Assembly (NCBI RefSeq): GCF_014297575.1
Contig: NZ_CP060412.1
Location: forward strand, 930,001 to 994,000
Length of the DNA: 64,000 nucleotides
From: Dyella telluris
GTDB taxonomy: Bacteria; Pseudomonadota; Gammaproteobacteria; Xanthomonadales; Rhodanobacteraceae
Direction: 5' to 3'
A program made the position numbers and the translations under genes. The notes below the pieces were generated by a model. The model saw only the letters and a program-made list of their open reading frames with translations, made no database searches and had not been told where the DNA came from. This document shows positions 1-64,000 of the stretch, one piece after another; position 1 is the stretch's first letter, and every line of letters starts with the position of its first letter.

Positions 1-301
1 TCAGCGCCGTCCACAGCACACCCCAGCGTCCGGTGTCCTGCTTGCGGGCCTGGCCACGCATCACGTCGGGTGAGGTCGTCGTGCAGAACAGCAGCGTGAG
101 CTCGGCGAGATAGATCAGCACGCCCAGGTCGAATCCCAATAGCAAGGCCTTGGCCGGCTTCAGCGCCAGCCAGAACCACAACACCAGTCCGGCGGTGAGC
201 GCCAGCGCGCCGGCAATCATCAGTCGTGGCCGCGCCCGCAGCACCCGGAAGGGAATGAAACCGCGGGCGTGCGGGCGGGTATCGTCCGGTGCGGTGCTCA
301 T
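1..301 (-). CDS. DUF1345 family membrane protein (N-terminal part)
   Basis: This reading frame starts with ATG at the right end and runs off the left edge of the window, so only about the first 100 residues are visible. After a basic N-terminus there are two hydrophobic segments, around residues 27-45 and 52-70. The second contains a run GFDLGVLIYLAEL that resembles DUF1345 integral membrane proteins, which have no established function. No in-frame stop interrupts the visible part. The family assignment rests on pattern memory of this short stretch, so it is moderate. Confidence 0.6.
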   Translation of the reverse strand, partial: MSTAPDDTRPHARGFIPFRVLRARPRLMIAGALALTAGLVLWFWLALKPAKALLLGFDLGVLIYLAELTLLFCTTTSPDVMRGQARKQDTGRWGVLWTAL

Positions 302-435
302 GCGCGCACCCCGGCACCGTTCTGGCTGCTTGTCGTCACCACGATCTCTCCATGACCCGGAAGCGGGCATGGCGCATCTTAGTGCCAGCAGGTCAACTTC
401 CCCTCATCCGCGCCGATCCGGCGCGAATGGCCGCC

Positions 436-711
436 TCAGACGTGCAGGTCCTGATACTCGGGATGACGGGTCATCCAGATCTCGGAATAGGAACAGGCCG
501 GATCGACCTTCCAGTGCTCCTCACGCGCCATGTCCAGCGCGGTGCGCACGAGGTTGGAGGCAATCCCGCGCCCGCCCACCGCGGACGGCACGATGGTGTG
601 GGTAATGGTCATCACGCCGCTTTCGAGCGTGTAGTCCAGCACGCAGGGCACGCCATCCACCTTGGTTTCAAAACGGTGGGCCCTGGAATTGTGATTGATC
701 TCGGCAAACAT
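436..711 (-). CDS. small GNAT-type N-acetyltransferase (YjdJ-like)
   Basis: A 91-residue protein of the minimal GNAT-fold family (COG2388). The diagnostic segment ITHTIVPSAVGGRGIASNLV contains the hydrophobic beta strand and the G-G-R-G-I-A acetyl-CoA pyrophosphate-binding loop, followed by an alpha helix and a C-terminal C-S-Y motif typical of the family. An internal ATG was chosen because GAGGTG lies six bases before it; a frame seven codons longer exists. The substrate is unknown, and the family is often linked to small-molecule or protein N-acetylation. It stands alone, convergent with nothing obvious. Confidence 0.8.
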   Translation of the reverse strand: MFAEINHNSRAHRFETKVDGVPCVLDYTLESGVMTITHTIVPSAVGGRGIASNLVRTALDMAREEHWKVDPACSYSEIWMTRHPEYQDLHV

Positions 712-865
712 GAAACGCACCTCGAGCAGCAAGGCGCGGAGATTAAAGCAAGTGGCAGCGAACCACGCGTGAAGACCGGCGCCTTTCGCGTTCGCATTTC
801 GTGCATGACTCTTTCGCCAGGCTTAGTGGACGCTGCCGCCACACCACGCCATGGGGATGTACGCG

Positions 866-1291
866 ATGAAAAGGAAAGCTGCTGCCGTCTGGTCGGGCGG
901 CCTGAAGGAAGGCACCGGTACGATATCCACTGGCACCGGCATCCTGCACGACGCGCCATACGGATTTCGCTCACGCTTTGAAGACGCCCCCGGCACCAAC
1001 CCGGAAGAACTGCTCGGTGCGGCTCATGCGGGCTGCTACAGCATGGCGCTCGCTCTGGGCCTTGAGCAGGCCGGGCACCCGGCCAACCGCATCGAAACCC
1101 GCGCGGTGGTGAGCCTGGACAACGACGGCGATGGTTTCTCCATCACCACCATCGATCTCACCTGCCGTGCGAAAGTGCCGGGCATGGATGCGGCCACTTT
1201 CGACCGCATCGCCCGCGCCACGAAAGAAGGCTGCCCGGTTTCCAAGGTGCTCAAGGCCACCATCAACCTCGACGCGACACTGGAAGACTGA
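866..1291 (+). CDS. osmC: OsmC family peroxiredoxin
   Basis: A 141-residue cytosolic OsmC-type thiol peroxidase, which reduces organic hydroperoxides. The two redox cysteines are present: C57 in AHAGCYSMAL and C123 in KEGCPVSK. The N-terminus MKRKAAAVWSGGLKEG matches the typical start of the family, so I chose the third in-frame ATG; the two ATGs 9 and 15 bases upstream lack a ribosome binding site. It is probably monocistronic and expected to belong to the osmotic/oxidative stress response, though I see no operator. The OsmC family also includes Ohr, but the E-E-L-L-G-A-A-H-A-G-C context favours OsmC. Confidence 0.88.
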   Translation: MKRKAAAVWSGGLKEGTGTISTGTGILHDAPYGFRSRFEDAPGTNPEELLGAAHAGCYSMALALGLEQAGHPANRIETRAVVSLDNDGDGFSITTIDLTCRAKVPGMDAATFDRIARATKEGCPVSKVLKATINLDATLED

Positions 1292-1401
1292 CCGGCTCGC
1301 CGCGTCGACAGGATATTCACGCCTGTCATCCCCACGGCGATCCACGCGTTCGATGAATGGCTGCGCCGTGTGGCGCCCCGTGAGTGAGTTCAGGACGCGT
1401 A

Positions 1402-2247
1402 GTGAAGATCCACTGGAATCGACGGCAATTTCTGCAGATGTGCCTGGGCGGGTTCGCCGCCCTCCCCTTCGCCCGCATCGCACGCGCCTTGCCGGATGGA
1501 CGTCCGGCCTGCCGCCTGAGCGCGGAACAGACCGAAGGTCCGTATTACCTGGATCGCGCGCTGCTGCGCCAGGACATCACCGAGGGCAAACCCGGCTCGC
1601 CGCTGGCATTGCATTTTGAAGTGCTCGACAGCCGCACCTGCCGGCCGTTGAGCGATACCGCGCTGGAAATCTGGCACTGCGATGCGCAGGGCCTGTATTC
1701 GGGCTTCACCGCGATGTCGCCGGGTGGCCCCGGCATGGGACCATCGCCGGGACCGCCACCCGGCGGCCGGCCACCCATGGGCATGCCGCCCGGTCCGCCG
1801 CCCGGCATGGCGGGTGGCCCGCACGGTGGGCCGCCGAAGAGCACGCCGTCCGATGAGCTGACCTTCCTGCGCGGCGTGCAGGTCGCCGATGCGCGAGGCA
1901 TGGTGGCATTCCGCACGATCTTCCCCGGCTACTACGCCGGACGCTGCAACCACATCCACCTGAAGCTGCACGTGGGCGGTCGGATGCAGGATGGCCACTA
2001 CCGTGGCGGCAAGGTCGTACACACGGGCCAACTGTTCTTTTCCGAAGCCACGTCGCTCGCCGCCATGGCCGGAACCGACTACCAGCGTCACGGCATTGAG
2101 CGCACCACGTTGTCAGAGGACAACGTCTACACCACCCAGAATGGCAGCCAGTCCATCGCTGCGATGTCCCGCAACGGCGACATGCAGGTGGCGACACTGA
2201 CGCTGGCGGTCGACCCCAGCGCCATCAGCCACGAAAGCATGCCCTGA
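1402..2247 (+). CDS. Tat-exported intradiol ring-cleavage dioxygenase-like protein
   Basis: A 281-residue protein related to catechol/protocatechuate dioxygenases. Near the N-terminus NRRQFLQM is a twin-arginine export signal, followed by a hydrophobic stretch, so it probably acts in the periplasm. Candidate Fe(III) ligands are Y99 in LYSGF, Y177 or Y178 in PGYYAGR, and H184 and H186 in NHIHLKL. Between the first Tyr and the rest of the fold sits a 46-residue Pro/Gly/Met-rich insertion (residues 105-150) absent from classical enzymes. I chose the GTG preceded by AGGA; another GTG lies 18 bases upstream. Exported family members act on aromatic compounds only in some cases, so the substrate is open. 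Confidence 0.8.
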   Translation: MKIHWNRRQFLQMCLGGFAALPFARIARALPDGRPACRLSAEQTEGPYYLDRALLRQDITEGKPGSPLALHFEVLDSRTCRPLSDTALEIWHCDAQGLYSGFTAMSPGGPGMGPSPGPPPGGRPPMGMPPGPPPGMAGGPHGGPPKSTPSDELTFLRGVQVADARGMVAFRTIFPGYYAGRCNHIHLKLHVGGRMQDGHYRGGKVVHTGQLFFSEATSLAAMAGTDYQRHGIERTTLSEDNVYTTQNGSQSIAAMSRNGDMQVATLTLAVDPSAISHESMP

Positions 2248-2256
2248 GCCGGCGGC

Positions 2257-3354
2257 TCAGCAACCCGACGCAACGCGCACGGTGCGTTGGGTTGGCTGTC
2301 GCGCGGCGCGGCGCTCACGCACGGCCTGCGCCAGCCGATCGAGCACGGCCACCGATGCCTCCCAGTCGATGCAGCCATCGGTGATGCTCTGGCCGTAGCG
2401 CAGCGGCTGCCCAGGCACCAGATCCTGCCGCCCGCCAACGAGATGGCTTTCCACCATCACGCCGACGATGCGTCGCTCGCCGGCAGCCAGCTGCGTGGCA
2501 ATGTCGTCGATCACGCGCAGCTGGTTCTCCGGCTGCTTGAGGCTGTTGGCATGGCTGGCGTCGATCATCACGCGGGCCGCCTGTCCGCTGTTCGCAATGG
2601 CGACGCAGGCGGCGTCCACGCTGGCCGCGTCGTAATTGGGCGTCTTGCCGCCACGCAGGATCACGTGGCAATCCTCGTTGCCGGTGGTCGCGGCAATCGC
2701 GGTCTGGCCGTCCTTGGTGACCGCCATGAAATGATGCGGCTGCGACGCGGCGCTGACCGCGTCCACCGCGATTTTCACGTTGCCGTCGGTGCCGTTCTTG
2801 AAGCCCACCGGGCACGACAACCCCGATGCCAGCTCGCGGTGCACTTGGCTCTCGGTGGTGCGCGCACCAATGGCGCCCCATGCCACCAGGTCGGCGATGT
2901 ACTGCGGCGTGATCATGTCGAGGAATTCGCAACCGGCCGGCATGCCAAGCTCGGCGATGTCGCGCAGCAGGCCGCGCGCTTGTCGCAGGCCCTTGTCGAT
3001 GCGGAAGCTGCCGTCCAGATCGGGATCGTTGATGAGCCCCTTCCAGCCCACCGTGGTCCGCGGCTTTTCGAAGTACACCCGCATCACGATCTCCAGCTCG
3101 CCCGCGAGTTGCTGTCGCTGCGCCACGAGGCGCTCGGCGTATTCCAGCGCGGCTTTCGTGTCGTGGATGGAGCACGGGCCGATCACGACGGCAAGGCGGT
3201 CGTCCTTGCCCGCAAGAATGCGGTGCAGTGCCCGGCGTGAAGCGCTGACGGTATGTGCCGCATGCACGCTCGCAGCGCAATCGCGCATCACCTCCGCCGG
3301 CGGGCTGAGCGGCGTGATGGAACGGATGCGCAAATCATCGGTGGAAGGGTTCAC
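2257..3354 (-). CDS. aroG: 3-deoxy-7-phosphoheptulonate synthase (class I DAHP synthase)
   Basis: The 365-residue enzyme condenses phosphoenolpyruvate and erythrose-4-phosphate in the first step of aromatic amino acid synthesis. Family motifs are present in order: VVIGPCSIHD, RVYFEKPRTTVGWKGL, DPDLDGSF, VGFKNGTDG and a C-terminal SITDGCIDW. The GTG start is preceded by AAGGAG at a good distance, and the extra seven codons to an upstream ATG are probably untranslated. The paralogue specificity (Phe-, Tyr- or Trp-sensitive) cannot be read safely. Upstream lie a leader ORF rich in Tyr, Phe and Trp codons and a perfect intrinsic terminator, which strongly suggests attenuation by aromatic amino acid supply. 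It converges with the dioxygenase-like gene, nine bases away. Confidence 0.93.
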   Translation of the reverse strand: MNPSTDDLRIRSITPLSPPAEVMRDCAASVHAAHTVSASRRALHRILAGKDDRLAVVIGPCSIHDTKAALEYAERLVAQRQQLAGELEIVMRVYFEKPRTTVGWKGLINDPDLDGSFRIDKGLRQARGLLRDIAELGMPAGCEFLDMITPQYIADLVAWGAIGARTTESQVHRELASGLSCPVGFKNGTDGNVKIAVDAVSAASQPHHFMAVTKDGQTAIAATTGNEDCHVILRGGKTPNYDAASVDAACVAIANSGQAARVMIDASHANSLKQPENQLRVIDDIATQLAAGERRIVGVMVESHLVGGRQDLVPGQPLRYGQSITDGCIDWEASVAVLDRLAQAVRERRAARQPTQRTVRVASGC

Positions 3355-3386
3355 GGTGTCTCCTTGGGGATCCACTCGCGGCCATG

Positions 3387-3420
3387 AAAAAGGCCGCCAG
3401 TGGTGGCTGGCGGCCTTTTT
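3387..3420 (-). terminator. attenuator terminator in front of the DAHP synthase gene
   Basis: A perfect 14-bp inverted repeat (arms AAAAAGGCCGCCAG and CTGGCGGCCTTTTT, six-base loop) ends in five U residues, 33 bases before the GTG of the synthase. It lies between the aromatic leader ORF and the gene. Its 5' arm contains CCGCCAGC, which can pair instead with GCTGGCGG inside the leader ORF, giving a candidate antiterminator. Confidence 0.88.
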
Positions 3421-3438
3421 GGGAATGGTGTCTTGTCG

Positions 3439-3522
3439 TCAGGACAATCGAGACCAACCCTCCGCCAGCGGCATCGGATAGCCGTAAAACCAAAAATACT
3501 GGCGGGCGGTGTGGGAGGTCAT
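3439..3522 (-). CDS. aromatic leader peptide of the DAHP synthase attenuator
   Basis: A 27-codon ORF whose codons 9-15 encode Y-F-W-F-Y-G-Y, six aromatic residues in seven, with a seventh (Trp) at codon 23. Tyr, Phe and Trp are all represented, matching the three end products that control DAHP synthase. Codons 6-8 carry CCGCCAG (segment 1), codons 18-21 carry CTGGCGG (segment 2), and the terminator arms supply segments 3 and 4. Segment 1 pairs with 2 over 7 bp and segment 2 with 3 over 8 bp. A ribosome stalled in the aromatic run would cover segment 1, free segment 2 to pair with 3, and let transcription continue. No Shine-Dalgarno sequence precedes the ATG. Confidence 0.85.
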   Translation of the reverse strand: MTSHTARQYFWFYGYPMPLAEGWSRLS

Positions 3523-3530
3523 GACGACAA

Positions 3531-3559
3531 GGAATAACACAGGCTTTTTGCGCATGCAA
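3531..3559 (-). promoter_or_regulatory. candidate promoter for the aromatic leader and DAHP synthase
   Basis: TTGCAT and TATTCC are separated by 17 bases and end eight bases before the leader ATG. If used, transcription would start two or three bases before the ATG, giving a nearly leaderless mRNA. That would fit the absence of a ribosome binding site. The -10 match is imperfect, so this is a proposal. Confidence 0.4.
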
Positions 3560-3607
3560 AGGGTGCATTTGAAACCAACGCGCTGCACGAACGGTACACT
3601 CGCCGCC

Positions 3608-4531
3608 ATGTCTTCCCCCTGGACCCTGCTGACCCGCCCTGCCCGCGAACCCATCCGACGCTGGGTACTGGGCGCGTTTCCGCGCGGTGGCGGCGGGCAC
3701 GTGGACTACGATCATCCGCCCGGCGACCCCGGGCTGTTCGGCGCGGACAGCGCCACGTGGCGCGTGCACGCGGACTTCCCCGGCATGCTCGCCGGCGGCC
3801 TGGCCGCACTGATGCTGCAGACCCTGCATCCGCTCGCGCTGGCCGGCGTGTGGGATCACTCCAACTTCCGCGACGATCTGGTCGGACGCCTGCGCCGCAC
3901 CACCTCGTTTGTCAGCGGCACCACGTATGCGCCCGTGGACCAGGCGCAGATGCTGATCGAGCGGGTGAAGCACATCCACGCGCAGGTAAAGGGTGTTGGC
4001 GAAGATGGACGGCCATACGCCGCGGATGATCCGGACCTGCTGACCTGGGTGCACGTCACCGAGGCTTACAGCTTCCTGCAGGGTTACCGCCGTTACAGCC
4101 ACATCACCCTGCCTGCGGGTGCGGCCGATCGTTACTACGACGAAGTGCGACGCGTGGCCGAAGCGCTCGGCGCCCGGGAGGTGCCGCGTTCGGAAGCACA
4201 GATCACGGCGTACTTCCGGCGCATGCGCCCCGAGCTGCACTTCACGGCCCGATCGCGTGAAGTACTCGATGTGCTGTATCGGGTACGACTCCCGGTGCCC
4301 GTAGCCGGCTTGTCGCGCGATGTGTTCCTGCAGGCCGGTGCAGCCCTGCTGCCGCCATGGGCAGATGCACTGCTGGAGCGCACGCCACTGCAACGCGCGC
4401 AGTCGCGACTGGCGGCGCGGGCACTCTGGTCGGTGGCACCGGTATTCCGCATGGCGCTGCACGATGGCATCGCCAGCCACGCCTGCGCGCGCGTCGGCGT
4501 GCCGGCGCAAACCCTGCTCCACTGGCGCTGA
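3608..4531 (+). CDS. oxygenase MpaB family protein (DUF2236)
   Basis: A 307-residue protein with the DUF2236 signature: an N-terminal helix with FPGMLAGGLAALMLQTLHP, then GVWDHSNF and RLRRTTSFVSGTTY, the heme-binding-type region shared with fungal MpaB and latex-clearing-protein relatives. Family members are predicted heme b oxygenases, and the substrate of this one is unknown. The ATG chosen gives a start typical of the family; the open frame extends 33 codons upstream, antisense to the aromatic leader. It diverges from the attenuator, so the two transcripts start within about 90 bases of each other. Confidence 0.82.
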   Translation: MSSPWTLLTRPAREPIRRWVLGAFPRGGGGHVDYDHPPGDPGLFGADSATWRVHADFPGMLAGGLAALMLQTLHPLALAGVWDHSNFRDDLVGRLRRTTSFVSGTTYAPVDQAQMLIERVKHIHAQVKGVGEDGRPYAADDPDLLTWVHVTEAYSFLQGYRRYSHITLPAGAADRYYDEVRRVAEALGAREVPRSEAQITAYFRRMRPELHFTARSREVLDVLYRVRLPVPVAGLSRDVFLQAGAALLPPWADALLERTPLQRAQSRLAARALWSVAPVFRMALHDGIASHACARVGVPAQTLLHWR

Positions 4532-4673
4532 TCGACCCGGGAGCCGGCCGAAAGCCCCATCCTGCCGGGGTTGTCGCGCGCACCACGAGATTGACACCCA
4601 CCGCCGATCCGCTAACGTCGCCGGACCCGGACGCACCGCGCGAACCGACGGAACGGCTAGAGGCAGCATCCCA

Positions 4674-6542
4674 GTGGCGACGCTCATTCCATCCCGAAAC
4701 AGCTGCCTGCCGCAGATGACCAGCGGCGAGAAGCGCTTCTCCGAGCGGCTGGAGCAGAAGCTCGAAGACGATTACCTGCTGTGGCACGACGTGGCCATCG
4801 GGCCGAAACAGCGTCGCCCCGACTTCATCGTGTTCCATCCGCGCCGCGGTTTGCTGGTGCTGGAGGTGAAGGACTGGAAGCACGACAGCATCCAGCAGGC
4901 GGACCGCACCCTGTTCACCATGATCACTGGCAGCAGCAGCGTGAAGGAGCACAACCCGCTGATGCAGGCTCGCGACGGTGCCAACGAGATCGCCAAGGTG
5001 CTCCAGCAGGACCCGGCGTTGTGCTATCCGCCCGGGCACGCCTACGAAGGCAAGCTGCAGATGCCGCTGGGCTACGGCGTGGTGCTCGCCAACATCAGCC
5101 GCAAGCACTACGAGGCCGGGCAGCTGGAGTCGGCGCTTCCCGCGCACCTCGTCATCTGCCAGGACGAGATGTACGAATCGGTGGAGTCGGAAGATTTCCA
5201 GGAACGCCTGTGGGCGATGTTCCCGCAGGTGTTCCCCACCGCGCTGACGCTGCCGCAGATCGACCGCGTGCGCTGGCATCTGTTCCCGGAAATCCGCGTG
5301 GAAGCGGGCGAAGGCCAGTTCGGCCTGTTCAGCACCGGCGCCCGTGGCAAGGTGAACAAGGTCGGCATACCCGATCTCATCCAGGTGATGGATGCCCAGC
5401 AGGAATCGCTGGCGCGCTCGCTGGGTGACGAGCATCGCATCATTCACGGCGTGGCCGGCTCGGGCAAGACCATGATCCTGGGCTTCCGCGCGATGGAACT
5501 GGCGCGCACGCTGTCCAAGCCCATCCTGGTGCTCTGCTACAACACGGCACTGGCGGCGCGACTGGAACAGCTCATGGGCGAGCGCGGCCTGAGCGACAAG
5601 GTGCAGGTGTACAACTTCCACAAGTGGTGCCGCAGCATGCTCACGGCCTACCACGTGCCGATGCCCGAAGAAGGCCCGCATGTGGCGGAGGAGCTGCCGC
5701 CGGCCGTCATCGCCGGCGTGGACAGCGGACAGATTCCGCGCTTCCAGTACGGCGCCGTGCTGATCGACGAAGGCCACGACTTCGAGCCCGAGTGGTACAA
5801 GCTGATCGTGCAGATGATCGACCCCAACACCAACTCCCTGCTGGTGTTGTACGACGATGCACAGAACATCTACGGCCAGGCCAACCGCAAGAAACTCAGC
5901 TGGAAGAGCCTGGGCGTGCAGGCACAGGGCCGCACCACCATCCTGAAACTCAACTACCGCAACACGCTGGAGATCCTCGCCGTGGCGCGCGGCTTTGCCA
6001 ACGAGCTGTTGCTGGGTCGCGACGAAGACGAAGATGGCGTCCCGCTGGTGGAACCGCAGAGCGCGGGCCGTCGCGGCGCACTCCCCGAACTCATCCGCGT
6101 GGAACGGCAGAAAGATCAGCTGCCCGCGATCATCCAGCGCCTGCGCGACGAACAGGCGGGCGGACGCCGCCTGTCGGATATGGCAGTGATCTTCCGCAAT
6201 GCCTGGGAAGGCGAAAAGCTGCACGAGGCACTGCAGCAGGCCGGCATCGCCAGCCAGCTCGCCGAAGGCAACGGCAGCAGCTCACTGTTCGTGGTCGACG
6301 ACACGGTGAAACTCATCACCATGCACTCCAGCAAGGGCCTGGAGTTTCCGCTGGTGATCATCCCGGGACTCGGCTCCCTGCCCAAGCCGGGCAAGAACGA
6401 AGGCGAGGAAGCGCGCCTGCTCTATGTCGCGATGACGCGTGCGACGGAGCGACTGGTGATGATCCATCACGACGATTCCATCTTCAGCCAGCGCATCCGC
6501 AACTCCATCAACGAGGTACAGCAGCAACTCGCCAGCACGTGA
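4674..6542 (+). CDS. NERD-domain DNA helicase, UvrD/Rep-like
   Basis: A 622-residue superfamily 1 helicase-like ATPase fused to a nuclease-related domain. Residues 15-130 form the NERD domain, with PDFIVFHPRRGLLVLEVKDW carrying the D...E-x-K nuclease-type residues. Walker A is GVAGSGKT with K265, Walker B is VLIDEGHDF, motif IV/V is MHSSKGLEFPLVII, and motif VI is LLYVAMTRATERL. I chose the GTG start because relatives begin with a short IPS-x-NSC-x-x-x-MTSGE segment, which is present; an ATG 42 bases later is the alternative. The role is probably DNA repair or processing. Similar proteins also occur near defence genes, but no partner is seen here. Confidence 0.85.
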   Translation: MATLIPSRNSCLPQMTSGEKRFSERLEQKLEDDYLLWHDVAIGPKQRRPDFIVFHPRRGLLVLEVKDWKHDSIQQADRTLFTMITGSSSVKEHNPLMQARDGANEIAKVLQQDPALCYPPGHAYEGKLQMPLGYGVVLANISRKHYEAGQLESALPAHLVICQDEMYESVESEDFQERLWAMFPQVFPTALTLPQIDRVRWHLFPEIRVEAGEGQFGLFSTGARGKVNKVGIPDLIQVMDAQQESLARSLGDEHRIIHGVAGSGKTMILGFRAMELARTLSKPILVLCYNTALAARLEQLMGERGLSDKVQVYNFHKWCRSMLTAYHVPMPEEGPHVAEELPPAVIAGVDSGQIPRFQYGAVLIDEGHDFEPEWYKLIVQMIDPNTNSLLVLYDDAQNIYGQANRKKLSWKSLGVQAQGRTTILKLNYRNTLEILAVARGFANELLLGRDEDEDGVPLVEPQSAGRRGALPELIRVERQKDQLPAIIQRLRDEQAGGRRLSDMAVIFRNAWEGEKLHEALQQAGIASQLAEGNGSSSLFVVDDTVKLITMHSSKGLEFPLVIIPGLGSLPKPGKNEGEEARLLYVAMTRATERLVMIHHDDSIFSQRIRNSINEVQQQLAST

Positions 6543-6636
6543 AACCGCGCCCGCGCCGATGGCCGCTCCGCCCCCCTTTCCTTGTGGATGGGGTGGGGTT
6601 AAACAGTCAGGCACCACGGCCGCCGGTGATGTGCTC

Positions 6637-7725
6637 ATGCGCGATCTGTTCGACGACTCCGTTCTTGCGCCACAACCGCTCGACTTCGCGCTGACCCTGC
6701 CCGCCCGCTTCTACACCGATCCGCGCATGCCCCAGCTGGACGCGCGCGCCATTTTCGCGCGCAGCTGGCAACTGGTCTGCCATCAGTCCCAGGTCGCCGA
6801 CACGGGTGATCACGTAGTGACCGAGATCGCCGGCCTGCCCCTGCTCATCGTGCGCAGCGACGACGACACGATCCGCGCCTTCCACAACGTGTGCCGTCAC
6901 CGCGCGGGACCCATCGCCAGTTGCGACGGTCGCGGTGCCAAGGCCTTGCGTTGCCGCTATCACGGCTGGACTTACGGGCTGGACGGCGTGCTGCGCGGCG
7001 CGCCCGAGATGGGTCGCACGCAGGATTTCGAGCCCTCCGACATCCGCCTCCCGGAAGTGCGCGTGCAGGTGTGGCAGGGGCTGGTATTCGTGGCCATCGG
7101 CGACGCGCCGCCGTTCCGCGAAGTGGTGGCCGGCATCGATGAACGTCTGGGTCCGGAACGCTCGCTGGGACACTACCAGTTCCACCATCGCGCCAGCTAC
7201 GACGTGGCCTGCAACTGGAAGGTGTACGTGGACAATTACCTTGAGGGTTACCACGTTCCGCACATCCATCCGGGCCTCAACAGCCTGCTCGACTACCGCA
7301 GCTACATCACCGAGACGGCGCAGTGGTATTCGTTCCAGTACAGCCCGCTGGAAAGCGCCAGCGAGCTGTATGGCAGCGGTGAAGCGCTGTACTACTTCAT
7401 CCACCCCAACACCATGCTCAACATCCTGCCGTCGCGCCTGCAGACCAACCGCGTGTTGCCGCTGGGCGTGGATCGTTGCCGGGTGGAGTTTGATTTCTAC
7501 TACCCGGCCGACGACAGCGTAGAAGCGCACTCACGCCGCACACGCGATGTCGAGTTCAGCGACGAAGTGCAGGACGAGGATGTGACCATCTGCGAGGACG
7601 TACAGCGTGGCCTCGCTTCGGGCTCGTACGATGCCGGCCGGCTGAACCCGCTCAGGGAAAACGCCGTGCATCATTTCCATGAAATGGTGCGTCGCGCCTA
7701 TCGCGAGTCGCTCGTCGACGCATGA
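6637..7725 (+). CDS. Rieske non-heme iron oxygenase, alpha subunit
   Basis: A 362-residue ring-hydroxylating-type oxygenase. The Rieske [2Fe-2S] ligands are in VCRHRAGPIASC and LRCRYHGWTYGLDG (C-x-H and C-x-x-H). The mononuclear iron site is NWKVYVDNYLEGYHVPHIH, with two His and an upstream bridging Asp. The C-terminal half is the SRPBCC-type catalytic domain. No beta subunit or reductase lies nearby, so electron delivery must come from elsewhere, as for choline/carnitine-type monooxygenases. Its stop codon overlaps the start of an amino-acid permease by ATGA, which suggests an imported amine or amino-acid-like substrate. An in-frame start 26 codons upstream is less likely. Confidence 0.88.
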   Translation: MRDLFDDSVLAPQPLDFALTLPARFYTDPRMPQLDARAIFARSWQLVCHQSQVADTGDHVVTEIAGLPLLIVRSDDDTIRAFHNVCRHRAGPIASCDGRGAKALRCRYHGWTYGLDGVLRGAPEMGRTQDFEPSDIRLPEVRVQVWQGLVFVAIGDAPPFREVVAGIDERLGPERSLGHYQFHHRASYDVACNWKVYVDNYLEGYHVPHIHPGLNSLLDYRSYITETAQWYSFQYSPLESASELYGSGEALYYFIHPNTMLNILPSRLQTNRVLPLGVDRCRVEFDFYYPADDSVEAHSRRTRDVEFSDEVQDEDVTICEDVQRGLASGSYDAGRLNPLRENAVHHFHEMVRRAYRESLVDA

Positions 7726-9044
7726 ATCCATCGACCAAGGTGATTGGCCAGTGGACGCTGGTCGCGCTGGTGATCGGCAACATCATCGGCTCGGGCATCT
7801 TCGTCCTGCCTGCCGCGATGGCGCCGTACGGCGCCGCCAGCCTGCTCGGCTGGGGCGTAACGCTGTGCGGCGCACTCGCACTGGCGCAGGTGTTTGCATG
7901 GCTGGCGCGCAGCATCCCCAACCACGGCGGACCTTACGCGTATGCGCGCAGCGCGTTTGGCGACACGGTCGGCTTCATGGTCGCGTGGAGTTACTGGATC
8001 TGCACGTGGTCGGCCAACGCGGCCATCGCCGTGGCCTTCACCGGCAGTCTTGGCGCGCTGTGGCCGGCGGTTGCGGCAACGCCGCTGCGCAGCGCGTTGT
8101 GTTCGCTCGCCGCGCTGTGGATCTGCACCGGCATCACGCTCTCGGGCGTGCGTGAAGCCGGCCGCGTCGCCGTGGTGACCACGCTGCTCAAGCTGATTCC
8201 ACTGCTGGTGTTCGGCCTGATCGGGCTGGTCGCGCTGCACGCAGGTTCCTATCGGCCGTTCAATCCCGGCGGCCAGTCACTGACCGGCGTGGCGCTGTCC
8301 ACCGCGACGCTGGCGTTGTGGGCGTTGCTGGGGCTGGAAACGGCCACGGTGCCCACTGGCGTGGTGAAAGACCCGCTGCGCACGGTGCCACGCGCCACCC
8401 TCATCGGCACGCTGGTCGCCGGTGTCGCCACCATGCTGGCCTGCACCGTGGTGATCGGCATGCTGCCCCGTGACCAGCTGGCCGCGTCCGCCGCACCGAT
8501 GGCGGCAGCGGCCACGCACGCGTGGGGCACGCTGGCCGGCATCGGCGTGGCCATGGTGGCCGTGGTGTCCTGCTTCGGCACGCTCAATGGCTGGGTGCTG
8601 CTGGTGGCACAGACCACCATGGCCGCTGCGCAGGACGGCATGTTTCCGCGGGCGTTCGCACGCGTGGATCGCCGCGGCACGCCGTGGATCGGGCTGCTGG
8701 TCAGCAGCGTGCTCACCAGTGCGCTGATCACGGCCAACTTCACGCGTTCGCTCGTGGCCCTGTTCACCTTCATGATCCTGCTGTCCACCGCCACCACCCT
8801 GTTGCCGTATCTGGTGACCGCGCTGGCGTGGTGGCGACTGGAGGGAGGCGGCGCTTCCTGGCTGCGCAGGATCATTGCCGCCGTCGCCGTGTTGTTCTCG
8901 CTCTGGGCGCTTGCCGGCGCGGGCGCGGAGCCGTTGCTGTGGGGCGCGGTGCTGCTGCTTGCCGGCTTTCCGCTCTACCTGTGGCGACGCTTTGCCATGC
9001 GACGCGCGCCACTCGCGCCGGGTCCGTCAACAACATCCCATTGA
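7722..9044 (+). CDS. APC superfamily amino acid permease
   Basis: A 440-residue inner-membrane transporter with about twelve hydrophobic segments. The first helix contains IIGSGIFVLPAAMAPYG, the unwound G-S-G-I-F substrate-binding motif of APC transporters related to YjeH/AdiC. Helix 6 carries ALWALLGLETATVP. It is translationally coupled by ATGA overlap to the Rieske oxygenase, so transporter and oxygenase probably handle the same compound. Direction of transport (uptake, efflux or exchange) cannot be decided. Confidence 0.87.
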   Translation: MNPSTKVIGQWTLVALVIGNIIGSGIFVLPAAMAPYGAASLLGWGVTLCGALALAQVFAWLARSIPNHGGPYAYARSAFGDTVGFMVAWSYWICTWSANAAIAVAFTGSLGALWPAVAATPLRSALCSLAALWICTGITLSGVREAGRVAVVTTLLKLIPLLVFGLIGLVALHAGSYRPFNPGGQSLTGVALSTATLALWALLGLETATVPTGVVKDPLRTVPRATLIGTLVAGVATMLACTVVIGMLPRDQLAASAAPMAAAATHAWGTLAGIGVAMVAVVSCFGTLNGWVLLVAQTTMAAAQDGMFPRAFARVDRRGTPWIGLLVSSVLTSALITANFTRSLVALFTFMILLSTATTLLPYLVTALAWWRLEGGGASWLRRIIAAVAVLFSLWALAGAGAEPLLWGAVLLLAGFPLYLWRRFAMRRAPLAPGPSTTSH

Positions 9045-9100
9045 CGCTCTCTTCGCGGAAGAGACGGTTTTATCGGGACCTCTGTGCGGGAGAAGCAACG

Positions 9101-9892
9101 ATGAAGCGCATGGTATGGACGGTGTTGCTGCTCTTCGGACTGGCCAGCCCCACCGCATTCGCGCAGGGCATGAACGGTGTAGTGACCGCCTACGTCGACC
9201 TTTATGCGGGCCCTGATGCTGGCTATCCCACCATTGCCCAGATGCCCGCCGGCACCTCCGTCGCGATCCAGGGCTGCACCGAAGGCTGGGGCTGGTGCGA
9301 TGTGATCGCCATGGGTGTGCGCGGCTGGGTGGCCGGCACGTTCGTGCAGTACACCTACCAGAACCAGCCCGTCTACGTGACTGATTACGGCGCGCGCATC
9401 GGCATACCCATCGTCACGTTCTCGATTGCCGCCTACTGGGGCTCCTACTACGTGAATCGCCCGTTCTACCGGAACCGCGATTACTGGTATGGCCGCCCGT
9501 ATGCGCCACGCCCGCCGCCGCGCCCGCCGGGCTGGCGTCCCGGCTACCGGCCGCCCGCACCAGGCTACCGGCCACCATCACAGGGCAACCGGCCGCCGCA
9601 AGGGAATCGCCCGCCGACGAACAACCGGCCCAATCCCAACCCGGGTACGCGTCCGCCCAACCAGAACCAGCGGCCGCCGCAGGGAAACAACCGGCCGCCG
9701 GGAAACCAGGGGAGCCATCGTCCCCCGCCGAGCCAGGGTAGCAATCGCCCGCCGTCGAACCCCGGTGGCAACCGGCCACCGTCGAATCAGGGCGGCAGCC
9801 GGCCGCCACAGGGACAGGGCAACCAGCGTCCGGCGCCAAAGCCACAGACGCGTCCCGCACCCGGCCCGCAAGGCGGCAAGCAGGCCGCCTGA
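9101..9892 (+). CDS. secreted SH3-domain protein with proline-rich tail
   Basis: A 263-residue exported protein. A signal peptide ends at about TAFAQG (residue 22), followed by a bacterial SH3 domain (about residues 24-90) with YAGPDAGYPTIAQMPAGT and the GCTEGWGWC ligand loop. A Tyr-rich linker (residues 90-130) follows. The tail of roughly 130 residues is low-complexity, built of repeats around N-R-P-P and Q-G-N. SH3 proteins of this kind usually bind peptidoglycan or divalent metal in the periplasm. GGAGAAG precedes the ATG. The frame is open much further upstream, but that part is antisense-style noise over the permease gene. The tail is likely to vary in length between strains. Confidence 0.82.
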   Translation: MKRMVWTVLLLFGLASPTAFAQGMNGVVTAYVDLYAGPDAGYPTIAQMPAGTSVAIQGCTEGWGWCDVIAMGVRGWVAGTFVQYTYQNQPVYVTDYGARIGIPIVTFSIAAYWGSYYVNRPFYRNRDYWYGRPYAPRPPPRPPGWRPGYRPPAPGYRPPSQGNRPPQGNRPPTNNRPNPNPGTRPPNQNQRPPQGNNRPPGNQGSHRPPPSQGSNRPPSNPGGNRPPSNQGGSRPPQGQGNQRPAPKPQTRPAPGPQGGKQAA

Positions 9893-10210
9893 ACCACCCC
9901 ATGGAGACCTGACGCAATCGCCACGCCGCGTCGCGTCGGTTTGTGCCGGCCTGTGTCTGCGCAGAGCCACGACGGTGAAGCAGCTGCCCGCAGATGACCG
10001 CGTTTCCCAGACGTTGTAGCGAAATCGCCGCACGCTTCGGATGGCACGACTGATGCTGTCTGCTACAGCAAGGAAACGGGTGACGGCAGGACGCCACCGG
10101 CTTATCCAGGCCCTGGACGGATCGACGTGCGGAACTGCTCGCCTGCAGACATGCGGGGGCGCATCATCCGTAATCGGCACGGCCATGCCGTTGCGACTGC
10201 AGGCTCTCGC

Positions 10211-11608
10211 ATGGGTGTCAACGCACAAGACTGGTCAAGGCGACGGCTGTTTCCCGTCACGGTCCGGCTGCCACTGGCCGCCGCGAACGACAGCCGCCTG
10301 CACCGACGCCATTACGTGCCGGTGTGCCTGAAGTTCGTGCTGGCGCTGGTGCTGGCGCTGGCGTGGGCGGCGCTCGCCTGGGCCTACGTGGAGCACTGGA
10401 GCGCATCGCTGCGCTCCCCGGAGACACGACTGGCCGAGCTATGCCTGCTGCTTGCCATCGTGGTGCTGCCGGCTTTCATGAACACCTTCCTCTCCGCCTG
10501 CCTGCTGCTCGATCGGCGGCCGGCGCGTTCGCGTTTCGCCGACGCCGATTTCCCCGGCGTGACCATCCTGATCGCCGTGCACAACCACGCGGACACCATC
10601 CTCGACACGCTGGCCAGCATTGCGTCGCAACGTTACCCCGCGCCCATCGAGGTGATGGTGATCAACGACGGCTCCACCGACGCGACGCTCGACCGATTGC
10701 AGAGTGCCCAATACCCCTGGCTGGACGTGCTCGACCTCAAGAGCGCCGGTGGCAAAGCCAAAGCGCTCAATGCCGGGCTGCGCCTGGCCTCCTGGCCCAT
10801 CACCGTTACGCTGGACGCCGACACCCACCTGCATCCGCAGGCACTACGGCAGCTGGTGACGCGCTACATGAGCGATCCGCCGAACACGGCCGCCGTGGCC
10901 GGCACCGTGCTGGTGCGCAATTCGCGGGACAGCGCCGTGGCACGCATGCAGGAGTGGGATTATTTCCACGGCATCGCGGCCGCACGCCGCGTGCAGAGCC
11001 TGTGCCAGGGCACGCTGGTCGCGCCCTCGGCGTTCTCGCTGTATCGCACCGACATCCTGCGGGTGATCGGTGGCTGGCCCGAGTGCGTAGGCGAAGACAT
11101 CGTGCTCACCTGGGCGATCCTGAGTGACCATCATCGCGTGGGCTATGCCGAAGACGCCATCGCTTTCACGCGCGTGCCGGCGACACTCCCCGCTTTCATC
11201 GAACAGCGCAGGCGCTGGTCGCGCGGTGTCATCGAAGCACTGCGCGCGCGTGGCTCTCTGCTCTTCCGCCGCCGGTTGAGCACGTTCTTCGTGTGGTGGA
11301 AGCTGCTGGTGCCGACCACCGACGTGCTCTGTGCCGCCGCGCTGGTGCCCTGCCTGGTACTCGCCTGCATCGGCGTGTACTGGCCGGCCGCCGCCATGAC
11401 GACCTTCGTGCTCCCCATGGCACTGCTCGCCACCGTGGTGATCCACACGGCGCAATCACGCATGTTCCGTCTGTTGGGGCTCACTGTCCGCCGCAATCCA
11501 CTCGGCTGGCTGGGCTACGCCCTGGTCTACGGATGGCTGCTCAAGGCGGCGAGCCTCACGGGCTATCTTTCTGGCCTGCTTCCCCGGCACCGCCACGACG
11601 ACGCCTGA
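10211..11608 (+). CDS. membrane glycosyltransferase, family 2
   Basis: A processive-type GT2 of about 465 residues. Two N-terminal hydrophobic segments precede the GT-A domain, which starts at VTILIAVHNHADTI, has the nucleotide-binding VINDGSTD, the acceptor DxD-type motif LDADTHLH, the GEDIVLTW catalytic base region and the Q-R-R-R-W motif of processive synthases. Three or four C-terminal membrane segments follow. It resembles PgaC/BcsA-like polysaccharide synthases, but no partner deacetylase, PilZ protein or exporter is adjacent, so the product is unknown. An in-frame GTG 28 codons upstream is an alternative start. The roughly 320 bases between the SH3 gene and this start hold no convincing gene or structure. 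Confidence 0.83.
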   Translation: MGVNAQDWSRRRLFPVTVRLPLAAANDSRLHRRHYVPVCLKFVLALVLALAWAALAWAYVEHWSASLRSPETRLAELCLLLAIVVLPAFMNTFLSACLLLDRRPARSRFADADFPGVTILIAVHNHADTILDTLASIASQRYPAPIEVMVINDGSTDATLDRLQSAQYPWLDVLDLKSAGGKAKALNAGLRLASWPITVTLDADTHLHPQALRQLVTRYMSDPPNTAAVAGTVLVRNSRDSAVARMQEWDYFHGIAAARRVQSLCQGTLVAPSAFSLYRTDILRVIGGWPECVGEDIVLTWAILSDHHRVGYAEDAIAFTRVPATLPAFIEQRRRWSRGVIEALRARGSLLFRRRLSTFFVWWKLLVPTTDVLCAAALVPCLVLACIGVYWPAAAMTTFVLPMALLATVVIHTAQSRMFRLLGLTVRRNPLGWLGYALVYGWLLKAASLTGYLSGLLPRHRHDDA

Positions 11609-11622
11609 TACCCGCACTACCT

Positions 11623-12090
11623 TCACCCGGCCGGCCACGGCCACCAGCCAGCGCGTTGCTGTGCGTAACGATCGGCCGCACGCTCAAAGCGGTTGCCGGC
11701 ACTGATGCCGCCGCACGCCGCATAGAACGGCAGGAACAAGGGCCCCAGCACCATGTACTGGAGCACGTGCGCGCGCTCATGATCGGCCAGCGAGATGCAC
11801 GGTTCCACGCGATGGCCGGCGCGATGGGCATAGGTGAAGCACGGCGTATCCAGCCGCTCGCAGGAATACAGGATCACGTTGCCCAGCGTCAGCGCGCCGC
11901 CGGCACCGAAGTGCGGCATGCGGCGAAAGGCCAGCGCGTACTCGCCCTGCCGCAACTCGGGCCGGGCGCCCCATGGCATGCACAGCAGGCCGGCCAGCAG
12001 CCCCAGCAGACTGTTGGGCAGTGTCCACGCCATGCCCGCCGCCAGTGCGATGCATCGTCCGGCTACGGCTCCGGGTGTTCGCTCGCGCAC
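11623..12090 (-). CDS. small membrane protein with HExxH motif
   Basis: A 155-residue protein. The N-terminus is hydrophobic (about residues 10-37), and the C-terminal half contains ADHERAHVLQYMVLGP, an H-E-x-x-H motif followed by V-x-Q, as in metallopeptidase-like DUF4157 proteins. A second hydrophobic patch LFLPFYAACGG follows, then E-R-A-A-D, a possible third zinc ligand. I chose the GTG with AAGGGAGG six bases upstream over two upstream in-frame ATGs, one of which would overlap the trxC promoter region. The function is unknown; a zinc metalloprotease is only an inference. It diverges from trxC. Confidence 0.65.
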   Translation of the reverse strand: MRERTPGAVAGRCIALAAGMAWTLPNSLLGLLAGLLCMPWGARPELRQGEYALAFRRMPHFGAGGALTLGNVILYSCERLDTPCFTYAHRAGHRVEPCISLADHERAHVLQYMVLGPLFLPFYAACGGISAGNRFERAADRYAQQRAGWWPWPAG

Positions 12091-12164
12091 CGCCACCTCC
12101 CTTGTTTCACGCCGCCGGGGACACCATCTGACGGCCCAATGAGTCTTGGTCATCGAGGCCTGCC

Positions 12165-12602
12165 ATGTCCACCACGCTAACCATTCCCTGCCCCCACTGC
12201 TCGGCACTCAACCGCGTGCCCGAGGAACGGCTGGGTGAGCAACCGGTCTGCGGCCGCTGCAAGCACACACTGTTCGAAGGCAAACCAGTCGCGCTCACCG
12301 CCAACAACTTCGACGCCGTGGCGACGCGCGGCGACCTTCCGGTGGTGATCGATTTCTGGGCACCCTGGTGCGGCCCCTGCGTGAGCTTTGCGCCGGTGTT
12401 CGCCGAAGCGGCGTCGAGCCTGGAGCCGCAGCTGCGGCTGGCCAAGGTGGATACCGAAGCACAGCCCGCACTGGCCCAGCGTTTCGGCATCCGCAGCATT
12501 CCCACCCTGCTGGTGATGCGCGACGGCCGCGAGATCGCGCGCCAGGCCGGCGCGCTCAACGGCATGCAGCTGCGCCAGTTCCTCGCCAACACGCTGCGCT
12601 GA
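12165..12602 (+). CDS. trxC: thioredoxin TrxC (thioredoxin 2)
   Basis: A 145-residue cytosolic thiol-disulfide reductase. The N-terminal zinc-binding module has C9-x-x-C12 and C29-x-x-C32, the feature that separates TrxC from TrxA. The redox centre is APWCGPC (C69 and C72), and IRSIPTLLVM contains the conserved cis-proline. Length and motif order match the family. The gene stands alone, with selO convergent eight bases after its stop. In enterobacteria trxC is OxyR-controlled; I could not identify an OxyR site here. Confidence 0.95.
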   Translation: MSTTLTIPCPHCSALNRVPEERLGEQPVCGRCKHTLFEGKPVALTANNFDAVATRGDLPVVIDFWAPWCGPCVSFAPVFAEAASSLEPQLRLAKVDTEAQPALAQRFGIRSIPTLLVMRDGREIARQAGALNGMQLRQFLANTLR

Positions 12603-12609
12603 CGCGCGG

Positions 12610-14169
12610 TCAGGAACTGCAGGAAAGCATCGAGCAACCCGCCTTGTGCGTGGCCCACTCGGGACGCTTGCGCGCATAGCGTTCGCGCCCCGGCTGGTCG
12701 TCATAAGGGCGACGCATCACATCCAGCAGTTCGTGGATGCCGCTGTAGTCGCCCTGGGTCGCCAGGTCGATGGCTTCCTGCGCGAGATAGTTGCGCAGGA
12801 CATAGCGCGGATTGGCCGCGCGCATGCGCTCGCGACGCTGTTCGCCGGAAAGTTCGTCGCCGCGCACGCGCGCCGCATAGGCGTCGAGCCATGCCTGGAA
12901 GGCGGGCTCACTGGCAAGCCGTTTCGCTTCGTCATAGAACGACTCGTGCAGCGGCTCCAGCGACGGCCGCGCCGGATCCACATCGGCAAGCGCACGAAAG
13001 AACAGGGTCATGTCGACCTCCGCCTCGGCAAGCAGGGTATGGAGTTCGCGCATGCGCTCCACGTCGTCGTCGCCGCATGACGCCAGGCCCAGCTTGTGGG
13101 CAATGGTGAGGCGATCCGCCTGGGCATACACCGCTGCGTAGCGGTCCAGGCCAGCCTGCATCGGCTCGGTGCCGGAGAACAGCGGAGCAATGGCCATGGC
13201 CAGACGACTGAGATTCCACCATGCCACGTTGGGCTGCTGCCCGAAACGATAGCGGCGGCGACCTGCGTCCGTCGTGTTGGGTGTCCATTCGGGATCGAAG
13301 TTGTCGATCCAGCCATACGGACCGTAATCGATGGTGAGCCCAAGGATGGACATGTTGTCGGTGTTCATCACGCCATGCACGAAACCCACGCGCATCCAAT
13401 GCGCCACCATGTGCGCCGTGCGTTCGCACACCTGCGCGAACCATGCGGCGTAGCGCGGCTCGCCCTCGCCTTGCAGTTCGGGAAAGTCGCGCGCGATGGT
13501 GAAGTCGACCAGCTGTTTCAGCAGCGTGACGTCGCCGCGCGCCGCGGGCAGCTCGAAATGTCCGAAGCGGATGAATGACGGCGCCACGCGGCACACGATG
13601 GCACCGGGCTCTTCCTGCGGATGCCCGTCGTAGAACATGTCACGCACCACGGCGTCACCCGTCACCACCAGGCTGAGCGCGCGCGTGGTCGGTACACCGA
13701 GGTGGTACATCGCCTCACTGCACAGGAATTCGCGGATGGACGAGCGCAGCACGGCGCGTCCGTCGGCACCTCGCGAGTACGGTGTGCGGCCGGCGCCCTT
13801 CAGCTGGAGTTCCCAGCGCACGCCGTCGCGCGTGAGCACCTCACCCAGCGAAATCGCCCGCCCATCCCCCAACTGGTCCGCCCACATGCCGAACTGGTGG
13901 CCGCCGTAGTTGGTGGCGAAGGGCTGCATGCCATCGAGCAAGGCGTTGCCACCCAGCACCTGCGCCAACACCGGGCTGTCCCTGTCCGCCTCATCCAGCC
14001 CAAGCGCCTGCGCCATCTCCGGCGACCACGCCACCACGCGCGGCGAGGCGACCGGGGTTGGCTCCACGCGTGAGTACATGGCACCGAGCACCTGACGGGG
14101 ATGCCGGCCCTGCCCAGTATCGGCCGGCAGTTCACGGACAAAGGCGTTGTCGAATATCAGCGGGGACAT
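12610..14169 (-). CDS. selO: protein adenylyltransferase SelO (YdiU)
   Basis: A 519-residue pseudokinase-fold enzyme that transfers AMP from ATP to hydroxyl side chains of proteins. Family motifs include [65 protein letters not shown] and the metal-binding [15 protein letters not shown]. The last three residues are C-S-S, with C517 where animal SelO carries selenocysteine. TGA does not need to be read through here. It is probably monocistronic. Family members respond to redox stress, which fits the adjacent trxC, although the two are convergent. Confidence 0.94.
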
Positions 14170-14413
14170 GGCATGAGTCTTTGGTCGAACCTTCGATGGA
14201 AGTCACCGGGTTTCCCCGGCCCACTGCGCCACAAAACCACATTTTCCCAGGGGAAAAACGCAGAAGATTGCGCATTTCACTTTTGTGAAGACTGTCACAT
14301 TCCTTGCTACGGACTTACGACGCCATTCAGTGCGGATTGGCATTTGTGCATCGCGCGTGAAGCTGCTTATATGTGCCCTGAACGACCGCACAGGGGCGGC
14401 CGGGAGCCCGAAC

Positions 14414-14614
14414 ATGCACATGCTTCACGCACGTTCCGCCTTTGAGCGCGGAATGCAGCTGGTAGCAGGGATGCTGAACCACAAGGACATGCAGGACGTC
14501 CGCAACAACCAAGGCCAGGGTCACAGCAACTTCCAGCTGGTCTCGTGGCAACCAGGCGCCCATTCGCGACGCGAAGACGAACTTGCGCGTCGCCGGGAAA
14601 CGCCGTTCGGCTGA
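14414..14614 (+). CDS. small hypothetical protein
   Basis: A 66-codon frame beginning MHMLHARSAFERGMQLVAGM, preceded by GGGAG six bases before the ATG, with mostly G/C third positions. It lies in the 470-base gap between selO and rsuA, where no other gene is evident. The frame continues 43 codons further upstream but without an equally good start. I recognise no family. It may be a real short protein or an artefact of high GC. A 7-bp dyad TTTTCCC-agg-GGAAAA lies in the selO upstream region just left of this frame. Confidence 0.35.
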   Translation: MHMLHARSAFERGMQLVAGMLNHKDMQDVRNNQGQGHSNFQLVSWQPGAHSRREDELARRRETPFG

Positions 14615-14637
14615 CATACGCCCACCTCCCGCGCACA

Positions 14638-15351
14638 TCAATCGTGCGCGGGTGCCTCAAAGATGCGCGCGATATCGCGTTCTTCAAGCGCGCGCCATTC
14701 ACCGGGCTGCAGTTCACCCAGGGTCAGCGCGCCCACCGATACGCGAGTCAGCGCTTCCACGTGGTTGCCCACCGCGGCGAACATGCGCCGCACCTGGTGA
14801 TAGCGTCCTTCGGTCAGGGTCAGACGCGCGCGACGCGGCTCCAGCACCTGGAGTTGCGCAGGCTCCAGCGGCGTCGTCTCCGACTCGAGCATCATCGTGC
14901 CACTGGCGAACAGCACGCCTTCGTCGCCGCGCAGATCGCTGGCCAGCGTGGCCTCGTACACCTTGGCCACCCGTGCCTTGGGCGAGATGATCCGGTGCAG
15001 CAGGCTGCCGTCGTCGGTGAACAGCAGCAGGCCAGAGGTGTCGCGATCGAGGCGACCCACGGTGGAAAGCGCCGGATCGCGCACGCGATAGCGTGGCGGG
15101 AGCAGGTCGTAGACGACGCGCCCGATGTCCTTGCGTGAGCAGGTAGCGCCCAGCGGCTTGTACATCATCAACGTCAGGCCCGCGGGCGGATCGAGCGGTT
15201 CGTCGTCGATGCGGATGTGTTCGTGCGGCACCTTGTCGTCGGCGTAAAGCACCTCGCCGTCGGGATCGGTGACGCGCCCTTCGCGGAACATCAGCGCGAC
15301 GTCCTTGCGGCTGCCATAGCCCAGGTTGGCGATCAGCTTGACCAGTTTCAT
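14638..15351 (-). CDS. rsuA: 16S rRNA pseudouridine synthase RsuA
   Basis: A 237-residue enzyme of the RsuA/RluB/E/F family, which converts U516 of 16S rRNA to pseudouridine. An N-terminal S4 RNA-binding domain (KLIANLGYGSRKDVALMFR) is followed by the catalytic motif VGRLDRDTSGLLLFTDDG, where the Asp of G-R-L-D is the nucleophile, and then by the family motif EGRYHQVRRMFAAVGNHV. Its ATG overlaps the stop of the upstream rsmC-like gene by four bases, so the two rRNA-modifying enzymes are co-translated. Confidence 0.92.
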   Translation of the reverse strand: MKLVKLIANLGYGSRKDVALMFREGRVTDPDGEVLYADDKVPHEHIRIDDEPLDPPAGLTLMMYKPLGATCSRKDIGRVVYDLLPPRYRVRDPALSTVGRLDRDTSGLLLFTDDGSLLHRIISPKARVAKVYEATLASDLRGDEGVLFASGTMMLESETTPLEPAQLQVLEPRRARLTLTEGRYHQVRRMFAAVGNHVEALTRVSVGALTLGELQPGEWRALEERDIARIFEAPAHD

Positions 15352-16415
15352 GCGCGAACCCCGCGTGCCTCGATCACCTTGAAGCCGTCTTGCGTTACCA
15401 CCGTGCGTACCTCGTTGAAACGTGCGGCCAGAGTGGCCTCATAGGGAAGATGGCGATTGGCCACCAGCCAGAGCCGCCCGTGCGGCTGCAGGGCGTCGGC
15501 GGCGGTAGCGATGAAGGCGCGCCCGAGCTCCGGAAGATCGGCGCGCCCCTGATGGAATGGCGGATTGCTCACGACCACGTCATAGCGCCGCGGCAAGCCC
15601 TGCGTGACGTCGTGCCAGTGCACCGCAAACGCCACCTCCCGTCCGCTCTCGCGTTGCGCGCGTTCGACGTTGAGGCGCGCGGGTTCCAGCGCACGCGCTT
15701 CGGCTTCGTAGAGATCGATGGCCGAAACGCCCGGGCAACGCGCGATGACCTGCGTGGACAGGTATCCGTAACCGGCACCAAGATCCGCCACGCTTCCGGC
15801 GAGATCGCCGGGCAGGTGCGCGGCGAGCAAGGCCGAGGCTGTATCCACCCGATCCCATGCGAACAGGCCTGGCCGGCTGAGGTAACCCGCGTCATTGGCC
15901 CGCGGCGTGTCGAAGGCCTGCCAGGCGTCCAGCAGGCCGGCATCTACCTGCGCGCCCAGCGGCTGCGTCCAGAACACGCGGCATTTGTGCTTGGAGAGCT
16001 GCTGCAAGGGCCCCGCCAGGCTGGCCAGGTCGCCCTCGGCGGATCTGGCCCCTTCGGCGTTGGGCACGGCGGCGAGCACTACGCCACCGGGCAAGGCCCG
16101 GCGCACCGCCTGCGCAAACAACGCGCGCGCTTCTTCGCGCTGCCGCGGCGGCAACACCAGCACCAACGGGTAGCGATCATCACCACCCGGCGGGGCCACC
16201 GTCAGGCCACTGCGCTGCAGCGCCTCGGCGAAGGGCTTGAAGCCCTGTTCGCAGGCCCAGCCCTTCTTCGCCATCTCACGCAGCCGGAAACCGTCGCGCG
16301 CACGCAGGAACAGCACGCGTCCGTCGGCGGGCATGGTGAGGTCGCCGGTTTCAAACGGCACGAAGAGGGCCTCCAGCGCCACGTCTTGGACGACCGGAGA
16401 GAACGAGGCAGGCAT
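15348..16415 (-). CDS. rsmC: 16S rRNA (guanine-N2)-methyltransferase, RsmC-like
   Basis: A 355-residue two-domain class I SAM methyltransferase. The N-terminal half is a degenerate, non-catalytic domain; the C-terminal half has the SAM motif VADLGAGYGYLSTQVI and the catalytic VVSNPPFHQGRADL (N-P-P-F), as in RsmC (G1207) and RlmG. The first gene of an operon, it overlaps rsuA by ATGA. Distinguishing RsmC from RlmG needs alignment; length and the 16S-specific neighbour favour RsmC. Confidence 0.85.
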   Translation of the reverse strand: MPASFSPVVQDVALEALFVPFETGDLTMPADGRVLFLRARDGFRLREMAKKGWACEQGFKPFAEALQRSGLTVAPPGGDDRYPLVLVLPPRQREEARALFAQAVRRALPGGVVLAAVPNAEGARSAEGDLASLAGPLQQLSKHKCRVFWTQPLGAQVDAGLLDAWQAFDTPRANDAGYLSRPGLFAWDRVDTASALLAAHLPGDLAGSVADLGAGYGYLSTQVIARCPGVSAIDLYEAEARALEPARLNVERAQRESGREVAFAVHWHDVTQGLPRRYDVVVSNPPFHQGRADLPELGRAFIATAADALQPHGRLWLVANRHLPYEATLAARFNEVRTVVTQDGFKVIEARGVRA

Positions 16416-16477
16416 CGGGTGGCGTGATGAGGGATCGGGCTGCCTATGTTACCAACCGCAGGCACCTCCCACGCCGG

Positions 16478-17356
16478 TCATGCCACCCCGGACAGCTCCA
16501 GCTCGCTGACAAACTCGCGGCGCAGGCCGCTGAGGGGATCGACGAAGGACAGCCGCCGCGCCAGCAGCTGCAGCGGGCGGGCATGGTCATCCGGACGGGG
16601 TTCGGGAAGTTCCGGGTAGAACGGGTCGTGCAGGATGGGCGCGCCCAGCGCAGCCATGTGCACACGCAGCTGGTGCTTCTTGCCGGTGAACGGCTGCAGG
16701 ACGTAGCGCCAGTGGCTTGCGTGGCGTTCGAGCACGTCGATGTGGGTTTCGCTGTTGGGCTCGCCGGGCACTTCGTGCATGCGGAAGAACGGCTCGCCCG
16801 ACGCGATGCGCGAACGCCTCACCAGCGGAAACGACTGCCCCGTCAGTGGCGGCGCCCAAGCCTCGTAGGCCTTCACGATGCTGCGCTGGCGGAACAGCGC
16901 CTGGTAGGCATCGCGGCTGTCGGGATGAGCGGAAAACATCACCAGCCCGGCGGTGTGACGGTCGATGCGGTGCAAGGGCACCAGGTGGTGGTTGTCCAGC
17001 GTCCGCGCCAGTCGCGCCAGTACCGTCTCCTCCACGAAACCGCCTGCCGGCGTCACCGGCAGGAAGTGCGGCTTGTCGACGACCACGAGGTGCGTATCCA
17101 CGTGCAAGAGCGTTTCGTGGAACGGGATGGGGGTTTCCCGCGGCACTTCGCGGAAGTAATGCACGCGCAGCCCCGCACGATACGGCGCGTCGGCTGGCAG
17201 GGGCTGCCCTTGTGCATCCAGCACGCGCTGGCGGGCGAAGCGGCTTTCCCACTCGGCACGCTCGATACGGGGAAACAGCGCACACAGTCCATCCAGCACC
17301 GTGCTCCATGATCCCTGGGGCAGGTGCACCGTGCTGGCGGCGGGCGGACGTGACAT
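16478..17356 (-). CDS. RluA-family RNA pseudouridine synthase
   Basis: A 292-residue enzyme with the RluA catalytic motif PLHRIDRHTAGLVMFSAH (H-R-I-D with the nucleophilic Asp), preceded by LLHVDTHLVVVDKPHFLPV and followed by FTGKKHQLRVHMAALGAPI, the K-x-H-Q-L-R-V-H motif. The N-terminal 80 residues replace a clear S4 domain. Closest in layout to the TruC/RluC-type paralogues that lack S4, but the target RNA is not assignable. The frame is open 40 codons further upstream, over a region with no start signal. It is the third RNA-modification gene in a row. Confidence 0.87.
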   Translation of the reverse strand: MSRPPAASTVHLPQGSWSTVLDGLCALFPRIERAEWESRFARQRVLDAQGQPLPADAPYRAGLRVHYFREVPRETPIPFHETLLHVDTHLVVVDKPHFLPVTPAGGFVEETVLARLARTLDNHHLVPLHRIDRHTAGLVMFSAHPDSRDAYQALFRQRSIVKAYEAWAPPLTGQSFPLVRRSRIASGEPFFRMHEVPGEPNSETHIDVLERHASHWRYVLQPFTGKKHQLRVHMAALGAPILHDPFYPELPEPRPDDHARPLQLLARRLSFVDPLSGLRREFVSELELSGVA

Positions 17357-17567
17357 CGGACAACTCCACGGCAATCGGGCACAGCTTAAACCGGAGCAGT
17401 CGCCCGTGGCGGACGCGGCGTTGCACCGGGTGCATCCGGGCGCCTTCGCTATGTCTTCCGGCGTACACCGTTCCAACGTCCGGGGCGTTGGATAAACTCG
17501 ACCACCAACGGGTTTCGCACCCAGGGATGGCGCTACCCAAAGCGCTCACCAACCGACGAGGCAGCAC

Positions 17568-19592
17568 ATGGACAAGCCGGCAACTCCCGCACGGCAAGCG
17601 CTCTTTTTCACTCGCCGGCAGGCCTGGCAACGCGTGGCCTGGCTGACCGGCCTTGCCCTGGCGTCGGCTTCCCCGCTGCATGCCGCGACGATGGATCCCG
17701 CCGTGCTGCCGCGCGTGCAGGCCGCCACGTTCGAAGTGGTGATTCCCAAGCCGGAGAAAGATCCCATCACCTACGAAAAGCCGCTGCCGCTGGACCAGTT
17801 GCCTTATCAGGAGCGTACGGACAAGTACCACTCGGTCGGCACCGCGTTCGCCATCGGCGAGAACCGCTATGTCACCGCCGGCCATGTGCTGGCGCTGGGC
17901 ATCGACAGCCTGATGGGCGAACCGGCCGTGCGCGACGCCGCCGGCCATGTGTACGCCATCGACAAGATCACCCGCTATTCGCTGCACGAGGATTTCGTCG
18001 AGTTCACGCTGAAGGATCCGCCCAAGGTCGCGCCGCTGGCGGTGAACACCCAGCCGGAAATGAACCAGGTGGTGTATGCGGTGGGCAACGCGCTGGGCAC
18101 CGGCATCGTGATCCGCGACGGCCTGTACACCTCGCAGACGCCGGAGGACCAGGACGGCCGCTGGAAGTGGCTGCGCTTCTCCGCGGCGGCCTCGCCGGGC
18201 AACAGCGGTGGCCCGCTGCTGGACAAGGACGGCAAAGTCATCGGTGTGGTGGTGATGAAGTCGCCCGACGAGAACCTCAACTTCGCCTTGCCGATTGACC
18301 TGGTGCTCAAGGCACCGGCCAATCTTGGCGACATCGACGTGCGCGAGACCTATCAGCTGGACGCGATCGAGGACAAGCACACCGGCACTTTCAAGGCACA
18401 GTTCCCGCTGCCCAAGTCCTTCGCGGACTTCAGCGCGACCTATCAGAAACTGCACAACGCCGACGTCGACCAGAAGCTGCACGACCTGCTCACCGAGCAG
18501 GCCGGCACGATGTTCCCCAACGGCCCCGGTTCGAACCGCCTGCTGCACAGCACCTCCACCCTCGATCCGTTCCCCACCCTGCTCCACCGCGACAGCAACG
18601 GTGAATGGGTGATCGCCCGGGCCGGCGCGGGCAAGGCGCCCCTGCCCCACAACGGCTACCTCGCGCGGGCCATGGTGGGCCAGCAGGTGATGTTCCACCT
18701 GCGCAAGCCCGACGACGTCAGCAGCAAGCAGCTGTTCGGCGATTCGAAGATCTTCATGGATCTGGTGCTGAAGGCCGCGCCGTTGCAGCGGCGCGTCGGT
18801 TCCGAGCCGGTGAAGATCACCTCGCTGGGCCAGCCTTCGCTGCAACGCGACTTCACCGACAACTACCAGCGACGCTGGCAGATCCGCGAATGGCCGATGG
18901 CGTACGACAACGGCCTGATCATCGCCTTCCTGCTGCCGGTGCCGGACGGTTACGCGGCCATGCTGCGCATCACCAACAACCGCACCGAACATGAAGACAT
19001 GTCGGACATGAAGCAGCTCGCCAACTATGTCTACGTGTCCTACAGCGGCACGCTGGGACAGTGGAAGGAGTTCCTCGCCAACAGCAGCCTGCTGCCCAGC
19101 GTACTGTCCGACATCGCCATCCATTTCGACTATGGCGATGCGTTCAAGTACCAGTCCAGCCGACTCGGCTTTGCTTACACGCCTTCGCTGCAGAAAATCG
19201 ATGCGGAGAGCCAGCTGGTGCTGGGCATGTCCTACTTCCAGGACCGCGGCAAGACGGTGTGGGATGTGTCGCGCGTGGACGTGAAGTCCAACGTGGAGAA
19301 CGCCGAGCACGTCAGCCTGAGCCGCCACGTGGCACCGTCGGATGATCTGGACGACGGCTTCCGCAACAGCTGGGGCAAGATCGTCAACCGCACCCACCCT
19401 GACGATGGCGTGCCGTACAGCGAGAACGACATGACGTACATCGGCACCGTCGGCGGCACGCAGGCCAACGCCAGCAGCAAGCCGGCCGTGCTCTACACGG
19501 CGTTCTACGGCGTGGATGGGCCGCGCCCGGACGACACCATGAAAGGCAAGCTCAACCTGCTGATGGAGAAGCTGCAGGTCAACGAGCACTGA
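17568..19592 (+). CDS. exported trypsin-like serine protease with large C-terminal domain
   Basis: A 674-residue protein. A long N-terminal signal with a basic region precedes LTGLALASASPLHAA, so it is probably exported. The trypsin-like domain (about residues 85-245) shows the triad H106 in VTAGHVL, D142 in LHEDFVEFTL and S213 in SPGNSGGPLLD. The following 430 residues match no family I recognise, are rich in aromatic residues, and make the protein far larger than HtrA or simple S1 peptidases. No PDZ domain is evident. It is monocistronic, flanked by divergent and convergent genes. Confidence 0.8.
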   Translation: MDKPATPARQALFFTRRQAWQRVAWLTGLALASASPLHAATMDPAVLPRVQAATFEVVIPKPEKDPITYEKPLPLDQLPYQERTDKYHSVGTAFAIGENRYVTAGHVLALGIDSLMGEPAVRDAAGHVYAIDKITRYSLHEDFVEFTLKDPPKVAPLAVNTQPEMNQVVYAVGNALGTGIVIRDGLYTSQTPEDQDGRWKWLRFSAAASPGNSGGPLLDKDGKVIGVVVMKSPDENLNFALPIDLVLKAPANLGDIDVRETYQLDAIEDKHTGTFKAQFPLPKSFADFSATYQKLHNADVDQKLHDLLTEQAGTMFPNGPGSNRLLHSTSTLDPFPTLLHRDSNGEWVIARAGAGKAPLPHNGYLARAMVGQQVMFHLRKPDDVSSKQLFGDSKIFMDLVLKAAPLQRRVGSEPVKITSLGQPSLQRDFTDNYQRRWQIREWPMAYDNGLIIAFLLPVPDGYAAMLRITNNRTEHEDMSDMKQLANYVYVSYSGTLGQWKEFLANSSLLPSVLSDIAIHFDYGDAFKYQSSRLGFAYTPSLQKIDAESQLVLGMSYFQDRGKTVWDVSRVDVKSNVENAEHVSLSRHVAPSDDLDDGFRNSWGKIVNRTHPDDGVPYSENDMTYIGTVGGTQANASSKPAVLYTAFYGVDGPRPDDTMKGKLNLLMEKLQVNEH

Positions 19593-19624
19593 GGGAGGCA
19601 ACCACGCGCCTCTGCATCGCCCAT

Positions 19625-19654
19625 CCGTCATTCCGGCGCAGGCCGGAATGACGG
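19625..19654. repeat. palindromic intergenic repeat, CGTCATTCC type
   Basis: A perfect 12-bp inverted repeat, CCGTCATTCCGG and CCGGAATGACGG, separated by six bases. It follows the protease gene by about 30 bases but has no U tract, so it is more likely a dispersed repeat than a terminator. A degenerate relative lies near 21.2 kb. The remaining 140 bases up to the exporter gene hold nothing recognisable. Confidence 0.7.
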
Positions 19655-19796
19655 GGTGGACGGTTCGCTTCGGGCCGGGGAGACGGCGGCCTTGCGGAAT
19701 GAAGTGAGCGACAACGGCAGTCCGTTGCCCCACTCTCGCAAGGCCGGCACCGCCCCAGCATGGCCTGCACCACGCTTGAGCCAGGCAAGCCGCGTG

Positions 19797-21065
19797 TCAG
19801 CGCGGCTCGGTGATCTCCGTCTGGCACTCCACCTCAACCTCGGCCGCCGCGGTATGCGGCACGCGCGGTTTGTCGGAGAGACGGCGATACCAGCGCCAGC
19901 CTGCCCAGCCGGCCAGGGTCAGTGCCGATGCGCCCAGGGCCAGGTACAGCATGTGCCCGGACAACATCGGCGACAGCACGCCAGCCACGATGGCGCACAG
20001 CATCAGGCTGCAGAACGCCTGCACCGACGAAGCGCCACCTCGGCGATGCGGGAAGCGATCGAGCAGCAGCAACGTGAGCGTGGGGAACGCCAGCTGCACG
20101 CCGATGCCATGGACCACCAGCGGCAGCATCGACCACGGCAGCACGGGCTCGCGGCTGACCAGCGCCATCAACAGGTGCAGTGCACACGCCAGCAGCATGG
20201 CGCCATAACCCAGGTTCACGGTGTAGACCACGCTGCGACGATTGGCCAGGCGACCGGACATCCAAGCGCCGATCATCAGACCCGCCACCGTCGGCAGGAA
20301 CAGCCAAGGGAACCCCTGCGCCGACAGATGCAGCAGGTCACGAATGATGTGCGGGGCCGAGGCGATGTACAGGAACAGGCCGGCGAAGTTCACGGTGCAC
20401 GACAGCAGCAACGGCCAGAACGGCCGATCCTTGCCGAAACTCACGTAGCCGCGCACCAGCGTGGTGGCGTTGAACGGCGTGCGCGCCGCCGGCGGATGGG
20501 TTTCCTCCAGGAACAGCATCAGCGCCACCGCCAACACCACGGTGAATCCCATCAGCACCCAGAAGATGCCGTGCCAGCCGTTGAGGAACAGCAACTGGGC
20601 GCCGACGATGGGTGCGATCACCGGCGCGACGCTGAAGATCATCATCACGCGTGACATCAGCTGCTGCGCTGCGGCGCCCTCCAGGCTGTCGCGCACGATG
20701 GCGCGCCCCACCACCAGGCCGGCGCCGGCACACACGCCCTGCAGCGAGCGGCACGTCAGCAGCATGGCGTAGGAGGTGGACATGGCCGCGCCCGCGGACG
20801 CCAGCGAATACACCAGCATGCCCGCCACGATCACCGGCTTGCGGCCGATGGCGTCGGAAATGGCGCCATGGAACAGGCTCATCACCGCATAGGTGACCAG
20901 GTACATGCTGATCATCTGCTGCAGGCCGGTGCTGTCCACGCCGAAGCGCTCGCCGATCAGCGGAAACGCCGGGAACACGGCGTCGATCGAAAACGGGCCG
21001 ATCATCGACAGACCCGCCAGCAGCCACGACAGGCTGCGCCGGACGGGGCGCGGGGTGGAGGTCAT
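19797..21065 (-). CDS. MFS drug exporter, Bcr/CflA type
   Basis: A 422-residue inner-membrane transporter with about twelve hydrophobic segments. The N-terminal FSIDAVFPAFPLIGERFGVD, the loop 2-3 motif GAISDAIGRKPVIVAG and CRSLQGVCAGAGLVVGRAIV (motif C region with G-R-A-I-V-R-D) are typical of the Bcr/CflA multidrug resistance family (proton antiport). The substrate range is unknown. Compared with Bcr it has an extended cytosolic C-terminus of about 30 residues. Confidence 0.87.
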   Translation of the reverse strand: MTSTPRPVRRSLSWLLAGLSMIGPFSIDAVFPAFPLIGERFGVDSTGLQQMISMYLVTYAVMSLFHGAISDAIGRKPVIVAGMLVYSLASAGAAMSTSYAMLLTCRSLQGVCAGAGLVVGRAIVRDSLEGAAAQQLMSRVMMIFSVAPVIAPIVGAQLLFLNGWHGIFWVLMGFTVVLAVALMLFLEETHPPAARTPFNATTLVRGYVSFGKDRPFWPLLLSCTVNFAGLFLYIASAPHIIRDLLHLSAQGFPWLFLPTVAGLMIGAWMSGRLANRRSVVYTVNLGYGAMLLACALHLLMALVSREPVLPWSMLPLVVHGIGVQLAFPTLTLLLLDRFPHRRGGASSVQAFCSLMLCAIVAGVLSPMLSGHMLYLALGASALTLAGWAGWRWYRRLSDKPRVPHTAAAEVEVECQTEITEPR

Positions 21066-21191
21066 GGGCGTGGCACGGCGGGCGAGAGGCGTCGAGTATA
21101 GCGGCGCGCCACCCTCGCCTGAGCCATGACGTTCGGCCGATCATCCGCTAGCATCAGCCCCGGGAAACCTGACGAACCTGGCCTTTTTGCT

Positions 21192-21219
21192 CGTCATTCG
21201 TGCGAAGGCGGGGATGACG
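21192..21219. repeat. degenerate CGTCATTC-type palindrome
   Basis: CGTCATT and GATGACG flank an imperfect dyad related to the repeat at 19.6 kb. It sits just upstream of the fluoride riboswitch and may be part of its 5' region or only a dispersed repeat. Confidence 0.4.
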
Positions 21220-21230
21220 GTTCCGGGAAT

Positions 21231-21300
21231 CCCGGGAGATGGCATGCCTCCCGCTCAGCATGGAGCGAACCACCTTCGGGTTGATGATGCCTGCACCACC
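21231..21300 (+). ncRNA. fluoride riboswitch (crcB RNA)
   Basis: The segment contains GGGAGATGGCATGCCTCCC, a short central hairpin GCTC-AGCAT-GGAGC, and TTGATGATGCCTGCA. These are the hallmark conserved blocks of the fluoride aptamer, where GGCAT in the first loop pairs with ATGCC near the 3' end to form the pseudoknot. It lies about 75 bases before the crcB start. The TCCTCC-like run just before crcB could mask the GGAG of its ribosome binding site, which would suggest translational control, but that part is inference. Confidence 0.9.
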
Positions 21301-21375
21301 GGACACCCCGGGGCGCAGGCGCGTGCCTGTTTCCGGGAAGTCCTCCTGAAGTTCTTCTGCACTGGAGACGACAAC

Positions 21376-21759
21376 GTGGGCTTTACCGGATTTCTCGCCG
21401 TGGGCATCGGCGGCGCACTGGGCTGCTGGCTGCGCTGGACGCTGGGCGTGCTGTTCAACCCGATCTTCCCCACCGTGCCGCTGGGCACACTGGCCGCCAA
21501 TTTGATGGGTGGCCTGCTGATGGGCGCGGTGCTGGGCATCTTCGACCACTTCCAGACCCTGCCGCCCGAGCTGCGCCTGTTCGCCGCCACCGGCTTTCTC
21601 GGCGGGCTGACCACGTTCTCCACCTTTTCGGCCGAATCCACCACGTTGTTGCTGCGTCAGCAGTATCTTTGGTTTGGCGGCCACCTGGCCCTGCACCTGG
21701 TGGGCTCCATCGCGATGACCATCACCGGCATCGCCCTCACCCGCGCCGTGCTGCGCTAG
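21376..21759 (+). CDS. crcB: fluoride channel CrcB (Fluc)
   Basis: A 127-residue membrane protein with four hydrophobic helices. Motifs GIGGALGCWLRW, PLGTLAANLMGGLLMG and ATGFLGGLTTFSTFS, including the pore-lining Asn and the Phe-box T-T-F-S-T-F, are those of dual-topology Fluc channels that expel fluoride. The GTG start with GGAG upstream gives the normal family length; the frame is open 63 codons further upstream through the riboswitch, which is not coding. It heads a two-gene unit with the DUF190 gene. Confidence 0.94.
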   Translation: MGFTGFLAVGIGGALGCWLRWTLGVLFNPIFPTVPLGTLAANLMGGLLMGAVLGIFDHFQTLPPELRLFAATGFLGGLTTFSTFSAESTTLLLRQQYLWFGGHLALHLVGSIAMTITGIALTRAVLR

Positions 21760-21767
21760 GAGGAGCC

Positions 21768-22112
21768 ATGAACGATCCGCAACAAGGCGTCCTGCTCAGC
21801 TTCTATACCCATTCGCGCGCGCGCCACGAGGGTAAGCTGGTGTTCGAATGGCTGCTGGAACATGCCAAGGCCCAGGGCATCGGCGGCGGCTCGGCGTTCC
21901 GCGCCGTCTGCGGATTCGGCCGCCACGGCGTGCTGCGCGAGGAACAGTTCTTCGAGCTGGCTGACGACCTGGCCATCAAGGTGGAGTTCCTGCTGACCGA
22001 GGCGCAAGCCCTGGCGCTGGTCCAGACCGTCGGCGACAGCGCTGTCGACGCGGTGTATGCAATCGCTTCCGCAAGCTTCGGTTCACTCGGCAAGAACCCG
22101 GGTACCGGCTGA
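21768..22112 (+). CDS. DUF190 family protein
   Basis: A 114-residue soluble protein of the DUF190 family, which folds like PII/CutA-type proteins. Recognisable segments are GVLLSFYTHSRARHEGKLVF and HAKAQGIGGGSAFRAVCGFG. AGGAGG stands directly before the ATG, and eight bases separate it from crcB. DUF190 genes are frequent neighbours of crcB, so a role in fluoride tolerance, perhaps as a regulatory or sensing subunit, is reasonable but unproven. Confidence 0.88.
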   Translation: MNDPQQGVLLSFYTHSRARHEGKLVFEWLLEHAKAQGIGGGSAFRAVCGFGRHGVLREEQFFELADDLAIKVEFLLTEAQALALVQTVGDSAVDAVYAIASASFGSLGKNPGTG

Positions 22113-22165
22113 CCTGGCCCCGATCGTTCCTGCCCTGCGTCGCCACCACGCCCAACGAGGAATGC

Positions 22166-23284
22166 ATGAGCCAGGACTCTCTCAAGGCACGCGCCGCCAG
22201 CCTGCTGGAACACGCCGGCATCCGCCTCGACGGCTCACGCCCCACCGACATGCACGTTCACGACGAGCGTGTTTATGCACGCGTGTTCGCCCACGGCTCG
22301 CTGGGCCTGGGGGAGAGCTACATGGACGGCTGGTGGGACAGCGAGGACCTGTCCGGCCTGTTCACCCGCATCCTGGGCGCAAGGCTCGACCGCGAGCTGA
22401 GAACCCTGGATACGCTGCTGGCCCACCTGAAGGCGCGCTTCATCAACATGCAGCGCGGCGACCACGCCTTCGAGATCGGCCGCGCTCACTACGACCTGGG
22501 CAACGACCTGTTCCAGGCCATGCTGGGCAAGTGGCTGATGTACTCCTGCGGCTACTGGGCCGAGGCCAACAACCTCGACGACGCACAGGAAGCCAAGCTC
22601 GACCTGATCTGCCGCAAGCTGCGCCTGCAACCCGGGCAGCGCGTGCTGGACATCGGCTGCGGCTGGGGCGTGGCACTGAAATTTGCCGCCGAGCGTTATG
22701 GCATCGAGGGCGTGGGCATCACCGTGTCGCAGGAGCAGGCCGCCTTTGCGCGCGAGCTGTGCGGCGACCTGCCGGTGGAGATCCGCCTGCAGGATTATCG
22801 AGAACTGGACGAGCCGTTCGACGCCGTGTTCTCCATCGGCATGTTCGAACACGTCGGCGCGCTGAACTACCGCAAATACTTCGAGGTGGCGCGACGCTGC
22901 CTGCGCGACCACGGGCTGTTCGTGCTCCACTGCATCGGCAGCAACGGCACCCCCGGCCAGCCGGACCCGTGGATCGAGAAATACATCTTTCCCAACTCGA
23001 TGATTCCCGCCGCCAGCCAGGTGGCCGAGGCGGTGCAGAACCTGTTCGTGGTGGAGGACTGGCATAACTTCGGCGCCGACTACGACCTGACGCTGCAAGC
23101 CTGGCGCGCCAATGTCGATGCGGCGTGGCCGCAGCTGGCCGAGCACTACGACGACCGCTTCCGTCGCATGTGGCGTTTCTATCTTTCGGTGTCCGCCGCG
23201 GTGTTCCGCAGCCGCCGCGACCAGCTCTGGCAGATCACGCTCAGCCCCCACGGCGTGCCCGGCGGCTATCGCGTGCCACGCTGA
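22166..23284 (+). CDS. cfa: cyclopropane-fatty-acyl-phospholipid synthase
   Basis: A 372-residue SAM-dependent enzyme that converts cis double bonds of membrane phospholipid acyl chains to cyclopropane rings. The SAM motif is VLDIGCGWGVALKFAAERYG, followed by GITVSQEQAAFA. The active-site region FSIGMFEHVGALNYRKYF and FVLHCIGSN with IEKYIFPNSMIP are family hallmarks. The N-terminal domain includes GESYMDGWWD. It is slightly shorter than the E. coli enzyme, as expected, and is probably independent of the DUF190 gene. Confidence 0.95.
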   Translation: MSQDSLKARAASLLEHAGIRLDGSRPTDMHVHDERVYARVFAHGSLGLGESYMDGWWDSEDLSGLFTRILGARLDRELRTLDTLLAHLKARFINMQRGDHAFEIGRAHYDLGNDLFQAMLGKWLMYSCGYWAEANNLDDAQEAKLDLICRKLRLQPGQRVLDIGCGWGVALKFAAERYGIEGVGITVSQEQAAFARELCGDLPVEIRLQDYRELDEPFDAVFSIGMFEHVGALNYRKYFEVARRCLRDHGLFVLHCIGSNGTPGQPDPWIEKYIFPNSMIPAASQVAEAVQNLFVVEDWHNFGADYDLTLQAWRANVDAAWPQLAEHYDDRFRRMWRFYLSVSAAVFRSRRDQLWQITLSPHGVPGGYRVPR

Positions 23285-23407
23285 GTGCGCGAATTCCCGC
23301 GGATTTCTGCTTGCAGCAGCACGCGCAGCGCACGATAGTGCGCACATCCGCAGGCCGGTGACGCCCGCCTGCCACGACACGTTGTCCGCCCCGATCCGGA
23401 AAGTCCC

Positions 23408-24283
23408 TTGAAGCTCTTTCGACGATTCGCCAGCGCGCTGGCCCTGAACCTGTTGCTCGTCACCGTGGCGGTGGCGCAGCCAGGGTTGTGGGTGGCTCGC
23501 AACGGCCAGGCCACGGTGTACCTGTTCGGCACCGTCCACCTGCTGCCCTCGGACACGCAGTGGAAGTCCGCCGCGCTGGACAAGGCGCTGGACGAGAGCC
23601 AGCGCCTGAGCATCGAAATCGTCGACGACGATTCGGCGTCCATGCAGACGCTGGTGACGCAGCACGGCCTGGATCTCACCGCACCGCTATCCAGCAAGCT
23701 CGACGACGCCGACCGCGGACAGCTGGCCAAGGCGGCTGAAACCGCCAACCTGCCCGGCGGCGCGGCCTCGCTCCAGTCGATGCGCCCCTGGCTGGCCGCG
23801 CTCACGCTCACCATGGCGCCGCTGATGCAGGCCGGCCTGGACCCCAACCAGGGCGTGGACAAGCTGCTCAAGGCCCGCATGCAGCAGGCCGGCAAACCGG
23901 TGGACGGACTGGAAACGGCCGAGAAACAGATCCTGATGCTGGCCGACCTGCCCGAAGCGATGCAGCTGGATTTCCTGCGCCAGTCGTTCAAGGACGTGGC
24001 CGACGGCCCCGGCAAGCTGCACGAGCTGATCGACGCCTGGCGCAATGGCGACACTGCCGCCATCGCGCGCATCGAAGACGAAGACCTGCGCAAGGACAGC
24101 CCCCTGCTCTACCAGCGCCTGATCGTGGAGCGCAACACGGCCTGGGCCAAATCCATCGCGGCACGCATGCAGCAGCCCGGCGTGAGCTTTGTTGCCGTGG
24201 GCGCGGGCCACCTGGCCGGCCCCGACAGCCTGCAGGAGCAGCTGCGCAAGCTGGGCGTGAAGACCGAGCGCGTGCAGAACTGA
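23408..24283 (+). CDS. TraB/GumN family protein
   Basis: A 291-residue exported protein with a TTG start preceded by GGAAAG and a signal peptide ending near VAVAQPG. The TraB/GumN fold is shown by GLWVARNGQATVYLFGTVHL and VAVGAGHLAGPDSLQEQLRKLG, with the two conserved G-x-x-H motifs proposed to form a metalloprotease-like Tiki-type site. GumN is linked to the xanthan cluster in Xanthomonas without a defined role; no polysaccharide genes lie here. Confidence 0.88.
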   Translation: MKLFRRFASALALNLLLVTVAVAQPGLWVARNGQATVYLFGTVHLLPSDTQWKSAALDKALDESQRLSIEIVDDDSASMQTLVTQHGLDLTAPLSSKLDDADRGQLAKAAETANLPGGAASLQSMRPWLAALTLTMAPLMQAGLDPNQGVDKLLKARMQQAGKPVDGLETAEKQILMLADLPEAMQLDFLRQSFKDVADGPGKLHELIDAWRNGDTAAIARIEDEDLRKDSPLLYQRLIVERNTAWAKSIAARMQQPGVSFVAVGAGHLAGPDSLQEQLRKLGVKTERVQN

Positions 24284-24303
24284 CGACAGGAGAATCCGCC
24301 CCC

Positions 24304-24427
24304 TGTAGGAGCGCACCCTGTGCGCGACCGCAGACTGGCGGCAAGGCTCAGTAGCCGGCTTTCGCCATATCACCCACCCGGCTTCACCGTTCCATGGGTT
24401 GTCGCGCACAGGATGCGCTCCCACAGG
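24304..24427. repeat. REP pair (BIME-like), TGTAGGAGCGCACCCTGTGCG family, copy 1
   Basis: Two inverted copies of a roughly 25-bp unit, TGTAGGAGCGCACCCTGTGC... and its near reverse complement, stand about 72 bases apart in the gap before parC. Each unit is itself palindromic (GCGCAC...GTGCGC). Three further pairs occur in this window, all in intergenic positions. Confidence 0.85.
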
Positions 24428-24537
24428 GGGCCGCAGACCTGGCCTATGACCACCGCCCCCTCGCCCCCCGGCGCCCCTTTCTGGCACCATCCCCCGGTTA
24501 AGCGCGCCGCCCGCGCGCAGGCAAACGACGCAACCCC

Positions 24538-26775
24538 ATGAATTTGCAAGCCAATTTCGAACAGATCCCGCTCAAGGAATACGCCGAGCGGGCTTACCTC
24601 GATTACTCGATGTACGTGGTGCTGGATCGCGCCCTGCCCTTCGTGGGCGACGGCCTGAAGCCGGTGCAGCGTCGCATCGTCTACGCGATGAGCGAGCTGG
24701 GCCTGGCCGCTTCGGCCAAGCCGAAGAAGTCCGCCCGCACCATCGGCGACGTGATCGGCAAGTTCCATCCGCACGGCGACACCTCGTGCTACGAGGCGAT
24801 GGTGCTGATGGCCCAGCCGTTCTCGTACCGCTATCCGCTGGTGGACGGCCAGGGCAACTTCGGTTCCCCGGATGACCCGAAAAGCTTCGCCGCGATGCGC
24901 TACACCGAGTCGCGTCTCAGCCCCATCGCCGAAGCGCTGCTGGGCGAGCTGGGCCAGGGCACGGTGGACTGGGTGCCGAACTTCGACGGCACGCTGGAAG
25001 AGCCCAGCTGGCTGCCGGCGCGCGTGCCGCACGTGCTGCTCAACGGCTCCATGGGCATTGCCGTGGGCATGGCCACCGACATTCCGCCGCACAACCTGCG
25101 CGAAGTGGTGAGCGCCTGCATCCGCCTGCTCGATGACCCGGACGCCACCGTCGCCGACCTGTGCGAGCACATCCAGGGCCCGGATTACCCGACCGAAGCG
25201 GAAATCATCACGCCGCGCAACGACCTGCTGGCGATGTACCAGAACGGCACGGGTTCGGTGCGCGCGCGCGCCGTGTACCACGTGGACGAAGGCAACATCG
25301 TCATCACCGCCCTGCCGCACCAGGTGAGCCCGTCCAAGATCCTCGAGCAGATCGCCGCGCAGATGCGCGCCAAGAAGCTGCCGATGGTGGAAGACCTGCG
25401 CGACGAGTCCGACCACGAAAACCCGATCCGCCTGGTGGTGGTGCCGCGCTCCAACCGCGTCGACGCGGCCGAGGTGATGCAGCACCTGTTCGCCACCACG
25501 GACCTGGAAAAGAGCTTCCGCGTCAATCTCAACATGATCGGCCTGGACGGCCGCCCGCAGGTGAAGGATCTCAAGCGGATCCTCTCCGAGTGGCTGGCGT
25601 TCCGTACCGACACGGTCACGCGCCGCCTCAACCATCGCCTGGCCAAGGTCGAGCGCCGCCTGCACCTGTTGGAAGGCCTGCGCATCGCCTACCTCAACCT
25701 GGACGAGGTGATCCGCATCGTCCGCACCGAGGACGAGCCCAAGGCCGTGCTGATGGCCCGCTTCGGCCTCAGCGAAGAACAGACCGACTACATCCTCGAG
25801 ACCAAGCTGCGCCAGCTCGCGCGCCTCGAGGAAATGAAGATCAACGCCGAGCGTGACCAGCTGGAAGAAGAGCGCGCACGCATCAACGTGCTGCTCAAGT
25901 CGCCGGCCAAGCTCAAGGGCCTGATCAAGGAAGAACTGCGCGCCGATGCCACCAAGTACGGCGACGACCGCCGCTCGCCGCTGGTGCAGCGTGAAGCCGC
26001 CCAGGCGCTGGACGAAAGCGCGCTGGTCGCCAGCGAACCGGTGACCGTGGTGCTGAGCCAGAAGGGCTGGATCCGCGCCGCCAAGGGCCACGACGTCGAT
26101 GCCGACGGCCTGAACTACCGCGAAGGCGACAGCCTGCTCGCCGCCGTGAAGGCGCGCACCACGCAGCAGGTCGCCGTGATCGACTCCACCGGTCGCAGCT
26201 ATTCCACGCCGGCGCACACGCTGCCTTCCGCACGCGGCAACGGCGATCCGCTCACCGGCCGCTTCAGCCCGCCGTCGGGCGCCAGCTTCGATGCGCTCAT
26301 CGCTGGCGACAACGACACGCGCCTGATCCTGGCTACCGATCACGGCTACGGCTTCGTGACCCGCTTCGAGGCGCTCACCGGTCGCAACAAGGCCGGCAAG
26401 CAGATCATCACGCTGGGCGATGGCGCCAAGGTGCTGGCGCCGCAGGTCAGTGCCGATCCCGCGCGCGACCGCATCGTGGTGGTCACCACCGAAGGCCATC
26501 TGCTGATGTTCTCGGTGGCCGAGCTGCCGGAACTGGACAAGGGCAAGGGCAACAAGCTGATCGACGTGCCCAAGGCCAAGCTCGCCTCCGGCATCAAGGT
26601 GGTCGGCGTGGCCGTGGTCACCGAGGGCAAGGGCGAAGTGACGCTCTACGCCGGCCAGCGCAAGCTCACCCTTAAGTGGTCGAACCTGGTCGAGTACGGC
26701 GGCAACCGTGCCACCCGTGGCGGCCTGCTGCCGCAGGGCCTGCGCCGCGTGGAGCGCATCGAGACGACGGGCTGA
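24538..26775 (+). CDS. parC: DNA topoisomerase IV subunit A
   Basis: A 745-residue type IIA topoisomerase subunit that breaks and rejoins DNA to decatenate chromosomes. The catalytic tyrosine is Y122 in [25 protein letters not shown] and IGKFHPHGD frame the quinolone-binding helix, and the C-terminal beta-pinwheel domain spans about residues 500-745. The quinolone-resistance region reads [10 protein letters not shown], so T82 stands where E. coli has S80, and E86 corresponds to E84. parE is not in the window. ParC rather than GyrA is indicated by the length and the absence of a GyrA box. Confidence 0.95.
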
Positions 26776-26794
26776 GGCCGGTCTCTCCGTGACG

Positions 26795-26862
26795 TGTAGG
26801 AGCGCACCCTGTGCGCGACGGGCTCACTGCAACGCCGGTCGCGGACAGGGTGCGCTCCTACA
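26795..26862. repeat. REP pair (BIME-like), copy 2
   Basis: The same TGTAGGAGCGCACCCTGTGC unit and an inverted partner, GTCGCGGACAGGGTGCGCTC, spaced 18 bases apart, directly after the parC stop codon. In this position it could act as a 3' mRNA-stabilising structure for parC. Confidence 0.85.
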
Positions 26863-26963
26863 GACAAGCGGGAACTTCACCACTTGCTGGGCAATCAGAA
26901 GGTACTGTGTGCACACCGGCGACGGTGGCGCGTTATAGGCCCCACGCCCTCGGAGTTTTGTTC

Positions 26964-27494
26964 ATGAAGACCGCCCGCATCACCGTTTTCGTCGTCGCGA
27001 CCCTGCTTGCCGCGACGGCCTGGGCCCAGAACAGCGACCAGCAGCTGAACCTGAAACTGCCGGCCAACCTCCCCGCGTCCAGCGCCAGTACCGCCGCCCC
27101 CACCACGAGCACGCCTACCGACGCCAGCAAGGCCACCCCGGCCGCCGCCAGCGGCCATGTCGCCGCGCAGGCAGGCGCCAGTGCCCAGGCCAATGCCAAC
27201 CCCGCCAGCTACGCGAAGGACCCGCCGGGCACCTATTACGGCGACACCAGTGGCGCCCCGGGTGGCACCCAGGCCGCCGCCAGTGCCCAGCCGGCCGTCA
27301 CCTGCGACGACGCCACCTACAACCAGCCGCAGATGCATGGTGCCGTCTCCACCGGCGTGGTCGCCGGCAACCACATGAGCGGCAGCTACGCCGGCGCAGG
27401 CGTCACACTCAGCCAGGCTTTCGGCAGCTGCGAGCACCCGACGGGTGGCGTGAGCATTTCCGTGGGCGGTAGCCAGGGGCATTACGGCCACTGA
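26964..27494 (+). CDS. hypothetical exported Ala/Ser/Thr-rich protein
   Basis: A 176-residue protein with a clear signal peptide (MKTARITVFVVATLLAATAW, cleavage near A-W-A-Q) and a low-complexity Ala/Ser/Thr/Pro region at residues 35-80. The C-terminal part has two Cys (in TCDDATYN and FGSCEHPTGG) that could form a disulfide, and it ends in a Gly/Ser-rich G-G-S-Q-G-H-Y-G-H. I recognise no family. It is probably periplasmic or surface-exposed, and monocistronic with its own terminator. Confidence 0.7.
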   Translation: MKTARITVFVVATLLAATAWAQNSDQQLNLKLPANLPASSASTAAPTTSTPTDASKATPAAASGHVAAQAGASAQANANPASYAKDPPGTYYGDTSGAPGGTQAAASAQPAVTCDDATYNQPQMHGAVSTGVVAGNHMSGSYAGAGVTLSQAFGSCEHPTGGVSISVGGSQGHYGH

Positions 27495-27553
27495 GTCGGG
27501 CACCCTTTCCCGGCGGCCGACCGGTGATCCGGCCCGGTACCGCCCTGCTCCAG

Positions 27554-27588
27554 GCGCCGGCCTGCAAGCCCTTGAGCCGGCGCTTTTA
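27554..27588 (+). terminator. terminator after the Ala/Ser-rich exported protein
   Basis: Arms GCGCCGGC and GCCGGCGC (8 bp, 14-base loop) are followed by TTTTAT. Located 60 bases downstream of the stop codon. Confidence 0.6.
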
Positions 27589-27733
27589 TCAGACCTTTCT
27601 TGACCTTGGCTAAAAAAGGTCGAAAGTTCTTGGAAAGGGTGGGCCATCAGACTGCTCCCATGGTTTACGGTCCCTCTTCCCCGCGCGCCCCGCGCAGCCT
27701 CGCTCTTATCGCCAGCAGTACCGGAGCTCCCCA

Positions 27734-28573
27734 GTGATCCAGAATGTCGAGTTCCGCTACGAAGGCGGTCGCAGCGGTGTGCTGCTCATTCACGGCCTGA
27801 CAGGCACCCCGACGGAGATGCGTCTCCTCGGCAAGGGCCTCAATCGCGCCGGCTATTCCGTGTACGGCATGCAGCTGGCGGGCCATTGCGGCAACGTCGA
27901 CGACCTGCTGGCCACGGGCTGGAAGGACTGGTACGCCAGCGTGGAAGCCGCCGCTGAGAAGTACCGCCACGAGGTGGACCACCTGTTCGTGGCCGGCCTG
28001 TCGATGGGCGCCGTGCTGGCGCTGAAACTGGCTGCCGAGCACCCGGAATGGGTGAAGGGCGTGGGCGTGTACGGCGCCACGTTCCGTTATGACGGCTGGG
28101 CGATTCCGCGGATCGGCAAGTTCTCGTTCCTGCTGCCGCTCCTGCACAAGCTCGGGATCGGCAAGCACCGCATGGTGCACGAGGGCGAACCGTATGGCAT
28201 CCGCGACGAGCGCCTGCGCGCGCAGATAAGCGGCGCCATGCTGAGCGGCGACAGTGCTGCGGCCGGCCTGCCGGGCAACCCGTGGCCGTCGCTGGCCGAG
28301 ATGTACAACATGGCGGCCGCGGTGAAGCGCGACCTGCCGCGCGTGACCGCGCCCTGCCTGATCGCACATGCGACCGAGGACGACATCGCCAGCATCGAGA
28401 ACGCCTATCTGGTGCAGCGCTCGGTGTCCGGCCCGGTGGAAACGCTGTGGCTGGAAGACAGCTACCACATGATCACGGTGGACCGGGAACGTCGCCTGCT
28501 GACCGACCGCTCGGCGGAATTCTTCCGCCAGATCGCCGCCAACTACGAACCCGCCGCGCGCGCCGCAGCCTGA
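27734..28573 (+). CDS. alpha/beta hydrolase, carboxylesterase type
   Basis: A 279-residue hydrolase resembling Est30-like carboxylesterases and acylglycerol lipases. It shows the oxyanion region GVLLIHGLTGTPTEMRLL, the nucleophile elbow AGLSMGAVLAL (Ser), the acid in HATEDDIAS and the base in EDSYHMITVDRER, with a lid insertion between them. It starts at GTG with GGAG upstream and is the first gene of an operon with two small EamA/SMR proteins and a DegT-type enzyme (gaps of 9, 1 and 1 bases). In that setting it could be an acyl-ester or thioester hydrolase of the same pathway; this is inference. Confidence 0.85.
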   Translation: MIQNVEFRYEGGRSGVLLIHGLTGTPTEMRLLGKGLNRAGYSVYGMQLAGHCGNVDDLLATGWKDWYASVEAAAEKYRHEVDHLFVAGLSMGAVLALKLAAEHPEWVKGVGVYGATFRYDGWAIPRIGKFSFLLPLLHKLGIGKHRMVHEGEPYGIRDERLRAQISGAMLSGDSAAAGLPGNPWPSLAEMYNMAAAVKRDLPRVTAPCLIAHATEDDIASIENAYLVQRSVSGPVETLWLEDSYHMITVDRERRLLTDRSAEFFRQIAANYEPAARAAA

Positions 28574-28582
28574 GGACTCGCC

Positions 28583-28945
28583 ATGAGTCCTCTGGTGGTT
28601 GCGTTGTGGCTGCTCAACGTCACGCTCGACACCGTCGGCCAGCTCGCCTTCAAGGCGGCGGCCGGCGATCCGCGTGCGGGTGACGGGCTGGCGCGCTGGA
28701 AGTACATGGCCGCGCGACCGTGGATCTGGATCGGCGTGTTCTCCTACGTGGCCGAATTCCTGGTGTGGATCGCCTTCCTGTCGCTGGTGGACCTGTCCGA
28801 AGGCGTGCTGCTGGGTTCGATCAACATCGTGGTGATCATGATCGCCGGCCGCATCCTGTTCAAAGAAAAGCTCACGCCGTTGCGCGTGACCGGCATGCTG
28901 CTGGTGACGGCGGGCGTGGCTATCGTTGGTTTTGCGGGAGGCTGA
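28583..28945 (+). CDS. small EamA/SMR-type membrane transporter, subunit 1
   Basis: A 120-residue protein with four hydrophobic helices and the EamA/SMR-type pattern ALWLLNVTLDTVGQLAFKAA at the start and LLVTAGVAIVGFAGG at the end. Half-size EamA proteins work as dimers; the pair with the next gene resembles the ArnE/ArnF lipid-carrier flippase arrangement. Nine bases follow the hydrolase stop codon. The substrate is unknown. Confidence 0.78.
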   Translation: MSPLVVALWLLNVTLDTVGQLAFKAAAGDPRAGDGLARWKYMAARPWIWIGVFSYVAEFLVWIAFLSLVDLSEGVLLGSINIVVIMIAGRILFKEKLTPLRVTGMLLVTAGVAIVGFAGG

Positions 28946-28946
28946 G

Positions 28947-29390
28947 ATGCCGAAGAACCTGGTTCGCTTCTACGCCATCGGCTTCACCATCCTGGTGCTG
29001 TTCGACACGCTGGTGCAGCTGAGCTTCAAGTACGCCGGCGACCATGCCTTTCCGCCCGAAGCGAACTGGGCGTGGATCGTGCGCGTATTCGGCCATCCGT
29101 GGATCTACGTCGCGGTGATCGGCTACGTCGGCAACTTCTTCACCTGGATGACCCTGCTCAAGCACGCGCCGATCGGTCCGGCATTCGCGGTGACCCATCT
29201 GGAAGTGGTGAGCGTGATGCTGTTCTCCGTGTGGCTGTTTCATGAGCCGCTGACGGTGGGTCGCGTGATCGGTGCCGCCGCCATCGTGGCGGGCATCATC
29301 TGCCTGGCCTTCGCCGAAAGCGGTGCGCATCCGGAAGGCGACGCGCCGACCGAAGCGAAGGGTGCGCTGGGCGTCGCTGCAGGGGAATGA
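28947..29390 (+). CDS. small EamA/SMR-type membrane transporter, subunit 2
   Basis: A 147-residue partner of the preceding gene, starting one base after its stop. Four hydrophobic helices include FTILVLFDTLVQLSFKYAG, which parallels the first helix of subunit 1 (D-T-x-x-Q-L-x-F-K), so the two genes look like an old duplication. GPAFAVTHLEVVSVMLFSVW forms helix 3. A hydrophilic tail of about 25 residues follows. It is most likely a heterodimer with subunit 1 that moves a small or lipid-linked molecule across the inner membrane. Confidence 0.78.
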   Translation: MPKNLVRFYAIGFTILVLFDTLVQLSFKYAGDHAFPPEANWAWIVRVFGHPWIYVAVIGYVGNFFTWMTLLKHAPIGPAFAVTHLEVVSVMLFSVWLFHEPLTVGRVIGAAAIVAGIICLAFAESGAHPEGDAPTEAKGALGVAAGE

Positions 29391-29391
29391 C

Positions 29392-30591
29392 GTGTCGCGC
29401 GAGCTGCCGCCCACCGCCGGACTGCCGCTGCGCCTGACTGACCTGTGGCCCGGCCGCGCGCCCTTTGCCGAACGCGTGGCCGAATGGCTGGGCGTGGAAC
29501 AACTGCAGCTCGAATGCTCCGGTACGGCCGCCATGGTGGTGGCGCTGCGTGCGATGCACCGGCTGCGACCACAGCGCGACGAAGTGATTGTTCCCGCGTG
29601 GACCTGCCCGCTGGTGGCGCTGGCCATCCATCGCGCCGGCCTGAAGCCGCGCCTGTGCGATCTGGCCCCGGGACATTTCGACATGGACTACGCCGGTTTG
29701 TGCACGCTCGCCGGTCCGCGCACGCTGGCCATCGTGCCAACGCATCTGGCCGGTCGCGTGGCGGACGTGAATGCGGCGCTGGATGTCGCCCATCGCGTGG
29801 GCGCCTATGTGCTCGAAGATGCCGCGCAGGCGCTGGGTGCCCAACACAATGGCCGCAGCGTCGGCCTGCTCGGTGATGCGGGCTTCTTCAGTCTGGCCGT
29901 GGGCAAGGGACTCACCCTGTTCGAAGGCGGGCTGCTGCTGACCCGCGACCCGGTGCTGCGCGATGCCTTCGCCGCCAGCCATGACACCACCATTCGCGCC
30001 GACCTGAAAATGGACTGGCAGCGCGCGCTGGAGCTGATCGGCTACACGCTGGCCTATCGTCCGTCGTTGCTGTCGCTCGCCTACGGCCGTCCGTTGCGCA
30101 AGGCGCTGGCGGCGAACGATCCCGTTGCCGCGGTGGGCGACGATTTCGGCCCGGATATCCCGCTGCATACGGTCAGCCCGTGGCGACAGGCCGTCGGCGC
30201 GCGCGCTCTGCCCCGCCTGCCCGCGTTTCTCGACGACACACGCCACCAGGCGCTGCGCCGAATAGAGCGCCTGCGCCGCATTCCCGGCGTCACCGTGTTC
30301 AGCGATACCCCGGGCACGCAGGGCGCGTGGCCGTTCCTGCTACTCACGCTGCCCGACGAAGCAACACGCGACGCGGCGCTGGGCACGCTGTGGACGGCCG
30401 GCCTGGGCGTCAGCCGCCTGTTCATCCATGTCCTGCCCGACTACGGCTACCTGCGCGACATCGTGACCGATGCACCGCTGCCCAACGCGCGCGACTTCGC
30501 CGCGCGTTCGCTCACCATCACCAACAGCCTTTGGCTGGATGAAGCCACCTTCGAGGCGATCTGCCTGCAACTGGAACGCTCGGTCGGCTGA
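29392..30591 (+). CDS. DegT/DnrJ/EryC1-type PLP-dependent aminotransferase
   Basis: A 399-residue fold type I PLP enzyme. ECSGTAAMVVALRAM binds the cofactor phosphate, PAWTCPLVALAIHRAG is the usual second motif, VLEDAAQALGAQHNGR contains the pyridine-binding Asp, and K172 in FFSLAVGKGLTLFEGG is the Schiff-base lysine. The GTG start, one base after the transporter gene, has GGGGA upstream. Relatives aminate keto-sugars, but the lysine context (S-L-A-V-G-K) differs from sugar aminotransferases (S-F-H-x-x-K), so the substrate may not be a sugar. No sugar-nucleotide genes are adjacent. Confidence 0.82.
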   Translation: MSRELPPTAGLPLRLTDLWPGRAPFAERVAEWLGVEQLQLECSGTAAMVVALRAMHRLRPQRDEVIVPAWTCPLVALAIHRAGLKPRLCDLAPGHFDMDYAGLCTLAGPRTLAIVPTHLAGRVADVNAALDVAHRVGAYVLEDAAQALGAQHNGRSVGLLGDAGFFSLAVGKGLTLFEGGLLLTRDPVLRDAFAASHDTTIRADLKMDWQRALELIGYTLAYRPSLLSLAYGRPLRKALAANDPVAAVGDDFGPDIPLHTVSPWRQAVGARALPRLPAFLDDTRHQALRRIERLRRIPGVTVFSDTPGTQGAWPFLLLTLPDEATRDAALGTLWTAGLGVSRLFIHVLPDYGYLRDIVTDAPLPNARDFAARSLTITNSLWLDEATFEAICLQLERSVG

Positions 30592-30600
30592 TCCGGGCGC

Positions 30601-31416
30601 TCAGTGCATTGCCGCGTCTTGACCGTTCGCGCGCGACCCCATCGACAGGAACAGCAGCAGGCCCACGGCCAGCCCAAGGCATGGCCCGGTGAGGCCCATG
30701 CCCATGCCGGTTGGCACGAACACGCCCATCATGACCACGGCATTGGAGGCTGCGTGCATCAGCACGCACAGCAGGATGCTCTGCGTGCGCGTGTACAGCC
30801 AGCCCAGCAACAGCGCGATGCCGAACTGGCCGGCCAGGAACAAGGCGAAGTTGCCGTGGTACTGCGCCACGCCGGGCAGGAAAAACAACGGCAGATGCCA
30901 TAGCGCCCAGATCGGCGCGATCAGCAAGGCGGCACGCAAGGGCCCGATGCTGCGCGCCCATTCGTCCTGCGTGATGCCGCGCCAGCCGAACTCCTCCAGC
31001 CCGCCGCCCACGATGGTCATGAGCAGGTACAGGGGAAACAGGTACCAGGGCTTGAAGCTCACCGCGGCACCCAACGCGGGTTTCAACGCCACCGCGATAC
31101 CGATGGCCATGAACCCCAGCGCCACCGGCAGGCCCAGCGCCAGCAAGTACCACACGGGACGCACGCGCCAGCGCAGCACGCGCCGGTTGAACTCGCTCAT
31201 GGGCGCCTGTTCGGGCGTATGCCGCACGGCGATGTAGGCGGCAATGGTCGGCCCCAGCCCGCCCAGCACGTACAGCACCATGAAAGGCCACGTTCCGTAT
31301 CGCGTGATCTGCCGCTGCGCCAGCGCCGCGAGTACGCCCCACGCCACCCACGTGATGCCGAAGGTGACGGCGAGATACACGAGTGCGCGACGGCTGGCGG
31401 GAAAGTGCTCGGTCAT
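30601..31416 (-). CDS. CPBP family intramembrane metalloprotease
   Basis: A 271-residue protein with about seven hydrophobic segments. The CPBP (CAAX protease/bacteriocin-processing, Abi) motifs are present: GGGLEEFGWRGI (E-E-x-x-x-R), WALWHLPLFFLPG (H) and LMHAASNAVVM (H-x-x-x-N). Such proteases process prenylated or antimicrobial peptides or give immunity to them. The start was placed at an ATG sixteen codons inside the longest frame. It lies last in a leftward group with the arginase-like and GNAT genes and converges with the DegT-type gene. Confidence 0.85.
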   Translation of the reverse strand: MTEHFPASRRALVYLAVTFGITWVAWGVLAALAQRQITRYGTWPFMVLYVLGGLGPTIAAYIAVRHTPEQAPMSEFNRRVLRWRVRPVWYLLALGLPVALGFMAIGIAVALKPALGAAVSFKPWYLFPLYLLMTIVGGGLEEFGWRGITQDEWARSIGPLRAALLIAPIWALWHLPLFFLPGVAQYHGNFALFLAGQFGIALLLGWLYTRTQSILLCVLMHAASNAVVMMGVFVPTGMGMGLTGPCLGLAVGLLLFLSMGSRANGQDAAMH

Positions 31417-31534
31417 CGTTTGGCATCGCTTCGGACAGCGCCGGAACGAGCCGGCTCTCGACACGCTGGCGGTTCACCATGGCAGGCCCCGCCCGGGCAC
31501 CCACACGACACCGACGGACGGTGCGTACGGGCGC

Positions 31535-32410
31535 TTACACGCTGCTTTCGGCAATCGCCGCCAGCAGGCGCGTATTGAACGCCCGCTGCTGCGCCTGCCA
31601 TGCGTCCAGCTCGCTCTGCGGTATGGGTTCCTGCCCGTCCATGCCGCTCAGCAGGCGCTTCCACCACGTACGGTATTGGTAGGCGGACACTTCGCCATTG
31701 ATGTCGCTGGCCACGATGCGCCCGCGCAAGGCTTCGATGATCGCCATGGCGTGTGTCTCTTCCAGGCGGCCCTGATCCCAGTTGGTGCGCGCGGTGTCGA
31801 CGCTGAAGGCATCCTTGTCGATCGACAGGTACGTCGGCTGCGGTGCCTGCTTCAGCTGGCCCACGAACGCACAGGTGAGCGCATCGGGATCATCAAAACG
31901 ACGGAACGCATCGCTGAGCCCCAGCTTCCCGGCCCAGTCCACGTTCACGTCCATGCACCAGTAGGTGAGCTTGCCGGCCTGCAGTGGGCGAAGGTAATTC
32001 TCCCACGCGTGCTTCGCGCCGATGTCGCCCGAGGTGATGCCCACCACGTGCACGTGCGTCACGAACGGCAGCATGGCCACGCGGCGCACCCACGAGCCGC
32101 AATGGATGCCCCAGGGAAAACGCATGTTGTCGGGATGGTTGTCGAACACCACCAGCTGGAACGGGCCGCGGGCACGCTGGCGCGCCACCAGCGGCCAGGT
32201 GAGATGGTGATAGTCACCCGACCCCATCAGTACCGTGCCGTAGTCGGCCGGCATGTGCTCTTCCAGGTAGTCGCGCAGGCGGCCGAAGGTGCGCAGCGTG
32301 CAGCCGAAGCGAATGGCTTCCTGCCAGTCTGACAGCGCAAGCGTGGTCGCGCCCGGGATCGGGCCGATCGAGCCGTCGAAATCCAGGATCAGCGGTTCAC
32401 GCTTGTTCAT
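31535..32410 (-). CDS. arginase/ureohydrolase-fold protein
   Basis: A 291-residue protein. TVLMGSGDYHHLTWPL, QLVVFDNHPDN and TYLSIDKDAFSV match the three metal-binding segments of the ureohydrolase fold (H; D-x-H-x-D; D-x-D-x-x). The family includes arginases, agmatinases, formiminoglutamases and histone-deacetylase-like enzymes, all hydrolysing C-N bonds. The rest is too divergent to name a substrate. The start ATG lies within the last 14 bases of the upstream GNAT gene, so translation is coupled. A truncated metal site cannot be excluded without modelling. Confidence 0.72.
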   Translation of the reverse strand: MNKREPLILDFDGSIGPIPGATTLALSDWQEAIRFGCTLRTFGRLRDYLEEHMPADYGTVLMGSGDYHHLTWPLVARQRARGPFQLVVFDNHPDNMRFPWGIHCGSWVRRVAMLPFVTHVHVVGITSGDIGAKHAWENYLRPLQAGKLTYWCMDVNVDWAGKLGLSDAFRRFDDPDALTCAFVGQLKQAPQPTYLSIDKDAFSVDTARTNWDQGRLEETHAMAIIEALRGRIVASDINGEVSAYQYRTWWKRLLSGMDGQEPIPQSELDAWQAQQRAFNTRLLAAIAESSV

Positions 32411-33455
32411 TCGCCGCCCATTGGCTGTCACTCTCGAAGAATTTGCCCAGCTTGCGCGCAACCGCCCGCAACAGGGGGTTGCGCAGGTAGATCGCGTGCC
32501 GCGTCAGGGTGAATTGTGCACCCAGATAAGACTTCACCTTCGGATCGGTCCAGCCGGCCACGTAATGGGTAAGGCCCTGTTCACGCGCAAACGCCAGATT
32601 GTGGAACCAGCTGGTGAAATAAAGGTTCTGCTCGCGCGCCTGCGGATAGGCAAAGCCGACGTACTTGTCGATCAGCTTGCCCTCCACCACGAAGCAGAGG
32701 TTCCAGCCAATCATCTCGCCCTGGTGGCGATACACGAACACCACGCCGCCATTGGAGGCGTCACGCAACACGGCCGCGAAGAAAGCGCGACTGAGCTTGT
32801 CGAAGTGGATCTCGCTCTGCGCGAAGACGTGCTCGTACAGCGCGTAATAAGCGTCGACCACGGCGTCAGCGTCGAACACGGCGTCGCCGCACGGCACCGC
32901 CTCCACCGCCACATCGTCGCGCTTGCGCAGCTTGCGGCGGATGTCCTTGCGTCGACCTGAAGACAGCCGTGCGAGGTATTCGTCCTCGTTCTGGAAATCG
33001 ATAGGCACGTAGGCCAGCGCCTGGCCTTCCAGCAGCAGGAAACCCGCGGCGGTGCAGGCATCCGCGAAACGCCGGCACCAGTCACCGTTGGCCGCATCGA
33101 ACAGCGGCGAGGCCTGCGGAATGTCCTTCACGATCATCAGGCGCTGGCGCTTGCCCAGCTGGTCTCGCAGCGCCCGGGCCAGTGCGTCGGGCTGGGCGTT
33201 GCGCGGGAACAGCGCGTACTCGGACACGGTGGTGCCCACGAAGGCGGTGCGCCAGCGCAGCAGGCGTCCCCACCAGCCATACCCCGGCGCGCCCATGACC
33301 TTCTTGCGCACGTCGTCGTCGGCCGTGGTCAGCAGGTCGAAAGGCGCCACGAAGGCCGGGGTGTCCGCGACCTGAAGCACCTGGAAATCAATGGGGGGAT
33401 GTTCGGCGAACCGGGCGACCAGGGCGTCCGGCTCGAGCTGATTGAGGTACCGCAC
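32397..33455 (-). CDS. GNAT/FemAB-like acyltransferase
   Basis: A 352-residue protein of the BioF2/peptidogalycan type. The central region DEYLARLSSGRRKDIRRKLR and the C-terminal VFVYRHQGEMIGWNLCFVVE, DKYVGFAYPQAREQNLYFTS and HYVAGWTDPKVKSYLGAQF are typical of FemAB-like double-GNAT proteins that transfer aminoacyl or acyl groups. The start is uncertain: I took an in-frame GTG with GGGA upstream; the frame stays open 77 codons further, into the region of the divergent acyl-carrier-protein promoter. It is the first gene of a leftward operon with the arginase-like gene. Confidence 0.75.
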   Translation of the reverse strand: MRYLNQLEPDALVARFAEHPPIDFQVLQVADTPAFVAPFDLLTTADDDVRKKVMGAPGYGWWGRLLRWRTAFVGTTVSEYALFPRNAQPDALARALRDQLGKRQRLMIVKDIPQASPLFDAANGDWCRRFADACTAAGFLLLEGQALAYVPIDFQNEDEYLARLSSGRRKDIRRKLRKRDDVAVEAVPCGDAVFDADAVVDAYYALYEHVFAQSEIHFDKLSRAFFAAVLRDASNGGVVFVYRHQGEMIGWNLCFVVEGKLIDKYVGFAYPQAREQNLYFTSWFHNLAFAREQGLTHYVAGWTDPKVKSYLGAQFTLTRHAIYLRNPLLRAVARKLGKFFESDSQWAANEQA

Positions 33456-33603
33456 GCCAAAGTCCCACGGGTCACAAGGCCATAGGATACGACGCCCCGC
33501 CCCGGCCAGACACGGGCAGCGGCCCTTCCGCCGGGGAAAAGACTGGCGAAAGGCGTGAGGGGGAGCATGGCTGACGCTGCTTAGTGAGGTGGCGTTCTGG
33601 ACT

Positions 33604-33632
33604 TTGTCCTGACGGTTCGTCAGGCTTGATAA
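33604..33632 (+). promoter_or_regulatory. candidate promoter/operator for the ACP-ketosynthase pair
   Basis: TTGTCC and TGATAA are 17 bases apart. A perfect 7-bp dyad, CCTGACG-GTT-CGTCAGG, overlaps the -35 box and fills most of the spacer, as an operator would. A second hairpin, CGGCATCC-GGGG-GGATGCCG, follows just after the -10 box in the presumed 5' UTR. No regulator gene is adjacent. Confidence 0.45.
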
Positions 33633-33688
33633 ACGGCATCCGGGGGGATGCCGCTTGACCCGGCGCCATGGAAACCAGGAAAGCACAC

Positions 33689-33940
33689 ATGAGCAACGTT
33701 CAGCAGGAAACCTTCGACATCATCGCCAAGCAGGCCAAGATCGAGCTGGACACGATCAAGCCGGAGTCGACCCTGAAGGATCTGGGTATCGCCTCGCTGG
33801 ATGCCATCGAAGTGATTTTCGACATCGAAGAACACTTCAACATCAACCTGCCCAACGAAGACACCGACTTCGACGGCGGCACGGTTGGCCAGCTCGTTGA
33901 AGCCATTGAGCGCCAGCTCGCCCTGAAAACCAGCGAATAA
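33689..33940 (+). CDS. stand-alone acyl carrier protein
   Basis: An 83-residue acidic four-helix protein. S36 in LGIASLDAIEVIFDIEEHF is the phosphopantetheine attachment site. The usual D-S-L is replaced by A-S-L, so the Asp that normally precedes the Ser is Ala. NLPNEDTDFDGGTVGQLVEA forms the third and fourth helices. It is not the fatty-acid acpP, which normally lies with fabD, fabG and fabF. Three bases separate it from the ketoacyl synthase, so the pair is a dedicated two-gene unit. Confidence 0.92.
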   Translation: MSNVQQETFDIIAKQAKIELDTIKPESTLKDLGIASLDAIEVIFDIEEHFNINLPNEDTDFDGGTVGQLVEAIERQLALKTSE

Positions 33941-33943
33941 ACC

Positions 33944-35158
33944 ATGCGCCGTATCGTGATCACCGGCATGGGCGCCATTTGTGCGCTCGGCCACGACGCG
34001 CCTTCCGTGTGGAAGGCGATGACCGAAGGCCGCTCCGGGATCGGCCCGATCCACCATATCCAGCCGGGACAGCTGCGCAACGGCGGCATCGCGGCGGAGG
34101 TATCGGATTACGACCCCGCCAAGCATTTCGACGAAGCGCGCCGCACACTGCTGGATCCCTTCAGCGAGTACGCGCTCATTGCCGCCAACGAAGCGATCCG
34201 CCAGTCGGGGATCAGCTTCCAGGGCGAGGCGAGCGCACGCACGGCGGTGGTCATCGGTACGGGCGCCGGTGGCGAAACCACCCGCGACGACCTCTACGAA
34301 CGCCTCTACGGCGAACACCAGGGCCGGTTCCACCCTCTGGGCATCGTGCGCATGATGATGAACGCGCCCGCCAGCCAGGTGAGCATGGTGCACGGCATCA
34401 CCGGCCCTGCCTTTGTGGTGGCCAGCGCGTGCGCATCGTCCAACCACGCCTTCGCGCAGGCCGCCATGATGATCCGCTCCGGCATGGTGGACGCCGCCGT
34501 GGTGGGCGGCACCGAAGCCTGCATCACGCTGGGCACGCTGCGCGCCTGGGAAGCCATGCGCGTGCTCGCCCCGGATACCTGCCGCCCCTTCAGCAAGGGC
34601 CGTCGCGGCCTGGTGTTGGGCGAAGGCGCGGCCATGTATGTCCTCGAGACCCTCGAGTCGGCGCAGAAGCGTGGCGCGGAGATCATCTGCGAACTGGTGG
34701 GCACGGGCATGAGTTCGGATGCCGGCGATATTGCCGCGCCGTCGGACATCGGTGCGGCTGCCGCCATGAACATGGCACTGCGTGATGGCGGCCTGTCGCC
34801 GCAGGACGTGGACTATGTGAACGCGCATGGCACGGGCACGGTTGCCAACGACAGTACCGAGACGAAGGCCATCCATCGCGTCTTTGGCGAGCATGCACGC
34901 GAGATGCTGATTTCTTCCACCAAGTCGATGCACGGCCATGCGCTGGGTGCGGGTGGCGCGCTGGAATTGGTGGCGGCGATTGGCGCGATCCATGACGGCA
35001 TCATTCCGCCGACCATCAACTACCTGGAGCCTGATCCGGCCTGCGATCTGGATTACGTGCCGAACGTGGCGCGTGAGAAGAAGGTTGACGCGGCGATCAG
35101 CAATTCGTTTGCGTTTGGTGGGTTGAATGCGGTGGTGGCGATCAGGCGCATGGGCTGA
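33944..35158 (+). CDS. beta-ketoacyl-ACP synthase, FabF-like
   Basis: A 404-residue condensing enzyme with an intact Cys-His-His triad: C163 in VASACASSNHAF, H295 in YVNAHGTGTVAND and H332 in STKSMHGHALGAGGALE. ITGMGAICALG at the N-terminus and ISNSFAFGGLNAVV at the C-terminus are family landmarks. With its private ACP it should extend or condense an acyl chain outside general fatty-acid synthesis. It lacks the Cys-to-Gln change of chain-length factors, so it is expected to be active. Nothing recognisable follows on this strand. Confidence 0.92.
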   Translation: MRRIVITGMGAICALGHDAPSVWKAMTEGRSGIGPIHHIQPGQLRNGGIAAEVSDYDPAKHFDEARRTLLDPFSEYALIAANEAIRQSGISFQGEASARTAVVIGTGAGGETTRDDLYERLYGEHQGRFHPLGIVRMMMNAPASQVSMVHGITGPAFVVASACASSNHAFAQAAMMIRSGMVDAAVVGGTEACITLGTLRAWEAMRVLAPDTCRPFSKGRRGLVLGEGAAMYVLETLESAQKRGAEIICELVGTGMSSDAGDIAAPSDIGAAAAMNMALRDGGLSPQDVDYVNAHGTGTVANDSTETKAIHRVFGEHAREMLISSTKSMHGHALGAGGALELVAAIGAIHDGIIPPTINYLEPDPACDLDYVPNVAREKKVDAAISNSFAFGGLNAVVAIRRMG

Positions 35159-35391
35159 TCGCAGTTTGCCTGTATGTCTCCCCCTCCCCTTGGGGAGAGG
35201 GTTGGGGTGAGGGGCCAACCTTGCCTCCCCGCTCCATCTGAGCCGTCCTCCCAGCGAGGCGCTTTTCAGCAGCCGAAGGGCTGGTCATCCATGACCCCAG
35301 TGGCTGGTCTTCGCCTCACCGTCAGTCCTGCAGAGGCAGGAATCCAGTGCCTTTGCTCTCTGCCTTCGGTAGTCACGCAGGCGCCAGGTTG
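35159..35391. other. intergenic island 1, left part: short dispersed repeats, no gene
   Basis: This stretch holds a CTCCCCCTCCCCTTGGGGAG hairpin-type element just after the ketosynthase and a roughly 50-base segment around CAGCCGAAGGGCTGGTCATC. That segment recurs in the same orientation near 48.69 kb. No credible coding frame or RNA gene is seen. Confidence 0.6.
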
Positions 35392-35860
35392 CCGCTTACG
35401 CCGCGGAGGCGTTTCGACCTCCTGCCGGAGGCCGAGTCACTTTTCTTTTGCTGGCCCAAAAGAAAAGTAACCCAAAGAAAATGGCCTTAAAGGCTGGCAG
35501 CATGCCGATGGGATAAGCCCGAACGGCTGAGGAACGTTGCTGCTTGGCAACCTCCGCCTCTACACAGCGGGTACTTCCAAGCGCTTCGCAACGCGCCATC
35601 GCGCTGAGGACTTAACGCGGAGCGTCGTGCCTCTACGAGCCACATCCTTCCTTGCCACTCGGTGGTTCACGTTGAACATCACCTCTGGCTCGTCCTCTCC
35701 CGTTCGGGAGAGGACTGGGATGAGCACTGAGGCGAGAGAAAAACGGGCTTCACACGCTGCGAGACACCCCCTGTAGGAGCGCACCTTGTGCGCGACCGCA
35801 GCGTCCTGTCGATACCGCTCCGTCAGGTGGTCGCGCACAGGGTGCGCTCCTACAGACAAG
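35392..35860 (+). repeat. long intergenic inverted repeat, copy A
   Basis: About 465 bases that recur as the reverse complement at 48,781-49,240, with high identity and few indels. Landmarks in order: GCGGAGGCGTTTCGACCTCC, CACTTTTCTTT, GGATAAGCCCGAACGGCTGA, ACAGCGGGTACTTCCAAGCG, TTCACGTTGAACATCACCT, CCCGTTCGGGAGAGGAC, then a REP pair. A 79-codon TTG-start frame runs through both copies, but substitutions are mostly non-synonymous, so it is not a convincing gene. Confidence 0.85.
35772..35854. repeat. REP pair (BIME-like), copy 3
   Basis: TGTAGGAGCGCACCTTGTGC and the inverted GTCGCGCACAGGGTGCGCTC, nested at the right end of long repeat copy A. Confidence 0.85.
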
Positions 35861-36289
35861 CTGAGCCGCCACGCAATACGCCATCGCACTAGGCGACGCG
35901 ATGTGCAGCGCAGCTGCACGAGCACTCTGCTGTTGACCTCCCCCCTCTCCCTCACGCGCTGGGGTGCCTTTTCTTTTGGCTACTTTTATTTACTCCGGGC
36001 ATCCTGCCCTCCGCTCTTCGGGCCGGCTTCGCCGTTCGCACGGGCTCCTGCACGTGCGTGGGCAAGCAAAGAAAAGTGACCCGGCCTCCGGCAGGAGGTC
36101 AGAACGCCCGCTGCGTCCCACGGGGACTAGCTTCGCGTCGTAAGCGGCCAGGTCGCGGAAGCGCCACACGCGAAGACCCAACGCAAAGTCACTGGACCCC
36201 AGCCTACGCAGGGGTGACGGCTAAAGATTGAAGCGGTAAGGCGAGCACCCAACAATGCAACGCAGCACAGCGCAACGCACAAACAGTCG
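35861..36289. other. intergenic island 1, right part: partial third repeat copy, no gene
   Basis: The bases around 36,062-36,110 (AAGAAAAGTGAC, CGGCCTCCGGCAGGAGGTC) match the left end of long repeat A in inverted orientation, so the island contains a small inverted pair of its own. The rest, up to the Nudix gene, is less GC-rich than neighbouring genes and holds no credible coding frame. Confidence 0.6.
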
Positions 36290-36712
36290 CTAAGACCCAT
36301 TCCCAGGCGACGCCACCAAGAGCGGCAAAATAAACTCCCGACTCAACCGCGCAATCGGCAAATCCCCCAACATCGCCGGAACCACCCAGCACACACCCTC
36401 GATCTCCGCTTGCGCCACGAACGGCCCATTGGCCGTCACCTCGTAAACCTCAGCCTCCACCACATGCCCCGGCTCATTCGCCGCCGGCGCACTGAAGCGC
36501 CCCAGCCATCGCGCACCTTCGTGCTGCATGACGCAACCCAACTCCTCATGCAGCTCACGAGCCAGCGTATGCAGATCATCACGATCATCCGCGTCGCGCT
36601 TGCCGCCGGGTTGCTGCCACACGGCAGCACCACGCTTGCGCACCAGCAGCACTCTGCCCTGTCCGTCGCGAATCACGGCCGCAACGATGCGGATGGTTTT
36701 CGCGACGCTCAC
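36290..36712 (-). CDS. Nudix hydrolase (MutT-like), second of a pair
   Basis: A 140-residue Nudix protein. The box reads WQQPGGKRDADDRDD followed by LARELHEELGC, so the R-E-x-x-E-E-x-G core is intact, while the first Glu of the classical box is Asp. The GTG start overlaps the stop of the upstream Nudix gene as GTGA. The substrate could be an oxidised nucleotide or another nucleoside diphosphate derivative. Codons are less GC-rich than in surrounding genes, with more A-ending triplets. Confidence 0.85.
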   Translation of the reverse strand: MSVAKTIRIVAAVIRDGQGRVLLVRKRGAAVWQQPGGKRDADDRDDLHTLARELHEELGCVMQHEGARWLGRFSAPAANEPGHVVEAEVYEVTANGPFVAQAEIEGVCWVVPAMLGDLPIARLSREFILPLLVASPGNGS

Positions 36713-37197
36713 AGCCGCGAGAACGACCACGACTGCATGCGGCCGTCTTTATAGGGCATCACCCCGTGGAACGGTCGCGGGTCTTCATCAAACACCAGCG
36801 GCAGAAAGTGGCGATCGCCTTCCCACATCGGCAGGTCCATCAGGCGGTCCACCGGCACCCATTCCAGGGTGCCTTCGGGATTGGAGGTGAGCGGCGTACC
36901 GCTGTACCGGTCGATCACGAAGATGAAGCCCAGCCAGTCTTCGCCCTGCTTGCCAAAGCCGGGCCAGTTGAGCGTGCCGCGCAGGGACATGGATTCGCAG
37001 TGGATGCCAGCTTCTTCGAGGATCTCGCGGCGCATGCAGGCGGCGATGTCTTCGCCGGGCTCCATCTTGCCGCCCAGTCCGTTGTACTTGCCCAGATGCA
37101 TGTCGTCCGGGCGGGAGTTGCGGTGGATCATGAGGACTTGCCGACGATCCGGCGACAGCACATAGCCGAGGGTCGCGACGATGGGGGTGTAAGGCAT
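36709..37197 (-). CDS. Nudix hydrolase, 8-oxo-dGTP diphosphatase-like
   Basis: A 162-residue Nudix enzyme with a textbook box: GLGGKMEPGEDIAACM followed by RREILEEAGI. The N-terminus IVATLGYVLSPDRRQVLMIH and the C-terminal FLPLVFDEDPRPFHGVMPY resemble MutT/NUDT1-type sanitisers of oxidised purine nucleotides. It is first in a two-gene unit with the second Nudix gene (four-base overlap). Two sequential Nudix enzymes suggest that the product of one may be the substrate of the other, or parallel housecleaning. Confidence 0.88.
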   Translation of the reverse strand: MPYTPIVATLGYVLSPDRRQVLMIHRNSRPDDMHLGKYNGLGGKMEPGEDIAACMRREILEEAGIHCESMSLRGTLNWPGFGKQGEDWLGFIFVIDRYSGTPLTSNPEGTLEWVPVDRLMDLPMWEGDRHFLPLVFDEDPRPFHGVMPYKDGRMQSWSFSRL

Positions 37198-37246
37198 CGG
37201 TTCGCTACGGTTGCGGGGAAAGTGGCCAGTATAGTCAGCCGCGCCG

Positions 37247-37612
37247 TCAGAGGTTCTGGCCGATGCGCCACAGCACCCCGCTGGGGTCGGTCAACACGAA
37301 GTCGCGAATGCGCCAGGGCTGGTCCCTGGGCGGCACGGAGCGCACACCGTAACGCGCGATCACGCCGCTGGCCTGCACGTGCGCCCACCATGCATCCACG
37401 TTCGCCACCAGCAGGTGCATCATGAAATTCCCGGCCAGCTCCTTCACGTAGAAGTTCTGCAGCAGGAAGCTGGTATCGCCGTGTCGGAAATAGGTGAGTT
37501 CGCTGTCGGACCAACCTTCTTCGAAGCCAAGGTCCCGATAGAAGGCCTGGCTCAACGCGTAATCCCGCGCCGGCACGAAGGCCTTGATCTCCACGGTTGC
37601 CAGATCCTGCAT
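37247..37612 (-). CDS. VOC family (glyoxalase/bleomycin-resistance-like) protein
   Basis: A 121-residue protein starting MQDLATVEIKAFVPARDYAL, with the beta-alpha-beta-beta-beta modules of the VOC fold. KAFVPARDYALSQAFYRDLG is the first module, and RDFVLTDPSGVLWRIGQNL is the second, ending with the usual D-P-x-G-x-x-W motif. Such proteins bind a metal or a drug, or catalyse small-molecule chemistry; the substrate is unknown. The open frame extends 73 codons upstream without a start signal. It diverges from the glycosidase-like lipoprotein gene. Confidence 0.82.
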   Translation of the reverse strand: MQDLATVEIKAFVPARDYALSQAFYRDLGFEEGWSDSELTYFRHGDTSFLLQNFYVKELAGNFMMHLLVANVDAWWAHVQASGVIARYGVRSVPPRDQPWRIRDFVLTDPSGVLWRIGQNL

Positions 37613-37719
37613 GCACGTGCTCCTTGCCCTTGGGGATGGCCGACATGCTACCCCTTCGTTTACCGGAACGTGCCGTGACGGACTTGCGCGCGCCCGGTCC
37701 GGGCGGCGACCATCGGTGT

Positions 37720-38532
37720 ATGTGCATCGACGCGAACCGCCCGCCGTCCCGAACACGCCACCTGCCCGGCTGGCTGCTGCTGGCTGCCGTGCTGGTGGCC
37801 GGTTGTGACCGGCAGGCGCAGGCGGTGGCAAGCAAGGAGCTGGTGTTCGAGAGCCAGAACTTCCGCGTGGTCAGCATCGACCTGAAGCGCGAATCGCTCA
37901 GCCTGCACTGGAAGGATCCGGACAGCGGGGAACCCTACGGCACCATCAACGCCCTGCGCCAATGGGGCATGTCGCACAACCGCCGCCTGCTGTTCGCCGC
38001 CAATGCGGGCATCTACGACCGTCAATTCGCACCGCTAGGCCTGCACGTGGAAAACGGCAAGGCCGCGGTGCCGCTCAACCTTGCCCACGGCAATCCCGCA
38101 TCAGGCAATTTCTCGCTGTTGCCCAACGGGGTGTTCGCCATCTACCCCGACGGCCACGCATCCGTGCAGACCAGCGCCGCGTTCAAGGCGGCGGGGAAAC
38201 CCGCTCAATGGGCCAGCCAGTCCGGCCCCATGCTGGTGATCGACGGCAAGCTCAACGACCAGTTCATCGACGACTCAAACAGCCTCAAGTGGCGTAGCGG
38301 CGTATGTGCGAAAACACCGCACCACGTGGTGTTCGCGGTGAGCGAGGCGCCAGTGAATTTCCACACCTTCGCGCGGTTGTTCAAGGAAGAGCTCGGCTGC
38401 CGCGATGCGCTGTACCTGGACGGCACTATCTCGCAGTTCTACGTGGATGGCGAAGGCTATGCCGGCGCCCCCACGTTCATGGTGAAGCCCTACGCCGGCA
38501 TCTTCGCGGTGTTCACGCAAACCACGCCATGA
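37720..38532 (+). CDS. phosphodiester glycosidase-like lipoprotein (DUF2233/NAGPA)
   Basis: A 270-residue protein with a lipoprotein signal: LLLAAVLVAGC ends in the lipidated Cys (residue 29). The body matches the DUF2233/NAGPA fold: LLFAANAGIYDRQFAPLGLH, SGNFSLLPNGVFAIYPDG, ASQSGPMLVIDGKLN and CRDALYLDGTISQFYVDG, where the D-G-T/S-x-S motifs line the active site. NAGPA-type proteins cleave N-acetylglucosamine phosphodiesters, and bacterial relatives are linked to cell-wall or polysaccharide turnover. It probably sits in the periplasm on a membrane. The penicillin acylase family gene begins about 50 bases downstream. Confidence 0.85.
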   Translation: MCIDANRPPSRTRHLPGWLLLAAVLVAGCDRQAQAVASKELVFESQNFRVVSIDLKRESLSLHWKDPDSGEPYGTINALRQWGMSHNRRLLFAANAGIYDRQFAPLGLHVENGKAAVPLNLAHGNPASGNFSLLPNGVFAIYPDGHASVQTSAAFKAAGKPAQWASQSGPMLVIDGKLNDQFIDDSNSLKWRSGVCAKTPHHVVFAVSEAPVNFHTFARLFKEELGCRDALYLDGTISQFYVDGEGYAGAPTFMVKPYAGIFAVFTQTTP

Positions 38533-38584
38533 CCGCGCCCGCTGGCGGTCTTCCTTCCTTCTTCCAGGCCCATTCGTCCGCGCC

Positions 38585-41005
38585 ATGACCCGACTTCGAC
38601 GTTTTCGCTGGTTTCGTTATCTCCTCGGGACGCTGTTGATCCTGGTGCTGGGTGTAGTCATCGCCGGCTGGTTCGTGCTGGCCGGCGGTCGCGCGCAGCT
38701 GGAAGGTGAGGTGTCGCTGCCGGGCCTCGGTGATGCCGTGGCCGTGTCGCGCGATGCGCTGGGCACCACCACCTTCCAGGGCAAGAGCCGCGACGACGTC
38801 ACCTATGCCATGGGCTATGTGCACGGGCAGGAGCGTTTCTTCGCCATGGATCTGATGCGCCGCCTGCCGGCGGGCGAGCTTTCCGAACTGGTGGGTGCGA
38901 AGGCACTGGATACCGACTTGAACCACCGCCGCCATCGACTGCGTGCCGTGGCGCAAGCTGCGTATGCAGCGCTGCCGGCGGACCAGAAGCACACGCTCGA
39001 CCTGTACGCCGCCGGCGTCAACGCAGGCCTTGCGCATCTGCACGTGAAGCCGTGGGAATACCTGCTGCTCAACACCAAACCGCAGGCGTGGCGACCGGAG
39101 GATGCCTTCCTGGTGATCGCGGCGATGTATCTGGACCTCAACGGTGATGGCCGCAACGAGCGCGAGCTGCACATGGCCCAGCTGCGCGATGCGCTGCCCA
39201 CGCCGCTGGCCGACTTCCTGCTGTCGCCCGATCCCGACTGGGAAGCTCCGCTGCAAGGCGATCTCTCGCATCCACCGGTGATGCCCGGTGCCGACGTGTT
39301 CGACCTGCGCAAGGCCGCGCCAACGACCAGTGGCGACAACACCGCACTGACAGCCACCCTGCTTCCCGCGCTGGATGCCGCACGCCCGGGCAGCAACAAC
39401 TTCGCCGTCGCCGGCAACCTGACCGACACCGGTGCCGCCATCGTCGCCAACGACATGCACCTGAGCCTGCGCGTGCCCAACATCTGGTTCCGCGTGCGCC
39501 TGCGTTATCCCGATGCCACGGCACCGGGCGGACAGCGCGACGCCAACGGCGTGTCGCTGCCCGGTACGCCGGCGCTGGTGGTGGGTTCCAACGGCCAGGT
39601 AGCCTGGGGCTTCACCAACAGCTACGGCGACTGGAGCGACTGGGTGCGCGTGCAGCGCGATCCGGCCAACGCGAGCCGTTACAAAGTGCCCGAGGGCTGG
39701 GCCGACATCGAAACACATCACGAGGTCATCCTGATCAAGGACGCGCCCAGCCACACGCTGAAGGTGGAAGCCACGCGCTGGGGTCCGATCATGGCCAAGG
39801 ATGTGGATGGCACGCCGCTGGCGCTGGCCTGGATCGGCGATCGCGCGAAGGGCTACAACCTGGGCGTGATGCAGCTGGAGCACGCCGCCAGTGCGCACGC
39901 CGCGCTCGATCTCGCCCCGGGCATGGGCATGCCGCCGCAGAACTTGCTGGCCGGCGACAGCGCAGGCCATATCGGCTGGACCGTGACCGGCACCTGCATT
40001 CCGCTGCGCAAAGGTTTCGACCCGCTGTTGCCGGCCGACTGGTCCGCGACCGACACCGGCTGGACGGGCTGCGCCGAAGCATCCCAGTATCCTCGCATCG
40101 AAGATCCCGCCGATGGCCGCCTGTGGACGGCCAACAACCGCACCGTGGACGGCGACGAGCTGGCCCTGTTGGGCAATGGCGGCCATGACCTGGGCGCGCG
40201 TGCGCAGCAGATCCGTGACGATCTGCGCGGCCGCAACAGCTTCACGCCGGGCAACCTGCTGGATATCCAGCTCGACAACCGCGCCGTGCTGCTCACGCGC
40301 TGGCAGCGCCTGCTGCAGGACACGCTGGCCGGCACGCACGATCCGGAACTGGAGCAGCTGCGCCAGCTCACGGCCACGTGGATCGGCCGCGCGTCCGTGG
40401 AAAGCGTCGACTACCGGCTGGTGCGCGCCTTCCGCGACAAGGTGAAAGAGAAAGCGCTGGCCCCGTTCGTCGCCACCGTGAAAGACAAGCACGATGACTT
40501 CGCCTGGCCGGGTCTGGTCGATGCGGAAGCGGCCGTGTGGGTAATGGTGCGCGACCGTCCGATGAACCTGCTCGACCCCAAGTACGACAACTGGAACGCC
40601 CTGCTCAATGCCGCCGCGCACGACGTGGCCGACGAGCTGGGCAAGCAGCCCGGCGGGCTGGCCGCGCGCACCTGGGGCGAACACAACCGCACGGATATCC
40701 ATCATCCGCTGTCACGCGCCCTGCCCGGCTTCATCGGCCGCTTCCTCGACATGCCGGACGAACCCGTGGCCGGCGACCACAACATGCCGCGCGTGGTCTC
40801 GCCGGGCTTCGGTGCTTCCGAACGCCTCGACGCCATGCCCGGCCATGAAGCGCAGAGCATCCTGCACATGCCGGGCGGCCAAAGTGACAACCCGTTGTCG
40901 CCTTACCACGGCGCAGGCCAGGAAGACTGGGTCAATGGACGTCCAACGCCACTGCTGCCGGGACCGGATCAGCACACGCTGACCCTGCTTCCCGCCAAGG
41001 AGTAA
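38585..41005 (+). CDS. penicillin acylase family Ntn hydrolase
   Basis: An 806-residue precursor of the N-terminal nucleophile family that includes penicillin G acylase and acyl-homoserine-lactone acylases. The N-terminus has one membrane or signal segment (RYLLGTLLILVLGVVIAGWF). The predicted autocleavage site is before S270 in RPGSNNFAVAG; S270 would be the nucleophile of the beta subunit. Downstream motifs are AIVANDMHLSLRVPNIWF and VAWGFTNSYGDWSDWV. The substrate could be an acyl amide such as an AHL signal, an N-acyl amino acid or a beta-lactam. A strong terminator follows. Confidence 0.88.
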   Translation: MTRLRRFRWFRYLLGTLLILVLGVVIAGWFVLAGGRAQLEGEVSLPGLGDAVAVSRDALGTTTFQGKSRDDVTYAMGYVHGQERFFAMDLMRRLPAGELSELVGAKALDTDLNHRRHRLRAVAQAAYAALPADQKHTLDLYAAGVNAGLAHLHVKPWEYLLLNTKPQAWRPEDAFLVIAAMYLDLNGDGRNERELHMAQLRDALPTPLADFLLSPDPDWEAPLQGDLSHPPVMPGADVFDLRKAAPTTSGDNTALTATLLPALDAARPGSNNFAVAGNLTDTGAAIVANDMHLSLRVPNIWFRVRLRYPDATAPGGQRDANGVSLPGTPALVVGSNGQVAWGFTNSYGDWSDWVRVQRDPANASRYKVPEGWADIETHHEVILIKDAPSHTLKVEATRWGPIMAKDVDGTPLALAWIGDRAKGYNLGVMQLEHAASAHAALDLAPGMGMPPQNLLAGDSAGHIGWTVTGTCIPLRKGFDPLLPADWSATDTGWTGCAEASQYPRIEDPADGRLWTANNRTVDGDELALLGNGGHDLGARAQQIRDDLRGRNSFTPGNLLDIQLDNRAVLLTRWQRLLQDTLAGTHDPELEQLRQLTATWIGRASVESVDYRLVRAFRDKVKEKALAPFVATVKDKHDDFAWPGLVDAEAAVWVMVRDRPMNLLDPKYDNWNALLNAAAHDVADELGKQPGGLAARTWGEHNRTDIHHPLSRALPGFIGRFLDMPDEPVAGDHNMPRVVSPGFGASERLDAMPGHEAQSILHMPGGQSDNPLSPYHGAGQEDWVNGRPTPLLPGPDQHTLTLLPAKE

Positions 41006-41007
41006 AC

Positions 41008-41039
41008 GAAAAGAGCCGCCCTTGGGCGGCTCTTTTTTT
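41008..41039 (+). terminator. terminator after the acylase gene
   Basis: Arms AAAAGAGCCGCCC and GGGCGGCTCTTTT around a three-base loop, followed by more T. It begins a few bases after the stop codon. Confidence 0.9.
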
Positions 41040-41104
41040 AGTGACAACGGTTCTGGCGAATCAGGCAGACACCGGGCGTGTCGCCACGAACGACCGTACC
41101 GGCG

Positions 41105-42238
41105 TCAGCCGAGCAGACGTGCGCACACCGCTTCGTACAGCGCGGGCAACTTTTCCAGATCGGCGACGGAAACACATTCATCCACCTGGTGGATGGTGGC
41201 ATTCACCGGCCCCAGTTCCACCACATCGGCCCCCAACGGCGCGATGAAGCGCCCGTCGGACGTGCCGCCGCCCGTGCTCTCTTCCGGCACGATGCCGCAC
41301 AGTTCGCGGCACACCGCCACCACGGCGTCGCGCACGGCGCCACCGGGCGGCGTGAGAAACGGTTCACCCGAAAGTGACCAGTCGATCTGCCAGTCCACGC
41401 CATGCTTGTCGAGAATGGCCTCCGTGCGCCGGCGCAGATCCTCCGCTCGGCTGGCCGTGCTGTAGCGGAAATTGATCAACGCGGTGAGCGTGCCCGGAAT
41501 GACATTGTTCGCACCGGTGCCCGCGTTGAGGTTGGAGACCTGGAACGAGGTCGGCGGGAAATCCTGATTGCCTTCGTCCCAGCGCTCCGCCGCCAGCTCC
41601 GCCAGCGCAGGCGCAAAGACGTGGATCGGGTTGCGCGCCTTCTCCGGATACGCCACGTGGCCCTGGATCCCGCGCACCACCAGGGTGCCCGACAGGGAAC
41701 CGCGACGCCCCACGCGTATCAGGTCGCCCAGCTTCTCCCGCGATGACGGCTCACCCACCACGCACCAGTCGATGCGCTCTCCGGTGGCGCGAAAATGCTC
41801 GGCCACGCGCCGCACGCCATCGAGGTTGGTCGGCCCTTCCTCGTCACTGGTCAGCAACAGGCCCACGCGGCCACGATGATGCGGGTGCGCCGTCACGAAG
41901 GCTTCCAGCGCCACCACCATCGCCGCCACGCCGCCCTTCATGTCGGCCGCGCCGCGGCCATACAGATAGCCATCACGGATGGTCGGCTCGAACGGATCGC
42001 TCTTCCAGCTGTCGGCGGGCCCCGTCGGCACCACGTCGGTATGCCCCAGGAACACCAGTAGCGGACCGCCCTCGCCATGCGCGGCCCACAGATTGTCCAC
42101 CTCGCCAAAGCGCAGGTGTTCGATGCGGAAACCGACAGCGGCCAGGCGCCCGGCCAGCAACTGCTGGCAACCAGCATCGTCAGGCGTGACCGACGGGCGG
42201 CCGATCAGATCACAGGTGAGGTCGAGAACCGCAGACAT
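41105..42238 (-). CDS. dapE: succinyl-diaminopimelate desuccinylase
   Basis: A 377-residue M20-family dizinc hydrolase that releases succinate from N-succinyl-LL-diaminopimelate, late in lysine and peptidoglycan-precursor synthesis. Metal and catalytic residues appear in [14 protein letters not shown] (H-x-D), [13 protein letters not shown] (bridging Asp) and [12 protein letters not shown] (E-E, catalytic base and ligand). Further matches are [18 protein letters not shown] and [13 protein letters not shown]. The gene lies in the same leftward group as dapD, with three genes between them. Confidence 0.95.
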
Positions 42239-42292
42239 GACATACCTCAGAACAGGAAATACAGGGTGGATGCGCGGAGTGCCCGCCCGACC

Positions 42293-43357
42293 TTAACCCG
42301 CCAGGGCAGTTCCGAGCACATGCCCCACGGCATAGGTGATGCTGGCTGCCGCCACGGTAATGGCTAGCTGGCGGGCGATGGAGAACGTCATGCTGCGTCC
42401 GGTGAACAACGCGGTGCCCATGCCGATCAGCACCAGGCCAGCGATGGTCGAGGCGATGCAGGTCATGAAGGCGGCGTGGCCTTTCAGGAACAGGTACGGG
42501 GCCACCGGGAACAGCGCGCCGAGGGCGAACAGGCAGAATGAGGAAATGGCCGCGCCCCAGGCCGAGCCGCCCAGTTCGTCGGGATCGATGCCCAGGTCTT
42601 CGCGAACCAGGGTGTCCAGTGCGTTCTTGGGGCGCTCGGCGATCTGCTGGGCGAGCTTCCTGGCCGTATCCGGCGCCATGCCTTTCTCGCGGTAGATGCC
42701 GGCCAGGCTGCGTGCGCCATCTTCCGGCGCCACGGCCAGGCGTTCTGCGCGCGCGGCGATCTGCGCCTGATAGAACTCGCGCGAGCTGTTGACCGACAAC
42801 CACTCGCCCAGCGCCATCGAGCATGCACCGGCAACCAGCCCGGCGAACCCGGCAAGCAGGATGGCGTGGTCGCCCGCCGCCGCGCCTGCCATGCCCATCA
42901 CCAGGCTGCCGTTGGAGACCAGTCCGTCGTTGGCGCCCAGTACGGCGGCGCGCAGCGTGTTGCCACTCTGCGTGCGGTGCCTGCCGCTGCGCGTGGTCGG
43001 CGCGGTGGGTTCGTTGAAATGATCGCGATGGCCCTCGCGGTCCACCGGAGTGGGCAGGTGATCTGCATGTTCCAGCCGCACCACCGTCGGCATGACGAAC
43101 TCGGTGCCGAAGCGGCGCGCGAACCAGCTGAGCACTTTGACGCGGGCGCCGATGCGCGCGGGCGGCACGGTCTCGCCCATCTGCGTGAGGCGCTCCTCCC
43201 AGAAAGCGGCATTGGCGCGTTCGCCATCGGCGATGCGCCGGTAGGCGCGACGCAGGCGTGCGTCCGAGGCCAGTTCGGCGAGATGATCGTAGAGCGCGGC
43301 GTTATCCCGCTCGATGCGCAGATTGGCGCGATAGTGTCGTGCGCTGCGATCCGTCAT
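42293..43357 (-). CDS. ferritin-like/VIT1 fusion iron transporter (MbfA-like)
   Basis: A 354-residue protein. Residues about 1-95 form a ferritin/rubrerythrin-like helical domain (NLRIERDNAALYDHLAELA and ADGERANAAFWEERL, with Glu and His spaced as iron ligands). A hydrophilic linker follows, then a VIT1/CCC1 membrane domain from residue 135 with LRAAVLGANDGLVSNGSLVM, GACSMALGEWLSVNSSREF and five helices. The layout matches bacterial membrane-bound ferritin MbfA, which exports iron (and sometimes manganese). An upstream open frame of 47 codons is not coding. Confidence 0.83.
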   Translation of the reverse strand: MTDRSARHYRANLRIERDNAALYDHLAELASDARLRRAYRRIADGERANAAFWEERLTQMGETVPPARIGARVKVLSWFARRFGTEFVMPTVVRLEHADHLPTPVDREGHRDHFNEPTAPTTRSGRHRTQSGNTLRAAVLGANDGLVSNGSLVMGMAGAAAGDHAILLAGFAGLVAGACSMALGEWLSVNSSREFYQAQIAARAERLAVAPEDGARSLAGIYREKGMAPDTARKLAQQIAERPKNALDTLVREDLGIDPDELGGSAWGAAISSFCLFALGALFPVAPYLFLKGHAAFMTCIASTIAGLVLIGMGTALFTGRSMTFSIARQLAITVAAASITYAVGHVLGTALAG

Positions 43358-43373
43358 GCCGCTGCCCCCGCCG

Positions 43374-43871
43374 TCATTCGTCCAGTTCGCCTTCACGCTG
43401 GCCCAGGCAGACCAGCGCGACGAGCAACACCACCACGAAGCGGAAGGCCGCCTCCAGCCCGTTCCATTGCGTGGACATCCACATGCCGAACCATTCACCG
43501 CCGATGGCGATGAAACCCGCGAGCCAGACCAGCAGCCCCACGGTGAGCCCCAGCACGCTCATGCGCTTGGCGCGATGAAACACGGCCGCGCTGCCGGCAC
43601 GCGCCCGCCACAACCGCCATACGCCGAGCCAGCACAGTACGGCCGCCAGGCTTTCCGTGGCGATGATCAGCGCATAGGCGGCGCGTTGCAGCCACGGCGA
43701 CGTGATGGCGCGATAGTGGATGCCCGCATCCGGAAAAATCGTGTCCATGGCCAGCACGTGCTGCACGAAGGGCCAGTTGCTGCCGGGGTCGGTGAGGTTG
43801 CCGAAGGCAACCAGACTCAGCCACAAGGCGATGGCCGCCAGCAACAGGATCCGTGACAGGCGCACCACCAT
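43374..43871 (-). CDS. DUF2165 family membrane protein
   Basis: A 165-residue inner-membrane protein with four hydrophobic helices. AFGNLTDPGSNWPFVQHVL, TIFPDAGIHYRAI and IGGEWFGMWMSTQWNG are characteristic of DUF2165, a family with no known function. Gaps of 16 and 12 bases on either side place it in one transcription unit with dapD, spx, the VIT1 fusion gene and dapE. Confidence 0.85.
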   Translation of the reverse strand: MVVRLSRILLLAAIALWLSLVAFGNLTDPGSNWPFVQHVLAMDTIFPDAGIHYRAITSPWLQRAAYALIIATESLAAVLCWLGVWRLWRARAGSAAVFHRAKRMSVLGLTVGLLVWLAGFIAIGGEWFGMWMSTQWNGLEAAFRFVVVLLVALVCLGQREGELDE

Positions 43872-43883
43872 GCTGCGGCGACC

Positions 43884-44240
43884 TCAGTGTCCGAACAGTT
43901 TCTTGAAGCCGTTGTCGGTGAAGCCGACGCTGACTGAGCCGTCGTCCTGCTCCACCACCGGGCGACGCACCAGCGCGGGATATTCCTTCAGCAGCAGCGT
44001 CCACTCCGGGTCGCTGCCGGGGTTCTTGCGTTGCGGCAACAGCGTGCGCCACGTGGTGGACGCCTTGTTCACCAGCTTTTCCCAGCCCCCCAGCTGCTGC
44101 GCCCATGCCTTGAGCGTCGCCGCCGGCACGGGGTTGGCGCGATAGTCCACGAAGCTGTACGGCACCTCGAAACGATCGAGCCAGTTGCGCGCCTTGCGGC
44201 AGGTATCGCAGGTGGTCAGGCCATACAGCGTCACGCTCAT
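43884..44240 (-). CDS. Spx/ArsC-like reductase (YffB type)
   Basis: A 118-residue thioredoxin-fold protein, [20 protein letters not shown], with a C-D-T-C pair, then [18 protein letters not shown] and [20 protein letters not shown], as in YffB of the ArsC family. Such proteins are usually neighbours of dapE and are thought to act as thiol reductases rather than true arsenate reductases. Its ATG overlaps the stop of dapD by ATGA. Confidence 0.9.
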
Positions 44241-45073
44241 TCGGCGCTCCGGAGCAGTTCGTTGATGCCAGTCTTGCTGCGCGTCTTCTCGTCGACCTGC
44301 TTGACGATGATGGCGGCGTACAGGCTGTGCGAACCATCCTTGGACGGCAGGCTGCCGGCCACCACCACGCTGCCCGCCGGCACGCGGCCGTAGCTGATTT
44401 CGCCGGTGGCGCGGTTGTAGATGCGCGTGGACTGGCCCAGGAACACGCCCATGCCGATCACGCTGCCCTTCTCCACGATCACGCCCTCGACCACTTCCGA
44501 GCGCGCACCGATGAAGCAGTTGTCTTCGATGATGGTGGGGTTGGCCTGCAGCGGCTCCAGCACGCCACCGATGCCCACGCCGCCGGAGAGATGCACGCCG
44601 GCGCCGATCTGTGCGCACGAGCCCACCGTGGCCCAGGTATCCACCATGGTGCCCGCGCCGACATAGGCGCCGATGTTGACGTAGCTGGGCATCAGCACAG
44701 CGTCCTTGGCGATGTGCGCGCCACGGCGCACCAGCGCGCCTGGCACCACGCGGGCGCCCAGGCCCTCCAGCTCCACGTCGTTGCCGTGTGCAAAGCGCAG
44801 CGGCACCTTGTCGAAGGCCAACGCCGGACCGCCATCCACCACGCGGTTGCCGTTGATGCGGAAGTACAGCAGCACGGCCTTCTTGATCCACTGGTTCACC
44901 GTCCAGCCACCGTTGCCATCCGGCTCGGCCACCCGGCGCTCGCCGGACTCCAGCAGGTCGATCACCTGCTCCACGGCCGGGCGCAGGTGCGTGTCGACTT
45001 CGGCCTGGGTCAGTTCGTTGCGGCGCTCGAAGGCGTCATTGATAAGGGTTTCGATGGTCTGCATGGCGTTCAT
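44237..45073 (-). CDS. dapD: 2,3,4,5-tetrahydropyridine-2,6-dicarboxylate N-succinyltransferase
   Basis: A 278-residue left-handed beta-helix acyltransferase that succinylates tetrahydrodipicolinate in the DAP pathway. An N-terminal helical domain ([16 protein letters not shown]) precedes hexapeptide repeats, including [20 protein letters not shown] and [20 protein letters not shown] with the catalytic surface, and [20 protein letters not shown]. The first in-frame ATG with a family-like N-terminus was chosen; another lies three codons on. Overlap with spx makes it the head of the dap operon. Confidence 0.95.
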
Positions 45074-45201
45074 GGCATGGGGTACCGGAAGGGGCGGCAA
45101 GGCGGAGCGCCGCATGGGATAAGGGATTCTGACAAGAAACGCCCCGCATCGCGAGCCGAAGCCCGCGCGACCCGCGCCGGGGCCACGCAGGCGTGCCGGG
45201 T

Positions 45202-45753
45202 TTACAGGCCTACGCGGACGCCGAACATCGGCCCCTTGTAGAGATCATGGTCGCCGAAGCCGTCGAACGAGGTGCGCATGCGGCGGTAGCCACCGAACAC
45301 GGACACGCTGGAACCGAAGCGCACGTTCACCTGTGCGCCGACGTCATAGCCATGGCTCATGTCGCCATTGGTCAGCGCTTCGGGGGTGTAGAAACCGTAG
45401 GCGCCCAGCGACAGCCAGCGGATGCCCGTGGGCACGTCCACCGAGCCACCGAGGCCGACGCCGCCGCCCGATGCGTAGCGCGCATCCTGATACTGGTAGC
45501 GCGCACCGATTTCCCAATGGATATCGCGCGAGGCCGGCACGATCATGAGCGCGGCAGAGTAGACATCCGCGTCGCCGCGACGATCGTCCGTCTTGAGGTA
45601 ACCGAGATCCGCGCGCAGCCCGCTGGTCAGCGGCACGCCAAGGTCGATGCCCACCGAGCCGTCACCGCCACTGGCGGAAACCGAGGTGGCAAATGCCGGC
45701 ACGCAGAACGACAGGCCCGCGAGCAGGGCCAGGGAAAACTTCCGGGTATTCAT
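45202..45753 (-). CDS. YfaZ-like outer membrane protein
   Basis: A 183-residue exported protein: the signal peptide [20 protein letters not shown] is followed by alternating beta strands ([35 protein letters not shown]) ending with FGVRVGL, as in small outer-membrane barrels of the YfaZ family. It lies between glnD and dapD, two genes adjacent in many gammaproteobacteria, so it is an insertion into conserved order. No function is known. Confidence 0.82.
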
Positions 45754-45883
45754 ACAGCGAGTAATTCCTTTGAATCGGCACAAACCCGCGCGGGGGAAAC
45801 GACGATGTCGTCAGCGCGGGTCGGCCATTACAACCGCTGAAGGCCACGGTGCCAAGTTTCTGCGAACCACACCGGTGGCCATG

Positions 45884-48538
45884 TCAGGCGCGTTTTTCCT
45901 TGGCCGGGCCCAGACGATCGAGCAGCGCATGCAGCAGTCGATCCTGCAGCTCAATGCCGAGCGGCGCATCGTGGCGGTCGGTGATGAGGAAGAAATCCTC
46001 CACGCGCTCGCCGAACGTGGCGATGCGCGCGTCGTGCACGCGCACGCCGGCATCCATCATGCCCTGCGCCACCGCCGCGAGTAGGCCGGGTCGATCACTG
46101 CACACCAGCGCCAGCCGCGTACGGCCATGGACCGTACTGAAAGCAATCTTGGGCGTAGCCTGGAAGTGCTTGAGATGCCGCGACATGCTCCGGCGTGATG
46201 GCTGGTGCGCGTGTCCCGGTTGCGACAGCGCGCGATGCAGGCGCTGCTTCAGTTCGTCGGCGCGCTCCGGCGTAGCAGGCTGCTGGGTATCGGCTTCCAG
46301 CAGCAGGAAGGTATCCAGTGCCATGCCGGTGGGCGAGCTGAGGATACGTGCTTCCATCACGGAGAAATGCAGGCGATCGAGCATGGCCGTGACGGCAGCG
46401 AACAGGCCGTCGCGATCGGGCACATAAACAAACAGCTCCGTGGTGCCGCGCACCGACTTCGGATGCACCTCGACCAGCGGCGTCTCGCCCTTCGCACGCA
46501 CGATGGCCGCTGTCTGCCAGGCGATCTGTTCGGGCCGATGGCGCAGGAAGCTCGATTCGGGAAAACCACGCCAAATGCGCTGGTACTGGTCGGCGTCGAA
46601 TCCCTCCTGCTCCAGCAGTACCTGGGCCTGCTCACGACAACTGCGCACGCGCGCATCCGCGTCGGAAGGCAGTTCATCGTCGCTGCGCAACACGTAGCGC
46701 GTGGCCGTGTAGAGATCCGAAAGCAGGCGATCCTTCCAGCCGTTCCACAGCTTGGGACTCGTGCCGATGATGTCGGCGATGGTGAGCAGGTACAGGTAAT
46801 CCAACCGTTCGGGCTCGCCCACTGTTTCGGCGAAGCGATTCACCACGTCGGGGTCGGTGATGTCCTGCCGCTGCGCCGTCGTGCTCATCAGCAGATGCCA
46901 GCGCACCAGCCACGCAACCAGCTGGATATCCTCCTCCGGCAGGCCAAGGCGGTGACCGAAGGCGAGCGCCTCTTCCTCGCCCAGCATGGAATGATCGCCA
47001 CCGCGCCCCTTGGCGATGTCATGGAACAGCGCCGCCAGCAACAACAGCTCCGGCTTGGGCAAGGTCGGCCAGATCTTGCAGGCGATGGGGAAATCATTGG
47101 CAGCCTCCGCATCCGCGAAGCGCGCGACATTGCGCAGCACGCGCAGCGTGTGCTCGTCCACGGTATAAACGTGGAACAGGTCGTACTGCATGCGGCCGAA
47201 CACCTTGCCGAAGGCCGGCAGGATCGCCGCCAGCAGGCCGTGGCGATTCATGCGCCACAAGGCTTCCACCGCCGGCGCGCCGAGTTGCAACAGGCGCAGG
47301 AATGCCGCCAGCACCTCGGGATCGTCCGCCAGCGTGCGATCGAGCACTGCGGATGCCTGATGCAGGCGGCGCATGGTTTCCGCCGTGAATCCGGTGATGC
47401 CCGGCTCACCCAGTCGCGCGATGAATGCCTCGACCAGCGACGCGGGCCGACGCATGAACAGATCGGGATCGCGTACCGCCAGGCGCTTGCCATAGCGGAT
47501 GAAGTCATCGCCCACGGCACGCGGATCGGACGGCGGCTCCAGCATTTCCTCGAAACGCTCGGCGATCTGCACGCCCAGCCGCTCCACCTGGCTCGCCGCG
47601 CGGTAATAGCCCTGCATGAACTGTTCGACGCCGAGATTCTTTTCGTGCTCGTCCTCGAAGCCCAGCCGCGCCGCCAGCGCACGCTGGTAGTCGAACAACA
47701 GGCGCTCTTCCGCCCGGCCGGCTTCCAGATGCAAAGCGAAACGGTAACGTCGCAATGTCGCCTCGGACTGTTCGAGCGTGTCCTTCTCCGCCGGGTCGAG
47801 CAGACCCTCGGCAACCATGTCGTCGAAGTCTTCCGCGTGCGCCAGCCTGCGCCCCAGCCAGCGCAACGCGTCGAGCGTGCGCAAGCCGCCGGGGCCATCC
47901 TTGATATTGGGCTCAAGGTTGTACGCCGTGTCGTTGTAGCGCGCATGGCGGGTGTCGCGCTCGGCCAGGCGCACGGCGAGATAGTCCGCCGGCGGCCACA
48001 TCGCGGGATCGTTGACGATGGCCTTCAGCCCCTCCTCCATGGCCGGATCACCCACCAGCCGTCGCGCATCGAGCAGGCTGGTGAACACGCTGGCATCTTG
48101 CTTCGCCAGCGCGCGGCACTGCGCGAGATCGCGCACCGCGTGCCCCACCTTCAGAGCGATATCCCACAGCGTGGCAAAGCATTGCTCCAGCGCACGCAGG
48201 CGCGCCGGTTCCGACGGCCCCACCAGGGCGAGCAGATCCACATCCGAATGCGGAAACAGCAAGCCGCGACCAAAGCCGCCCACCGCGAACAACGCCGCGT
48301 CGTTGACGTCGCCCAGGCAAGCCGTCCAGACATGCACCACCACGCGCTGCACGGATTCACTGCGCCGATGCGCCAATGCCGTAGCGTCCGCGCCATCACG
48401 AAACGCCGTGGCCAGCGCGCGATCCACATCCCCCAGCAACTGCCGCAACGCGCGCCGCGCCTCCGACGACACGCCCGAACGCGGCACCGCCACGGGAAGG
48501 CGGGGCAAGGGAGGCAGCACGATAGGAGCGACAGTCAT
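45884..48538 (-). CDS. glnD: bifunctional uridylyltransferase/uridylyl-removing enzyme GlnD
   Basis: An 884-residue sensor of glutamine that uridylylates PII under nitrogen limitation and removes UMP when glutamine is abundant. The nucleotidyltransferase domain carries VGGFGRGLLFPHSDVDLLAL (G-G, D-x-D). The HD domain has LLLLAALFHDIAKGRGGDHS for deuridylylation. Two C-terminal ACT domains (ELFVYVPDRDGLFAAVTAML and LALVCSDRPGLLAAVAQGMM) bind glutamine. The start is uncertain by about 13 codons; MTVAPIVLPP was chosen. It belongs to the conserved map-glnD-dapD neighbourhood. Confidence 0.95.
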   Translation of the reverse strand: MTVAPIVLPPLPRLPVAVPRSGVSSEARRALRQLLGDVDRALATAFRDGADATALAHRRSESVQRVVVHVWTACLGDVNDAALFAVGGFGRGLLFPHSDVDLLALVGPSEPARLRALEQCFATLWDIALKVGHAVRDLAQCRALAKQDASVFTSLLDARRLVGDPAMEEGLKAIVNDPAMWPPADYLAVRLAERDTRHARYNDTAYNLEPNIKDGPGGLRTLDALRWLGRRLAHAEDFDDMVAEGLLDPAEKDTLEQSEATLRRYRFALHLEAGRAEERLLFDYQRALAARLGFEDEHEKNLGVEQFMQGYYRAASQVERLGVQIAERFEEMLEPPSDPRAVGDDFIRYGKRLAVRDPDLFMRRPASLVEAFIARLGEPGITGFTAETMRRLHQASAVLDRTLADDPEVLAAFLRLLQLGAPAVEALWRMNRHGLLAAILPAFGKVFGRMQYDLFHVYTVDEHTLRVLRNVARFADAEAANDFPIACKIWPTLPKPELLLLAALFHDIAKGRGGDHSMLGEEEALAFGHRLGLPEEDIQLVAWLVRWHLLMSTTAQRQDITDPDVVNRFAETVGEPERLDYLYLLTIADIIGTSPKLWNGWKDRLLSDLYTATRYVLRSDDELPSDADARVRSCREQAQVLLEQEGFDADQYQRIWRGFPESSFLRHRPEQIAWQTAAIVRAKGETPLVEVHPKSVRGTTELFVYVPDRDGLFAAVTAMLDRLHFSVMEARILSSPTGMALDTFLLLEADTQQPATPERADELKQRLHRALSQPGHAHQPSRRSMSRHLKHFQATPKIAFSTVHGRTRLALVCSDRPGLLAAVAQGMMDAGVRVHDARIATFGERVEDFFLITDRHDAPLGIELQDRLLHALLDRLGPAKEKRA

Positions 48539-48780
48539 GAGCACGGGACGCATGTGGCGATGCAGCAAGTCTGCCATGACTGGGGTGGGGAGCAGGTGGA
48601 TTTTTGGGTGGGGCTCGGCGCGACGCTTGGCTTTCTGGCCGTCATCCCGGCGCCGGGCGGAGGCGCTTCTCAACAGCCGAAGGGCTGGTCATCCAGCGCG
48701 TCCATGGCTGGTTTTCGCCCATCACCTGATCGAAGGTCTTTCGGCATCCGGCCCGCTTGCCGCGGCCCGGGCTACTTTTC
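48539..48780. other. intergenic island 2, left part: short direct repeat, no gene
   Basis: Between glnD and long repeat B there is only a copy of the CAGCCGAAGGGCTGGTCATC segment (48,675-48,694), in the same orientation as near 35.27 kb. No gene or RNA is seen. Confidence 0.55.
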
Positions 48781-48863
48781 TGTAGGAGCGCACCCTGTGC
48801 GCGACAACCTGACGGAGCGGAATCGACATGGCGCTGCGGTCGCGCACAAGGTGCGCTCCTACA
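48781..48863. repeat. REP pair (BIME-like), copy 4
   Basis: TGTAGGAGCGCACCCTGTGC and the inverted GTCGCGCACAAGGTGCGCTC, 33 bases apart, at the glnD-proximal end of long repeat B. Confidence 0.85.
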
Positions 48864-49240
48864 GGGGGTCTCGCACCGTGTGAAGTCCGTTTCTCTCTCA
48901 CCTCAGTGCCCACCCCCGTCCTCTCCCGAACGGGAGAGGACGAGCGACAGGTGATGTTCAACGTGAACCACCAAGTGGCAAGGAAGGAGGTGCCGCGCAG
49001 CGGCACGACGCTCCGCGTTAAGTCCTCTTCGCTTCGGCGCGTTGCGAAGCGCTTGGAAGTACCCGCTGTGTAGAGGCGGAGGTTGCCAAGCAACACTGTT
49101 CCTCAGCCGTTCGGGCTTATCCCACCGGCATGCTGCCAGCTTTTAAGGCCATTTCTTTGGGTTACTTTTCTTTGGGCCAGCAAAGAAAAGTGACTCGGCC
49201 TCCGGCAGGAGGTCGAAACGCCTCCGCTGCGTAAGCGGCC
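48781..49240 (-). repeat. long intergenic inverted repeat, copy B
   Basis: The reverse complement of copy A at 35,392-35,860. It includes a nested REP pair at its left end (48,781-48,863) and the AAAGAAAAGTGACTCGGCC stretch at its right end. A frame of 124 codons beginning at GTG runs leftward through it and continues past the end of the repeat. It matches the copy A frame for 79 codons, but the differences look neutral. Confidence 0.85.
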
Positions 49241-49548
49241 CGATCGCGGAAACGCGCGAGACCAAAGGCCAAGAGCAAAGGTCGGAAGCAAAGTCAATGA
49301 ATGACCCGCCATCTGGCGGTTGAAAAGCGCCTCCCGCCTTCGCGGGAATGACGGTCAAAAGAATGAAGCCGCGGGGCGATAACCGACCGCTGAGGCCCTG
49401 GATCCCGGCCTGCACCGGGCTGACGAGATATGAAGCGGTAAGGCGATCACACAACCCTTACCCGCTCTTCGAGTCTTACTCCAACCCTCTCCCCAAAAGT
49501 AAGGAGAGAGCGATCAACCGGCGCAAGCCTCACATTCCCCGCCAACAC
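49241..49548. other. intergenic island 2, right part, no gene recognised
   Basis: About 300 bases of mosaic intergenic sequence with GGGAATGACGG- and AGGAGAG-type short repeat fragments. Translated frames show no family, start signal or consistent codon bias, so I see nothing functional. Confidence 0.5.
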
Positions 49549-49578
49549 CAAAAAAAGGGCTGCCGAAGCAGCCCCTCC
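49549..49578 (-). terminator. terminator of map
   Basis: In the leftward transcript GGGGCTGC-TTCG-GCAGCCCT is followed by at least six U residues. It contains the stable UUCG tetraloop and lies a dozen bases after the map stop. Confidence 0.92.
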
Positions 49579-49589
49579 AACACCTCACC

Positions 49590-50357
49590 TCACGCCGCAT
49601 CCGGCCAAGGCGTCAAAATCTCGAACCCGTCATCCGTCACCGCAATGGTGTGCTCCCACTGCGCCGACAGCGAATGATCCTTGGTCACCACCGTCCAGCC
49701 ATCGGGCAACTGCTTGGTCTGCGGCTTGCCCGCATTGACCATCGGCTCGACCGTAAACGTCATGCCCTTCTTCAGCTCCAGGCCGGTACCCACGCGGCCG
49801 TAATGCAGCACCTGCGGCTCATCGTGGTAGACCTTGCCGATGCCGTGGCCGCAGTACTCGCGCACGATCGAGAAACCTGCCGCTTCCGCGTGCTTCTGGA
49901 TCGCCGCGCCCACGTCGCCCAGGGTCGCGCCCGGGCGCACTGCCTGGATGCCCTGCATCATCGCTTCGAAGGTGGTGTCCACCAGGCGCTTGGCCAGCAC
50001 CGAGGGCGTGCCCACGAAGTACATGCGGCTGGTGTCGCCGTGCCAGCCGTCGCGGATGACGGTGACGTCGAGGTTGATGATGTCGCCGTCCTTCAGCACC
50101 TTGCCCGGCGTCGGAATGCCGTGGCAGATGACGTGGTTGACCGAGGTGCACAGCGTCTTCGGGAAGCCGTTGTAGCCCACGTTCGCCGGAATGGCCTTCT
50201 GCACGTTCACAATGTGTTCGTAGGCGAGGCGATCGAGGTCCTCGGTGGTCACGCCGGGCTTGACGTGTTCCTTGAGCATGGCGAGCACTTCGGCGGCCAG
50301 CTTGCCGGCCTCGCGCATGCCCTGGATGTCTTGGGGGGTTTTAAGGGTGACTGCCAT
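49590..50357 (-). CDS. map: type I methionine aminopeptidase
   Basis: A 255-residue essential metallopeptidase that removes the initiator Met from new proteins. The five metal ligands are visible: Asp in IINLDVTVIRDGWHGDTSR (two Asp), His in YCGHGIGKVYH, Glu in MTFTVEPMVNAG and Glu in LSAQWEHTIAV. The start MAVTLKTPQDIQGMREAG is the family norm; an open frame of 21 codons upstream is not coding. It diverges from rpsB, as in E. coli. Confidence 0.96.
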   Translation of the reverse strand: MAVTLKTPQDIQGMREAGKLAAEVLAMLKEHVKPGVTTEDLDRLAYEHIVNVQKAIPANVGYNGFPKTLCTSVNHVICHGIPTPGKVLKDGDIINLDVTVIRDGWHGDTSRMYFVGTPSVLAKRLVDTTFEAMMQGIQAVRPGATLGDVGAAIQKHAEAAGFSIVREYCGHGIGKVYHDEPQVLHYGRVGTGLELKKGMTFTVEPMVNAGKPQTKQLPDGWTVVTKDHSLSAQWEHTIAVTDDGFEILTPWPDAA

Positions 50358-50400
50358 AGTTCCACTCACATGGCGGCAAACCTGCTGAAATTCCAGCGAC

Positions 50401-50430
50401 TTGCCGCACCGCCGGCGCACCGGCTACAAT
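50401..50430 (+). promoter_or_regulatory. candidate rpsB promoter
   Basis: TTGCCG and TACAAT are separated by 18 bases, inside the map-rpsB divergent region. Transcription would give a 5' UTR of about 265 bases before rpsB. That is long, but in line with the extended leaders known for rpsB-tsf operons, which carry an S2 autoregulatory element. I could not fold it by eye. Confidence 0.55.
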
Positions 50431-50702
50431 TTCGAAGTTTTGCTGACCCGAGGTATCCCTTTCAGAGGGTTCCAGCGGTCGTCGCAAAGCGAATGGAGAT
50501 TGTAACCGCCCTGCGGCGCAAGCCTCCAAGTCCTTGATTGGACACATTAAACGCCACACACGCATCGGCACCGCCTTCGGGGTGCCTCGATCAGCCCTCT
50601 CCATCATAACGGGCTGCCGGGGTCGAAGCCGGGGATGCGTGGAGGTCCCAACCCCCGGGTCATTCCCCCGCAAAGGGCGACCCAACAATCGGAGTTTTAC
50701 CC

Positions 50703-51593
<891 letters not shown>

Positions 51594-51651
51594 GCCTTCC
51601 CTGCCCCGGCCCGCAAGGGTCGGGGCGCATCAAAGATTTTGAGGAACCCAG

Positions 51652-52530
51652 ATGACCGCCATTTCCGCAAAACTGGTTAGCGAACTGCGCGAGCGCTCCG
51701 GCGCCGGCATGATGGATTGCAAAAAGGCGCTGGTCGAAAACAACGGCGACATCGAAGCCGCTGTGGAATACCTGCGCAAGACCGGCCTGGCCAAGGCTGA
51801 CAAGAAGGCCGATCGCGTGGCCGCCGAAGGTCGCATCGCTACCGCCCAGGCCAACGGCAAGGCCGTGCTAGTCGAAGTGAACAGCGAAACCGACTTCGTC
51901 GCCAAGGCGCCGAACTTCATCCAGTTCACCAACGAAATCGCCGAGGCCGTGCTGGCGTCGGGCGCTACCGACATCGACGGCGCCAAGGCCGCTGCCTTCC
52001 CGGGCGCCGACAACGTCGAGTCCGCCGCCAAGGCCCAGACCGCCACCATCGGCGAGAAGATCGAAGTGCGTCGCGTGGCCCACGTGGCAAACGACGGCCC
52101 GCTGGCGACCTACTCGCACGGCGGCAAGATCGGCGTGATCGTGGCGCTCAAGGGCGGCTCGGAAGAGCTGGCCAAGGGCATCGCCATGCACGTGGCCGCC
52201 ATGAACCCGCCGCACATCAAGCCGGAGCACGTCCCGGCCGAGTTTGTCGCGAAGGAAAAGGAAATCGCGCTGAGCCAGATGACCGAGAAGGACAAGGCCA
52301 AGCCGGCCGACATCCTGGAAAAGATCATCTCCGGCAAGATCAACAAGATCGTCTCGGAAGTGACCCTGGTTGGTCAGCCGTACGTGCTGGACACCAACAC
52401 CACCGTGGGTGACGTCCTGAAGAAGGAAGGCGCTGACGTTGTGGCCGTGGTTCGCCTGGCCGTGGGCGAAGGCATCGAGAAGGTGCAGGAAGACTATCTG
52501 GCCGAAGTGGCCAAGGCGATGCAGGGCTAA
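51652..52530 (+). CDS. tsf: translation elongation factor Ts
   Basis: A 292-residue nucleotide exchange factor for EF-Tu. The N-terminal UBA-like domain with [20 protein letters not shown] and the TDFVAK motif in [19 protein letters not shown], which contacts EF-Tu, are present. It follows rpsB by 58 bases with AGGAA before the ATG. A strong terminator follows. Confidence 0.97.
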
Positions 52531-52556
52531 CCCCCTCGCTTCCCTGGAAGTCTCGA

Positions 52557-52588
52557 AGAAGCCGCGGGCAACCGCGGCTTCTTTTTTT
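52557..52588 (+). terminator. terminator of the rpsB-tsf operon
   Basis: AGAAGCCGCGG-GCAA-CCGCGGCTTCT (11 bp stem) with a run of seven T, 27 bases after the tsf stop. Confidence 0.95.
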
Positions 52589-52705
52589 ATGAGAACCCCG
52601 TGCCGCCGCACCGGCCATCCCCAGGGCCACCTCCCCCGGCGCGACGGTCACCGCCAACCCCTCGTTGGAGCTGAATTTTCTCTCCCTGCCGCGACATGAA
52701 GACCC

Positions 52706-52734
52706 TTACCCCTTCACGTCACTGCCGTTACAAT
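52706..52734 (+). promoter_or_regulatory. candidate pyrH promoter
   Basis: TTACCC and TACAAT are 17 bases apart, placing the transcript start about 30 bases before the pyrH ATG. The tsf terminator lies upstream, so pyrH needs its own promoter. Confidence 0.55.
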
Positions 52735-52768
52735 GCGCGCGTTTTGCCCCACACAATCCGGAGACCCC

Positions 52769-53491
52769 ATGAGCGAACCTCTTAAGTACCGCCGTATCCT
52801 GCTCAAACTCTCCGGTGAAGCTCTCATGGGCGAGGCCGATTACGGCATCGACCCCAAGGTTATCGGCCGACTGGCCGACGAGATCATCGAAGTACAGAAA
52901 GCCGGCATCCAGATCGGCGTCGTCATCGGCGGCGGCAACATCTTCCGTGGTGCAGGCCTGGCGGCTGCGGGCATGGACCGCGTCACCGGCGACCACATGG
53001 GCATGCTGGCCACCGTGATGAACGCCCTGGCCATGCAGGACGCCATCGAGCGTCGCGGCGGTTTCGCCCGCGTGATGAGCGCCATCCCGATCCACGATGT
53101 CGCGGAAGACTTCATCCGTCGCCGCGCCACGCGCCACATCGAAAAGGGCCGCATCGTGCTGTTCGCCGCCGGCACCGGCAACCCGTTCTTCACCACCGAC
53201 TCGGCCGCTGCACTGCGTGCCGTGGAAGTGGGCGCGGACCTGCTGCTGAAGGCGACCAAGGTGGATGGCGTGTACACCGCCGATCCGGCCCGCCATGCCG
53301 ACGCCACGCGCTACGACACACTCACCTACGACCAGGTGATCGAGCGCAAGCTCGCCGTGATGGACACGGCCGCCATCGCGCTTTGCCGCGACCATGGCAT
53401 GCCGCTGCGCATCTACGACATGACCGTGCCGGGCAACCTCATGAACATCATGCGCGGCGAACACATCGGCACTCTGGTCAGCGAACACTGA
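52769..53491 (+). CDS. pyrH: UMP kinase
   Basis: A 240-residue amino-acid-kinase-fold enzyme that phosphorylates UMP to UDP. Motifs [60 protein letters not shown] and [20 protein letters not shown] cover the nucleotide and UMP sites. Its position between tsf and frr is the conserved gammaproteobacterial one. GGAG precedes the ATG. Confidence 0.97.
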
Positions 53492-53500
53492 CGCTGACCA

Positions 53501-53524
53501 CCCTCTCCCCGCTGCGGGAGAGGG
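53501..53524. other. short intergenic hairpin after pyrH
   Basis: CCCTCTCCCC and CGGGAGAGGG form a hairpin with no T tract. It resembles short dispersed repeats common in this genome type more than a terminator. Confidence 0.45.
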
Positions 53525-53658
53525 TCGACGCGCCGGGCGTGCCATCGCCCGGCAGCGCGCGCGGGTGAAGCCCATCGCAACGCCCGTGCCGCGCCACCCC
53601 AATGCCCCATAGCCCCCTGCTATACTCGCCGGCTTGCACGGTTTGAGGGGTGTTTCCC

Positions 53659-54216
53659 ATGCTTAACGACATCAAGAACGATGCCCAGACCCGCATGGGC
53701 AAGAGCATCGACTCGCTCAGGCACAGCCTGACCCGTCTGCGCACGGGTCGCGCCAGCACCGCGCTGGTGGACGGCATCAAGGTGCCCTACTACGGCTCGG
53801 ACATGCCGCTGAACCAGGTGGCTACGGTCGCCCTGGGCGATTCGCGCTCTATCATCATCACGCCGTTCGAGAAGACCCTGGTGGCTCCGATCGAAAAGGC
53901 CATCATGGCCTCGGACATCGGCATCACGCCCAATACCGCCGGCACCACCATCCGCCTCAACATGCCGCCGCTCACCGAAGAGCGTCGCCGCGAGCTGGCC
54001 AAGCACGTGGCACATGAAGGTGAGGAAGCCAAGATCGCCATCCGCAACGTGCGTCGCGACGCCATGCAGCAGGTCAAGGATCTGCTCAAGGAAAAGCTGA
54101 TCACCGAAGACGATGAGCGCAAGGCCGAAGACGAAATCCAGAAGCTCACCGACCGTTTCGTCAAGGACGTCGACGCCGTCGTGAAGACCAAGGAAGAGGA
54201 GTTGATGGCGCTCTGA
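53659..54216 (+). CDS. frr: ribosome recycling factor
   Basis: A 185-residue factor that splits post-termination ribosomes with EF-G. NDIKNDAQTRMGKSIDSLRH, TGRASTALVDGIKVPYYGS, PNTAGTTIRLNMPPLTEERR and VRRDAMQQVKDLLKEKLI are typical. The internal ATG after three spurious codons was chosen for its GAGG upstream. A TATACT -10-like box lies about 30 bases before, with no good -35. Confidence 0.97.
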   Translation: MLNDIKNDAQTRMGKSIDSLRHSLTRLRTGRASTALVDGIKVPYYGSDMPLNQVATVALGDSRSIIITPFEKTLVAPIEKAIMASDIGITPNTAGTTIRLNMPPLTEERRRELAKHVAHEGEEAKIAIRNVRRDAMQQVKDLLKEKLITEDDERKAEDEIQKLTDRFVKDVDAVVKTKEEELMAL

Positions 54217-54242
54217 GCGCTGTCACTCCGAGTGCCAGCCCC

Positions 54243-54980
54243 ATGACCAGCGCCGATAACGCGCGCATACCGCGCCACATCGCCATCGTGATGGATGGCA
54301 ACGGTCGCTGGGCGAAGCTCCGCCACCGGCCGCGCACGTTCGGCCACAACGCCGGCCGCAAGGCCGTGCGTACCACGGTCGAAGCCTGCCTGCGCCAGGG
54401 CGTCAAGGTACTCACCCTCTTCGCGTTCTCCAGCGAAAACTGGCAGCGTCCACAGGATGAAGTCGGCGCGTTGATGGAACTGTTCGTGCGTGCGCTCGAC
54501 AAGGAAGTGGACGAGCTGCACGGCAATGGTGTGCGCCTGCGCTTCGTCGGCGACCTGGCCAGTTTCGAGCCGGGCCTGCGCCAGCGCATGCTGGCCGCCA
54601 TGGCGCGTACCGCCGGCAACGATGCCCTGCACCTCAACGTGGCCGTGAGCTACGGCGGTCGCTGGGACATCGTGCAGGCTGCACGCAAGGCTGCCGAATC
54701 GGTGGCACGTGGCGAGCTGCGCGCCGAAGAGATCGACGAGAACCTGCTTGGCCATTTCATGTGCCTGGCCGACCTGCCGCCGCTGGACCTGTTCATCCGC
54801 ACGGGTGGCGAGTGCCGCGTCAGCAACTTCCTGTTGTGGCAGCTTGCCTACGCAGAGCTGCACTTTACCGATACCCTGTGGCCGGACTTCGACGAGGCCA
54901 GCCTGAAGAGCGCCATCGACGATTACGCCCGCCGCGAACGCCGCTTCGGCAAGACCGGCGAACAAGTCGCAAAAGCATGA
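54243..54980 (+). CDS. uppS: undecaprenyl pyrophosphate synthase
   Basis: A 245-residue cis-prenyltransferase making the C55 carrier lipid for peptidoglycan and O-antigen. Motifs HIAIVMDGNGRWAK (catalytic Asp), LTLFAFSSENWQRP, VAVSYGGRWDIVQAA and DLFIRTGGECRVSNFLLWQL are in order. It lies 26 bases after frr and 13 before cdsA. Confidence 0.97.
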   Translation: MTSADNARIPRHIAIVMDGNGRWAKLRHRPRTFGHNAGRKAVRTTVEACLRQGVKVLTLFAFSSENWQRPQDEVGALMELFVRALDKEVDELHGNGVRLRFVGDLASFEPGLRQRMLAAMARTAGNDALHLNVAVSYGGRWDIVQAARKAAESVARGELRAEEIDENLLGHFMCLADLPPLDLFIRTGGECRVSNFLLWQLAYAELHFTDTLWPDFDEASLKSAIDDYARRERRFGKTGEQVAKA

Positions 54981-54993
54981 GCCAAGGACACTG

Positions 54994-55812
54994 ATGCTGC
55001 TCCAGCGCACCCTCACCGCACTGCTGCTTGCTCCGCTGGTGATCCTGATGATCCTGCTGGCGCCCACGGGCGTCTTCGCAGCGCTCGTGGCCATCGCCTT
55101 CCTGGGCGCCATGTGGGAATGGACCCGCCTGTCCGGCCTCAAGGACACCGTGCCGCGCACTGCCCTGCTGGCGCTTACCGTCATCGTGCTGGTGCTGTGC
55201 TGGCTGGTCCGCGGCAGCGTCTGGTGGCCGGTGCTGATCGGCGCAGGCGTGGGCTGGTGGATCGTGGTGTGCCAGTGGCTGCGCCACTTTGCCTTCGGCG
55301 CGGCGCCCACGCGTGAAAACAGACTGATGAAGCTCGGCGCGGGCTTCCTGGTGATCGTGCCGGCCTGGGTGGCCGTGGTGACCATCCACGGCTCGACCGA
55401 GTGCGGCAACTGGTGGACCCTGCTTGCCCTCTTCGTGGTGTGGGCGGCCGATATCGGCGCCTACTTCAGCGGCCGCCAGTTCGGCCGCCGCAAGCTGGCC
55501 CCCACCATCAGCCCGGGCAAGACCTGGGCAGGCGTCTACGGCGCCTTCGTGGCCGGTGCCATCGTCACCGTGGCCGGCGGCATGCTGCTTGGCGTGTCGG
55601 GTGGCAAGCTGGCCGGCCTGCTGGTGCTGTCGGTGTTCACCGTGATCGCCTCCATCGTGGGCGACCTGCTGGAAAGCCTGATGAAGCGCCACGCGGCCGT
55701 GAAGGACTCCGGCAACCTGTTCCCCGGCCATGGCGGCCTGCTTGACCGGTTGGACAGCGTCTTCGCCGCCATGCCCGTGTTCGCCGCCGGCCTGCTGCTG
55801 CTCGGCCTATGA
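54994..55812 (+). CDS. cdsA: phosphatidate cytidylyltransferase
   Basis: A 272-residue membrane enzyme that makes CDP-diacylglycerol, with about eight hydrophobic helices. The signature near the C-terminus, [19 protein letters not shown] then [14 protein letters not shown], is complete, including the metal-binding D and the H-G-G. Its stop overlaps the dxr ATG (ATGA). Confidence 0.97.
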
Positions 55813-56996
55813 GCCCGGGGCTTCGCCAGGTCGCCGTGCTCGGCGCCACCGGCTCCATTGGCGGCAGCACGCTGGACGTCATCGCGCGCCACCCGGACCG
55901 ATTCCGCGCCACCGTACTTACCGCCCACAGCAACGTTGCCGCACTAGCGGAGCTGTGCACGCGCTTCCGCCCTGAGCTTGCCGTCATCGCCGATCCGGCG
56001 CTGGAAGCCGAGCTGGCGCGTCGCCTTGCCGCCGCTGGCGTGCGCTGCGATATCGCCAGCGGCCACGACGCCATCACCCAGGCGGTTTCCGGCACGCTGT
56101 GCGACACGGTGGTGGCCGCCATTGTCGGTGCCGCAGGCCTCGATTCCACGCTGGCCGCCGCACGTACGGGCAAGCGCCTGCTGCTGGCGAACAAGGAATC
56201 CATCGTGATGGCCGGCGCATTGCTGCTGGAGGCGCTGGCCGCCGGCGGTGGCGAGCTGATTCCGGTGGACTCGGAACACAACGCCATCTTCCAGTGCCTG
56301 CCCGGCGGCCGACCCAATCTGGCGGCCAGTGGCGTGCGCCGCCTCATCCTCACGGCGTCCGGCGGGCCATTCCGCGGGCGCACGCGTGCCGACCTGGCTG
56401 GTGTCACCCCGGAACAGGCCTGCAAGCACCCCAACTGGGTGATGGGCCGCAAGATTTCGGTGGATTCGGCCACCTTGATGAACAAAGGCCTCGAGGTGAT
56501 CGAGGCGCACCACCTGTTCGGCGCCGCCCCGGACCTGATCGACGTGCTGGTTCACCCGCAGAGCCTGGTGCACTCGCTGGTGGAGTACGTGGACGGCTCG
56601 GTGCTCGCCCAGCTGGGCAACCCGGACATGCGCACGGCGATCGCCCATGCGCTTGCCTGGCCGACCCGCATCGACGCGGGCGTGGCCCCGCTGGACCTGG
56701 CTGCCTGTGCCCCGCTGGCTTTCCAGCAGCCGGACCTGGACACGTTCCGCTGCCTTGCACTGGCCTTCCAGGCGCTGCGCGCTGGCGGCGATGCCACGGC
56801 CATCCTCAACGCCGCCAATGAAATCGCCGTGGACGCCTTCCTGGCCGGCGGCCTCCCCTTCCTCGGCATTGCCGATCTCGTCGAGAGCGTACTTACGGAA
56901 CTGCCGCCGCAAGCTGTGGTCGATGTCCAGACCCTGAATGAACGCGACCGGATGGCCCGAGAGGCCGCCCGCCGCATCCTTCGCAACGCGTGCTGA
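55809..56996 (+). CDS. dxr: 1-deoxy-D-xylulose 5-phosphate reductoisomerase
   Basis: A 395-residue NADPH-dependent enzyme of the MEP isoprenoid pathway. [20 protein letters not shown] is the NADPH fold, [30 protein letters not shown] and [10 protein letters not shown] are the metal/substrate loops, and [20 protein letters not shown] is also typical. Together with uppS it links isoprenoid supply and use in one operon. Confidence 0.97.
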
Positions 56997-57018
56997 CAAG
57001 CCTGATAAGCTCTTACCG

Positions 57019-58365
57019 ATGAATAGTGTATTTGGCTCAGTGTTTTGGTTGCTCGTCACGCTCGGCGTGCTGGTGACCTTTCACGAATTTGGACACTACT
57101 GGGTAGCACGGCGCTGCGGCGTCAAGGTGCTGCGTTTCTCCGTGGGCTTCGGCAAGGCCATCTGGAAGCGCATCGGCAAGGACGGCACCGAGTACCAGGT
57201 CGCCATGATCCCGCTGGGCGGCTACGTGAAGATGCTCGACGCCCGCGAGGGCGAGGTCGATCCCGCACTGGCCGGCCAGGAGTTCACCGGCAAGCCAGTG
57301 TGGCAGCGCATCGCCATCGTAGCGGCCGGCCCCGGCTTCAATCTGATCTTCACCCTCTTCGCGTTCTGGCTGATGTTCCTGGTGGGCAAGCCGGACGTGG
57401 CCCCTGTCATCGCCGCCGCGCCGCAGAGCATCGCCGCCGAAGCCGGCGTGCACACGGGCGATCGCATCCTGAGCGTCGACGGCCACGCCGTGGCAACCTG
57501 GAGCGACTCCATGGACGCCATCGTCAACGGCCTGCTCGGCCGTGACCCGCTGCCTGTGCAGGTACGCGGCACCGATGGCACCACGCGCAACCTGGTGCTG
57601 CCGCTCAATCAGCTCCCGGCCGGCCAGGACATTGGCCAATACCTCGACAAGCTGGGCCTGAAGCTTGCGCCGTCGCCCGCCATCGTGGGCAATGTGCTGG
57701 CGGGCAAGCCCGCCGCCAGCGGCGGCATGCAGGGCGGCGATCGCATCGTGAGCCTCAACGGCACGGCCATCGAAAGTTTCGAGCAGTTCCAGCGCATGGT
57801 GCCGCAGGAAGCCGTCAAGTCGCCCACGCTGGCCATCGTGGTGGAGCGCGCCGGCAAGACGGTGCCGCTATCCATCACAGCGCGCATGGAGTCACTGGAA
57901 GGCCAGCCGAGCGCCTGGGTGATCGGCGTGAAGTTCGCCGAGCGCGAACAGGCCATCCTTCGCTACGGCCCCCTGAAAGCCATGCAGGCCTCGCTGGAAA
58001 CCACCTGGAACAGCGCCGCCTCCACCTTCAACATGATCGGCAAGATGCTGACCGGACAGGCTTCCACCAAGAACCTTTCCGGCGTGATCGGTATCGCCCA
58101 GGTCGCCAATGCGTCGGCCAGCATGGGGGTCGGCTGGTTCTTCAGCTTCCTTGCGCTGGTGTCGCTAAGTCTTGCGATCCTCAACCTCATGCCTATTCCC
58201 GTCTTGGACGGTGGTTGGCTGCTGTATTACCTTATTGAGTTGGTCAAGGGCAGCCCCGTCAGCGAACGCACCATGATGGCCGGTCAGTATGTCGGCCTGG
58301 TCATGCTGTTCACGTTGATGGGATTGGCTTTCTACAACGACATCCATCGCTTCCTGCCTTCGTGA
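57019..58365 (+). CDS. rseP: RseP site-2 zinc metalloprotease
   Basis: A 448-residue intramembrane protease that cleaves anti-sigma factors such as RseA. The zinc site H-E-F-G-H is in VTFHEFGHYWVARRCG, and the third ligand is in LNLMPIPVLDGGWL near the C-terminus. Two PDZ domains lie between (about residues 115-300, each with a G-G/A-Q-G-D-R-I type loop). The ATG after a short unused upstream frame was chosen. It is followed by bamA 217 bases later. Confidence 0.96.
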   Translation: MNSVFGSVFWLLVTLGVLVTFHEFGHYWVARRCGVKVLRFSVGFGKAIWKRIGKDGTEYQVAMIPLGGYVKMLDAREGEVDPALAGQEFTGKPVWQRIAIVAAGPGFNLIFTLFAFWLMFLVGKPDVAPVIAAAPQSIAAEAGVHTGDRILSVDGHAVATWSDSMDAIVNGLLGRDPLPVQVRGTDGTTRNLVLPLNQLPAGQDIGQYLDKLGLKLAPSPAIVGNVLAGKPAASGGMQGGDRIVSLNGTAIESFEQFQRMVPQEAVKSPTLAIVVERAGKTVPLSITARMESLEGQPSAWVIGVKFAEREQAILRYGPLKAMQASLETTWNSAASTFNMIGKMLTGQASTKNLSGVIGIAQVANASASMGVGWFFSFLALVSLSLAILNLMPIPVLDGGWLLYYLIELVKGSPVSERTMMAGQYVGLVMLFTLMGLAFYNDIHRFLPS

Positions 58366-58582
58366 CGCGCGGCGGCTTTTTCGAAAGTCGCGCGATGTCC
58401 GAAGGACAGGCGTATCTGCAGCGTGCGCATGCCAGCGCTTTGCGACAGGTACGTGGCGGTGGTTTACCCGGCGCATCTGGGGAAGATGCAAGCACCCTTT
58501 CAAGGCTGGGCTAGTCCTGGCTTCACGTATTGATCGGGACGGCCCAGGCCGCCCTATCGGAATAAAACCAACGGAATCGACG

Positions 58583-61042
58583 ATGAAGCGTATCGCCGCC
58601 CTGATCCTGCTTGCCTCACTATCCGCCAATGCCCTCGCGTTCGAGCCGTTCGTCGTTTCCGATATCCGTATCGATGGCCTCAGCCGCATTTCCGCCGGTA
58701 CGGTGCTCAACTACCTGCCCGTCAACCGCGGGGACCGCCTGACCAACGACGGTGCCCAGCGCGCCATCCGCGCCCTGTACCAGACCAAGTTCTTCAGCGA
58801 CGTGGAGATCGACCGCGAAGGTGACATCATGGTCATCAAGGTCGTCGAGCGCCCGTCCATCGCCAAGCTCAGCCTGCGCGGCAACAAGGACATCAAGGAA
58901 GACGATCTGCGCAAGGGCCTGAAGGAGATCGGCCTGTCCGAAGGCGAAACCTTCGACCGCCTCTCGCTGGATCGCGTGCAGCAGGAACTGGTGCGCCAGT
59001 ACTACAACCGCGGCAAGTACAACGTGTCGGTCGACCCGCACGTGACCCAGCTTGATCGCAACCGCGTGGCCATCGATATCGAGATCCGCGAAGGCAAGGT
59101 CGCGAAGATCAAGGAAATCAATATCGTCGGCAACAAGGCGTTCACCGACAAGGACATCCGCACGGGCTTCGAGTCGTCGACCTCCAACTGGATGTCGTGG
59201 TACTCGAAGGACGACCAGTACTCGCGTGAAAAGCTCTCCGGTGACCTGGAAAAGCTGCAGTCCTACTACATGGACCGCGGCTACGCCGACTTCGGCGTCG
59301 ACTCCACGCAGGTGACCATCGCGCCGGACAAGCGCTCGATGTACATCGCCGCCAGCGTCAAGGAAGGCGACATCTACACCATCTCCGAAGTGCACCTGCT
59401 CGGCGAGCTGATCCTCCCCGAGGAGTCGCTGCACCAGCTGGTGTACGTGCACAAGGGCGATACCTTCAACCGCAAGGCCATCGAGGCAAGCACCAATTCG
59501 ATCAAGAGCATCCTGGCCAGCATCGGTTATGCGTTCGCCAAGGTGACGCCGGTGCCGAAGCTGGACAAGGACAAGCGCACCGTCGACCTCACGCTCTACA
59601 TCGAGCCGGGCAAGCGCGTGTACGTGCGCCGCGTGATCTTCCAGGGCAACACCCGCACGGAAGACGACGTGATGCGCCGCGAAATGCGCCAGCTGGAAGG
59701 CAGCTGGTTCTCGCAGCCGGCCATCGACCGCTCCAAGATCCGTCTGCAGCGCCTGGGCTACTTCAAGACCGTCAACATCGACAAGGCACTGGTGCCGGGC
59801 ACCGAAGACCAGGTCGACCTGACCGTGAAGGTGGAAGAACAGTCCGCCGGCAGCCTGATGTTCGGCGTGGGCTACTCGCAGTACTCGGGCATCATCCTGT
59901 CCGCGTCGGTGTCGCAGAACAACTTCCTGGGCACCGGTGACAGCTTCACCGTGGGCGCGTCGCGCAGCGACTACTCCACCGCCATCAATGCCAGCTACTT
60001 CAACCCGTACCTCACCGACAGCGGCGTGGGTATCGGTTACAACGTCGGTTACACCAAGAGCAATTACGGCGACACCAACAGCGACTTCGTGAACTACGAA
60101 AGCTCGCTGAAGTCGTTCTCCAGCTTCCTGAGCTTCCCGATTTCCGAAACGGACAACATCCGCGCCGGCCTGGGCATCAGCAGCAACAAGATCAACCTCA
60201 GCTACCAGTACTACGACACCAACGGCAACATCCAGACGGCCAATTACTCGCCGCAGATCCTGATCGACTATCAGAATGCGCTGGGTCACCAGACCATCCA
60301 CACCTGGGACGCCACGCTGGGCTGGAACCACGACACCCGCAACGGCTACTGGGCACCCACGCGCGGTGGCCTGATCTCGCTGTCGACCGACATCGCCCTG
60401 CCCGGCTCCACCGTGCAGTACTACAAGATCATGGGCGAGGCGAACCATTACTGGCCGATCGGCAAGGGCTTCGTGCTGTACCTGGACGGTCAGGTCGGCT
60501 ACGGCCAGACCTATGGCCAGACCTTCGAATACGGCAGCGAAGACGGCATCTACCAGGCGGGCCAGAAGATCACCTACCCGTTCTGGGAGAACTTCTACTC
60601 CGGCGGCGTGCGTGACGTGCGCGGCTTCCAGGACAACACCCTGGGTCCCCGTGTCTGCGTGGGCACCACCACGGATGCGAACGGCAAGACCGTGCCGATC
60701 ACCCCGTCGGCGAACGGCACCTGTGCCGGCAGCGTGTACAGCTACGCGCAGCCGCTGGGTGGCGCATTCAAGGTGCTGGGCACGGCCGAGCTCTATCTGC
60801 CGCTGCCGTTCCTGAAGGACATCAACACCGCCCGCGTGTCGTGGTTCGTGGACGTGGGTAACGCCTACGAGACCTACTCCAGCTTCACGGCCAAGACGCT
60901 GCGCGTGTCGACCGGTATCTCGCTGCACTGGCAGGCGCCGATCGGCCCGCTGATCATCAACTTTGCCGTGCCGCTGCGCACGCAGGCGGATGACGGCCAT
61001 TACGAAGAGCGCATCCAGTTCACCTTCGGCAGCCAGTTCTGA
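58583..61042 (+). CDS. bamA: outer membrane protein assembly factor BamA
   Basis: An 819-residue Omp85 protein that inserts beta-barrel proteins into the outer membrane. The signal peptide MKRIAALILLASLSANALAF is followed by five POTRA domains (about residues 24-420, each with a G-N-x-R/K-type turn) and a C-terminal barrel ending in FGSQF. The barrel contains the R-G-F motif VRDVRGFQDNTLGP. Between rseP and bamA are 217 bases without a clear promoter. A perfect terminator follows. Confidence 0.97.
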   Translation: MKRIAALILLASLSANALAFEPFVVSDIRIDGLSRISAGTVLNYLPVNRGDRLTNDGAQRAIRALYQTKFFSDVEIDREGDIMVIKVVERPSIAKLSLRGNKDIKEDDLRKGLKEIGLSEGETFDRLSLDRVQQELVRQYYNRGKYNVSVDPHVTQLDRNRVAIDIEIREGKVAKIKEINIVGNKAFTDKDIRTGFESSTSNWMSWYSKDDQYSREKLSGDLEKLQSYYMDRGYADFGVDSTQVTIAPDKRSMYIAASVKEGDIYTISEVHLLGELILPEESLHQLVYVHKGDTFNRKAIEASTNSIKSILASIGYAFAKVTPVPKLDKDKRTVDLTLYIEPGKRVYVRRVIFQGNTRTEDDVMRREMRQLEGSWFSQPAIDRSKIRLQRLGYFKTVNIDKALVPGTEDQVDLTVKVEEQSAGSLMFGVGYSQYSGIILSASVSQNNFLGTGDSFTVGASRSDYSTAINASYFNPYLTDSGVGIGYNVGYTKSNYGDTNSDFVNYESSLKSFSSFLSFPISETDNIRAGLGISSNKINLSYQYYDTNGNIQTANYSPQILIDYQNALGHQTIHTWDATLGWNHDTRNGYWAPTRGGLISLSTDIALPGSTVQYYKIMGEANHYWPIGKGFVLYLDGQVGYGQTYGQTFEYGSEDGIYQAGQKITYPFWENFYSGGVRDVRGFQDNTLGPRVCVGTTTDANGKTVPITPSANGTCAGSVYSYAQPLGGAFKVLGTAELYLPLPFLKDINTARVSWFVDVGNAYETYSSFTAKTLRVSTGISLHWQAPIGPLIINFAVPLRTQADDGHYEERIQFTFGSQF

Positions 61043-61068
61043 CGAGCTGAGCGTCAACGGTGGAACAC

Positions 61069-61100
61069 AGAAGGCGCGGCCATGCCGCGCCTTCTTTTTG
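61069..61100 (+). terminator. terminator after bamA
   Basis: AGAAGGCGCGGC-CAT-GCCGCGCCTTCT forms a 12-bp stem followed by T5. It separates bamA from lpxD. Confidence 0.93.
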
Positions 61101-61210
61101 CGCCCGGCCGTGGAGCCATCGCCGGCGTGCCTGCACGGCCGTTCCCCGCCATGGTCCGTGGCCACCATCACGGGCGGCCCATCGCCGGGCCCTCGCTCCG
61201 GCCTATTTTT

Positions 61211-61239
61211 TTGATGCCTACACCGGGGCGACCTACAAT
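61211..61239 (+). promoter_or_regulatory. promoter of the lpxD-fabZ-lpxA-lpxB operon
   Basis: TTGATG and TACAAT separated by 17 bases, close to sigma-70 consensus. The start site would be about 16 bases before the lpxD ATG, with GGGAG as ribosome binding site. Directly after the bamA terminator, it makes the lipid A genes an independent unit. Confidence 0.75.
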
Positions 61240-61261
61240 GTCCCGATCGCAGGGAGCTGAC

Positions 61262-62290
61262 ATGAGCGTCTTTCAAACCACCGTATCCGAGCTGGCCGAG
61301 CGCTTTGGCCTTGTCTGCCACGGCGACGGCTCGCGCGCCATCGACGGCGTCGGCACGCTGGCGGGCGCCGGCCCGAGCCAGCTGAGCTTCCTTTCCAACA
61401 GCAAGTACGCCTCGCAGCTGGCCGAGACCCGCGCCGGCGTGGTGGTGATGCGCGAGGAGAACGTAGCCGACAGCCCGGTCACCGCACTGGTCGCCCGCGA
61501 CCCGTACGTGGCCTACGCCAAGATCGCCGCGCTGTTCGAGCGCCTGCCTGCCGCGCCGCAGGGCATCCACCCCACGGCGGTGGTGTCGCCCGGCGCCAGG
61601 GTGGCGCCGACCGCCAGCATCGGCCCGGGCTGCGTGATCGAGGACGGCGCGGTGGTGGAAGACGGCGCCATCCTCGGGCCGCATTGCATCATCGGCCCCG
61701 AGTGCACCGTGGGCGCCCATTGCCGCCTGGTGGCCCGCGTGACCCTGGTCATCCGCGTCACCCTGGGCCAACGGGTGCTGGTGCACCCCGGCGCAGTGAT
61801 CGGCTCGGACGGCTTCGGCCTGGCTTTTGACCGTGACCACTGGATCAAGCTGCCCCAGCTGGGCGGCGTGCGCATCGGCGACGACTGCGAAATCGGCGCC
61901 AATACCACCATCGACCGCGGCGCGCTGGACGACACCGTGCTCGAGGAAGATGTGCGCCTGGACAACCAGATCCAGATCGCCCACAACGTTTACATCGGCG
62001 CACACACGGCCCTGGCCGGCTGCTCCGCCGTGGCCGGCAGCGCCAAGATCGGTCGTTATTGCATGATCGGCGGCAATGCCGGCGTGCTGGGCCATCTCGA
62101 AGTGGCTGACCGGGTTACCATTACCGCCAAGAGCCTGGTTACGCACTCGATCCGCGAGCCTGGCGAATACTCCTCGGGCGTGCCGCTGCAGGAGAACCGC
62201 CAGTGGCGGCGCAACGCAGCCCGATTCAAGCATCTCGACGAATACGCGCGCCGGCTCTCGGCGCTGGAGAAGGACCGCAACAATGAGTGA
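61262..62290 (+). CDS. lpxD: UDP-3-O-acylglucosamine N-acyltransferase
   Basis: A 342-residue hexapeptide-repeat enzyme, the third step of lipid A synthesis, adding the N-linked hydroxyacyl chain. The N-terminal uridine-binding domain contains GAGPSQLSFLSNSKYASQL; the left-handed helix includes HPGAVIGSDGFGLAFDRDHW and NTTIDRGALDDTVLEEDV, with the catalytic His in IQIAHNVYIGAHTALAGC. The last codons overlap fabZ by eight bases. Confidence 0.96.
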   Translation: MSVFQTTVSELAERFGLVCHGDGSRAIDGVGTLAGAGPSQLSFLSNSKYASQLAETRAGVVVMREENVADSPVTALVARDPYVAYAKIAALFERLPAAPQGIHPTAVVSPGARVAPTASIGPGCVIEDGAVVEDGAILGPHCIIGPECTVGAHCRLVARVTLVIRVTLGQRVLVHPGAVIGSDGFGLAFDRDHWIKLPQLGGVRIGDDCEIGANTTIDRGALDDTVLEEDVRLDNQIQIAHNVYIGAHTALAGCSAVAGSAKIGRYCMIGGNAGVLGHLEVADRVTITAKSLVTHSIREPGEYSSGVPLQENRQWRRNAARFKHLDEYARRLSALEKDRNNE

Positions 62291-62756
62291 CCTGACCGTG
62301 CCTTTCCACCTCCCTGTGAACGTGGAACAGATCCAGATGCTGTTGCCACACCGCTACCCGTTCCTGCTGGTCGATCGCCTGATCGAGCTGGTGCCGGACA
62401 AGAGTGCCGTAGCCATCAAGAACGTGACGATGAACGAGCCGTTCTTCCAGGGCCACTTCCCGGGCCACCCGGTGATGCCGGGCGTGCTCATCGTGGAGGC
62501 CATGGCGCAGGCCGCCGGCCTGCTCACGCAGATCTCCAGCCGCCTGAAGGGCACCACGGGCAGTCCGCTGTTCTACCTGGCCAAGGTCGACAACGCGCGT
62601 TTCAACGCGCCGGTGGTGCCGGGCGACCAGCTGCGCCTGGAAGTCGAACTCAAGCGCCTGCTGCGCAGCATGGGCCTGTTCGAAGCGCGCACCCTCGTTG
62701 ACGGCAAGGTCGTGGCCAGCTGCGAACTGATGTGCGCCGCGAGGTCCGACAAATGA
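62283..62756 (+). CDS. fabZ: 3-hydroxyacyl-ACP dehydratase FabZ
   Basis: A 157-residue hotdog-fold dehydratase of fatty-acid synthesis. The catalytic His is in [20 protein letters not shown], with the Glu of [21 protein letters not shown] marks the N-terminus. It overlaps lpxD by eight bases and its stop overlaps the lpxA start (ATGA), so the operon is tightly coupled and balances hydroxyacyl use between phospholipid and lipid A. Confidence 0.97.
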
Positions 62757-63526
62757 TCCACCCCACCGCGCAGATCGATCCCACCGCCGTCATCGGCGAT
62801 AACGTCAGCATCGGCGCGTTCACCGTGGTCGGTGCCGACGTGCATATCGGCGACGGCACCGTGATCGGCCCGCACGTGGTGATCCAGGGCCCCACCCGCA
62901 TCGGTCGCGAAAACCGCATCAGCCAGTTCGCTTCGCTGGGTGGCGACCCGCAGGACAAGAAGTTCGCGGGCGAGCATACCGAGCTGGTGATCGGCGACCG
63001 CAACCAGATCCGCGAATACGTGACGATCAATCGTGGCACCGGCGACGGTGGCGGCAAGACGGAAATCGGCAACGACAACTGGATCCTTGCCTACGTGCAC
63101 ATCGCGCACGACTGCAAGATCGGCAACAACACCGTGTTCTCCAACTACTCGGCACTCGCCGGCCACGTGGAAATCGGCGACTGGGTGGTGATGGCGGGTT
63201 TCTCCGGCGCGCACCAGTTCTGCAAGATCGGCGCGCATGCCTTCATCGGCATGGGCTGCCTGCTGGGTTCGGACGTTCCGCCGTTCGTCACCATGGCCAA
63301 CGAGCAGCGCGGCCGCCCGCGTGGCATCAACAGCGAGGGCCTCAAGCGCCGTGGCTTCGACACCGCCCGCATCTCGGCCATCAAGCGCGCCTACCGCACG
63401 CTGTACATGGCCGGCCTGACGTTGGCCGATGCGCGCGAGCAGCTGAGCGTGCAGGCAAACGACAGCGATGACGTGCGCGCCATGCTCGAGTTCCTCGATC
63501 GCAGTGAGCGTTCGCTGGCGCGTTGA
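62753..63526 (+). CDS. lpxA: UDP-N-acetylglucosamine acyltransferase
   Basis: A 257-residue trimeric hexapeptide-repeat enzyme for the first step of lipid A synthesis. It contains [60 protein letters not shown], the catalytic His in [19 protein letters not shown], and [20 protein letters not shown]. The ATG overlapping the fabZ stop gives the family length; a GTG seven codons upstream is not used. Confidence 0.97.
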
Positions 63527-63589
63527 TATGAGCTTCGCTGATATCAACCATTCAAGCGCGCGCTCCGTCTCTGACGGCTGACAGGCACT

Positions 63590-64000
63590 ATGTCCGCGAC
63601 CGACGTAACCACCCGGGCTCCCACCATCGCCGTCATCGCCGGCGAAGATTCCGGGGACCAGCTCGGTGCCGACCTGATCACGGCGCTGCGGCGCCGTTAT
63701 CCCCTGGCGCACTTCGTCGGCATCGGCGGCGCGCGCATGCAGGCTGTCGGATTCGATTCCTGGTTCGACATCAAGGAACTGTCACTGTTCGGCTTCGCGG
63801 AGGTGGTGTCCCACCTCCCGCGCCTGCTGAAGCTGCGCAAGGAACTGATCGCGCGCATCGTCGCCGCCAAGCCGGACGTGGTGGTCGGCATCGATGCGCC
63901 GGACTTCAACCTCGGCGTGGAAAAGCGCCTGCGCGAAACCGGCATCCGCACCGTGCACTACGTCAGCCCGTCGGTCTGGGCCTGGCGCGAGAAGCGGGCC
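63590..64000 (+). CDS. lpxB: lipid-A-disaccharide synthase (N-terminal part)
   Basis: The reading frame starts at ATG and runs off the right edge; 137 residues are visible. [60 protein letters not shown] and [20 protein letters not shown] match the N-terminal domain of LpxB, the GT-B enzyme that joins two acylated glucosamines. It follows lpxA by 63 bases in the conserved order. Confidence 0.95.

Follow-up and report, generated by a model that had tools for sequence, protein, structure and literature searches.

Discussions of how entry into the shikimate pathway is controlled usually centre on feedback inhibition and repressors, and the classical leader peptides trpL, pheL and pheM each sense one amino acid. 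In Dyella telluris a stretch of 64,000 nucleotides, here called the window, carries on its minus strand a gene for DAHP synthase, before which a short reading frame with codons for Phe, Tyr and Trp standing together is followed by a terminator. Does translation of this frame decide whether the gene is transcribed, and which of the three amino acids would then be sensed? From sequence comparison we consider it very likely that the locus is a ribosome-mediated transcription attenuator of the DAHP synthase gene, sensing aromatic amino acids, and the leader probably lets the cell make DAHP synthase mainly when Phe, Tyr or Trp is short. The kind of mechanism is already known, and the three-aromatic aroG leader is a further case of it; its interest lies in a conserved, testable control point at the pathway entry in three proteobacterial classes. 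The elements of the locus, in the direction of transcription, are:

3554..3559, minus strand: -35-like TTGCAT (TTTGCA at 3560-3555), by resemblance only, 17 nt before the -10 hexamer
3531..3539, minus strand: putative extended -10, TGT TATTCC (TGnTA motif), the hexamer ending 8 nt before the leader ATG
3522..3439, minus strand: leader peptide ORF of 27 codons plus TGA, MTSHTARQYFWFYGYPMPLAEGWSRLS, from sequence and conservation
3499..3505, minus strand: segment 1, CCGCCAG, codons 6-8, able to pair with segment 2 (exact in the window)
3478..3498, minus strand: control codons 9-15, TAT TTT TGG TTT TAC GGC TAT (Y F W F Y G Y)
3462..3469, minus strand: segment 2, GCTGGCGG, putative 5' half of the antiterminator, by its pairing with segment 3
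3406..3413, minus strand: segment 3, CCGCCAGC, 5' arm of the terminator and one base beyond, partner of segment 2 or 4
3387..3420, minus strand: intrinsic terminator AAAAAGGCCGCCAG-CCACCA-CTGGCGGCCTTTTT, 14 perfect pairs, arms 3420-3407 and 3400-3387
2257..3354, minus strand: type I DAHP synthase (aroG/aroFGH family), the presumed regulated gene, with GTG start and AAGGAG upstream

The DAHP synthase was recognised by TIGR00034 (E 3.6e-158) and PF00793 (E 3.2e-96). Its most likely start is the GTG at 3354, which AAGGAG precedes and which is preferred over the start of a longer ORF at 3375, so that 18 nt lie between leader ORF and terminator and 32 nt between terminator and GTG. The 27-codon ORF with six aromatic residues in codons 9-15 is present exactly as the original prediction had quoted it, and the perfect 14-bp intrinsic terminator placed after it was confirmed at 3420-3387 on the minus strand, with CCACCA as loop and the T-run inside the stem. 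Among all six-frame stop-to-stop segments of the window, the leader is the only one with at least six aromatics in eight codons, and five mononucleotide shuffles of the window gave 0 such segments each. A generic scan of 3200-3800, the rules of which asked for a near-consensus promoter and for T's after the stem, returned 0 promoters and 0 terminators; the terminator was missed because its T-run sits within the stem, and the proposal of a promoter therefore draws on conservation and not on a consensus score. At the -35-like site, TTTGC(A) recurs in many gammaproteobacterial relatives. A divergent gene on the plus strand (3509-4531, start probably near 3609) encodes an MPAB_Lcp_cat domain (PF09995, E 9.9e-66), and its upstream region overlaps the leader promoter.

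In the mechanism proposed here, RNA polymerase would begin on the leader ATG or no more than a few bases away, after which a ribosome would load on the leaderless or nearly leaderless mRNA. Shortage of Phe-, Tyr- or Trp-tRNA would stall this ribosome on codons 9-15, where it would cover segment 1 or sit between segments 1 and 2, and segment 2, left free, would pair with the emerging segment 3, so that no terminator would form and aroG would be transcribed. With all three plentiful, the ribosome would reach the stop codon, pairing 2:3 would be prevented and the 3:4 terminator would end transcription, giving a terminated RNA of about 140 nt. With a usual ribosome footprint, the leading edge would just touch segment 2 once Tyr15 occupies the A site; a stall anywhere in codons 9-15 would thus free segment 2, and a lack of any one of the three amino acids could lead to antitermination.

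Leader and terminator accompany aroG almost throughout the window's family. The window's family comprised 197 genomes, with an aroG match in 92 and none in 105 (E <= 0.001); of 93 matched places 90 were examined (G099, the G174 fragment and a weak G105 match were left out), and both elements were found at 89 of them. The sole exception, L113 in G136, has an upstream end (GGATCCCC, AAGGAG) that resembles the window's. In a second set, aroG homologues on 80 named contigs, the best-scoring part of at least 592 listed matches, were inspected, and 61 of these best-scoring 80 loci, from alpha-, beta- and gammaproteobacteria, carried leader and terminator. Among the 19 loci without them (L032, L054, L055, L060, L061, L063, L065, L067, L068, L069, L072, L073, L074 and L076-L081), 13 belong by title to Rhodocyclales-type bacteria, Methylotenera, Ferrovum, Pantoea or Ectothiorhodospiraceae, L067 offers 58 nt of upstream sequence only, and L072 has an aromatic ORF without a matched terminator. 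Aromatic run, terminator and segment 2 are kept in Dyella, Rhodanobacter and Xanthomonas as well as in beta- and alphaproteobacteria. According to the original prediction, close relatives that lacked the aromatic run or the alternative pairing would have spoken against it; both proved to be conserved there, and conservation far outside the window supports its reading of the leader as attenuation of the trp/phe type.

When 398 genomes of the phylum were searched with a covariance model of the leader (R1), 233 gave a match at E <= 0.01, in many cases via the terminator end only. The best 50 places of R1 (E <= 4.4e-8), among which are the window and relatives of the sequences used for training, comprise 48 before aroG homologues and two before pheS (L220, L222). 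Of 18 lower places inspected (17 in other genomes, one in the window's genome), L237 lies before aroG and L226 and L229, weaker matches, before pheA, while the other 15 are not before aroG and were treated as chance or lone terminators. The leaders of pheS and pheA are classical Phe attenuators, and their recovery by R1 therefore acts as a positive control. On a rapidly built aroG tree of 77 of the original 81 rows, 60 of them with and 17 without leader (SH-aLRT, no bootstrap), the leader label needs eight changes, against 15.5 in shuffles. The same tree joins the Xanthomonadales with alphaproteobacterial rows (SH-aLRT 99), for which horizontal transfer of leader and aroG was considered; an alpha-rooted tree fits descent too, so no such claim is made.

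The aromatic residues of the leader are conserved as well. In 85 gammaproteobacterial leaders, aligned on a pattern of which the Trp and the second Tyr are fixed parts, the first Tyr position holds Tyr in 71 (TAT 37, TAC 34) and the first Phe position Phe in 78 (TTT 54, TTC 24); the second Tyr, required by the pattern, is written TAC in 52 and TAT in 33. Codons 2-5 differ in residue, the commonest occurring in 20-38 leaders. Conservation of the aromatic residues through synonymous changes counts against an incidental ORF. The view that a riboswitch, a T-box or a protein controls the terminator and that the aromatic ORF is incidental, although in principle any terminator-based leader could be so controlled, is further opposed, as far as a riboswitch or T-box is concerned, by the Rfam matches to the leader, among which no riboswitch or T-box appeared at gathering or relaxed thresholds, and we hold it to be scarcely credible. 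Neither the leader nor seven relatives gave a gathering-level match in Rfam 15; the best sub-threshold scores were 27.5 for Thr_leader (RF00506) and 19.8 for Phe_leader (RF01859), where both thresholds are 55 bits. The aroG-leader family thus appears to be unannotated in Rfam 15, and the leader alignment could become an RNA family absent from that release. Elsewhere in the window, a fluoride riboswitch aptamer (RF01734, 21226-21300, plus strand, 37.5 bits, above threshold) and a t44 RNA (RF00127, 50537-50652, plus strand, 66.2 bits) were recorded.

Codon choice in the leaders differs from that in the genes which follow them. For Phe, TTT:TTC is 77:21 in gammaproteobacterial leaders vs 16:202 in aroG of the same 40 loci, 114:38 vs 39:181 at 34 betaproteobacterial loci and 28:0 vs 6:93 at 17 alphaproteobacterial loci; for Tyr, TAT:TAC is 73:56 in whole gammaproteobacterial leaders vs 41:168 in aroG. 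In the best eight-codon stretch, Phe, Tyr and Trp occur together in 99/99 gamma-, 17/17 alpha- and 12/34 betaproteobacterial leaders, and the remaining betaproteobacterial stretches combine Phe with Tyr (21/34) or Phe with Trp (1/34). It is conceivable, if rather doubtful, that the attenuator tracks Phe and Tyr only and that the Trp codon is a passenger, in which case Trp limitation would have little effect on aroG: the run in those 21 betaproteobacterial leaders contains Phe and Tyr codons but lacks Trp, and in all groups Trp codons are fewer than Phe/Tyr codons. Yet the Trp codon stands within the run in every gamma- and alphaproteobacterial leader, and by geometry a stall at the window's Trp, which lies mid-run, would free segment 2 like the others. 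We prefer a leader that would respond to all three amino acids, whatever the presumed weight of each, and the natural variants with or without a Trp codon offer a means of learning how a single leader balances the three. Changes of frame in segment 2 were considered as proof of selection at the RNA level and set aside as weak; GGCGG is present in 143 of 150 leaders, in its usual frame in 138 and in another in five.

Pairing was examined in an RNA alignment of 76 leaders less than 90% alike (41 gamma-, 24 beta- and 11 alphaproteobacterial). The terminator is paired in 86.3% of cells. Compensatory changes in the arms, which had been proposed as a check, were found for the terminator, with double changes at four of 14 pairs (in 32 of the 76 sequences at one pair and in 11 at another) and 46 double-change cells against 14.5 in shuffles, a value reached by 0 of 500 shuffles. 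The five core pairs of the terminator never vary, partly due to selection on CCGCC...GGCGG, which the terminator filter demanded; segment 2 had no part in this selection. Without the core requirement, a terminator search over 170 upstream regions gave a best terminator with CCGCC as core in 141 and with a different core in two, and none in 27; the window's own is among the 27, missed because its T-run lies in the stem. In two variant leaders, L170 and L171, the terminator core is CCGCCC/GGGCGG, and the segment-2 site reads CTTGCGG and CTCGCGG, without GGCGG.

The complementarity of segment 2 to the 5' arm of the terminator, as originally described, is exact in the window, and GGCGG of segment 2 can pair with CCGCC of the arm in 73-75 of the 76 leaders at each of the five core pairs. 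In its eight-pair register, 2:3 is paired in 85.8% of cells, vs 18-52% when slid. This share is little above that of shuffles (84.7%), and the double changes, few here, amount to eight cells, a number reached by 135 of 500 shuffles, so that compensatory evidence does not extend to this pairing; 2:3 barely exceeds shuffles because the core hardly varies. At the position next to the core, the letters of segments 2, 3 and 4 are T/A/T in 29 of the 76 leaders and vary in concert in some lineages (C/G/C in five, T/G/C in three), and 27 of the 76 have C, A or G opposite the segment-3 A. Against dinucleotide shuffles the 2:3 duplex stands out (p <= 0.05) in 50/76 leaders, namely 23/41 gamma-, 23/24 beta- and 4/11 alphaproteobacterial ones.

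Predicted folds agree with this arrangement. With a ribosome placed on the aromatic codons, 2:3 forms in 67/76 leaders (37/41 gamma-, 22/24 beta-, 8/11 alphaproteobacterial), and when the ribosome is moved to the stop codon, 73/76 form the terminator (39/41, 24/24 and 10/11). Alignment and modelling together thus point to an antiterminator 2:3 that excludes the terminator and that a stalled ribosome would free. When the stalled state is folded at full length, the most stable structure remains the terminator in 61/76 (31/41, 22/24 and 8/11), so antitermination must win kinetically.

The pairing of segments 1 and 2, which in attenuators of the leader-peptide type would serve to make an untranslated RNA terminate, fared less well. 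It is exact in the window, as had been claimed, but poorly conserved, with 63.2% of cells paired in the 76 leaders vs 58.1% for a slide of +3, and the 1:2 duplex reaches p <= 0.05 only in 11/41 gamma-, 3/24 beta- and 4/11 alphaproteobacterial leaders; as a conserved element, a 1:2 hairpin is supported in part only. When the RNA is folded up to segment 3 without a ribosome, segment 2 pairs with upstream sequence in 31/76 leaders and with segment 3 in 31/76. In the window it is segment 3 that is chosen, that is, the antiterminator forms in place of 1:2, and an untranslated leader, not clearly predicted to terminate, might therefore read through; this fold of the window's leader slightly reduces our confidence in the mechanism.

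The least certain step is how completed translation of the leader would block 2:3. In the textbook trp leader a ribosome at the stop codon masks segment 2. Here GGCGG lies 22-28 nt from the stop codon in 37/41 gammaproteobacterial leaders, and in the window a ribosome at the stop codon would stand about 20 nt beyond segment 2 and would not cover it, so that direct masking is not obvious. The block would need refolding of 1:2 behind the ribosome, or a ribosome positioned between segments 2 and 3. A stem round the leader stop codon was considered as well and not retained, reaching p <= 0.05 in 4/41 gamma-, 0/24 beta- and 0/11 alphaproteobacterial leaders; in the window (TTGTC/GACAA, 3447-3433, minus strand) and in some gammaproteobacterial relatives it is seen, in the predicted fold it caps the 2:3 antiterminator, and its mean score in gammaproteobacteria is 10.8 for own halves vs 9.4 for swapped halves. 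Folding of the whole stretch between segments 2 and 3 is suggestive at the level of groups, with mean z against shuffles of -0.78 in gamma- (n=41), -1.09 in alpha- (n=11) and -0.07 in betaproteobacteria (n=24), means which come from related and hence not independent sequences. A clade alignment of this stretch was dropped, as its 3' half failed to line up.

Where transcription and translation begin bears on whether the leader has a 5' untranslated region at all. The proposed promoter had been said to end eight bases before the ATG, which holds when it is read as the extended -10 TGT TATTCC, and the transcription start in the window would then coincide with the ATG or lie no more than about 2 nt from it. 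A TGnTA extended -10 with its hexamer ending 6-10 nt before the start occurs at 99/99 gammaproteobacterial loci, compared with 8/1236 upstream 15-mers as background, the motif having been picked after inspection of the same sequences. TGnTA has been reported upstream of leaderless mRNAs in the available text on Bradyrhizobium japonicum (PMC4842269). At alphaproteobacterial loci a -10-like box lies 7-8 nt before the start in 12/17 and TGnTA is found in 1/17; at the 34 betaproteobacterial loci there is no TATA-type box within 5-14 nt of the start, and one lies at 25-47 nt in 23/34. The absence of a Shine-Dalgarno sequence, also noted originally, is general, with an SD-like motif at 0/99 gamma-, 0/17 alpha- and 1/34 betaproteobacterial leaders; being shared by betaproteobacteria, this absence alone does not show leaderlessness. 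The near-leaderless geometry that had been suggested is accordingly likely in gammaproteobacteria and plausible in alphaproteobacteria, probably applying to those 12 of 17 loci, and is not indicated in betaproteobacteria, as judged from promoter spacing. Such variants with or without a 5' UTR open a way to study attenuation on an mRNA that is nearly leaderless.

Since the promoter is conserved and the terminator perfect, a short transcript is to be expected, and the available parts of the work on rnTrpL of Sinorhizobium meliloti describe action in trans (PMC7298713). The leader could accordingly be mainly an independent small RNA or mRNA, with aroG transcribed through constant read-through or from a promoter of its own close to the terminator. 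We judge this highly improbable: the 32 nt from T-run to aroG start are too short for a usual downstream promoter, and nothing would keep the aromatic codons and segment 2 linked to aroG. Attenuation of aroG by the leader remains our preferred reading, and the predicted stalling and starvation response are discussed on that basis.

In the window's genome R1 gave one strong match, the leader itself (6.9e-31), the next best being 0.0012. A second DAHP synthase, of type II, is encoded at G000:C1:1029680-1030981 on the minus strand (PF01474, E 2.0e-191). Simple scans of 300 nt upstream showed no terminator-like hairpin before this gene, before pheA (L251) or before the chorismate-binding loci L249 and L250, which are trpE-type by family only, and upstream of L172 and L251 only weak ORFs with two or three aromatics were seen, their starts having been chosen by length. 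If these simple scans hold, the pathway entry carries the genome's only aromatic attenuator of such kind.

With enterobacterial trpL, pheL and pheM the window's leader shares a short ORF with control codons, the choice between 2:3 and 3:4, and a terminator before a biosynthetic or synthetase gene; unlike them, it would read three aromatics at the common entry of the pathway. In ilvG and thr operon leaders, too, one peptide senses several end products of a shared pathway, a likeness that concerns a different pathway. Leaderless trpL/rnTrpL of S. meliloti, an attenuator RNA that starts at the leader AUG according to the available text (PMC7298713, PMC10117765), is similar in lacking an SD-like motif, the start at the AUG being only predicted for the window. 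As far as these sources go, rnTrpL controls trpE(G) via Trp codons and has in-trans effects in S. meliloti, whereas the window's leader precedes DAHP synthase. In Acholeplasma, the uORFC-13-1 motif upstream of aroF (PMC8632094) is likewise predicted to be a leader-peptide attenuator of a DAHP synthase gene; by its description in the available part of that paper it is set apart, being of Phe type and confined to Acholeplasma and environmental sequences. For E. coli and Shewanella, attenuation of aroF sensing Tyr-tRNA and control of aroH by termination have been proposed (PMC2659441), which likewise place DAHP synthase genes under attenuation or termination, but in the available text these proposals concern Tyr- or Trp-sensitive isozymes and include no pooled Phe/Tyr/Trp leader. 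Such a pooled aroG leader was not found in the available parts of PMC8632094, PMC2965389, PMC2873474, PMC7298713, PMC2659441, PMC4603805, PMC5688073, PMC3744752, PMC4833913, PMC10117765, PMC7494200 and PMC4842269; an earlier mention is possible, and the table of 82 short 5' UTRs of B. cenocepacia in PMC5688073 might include one.

A bolder reading, which we put forward as speculative and on balance unlikely in its entirety, would join these threads: a widespread, unnamed family of aroG leaders would pool Phe, Tyr and Trp in an OR-gate where the aromatic pathway begins; its gammaproteobacterial and probably many alphaproteobacterial forms would be leaderless; the terminated product of about 140 nt would be an abundant small mRNA or sRNA acting in trans like rhizobial rnTrpL; and the leader would replace separate trp and phe attenuators in the window's genome. 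A divergent group of aroG loci (L210, L213-L219, L223, L224 and L237), 60-63% identical, has leaders likewise rich in F, Y and W (e.g., FYFWFSVPGGRE) and terminator cores of the form CCGCCG...CGGCGG, with R1 E-values of 5e-6 to 3e-12.
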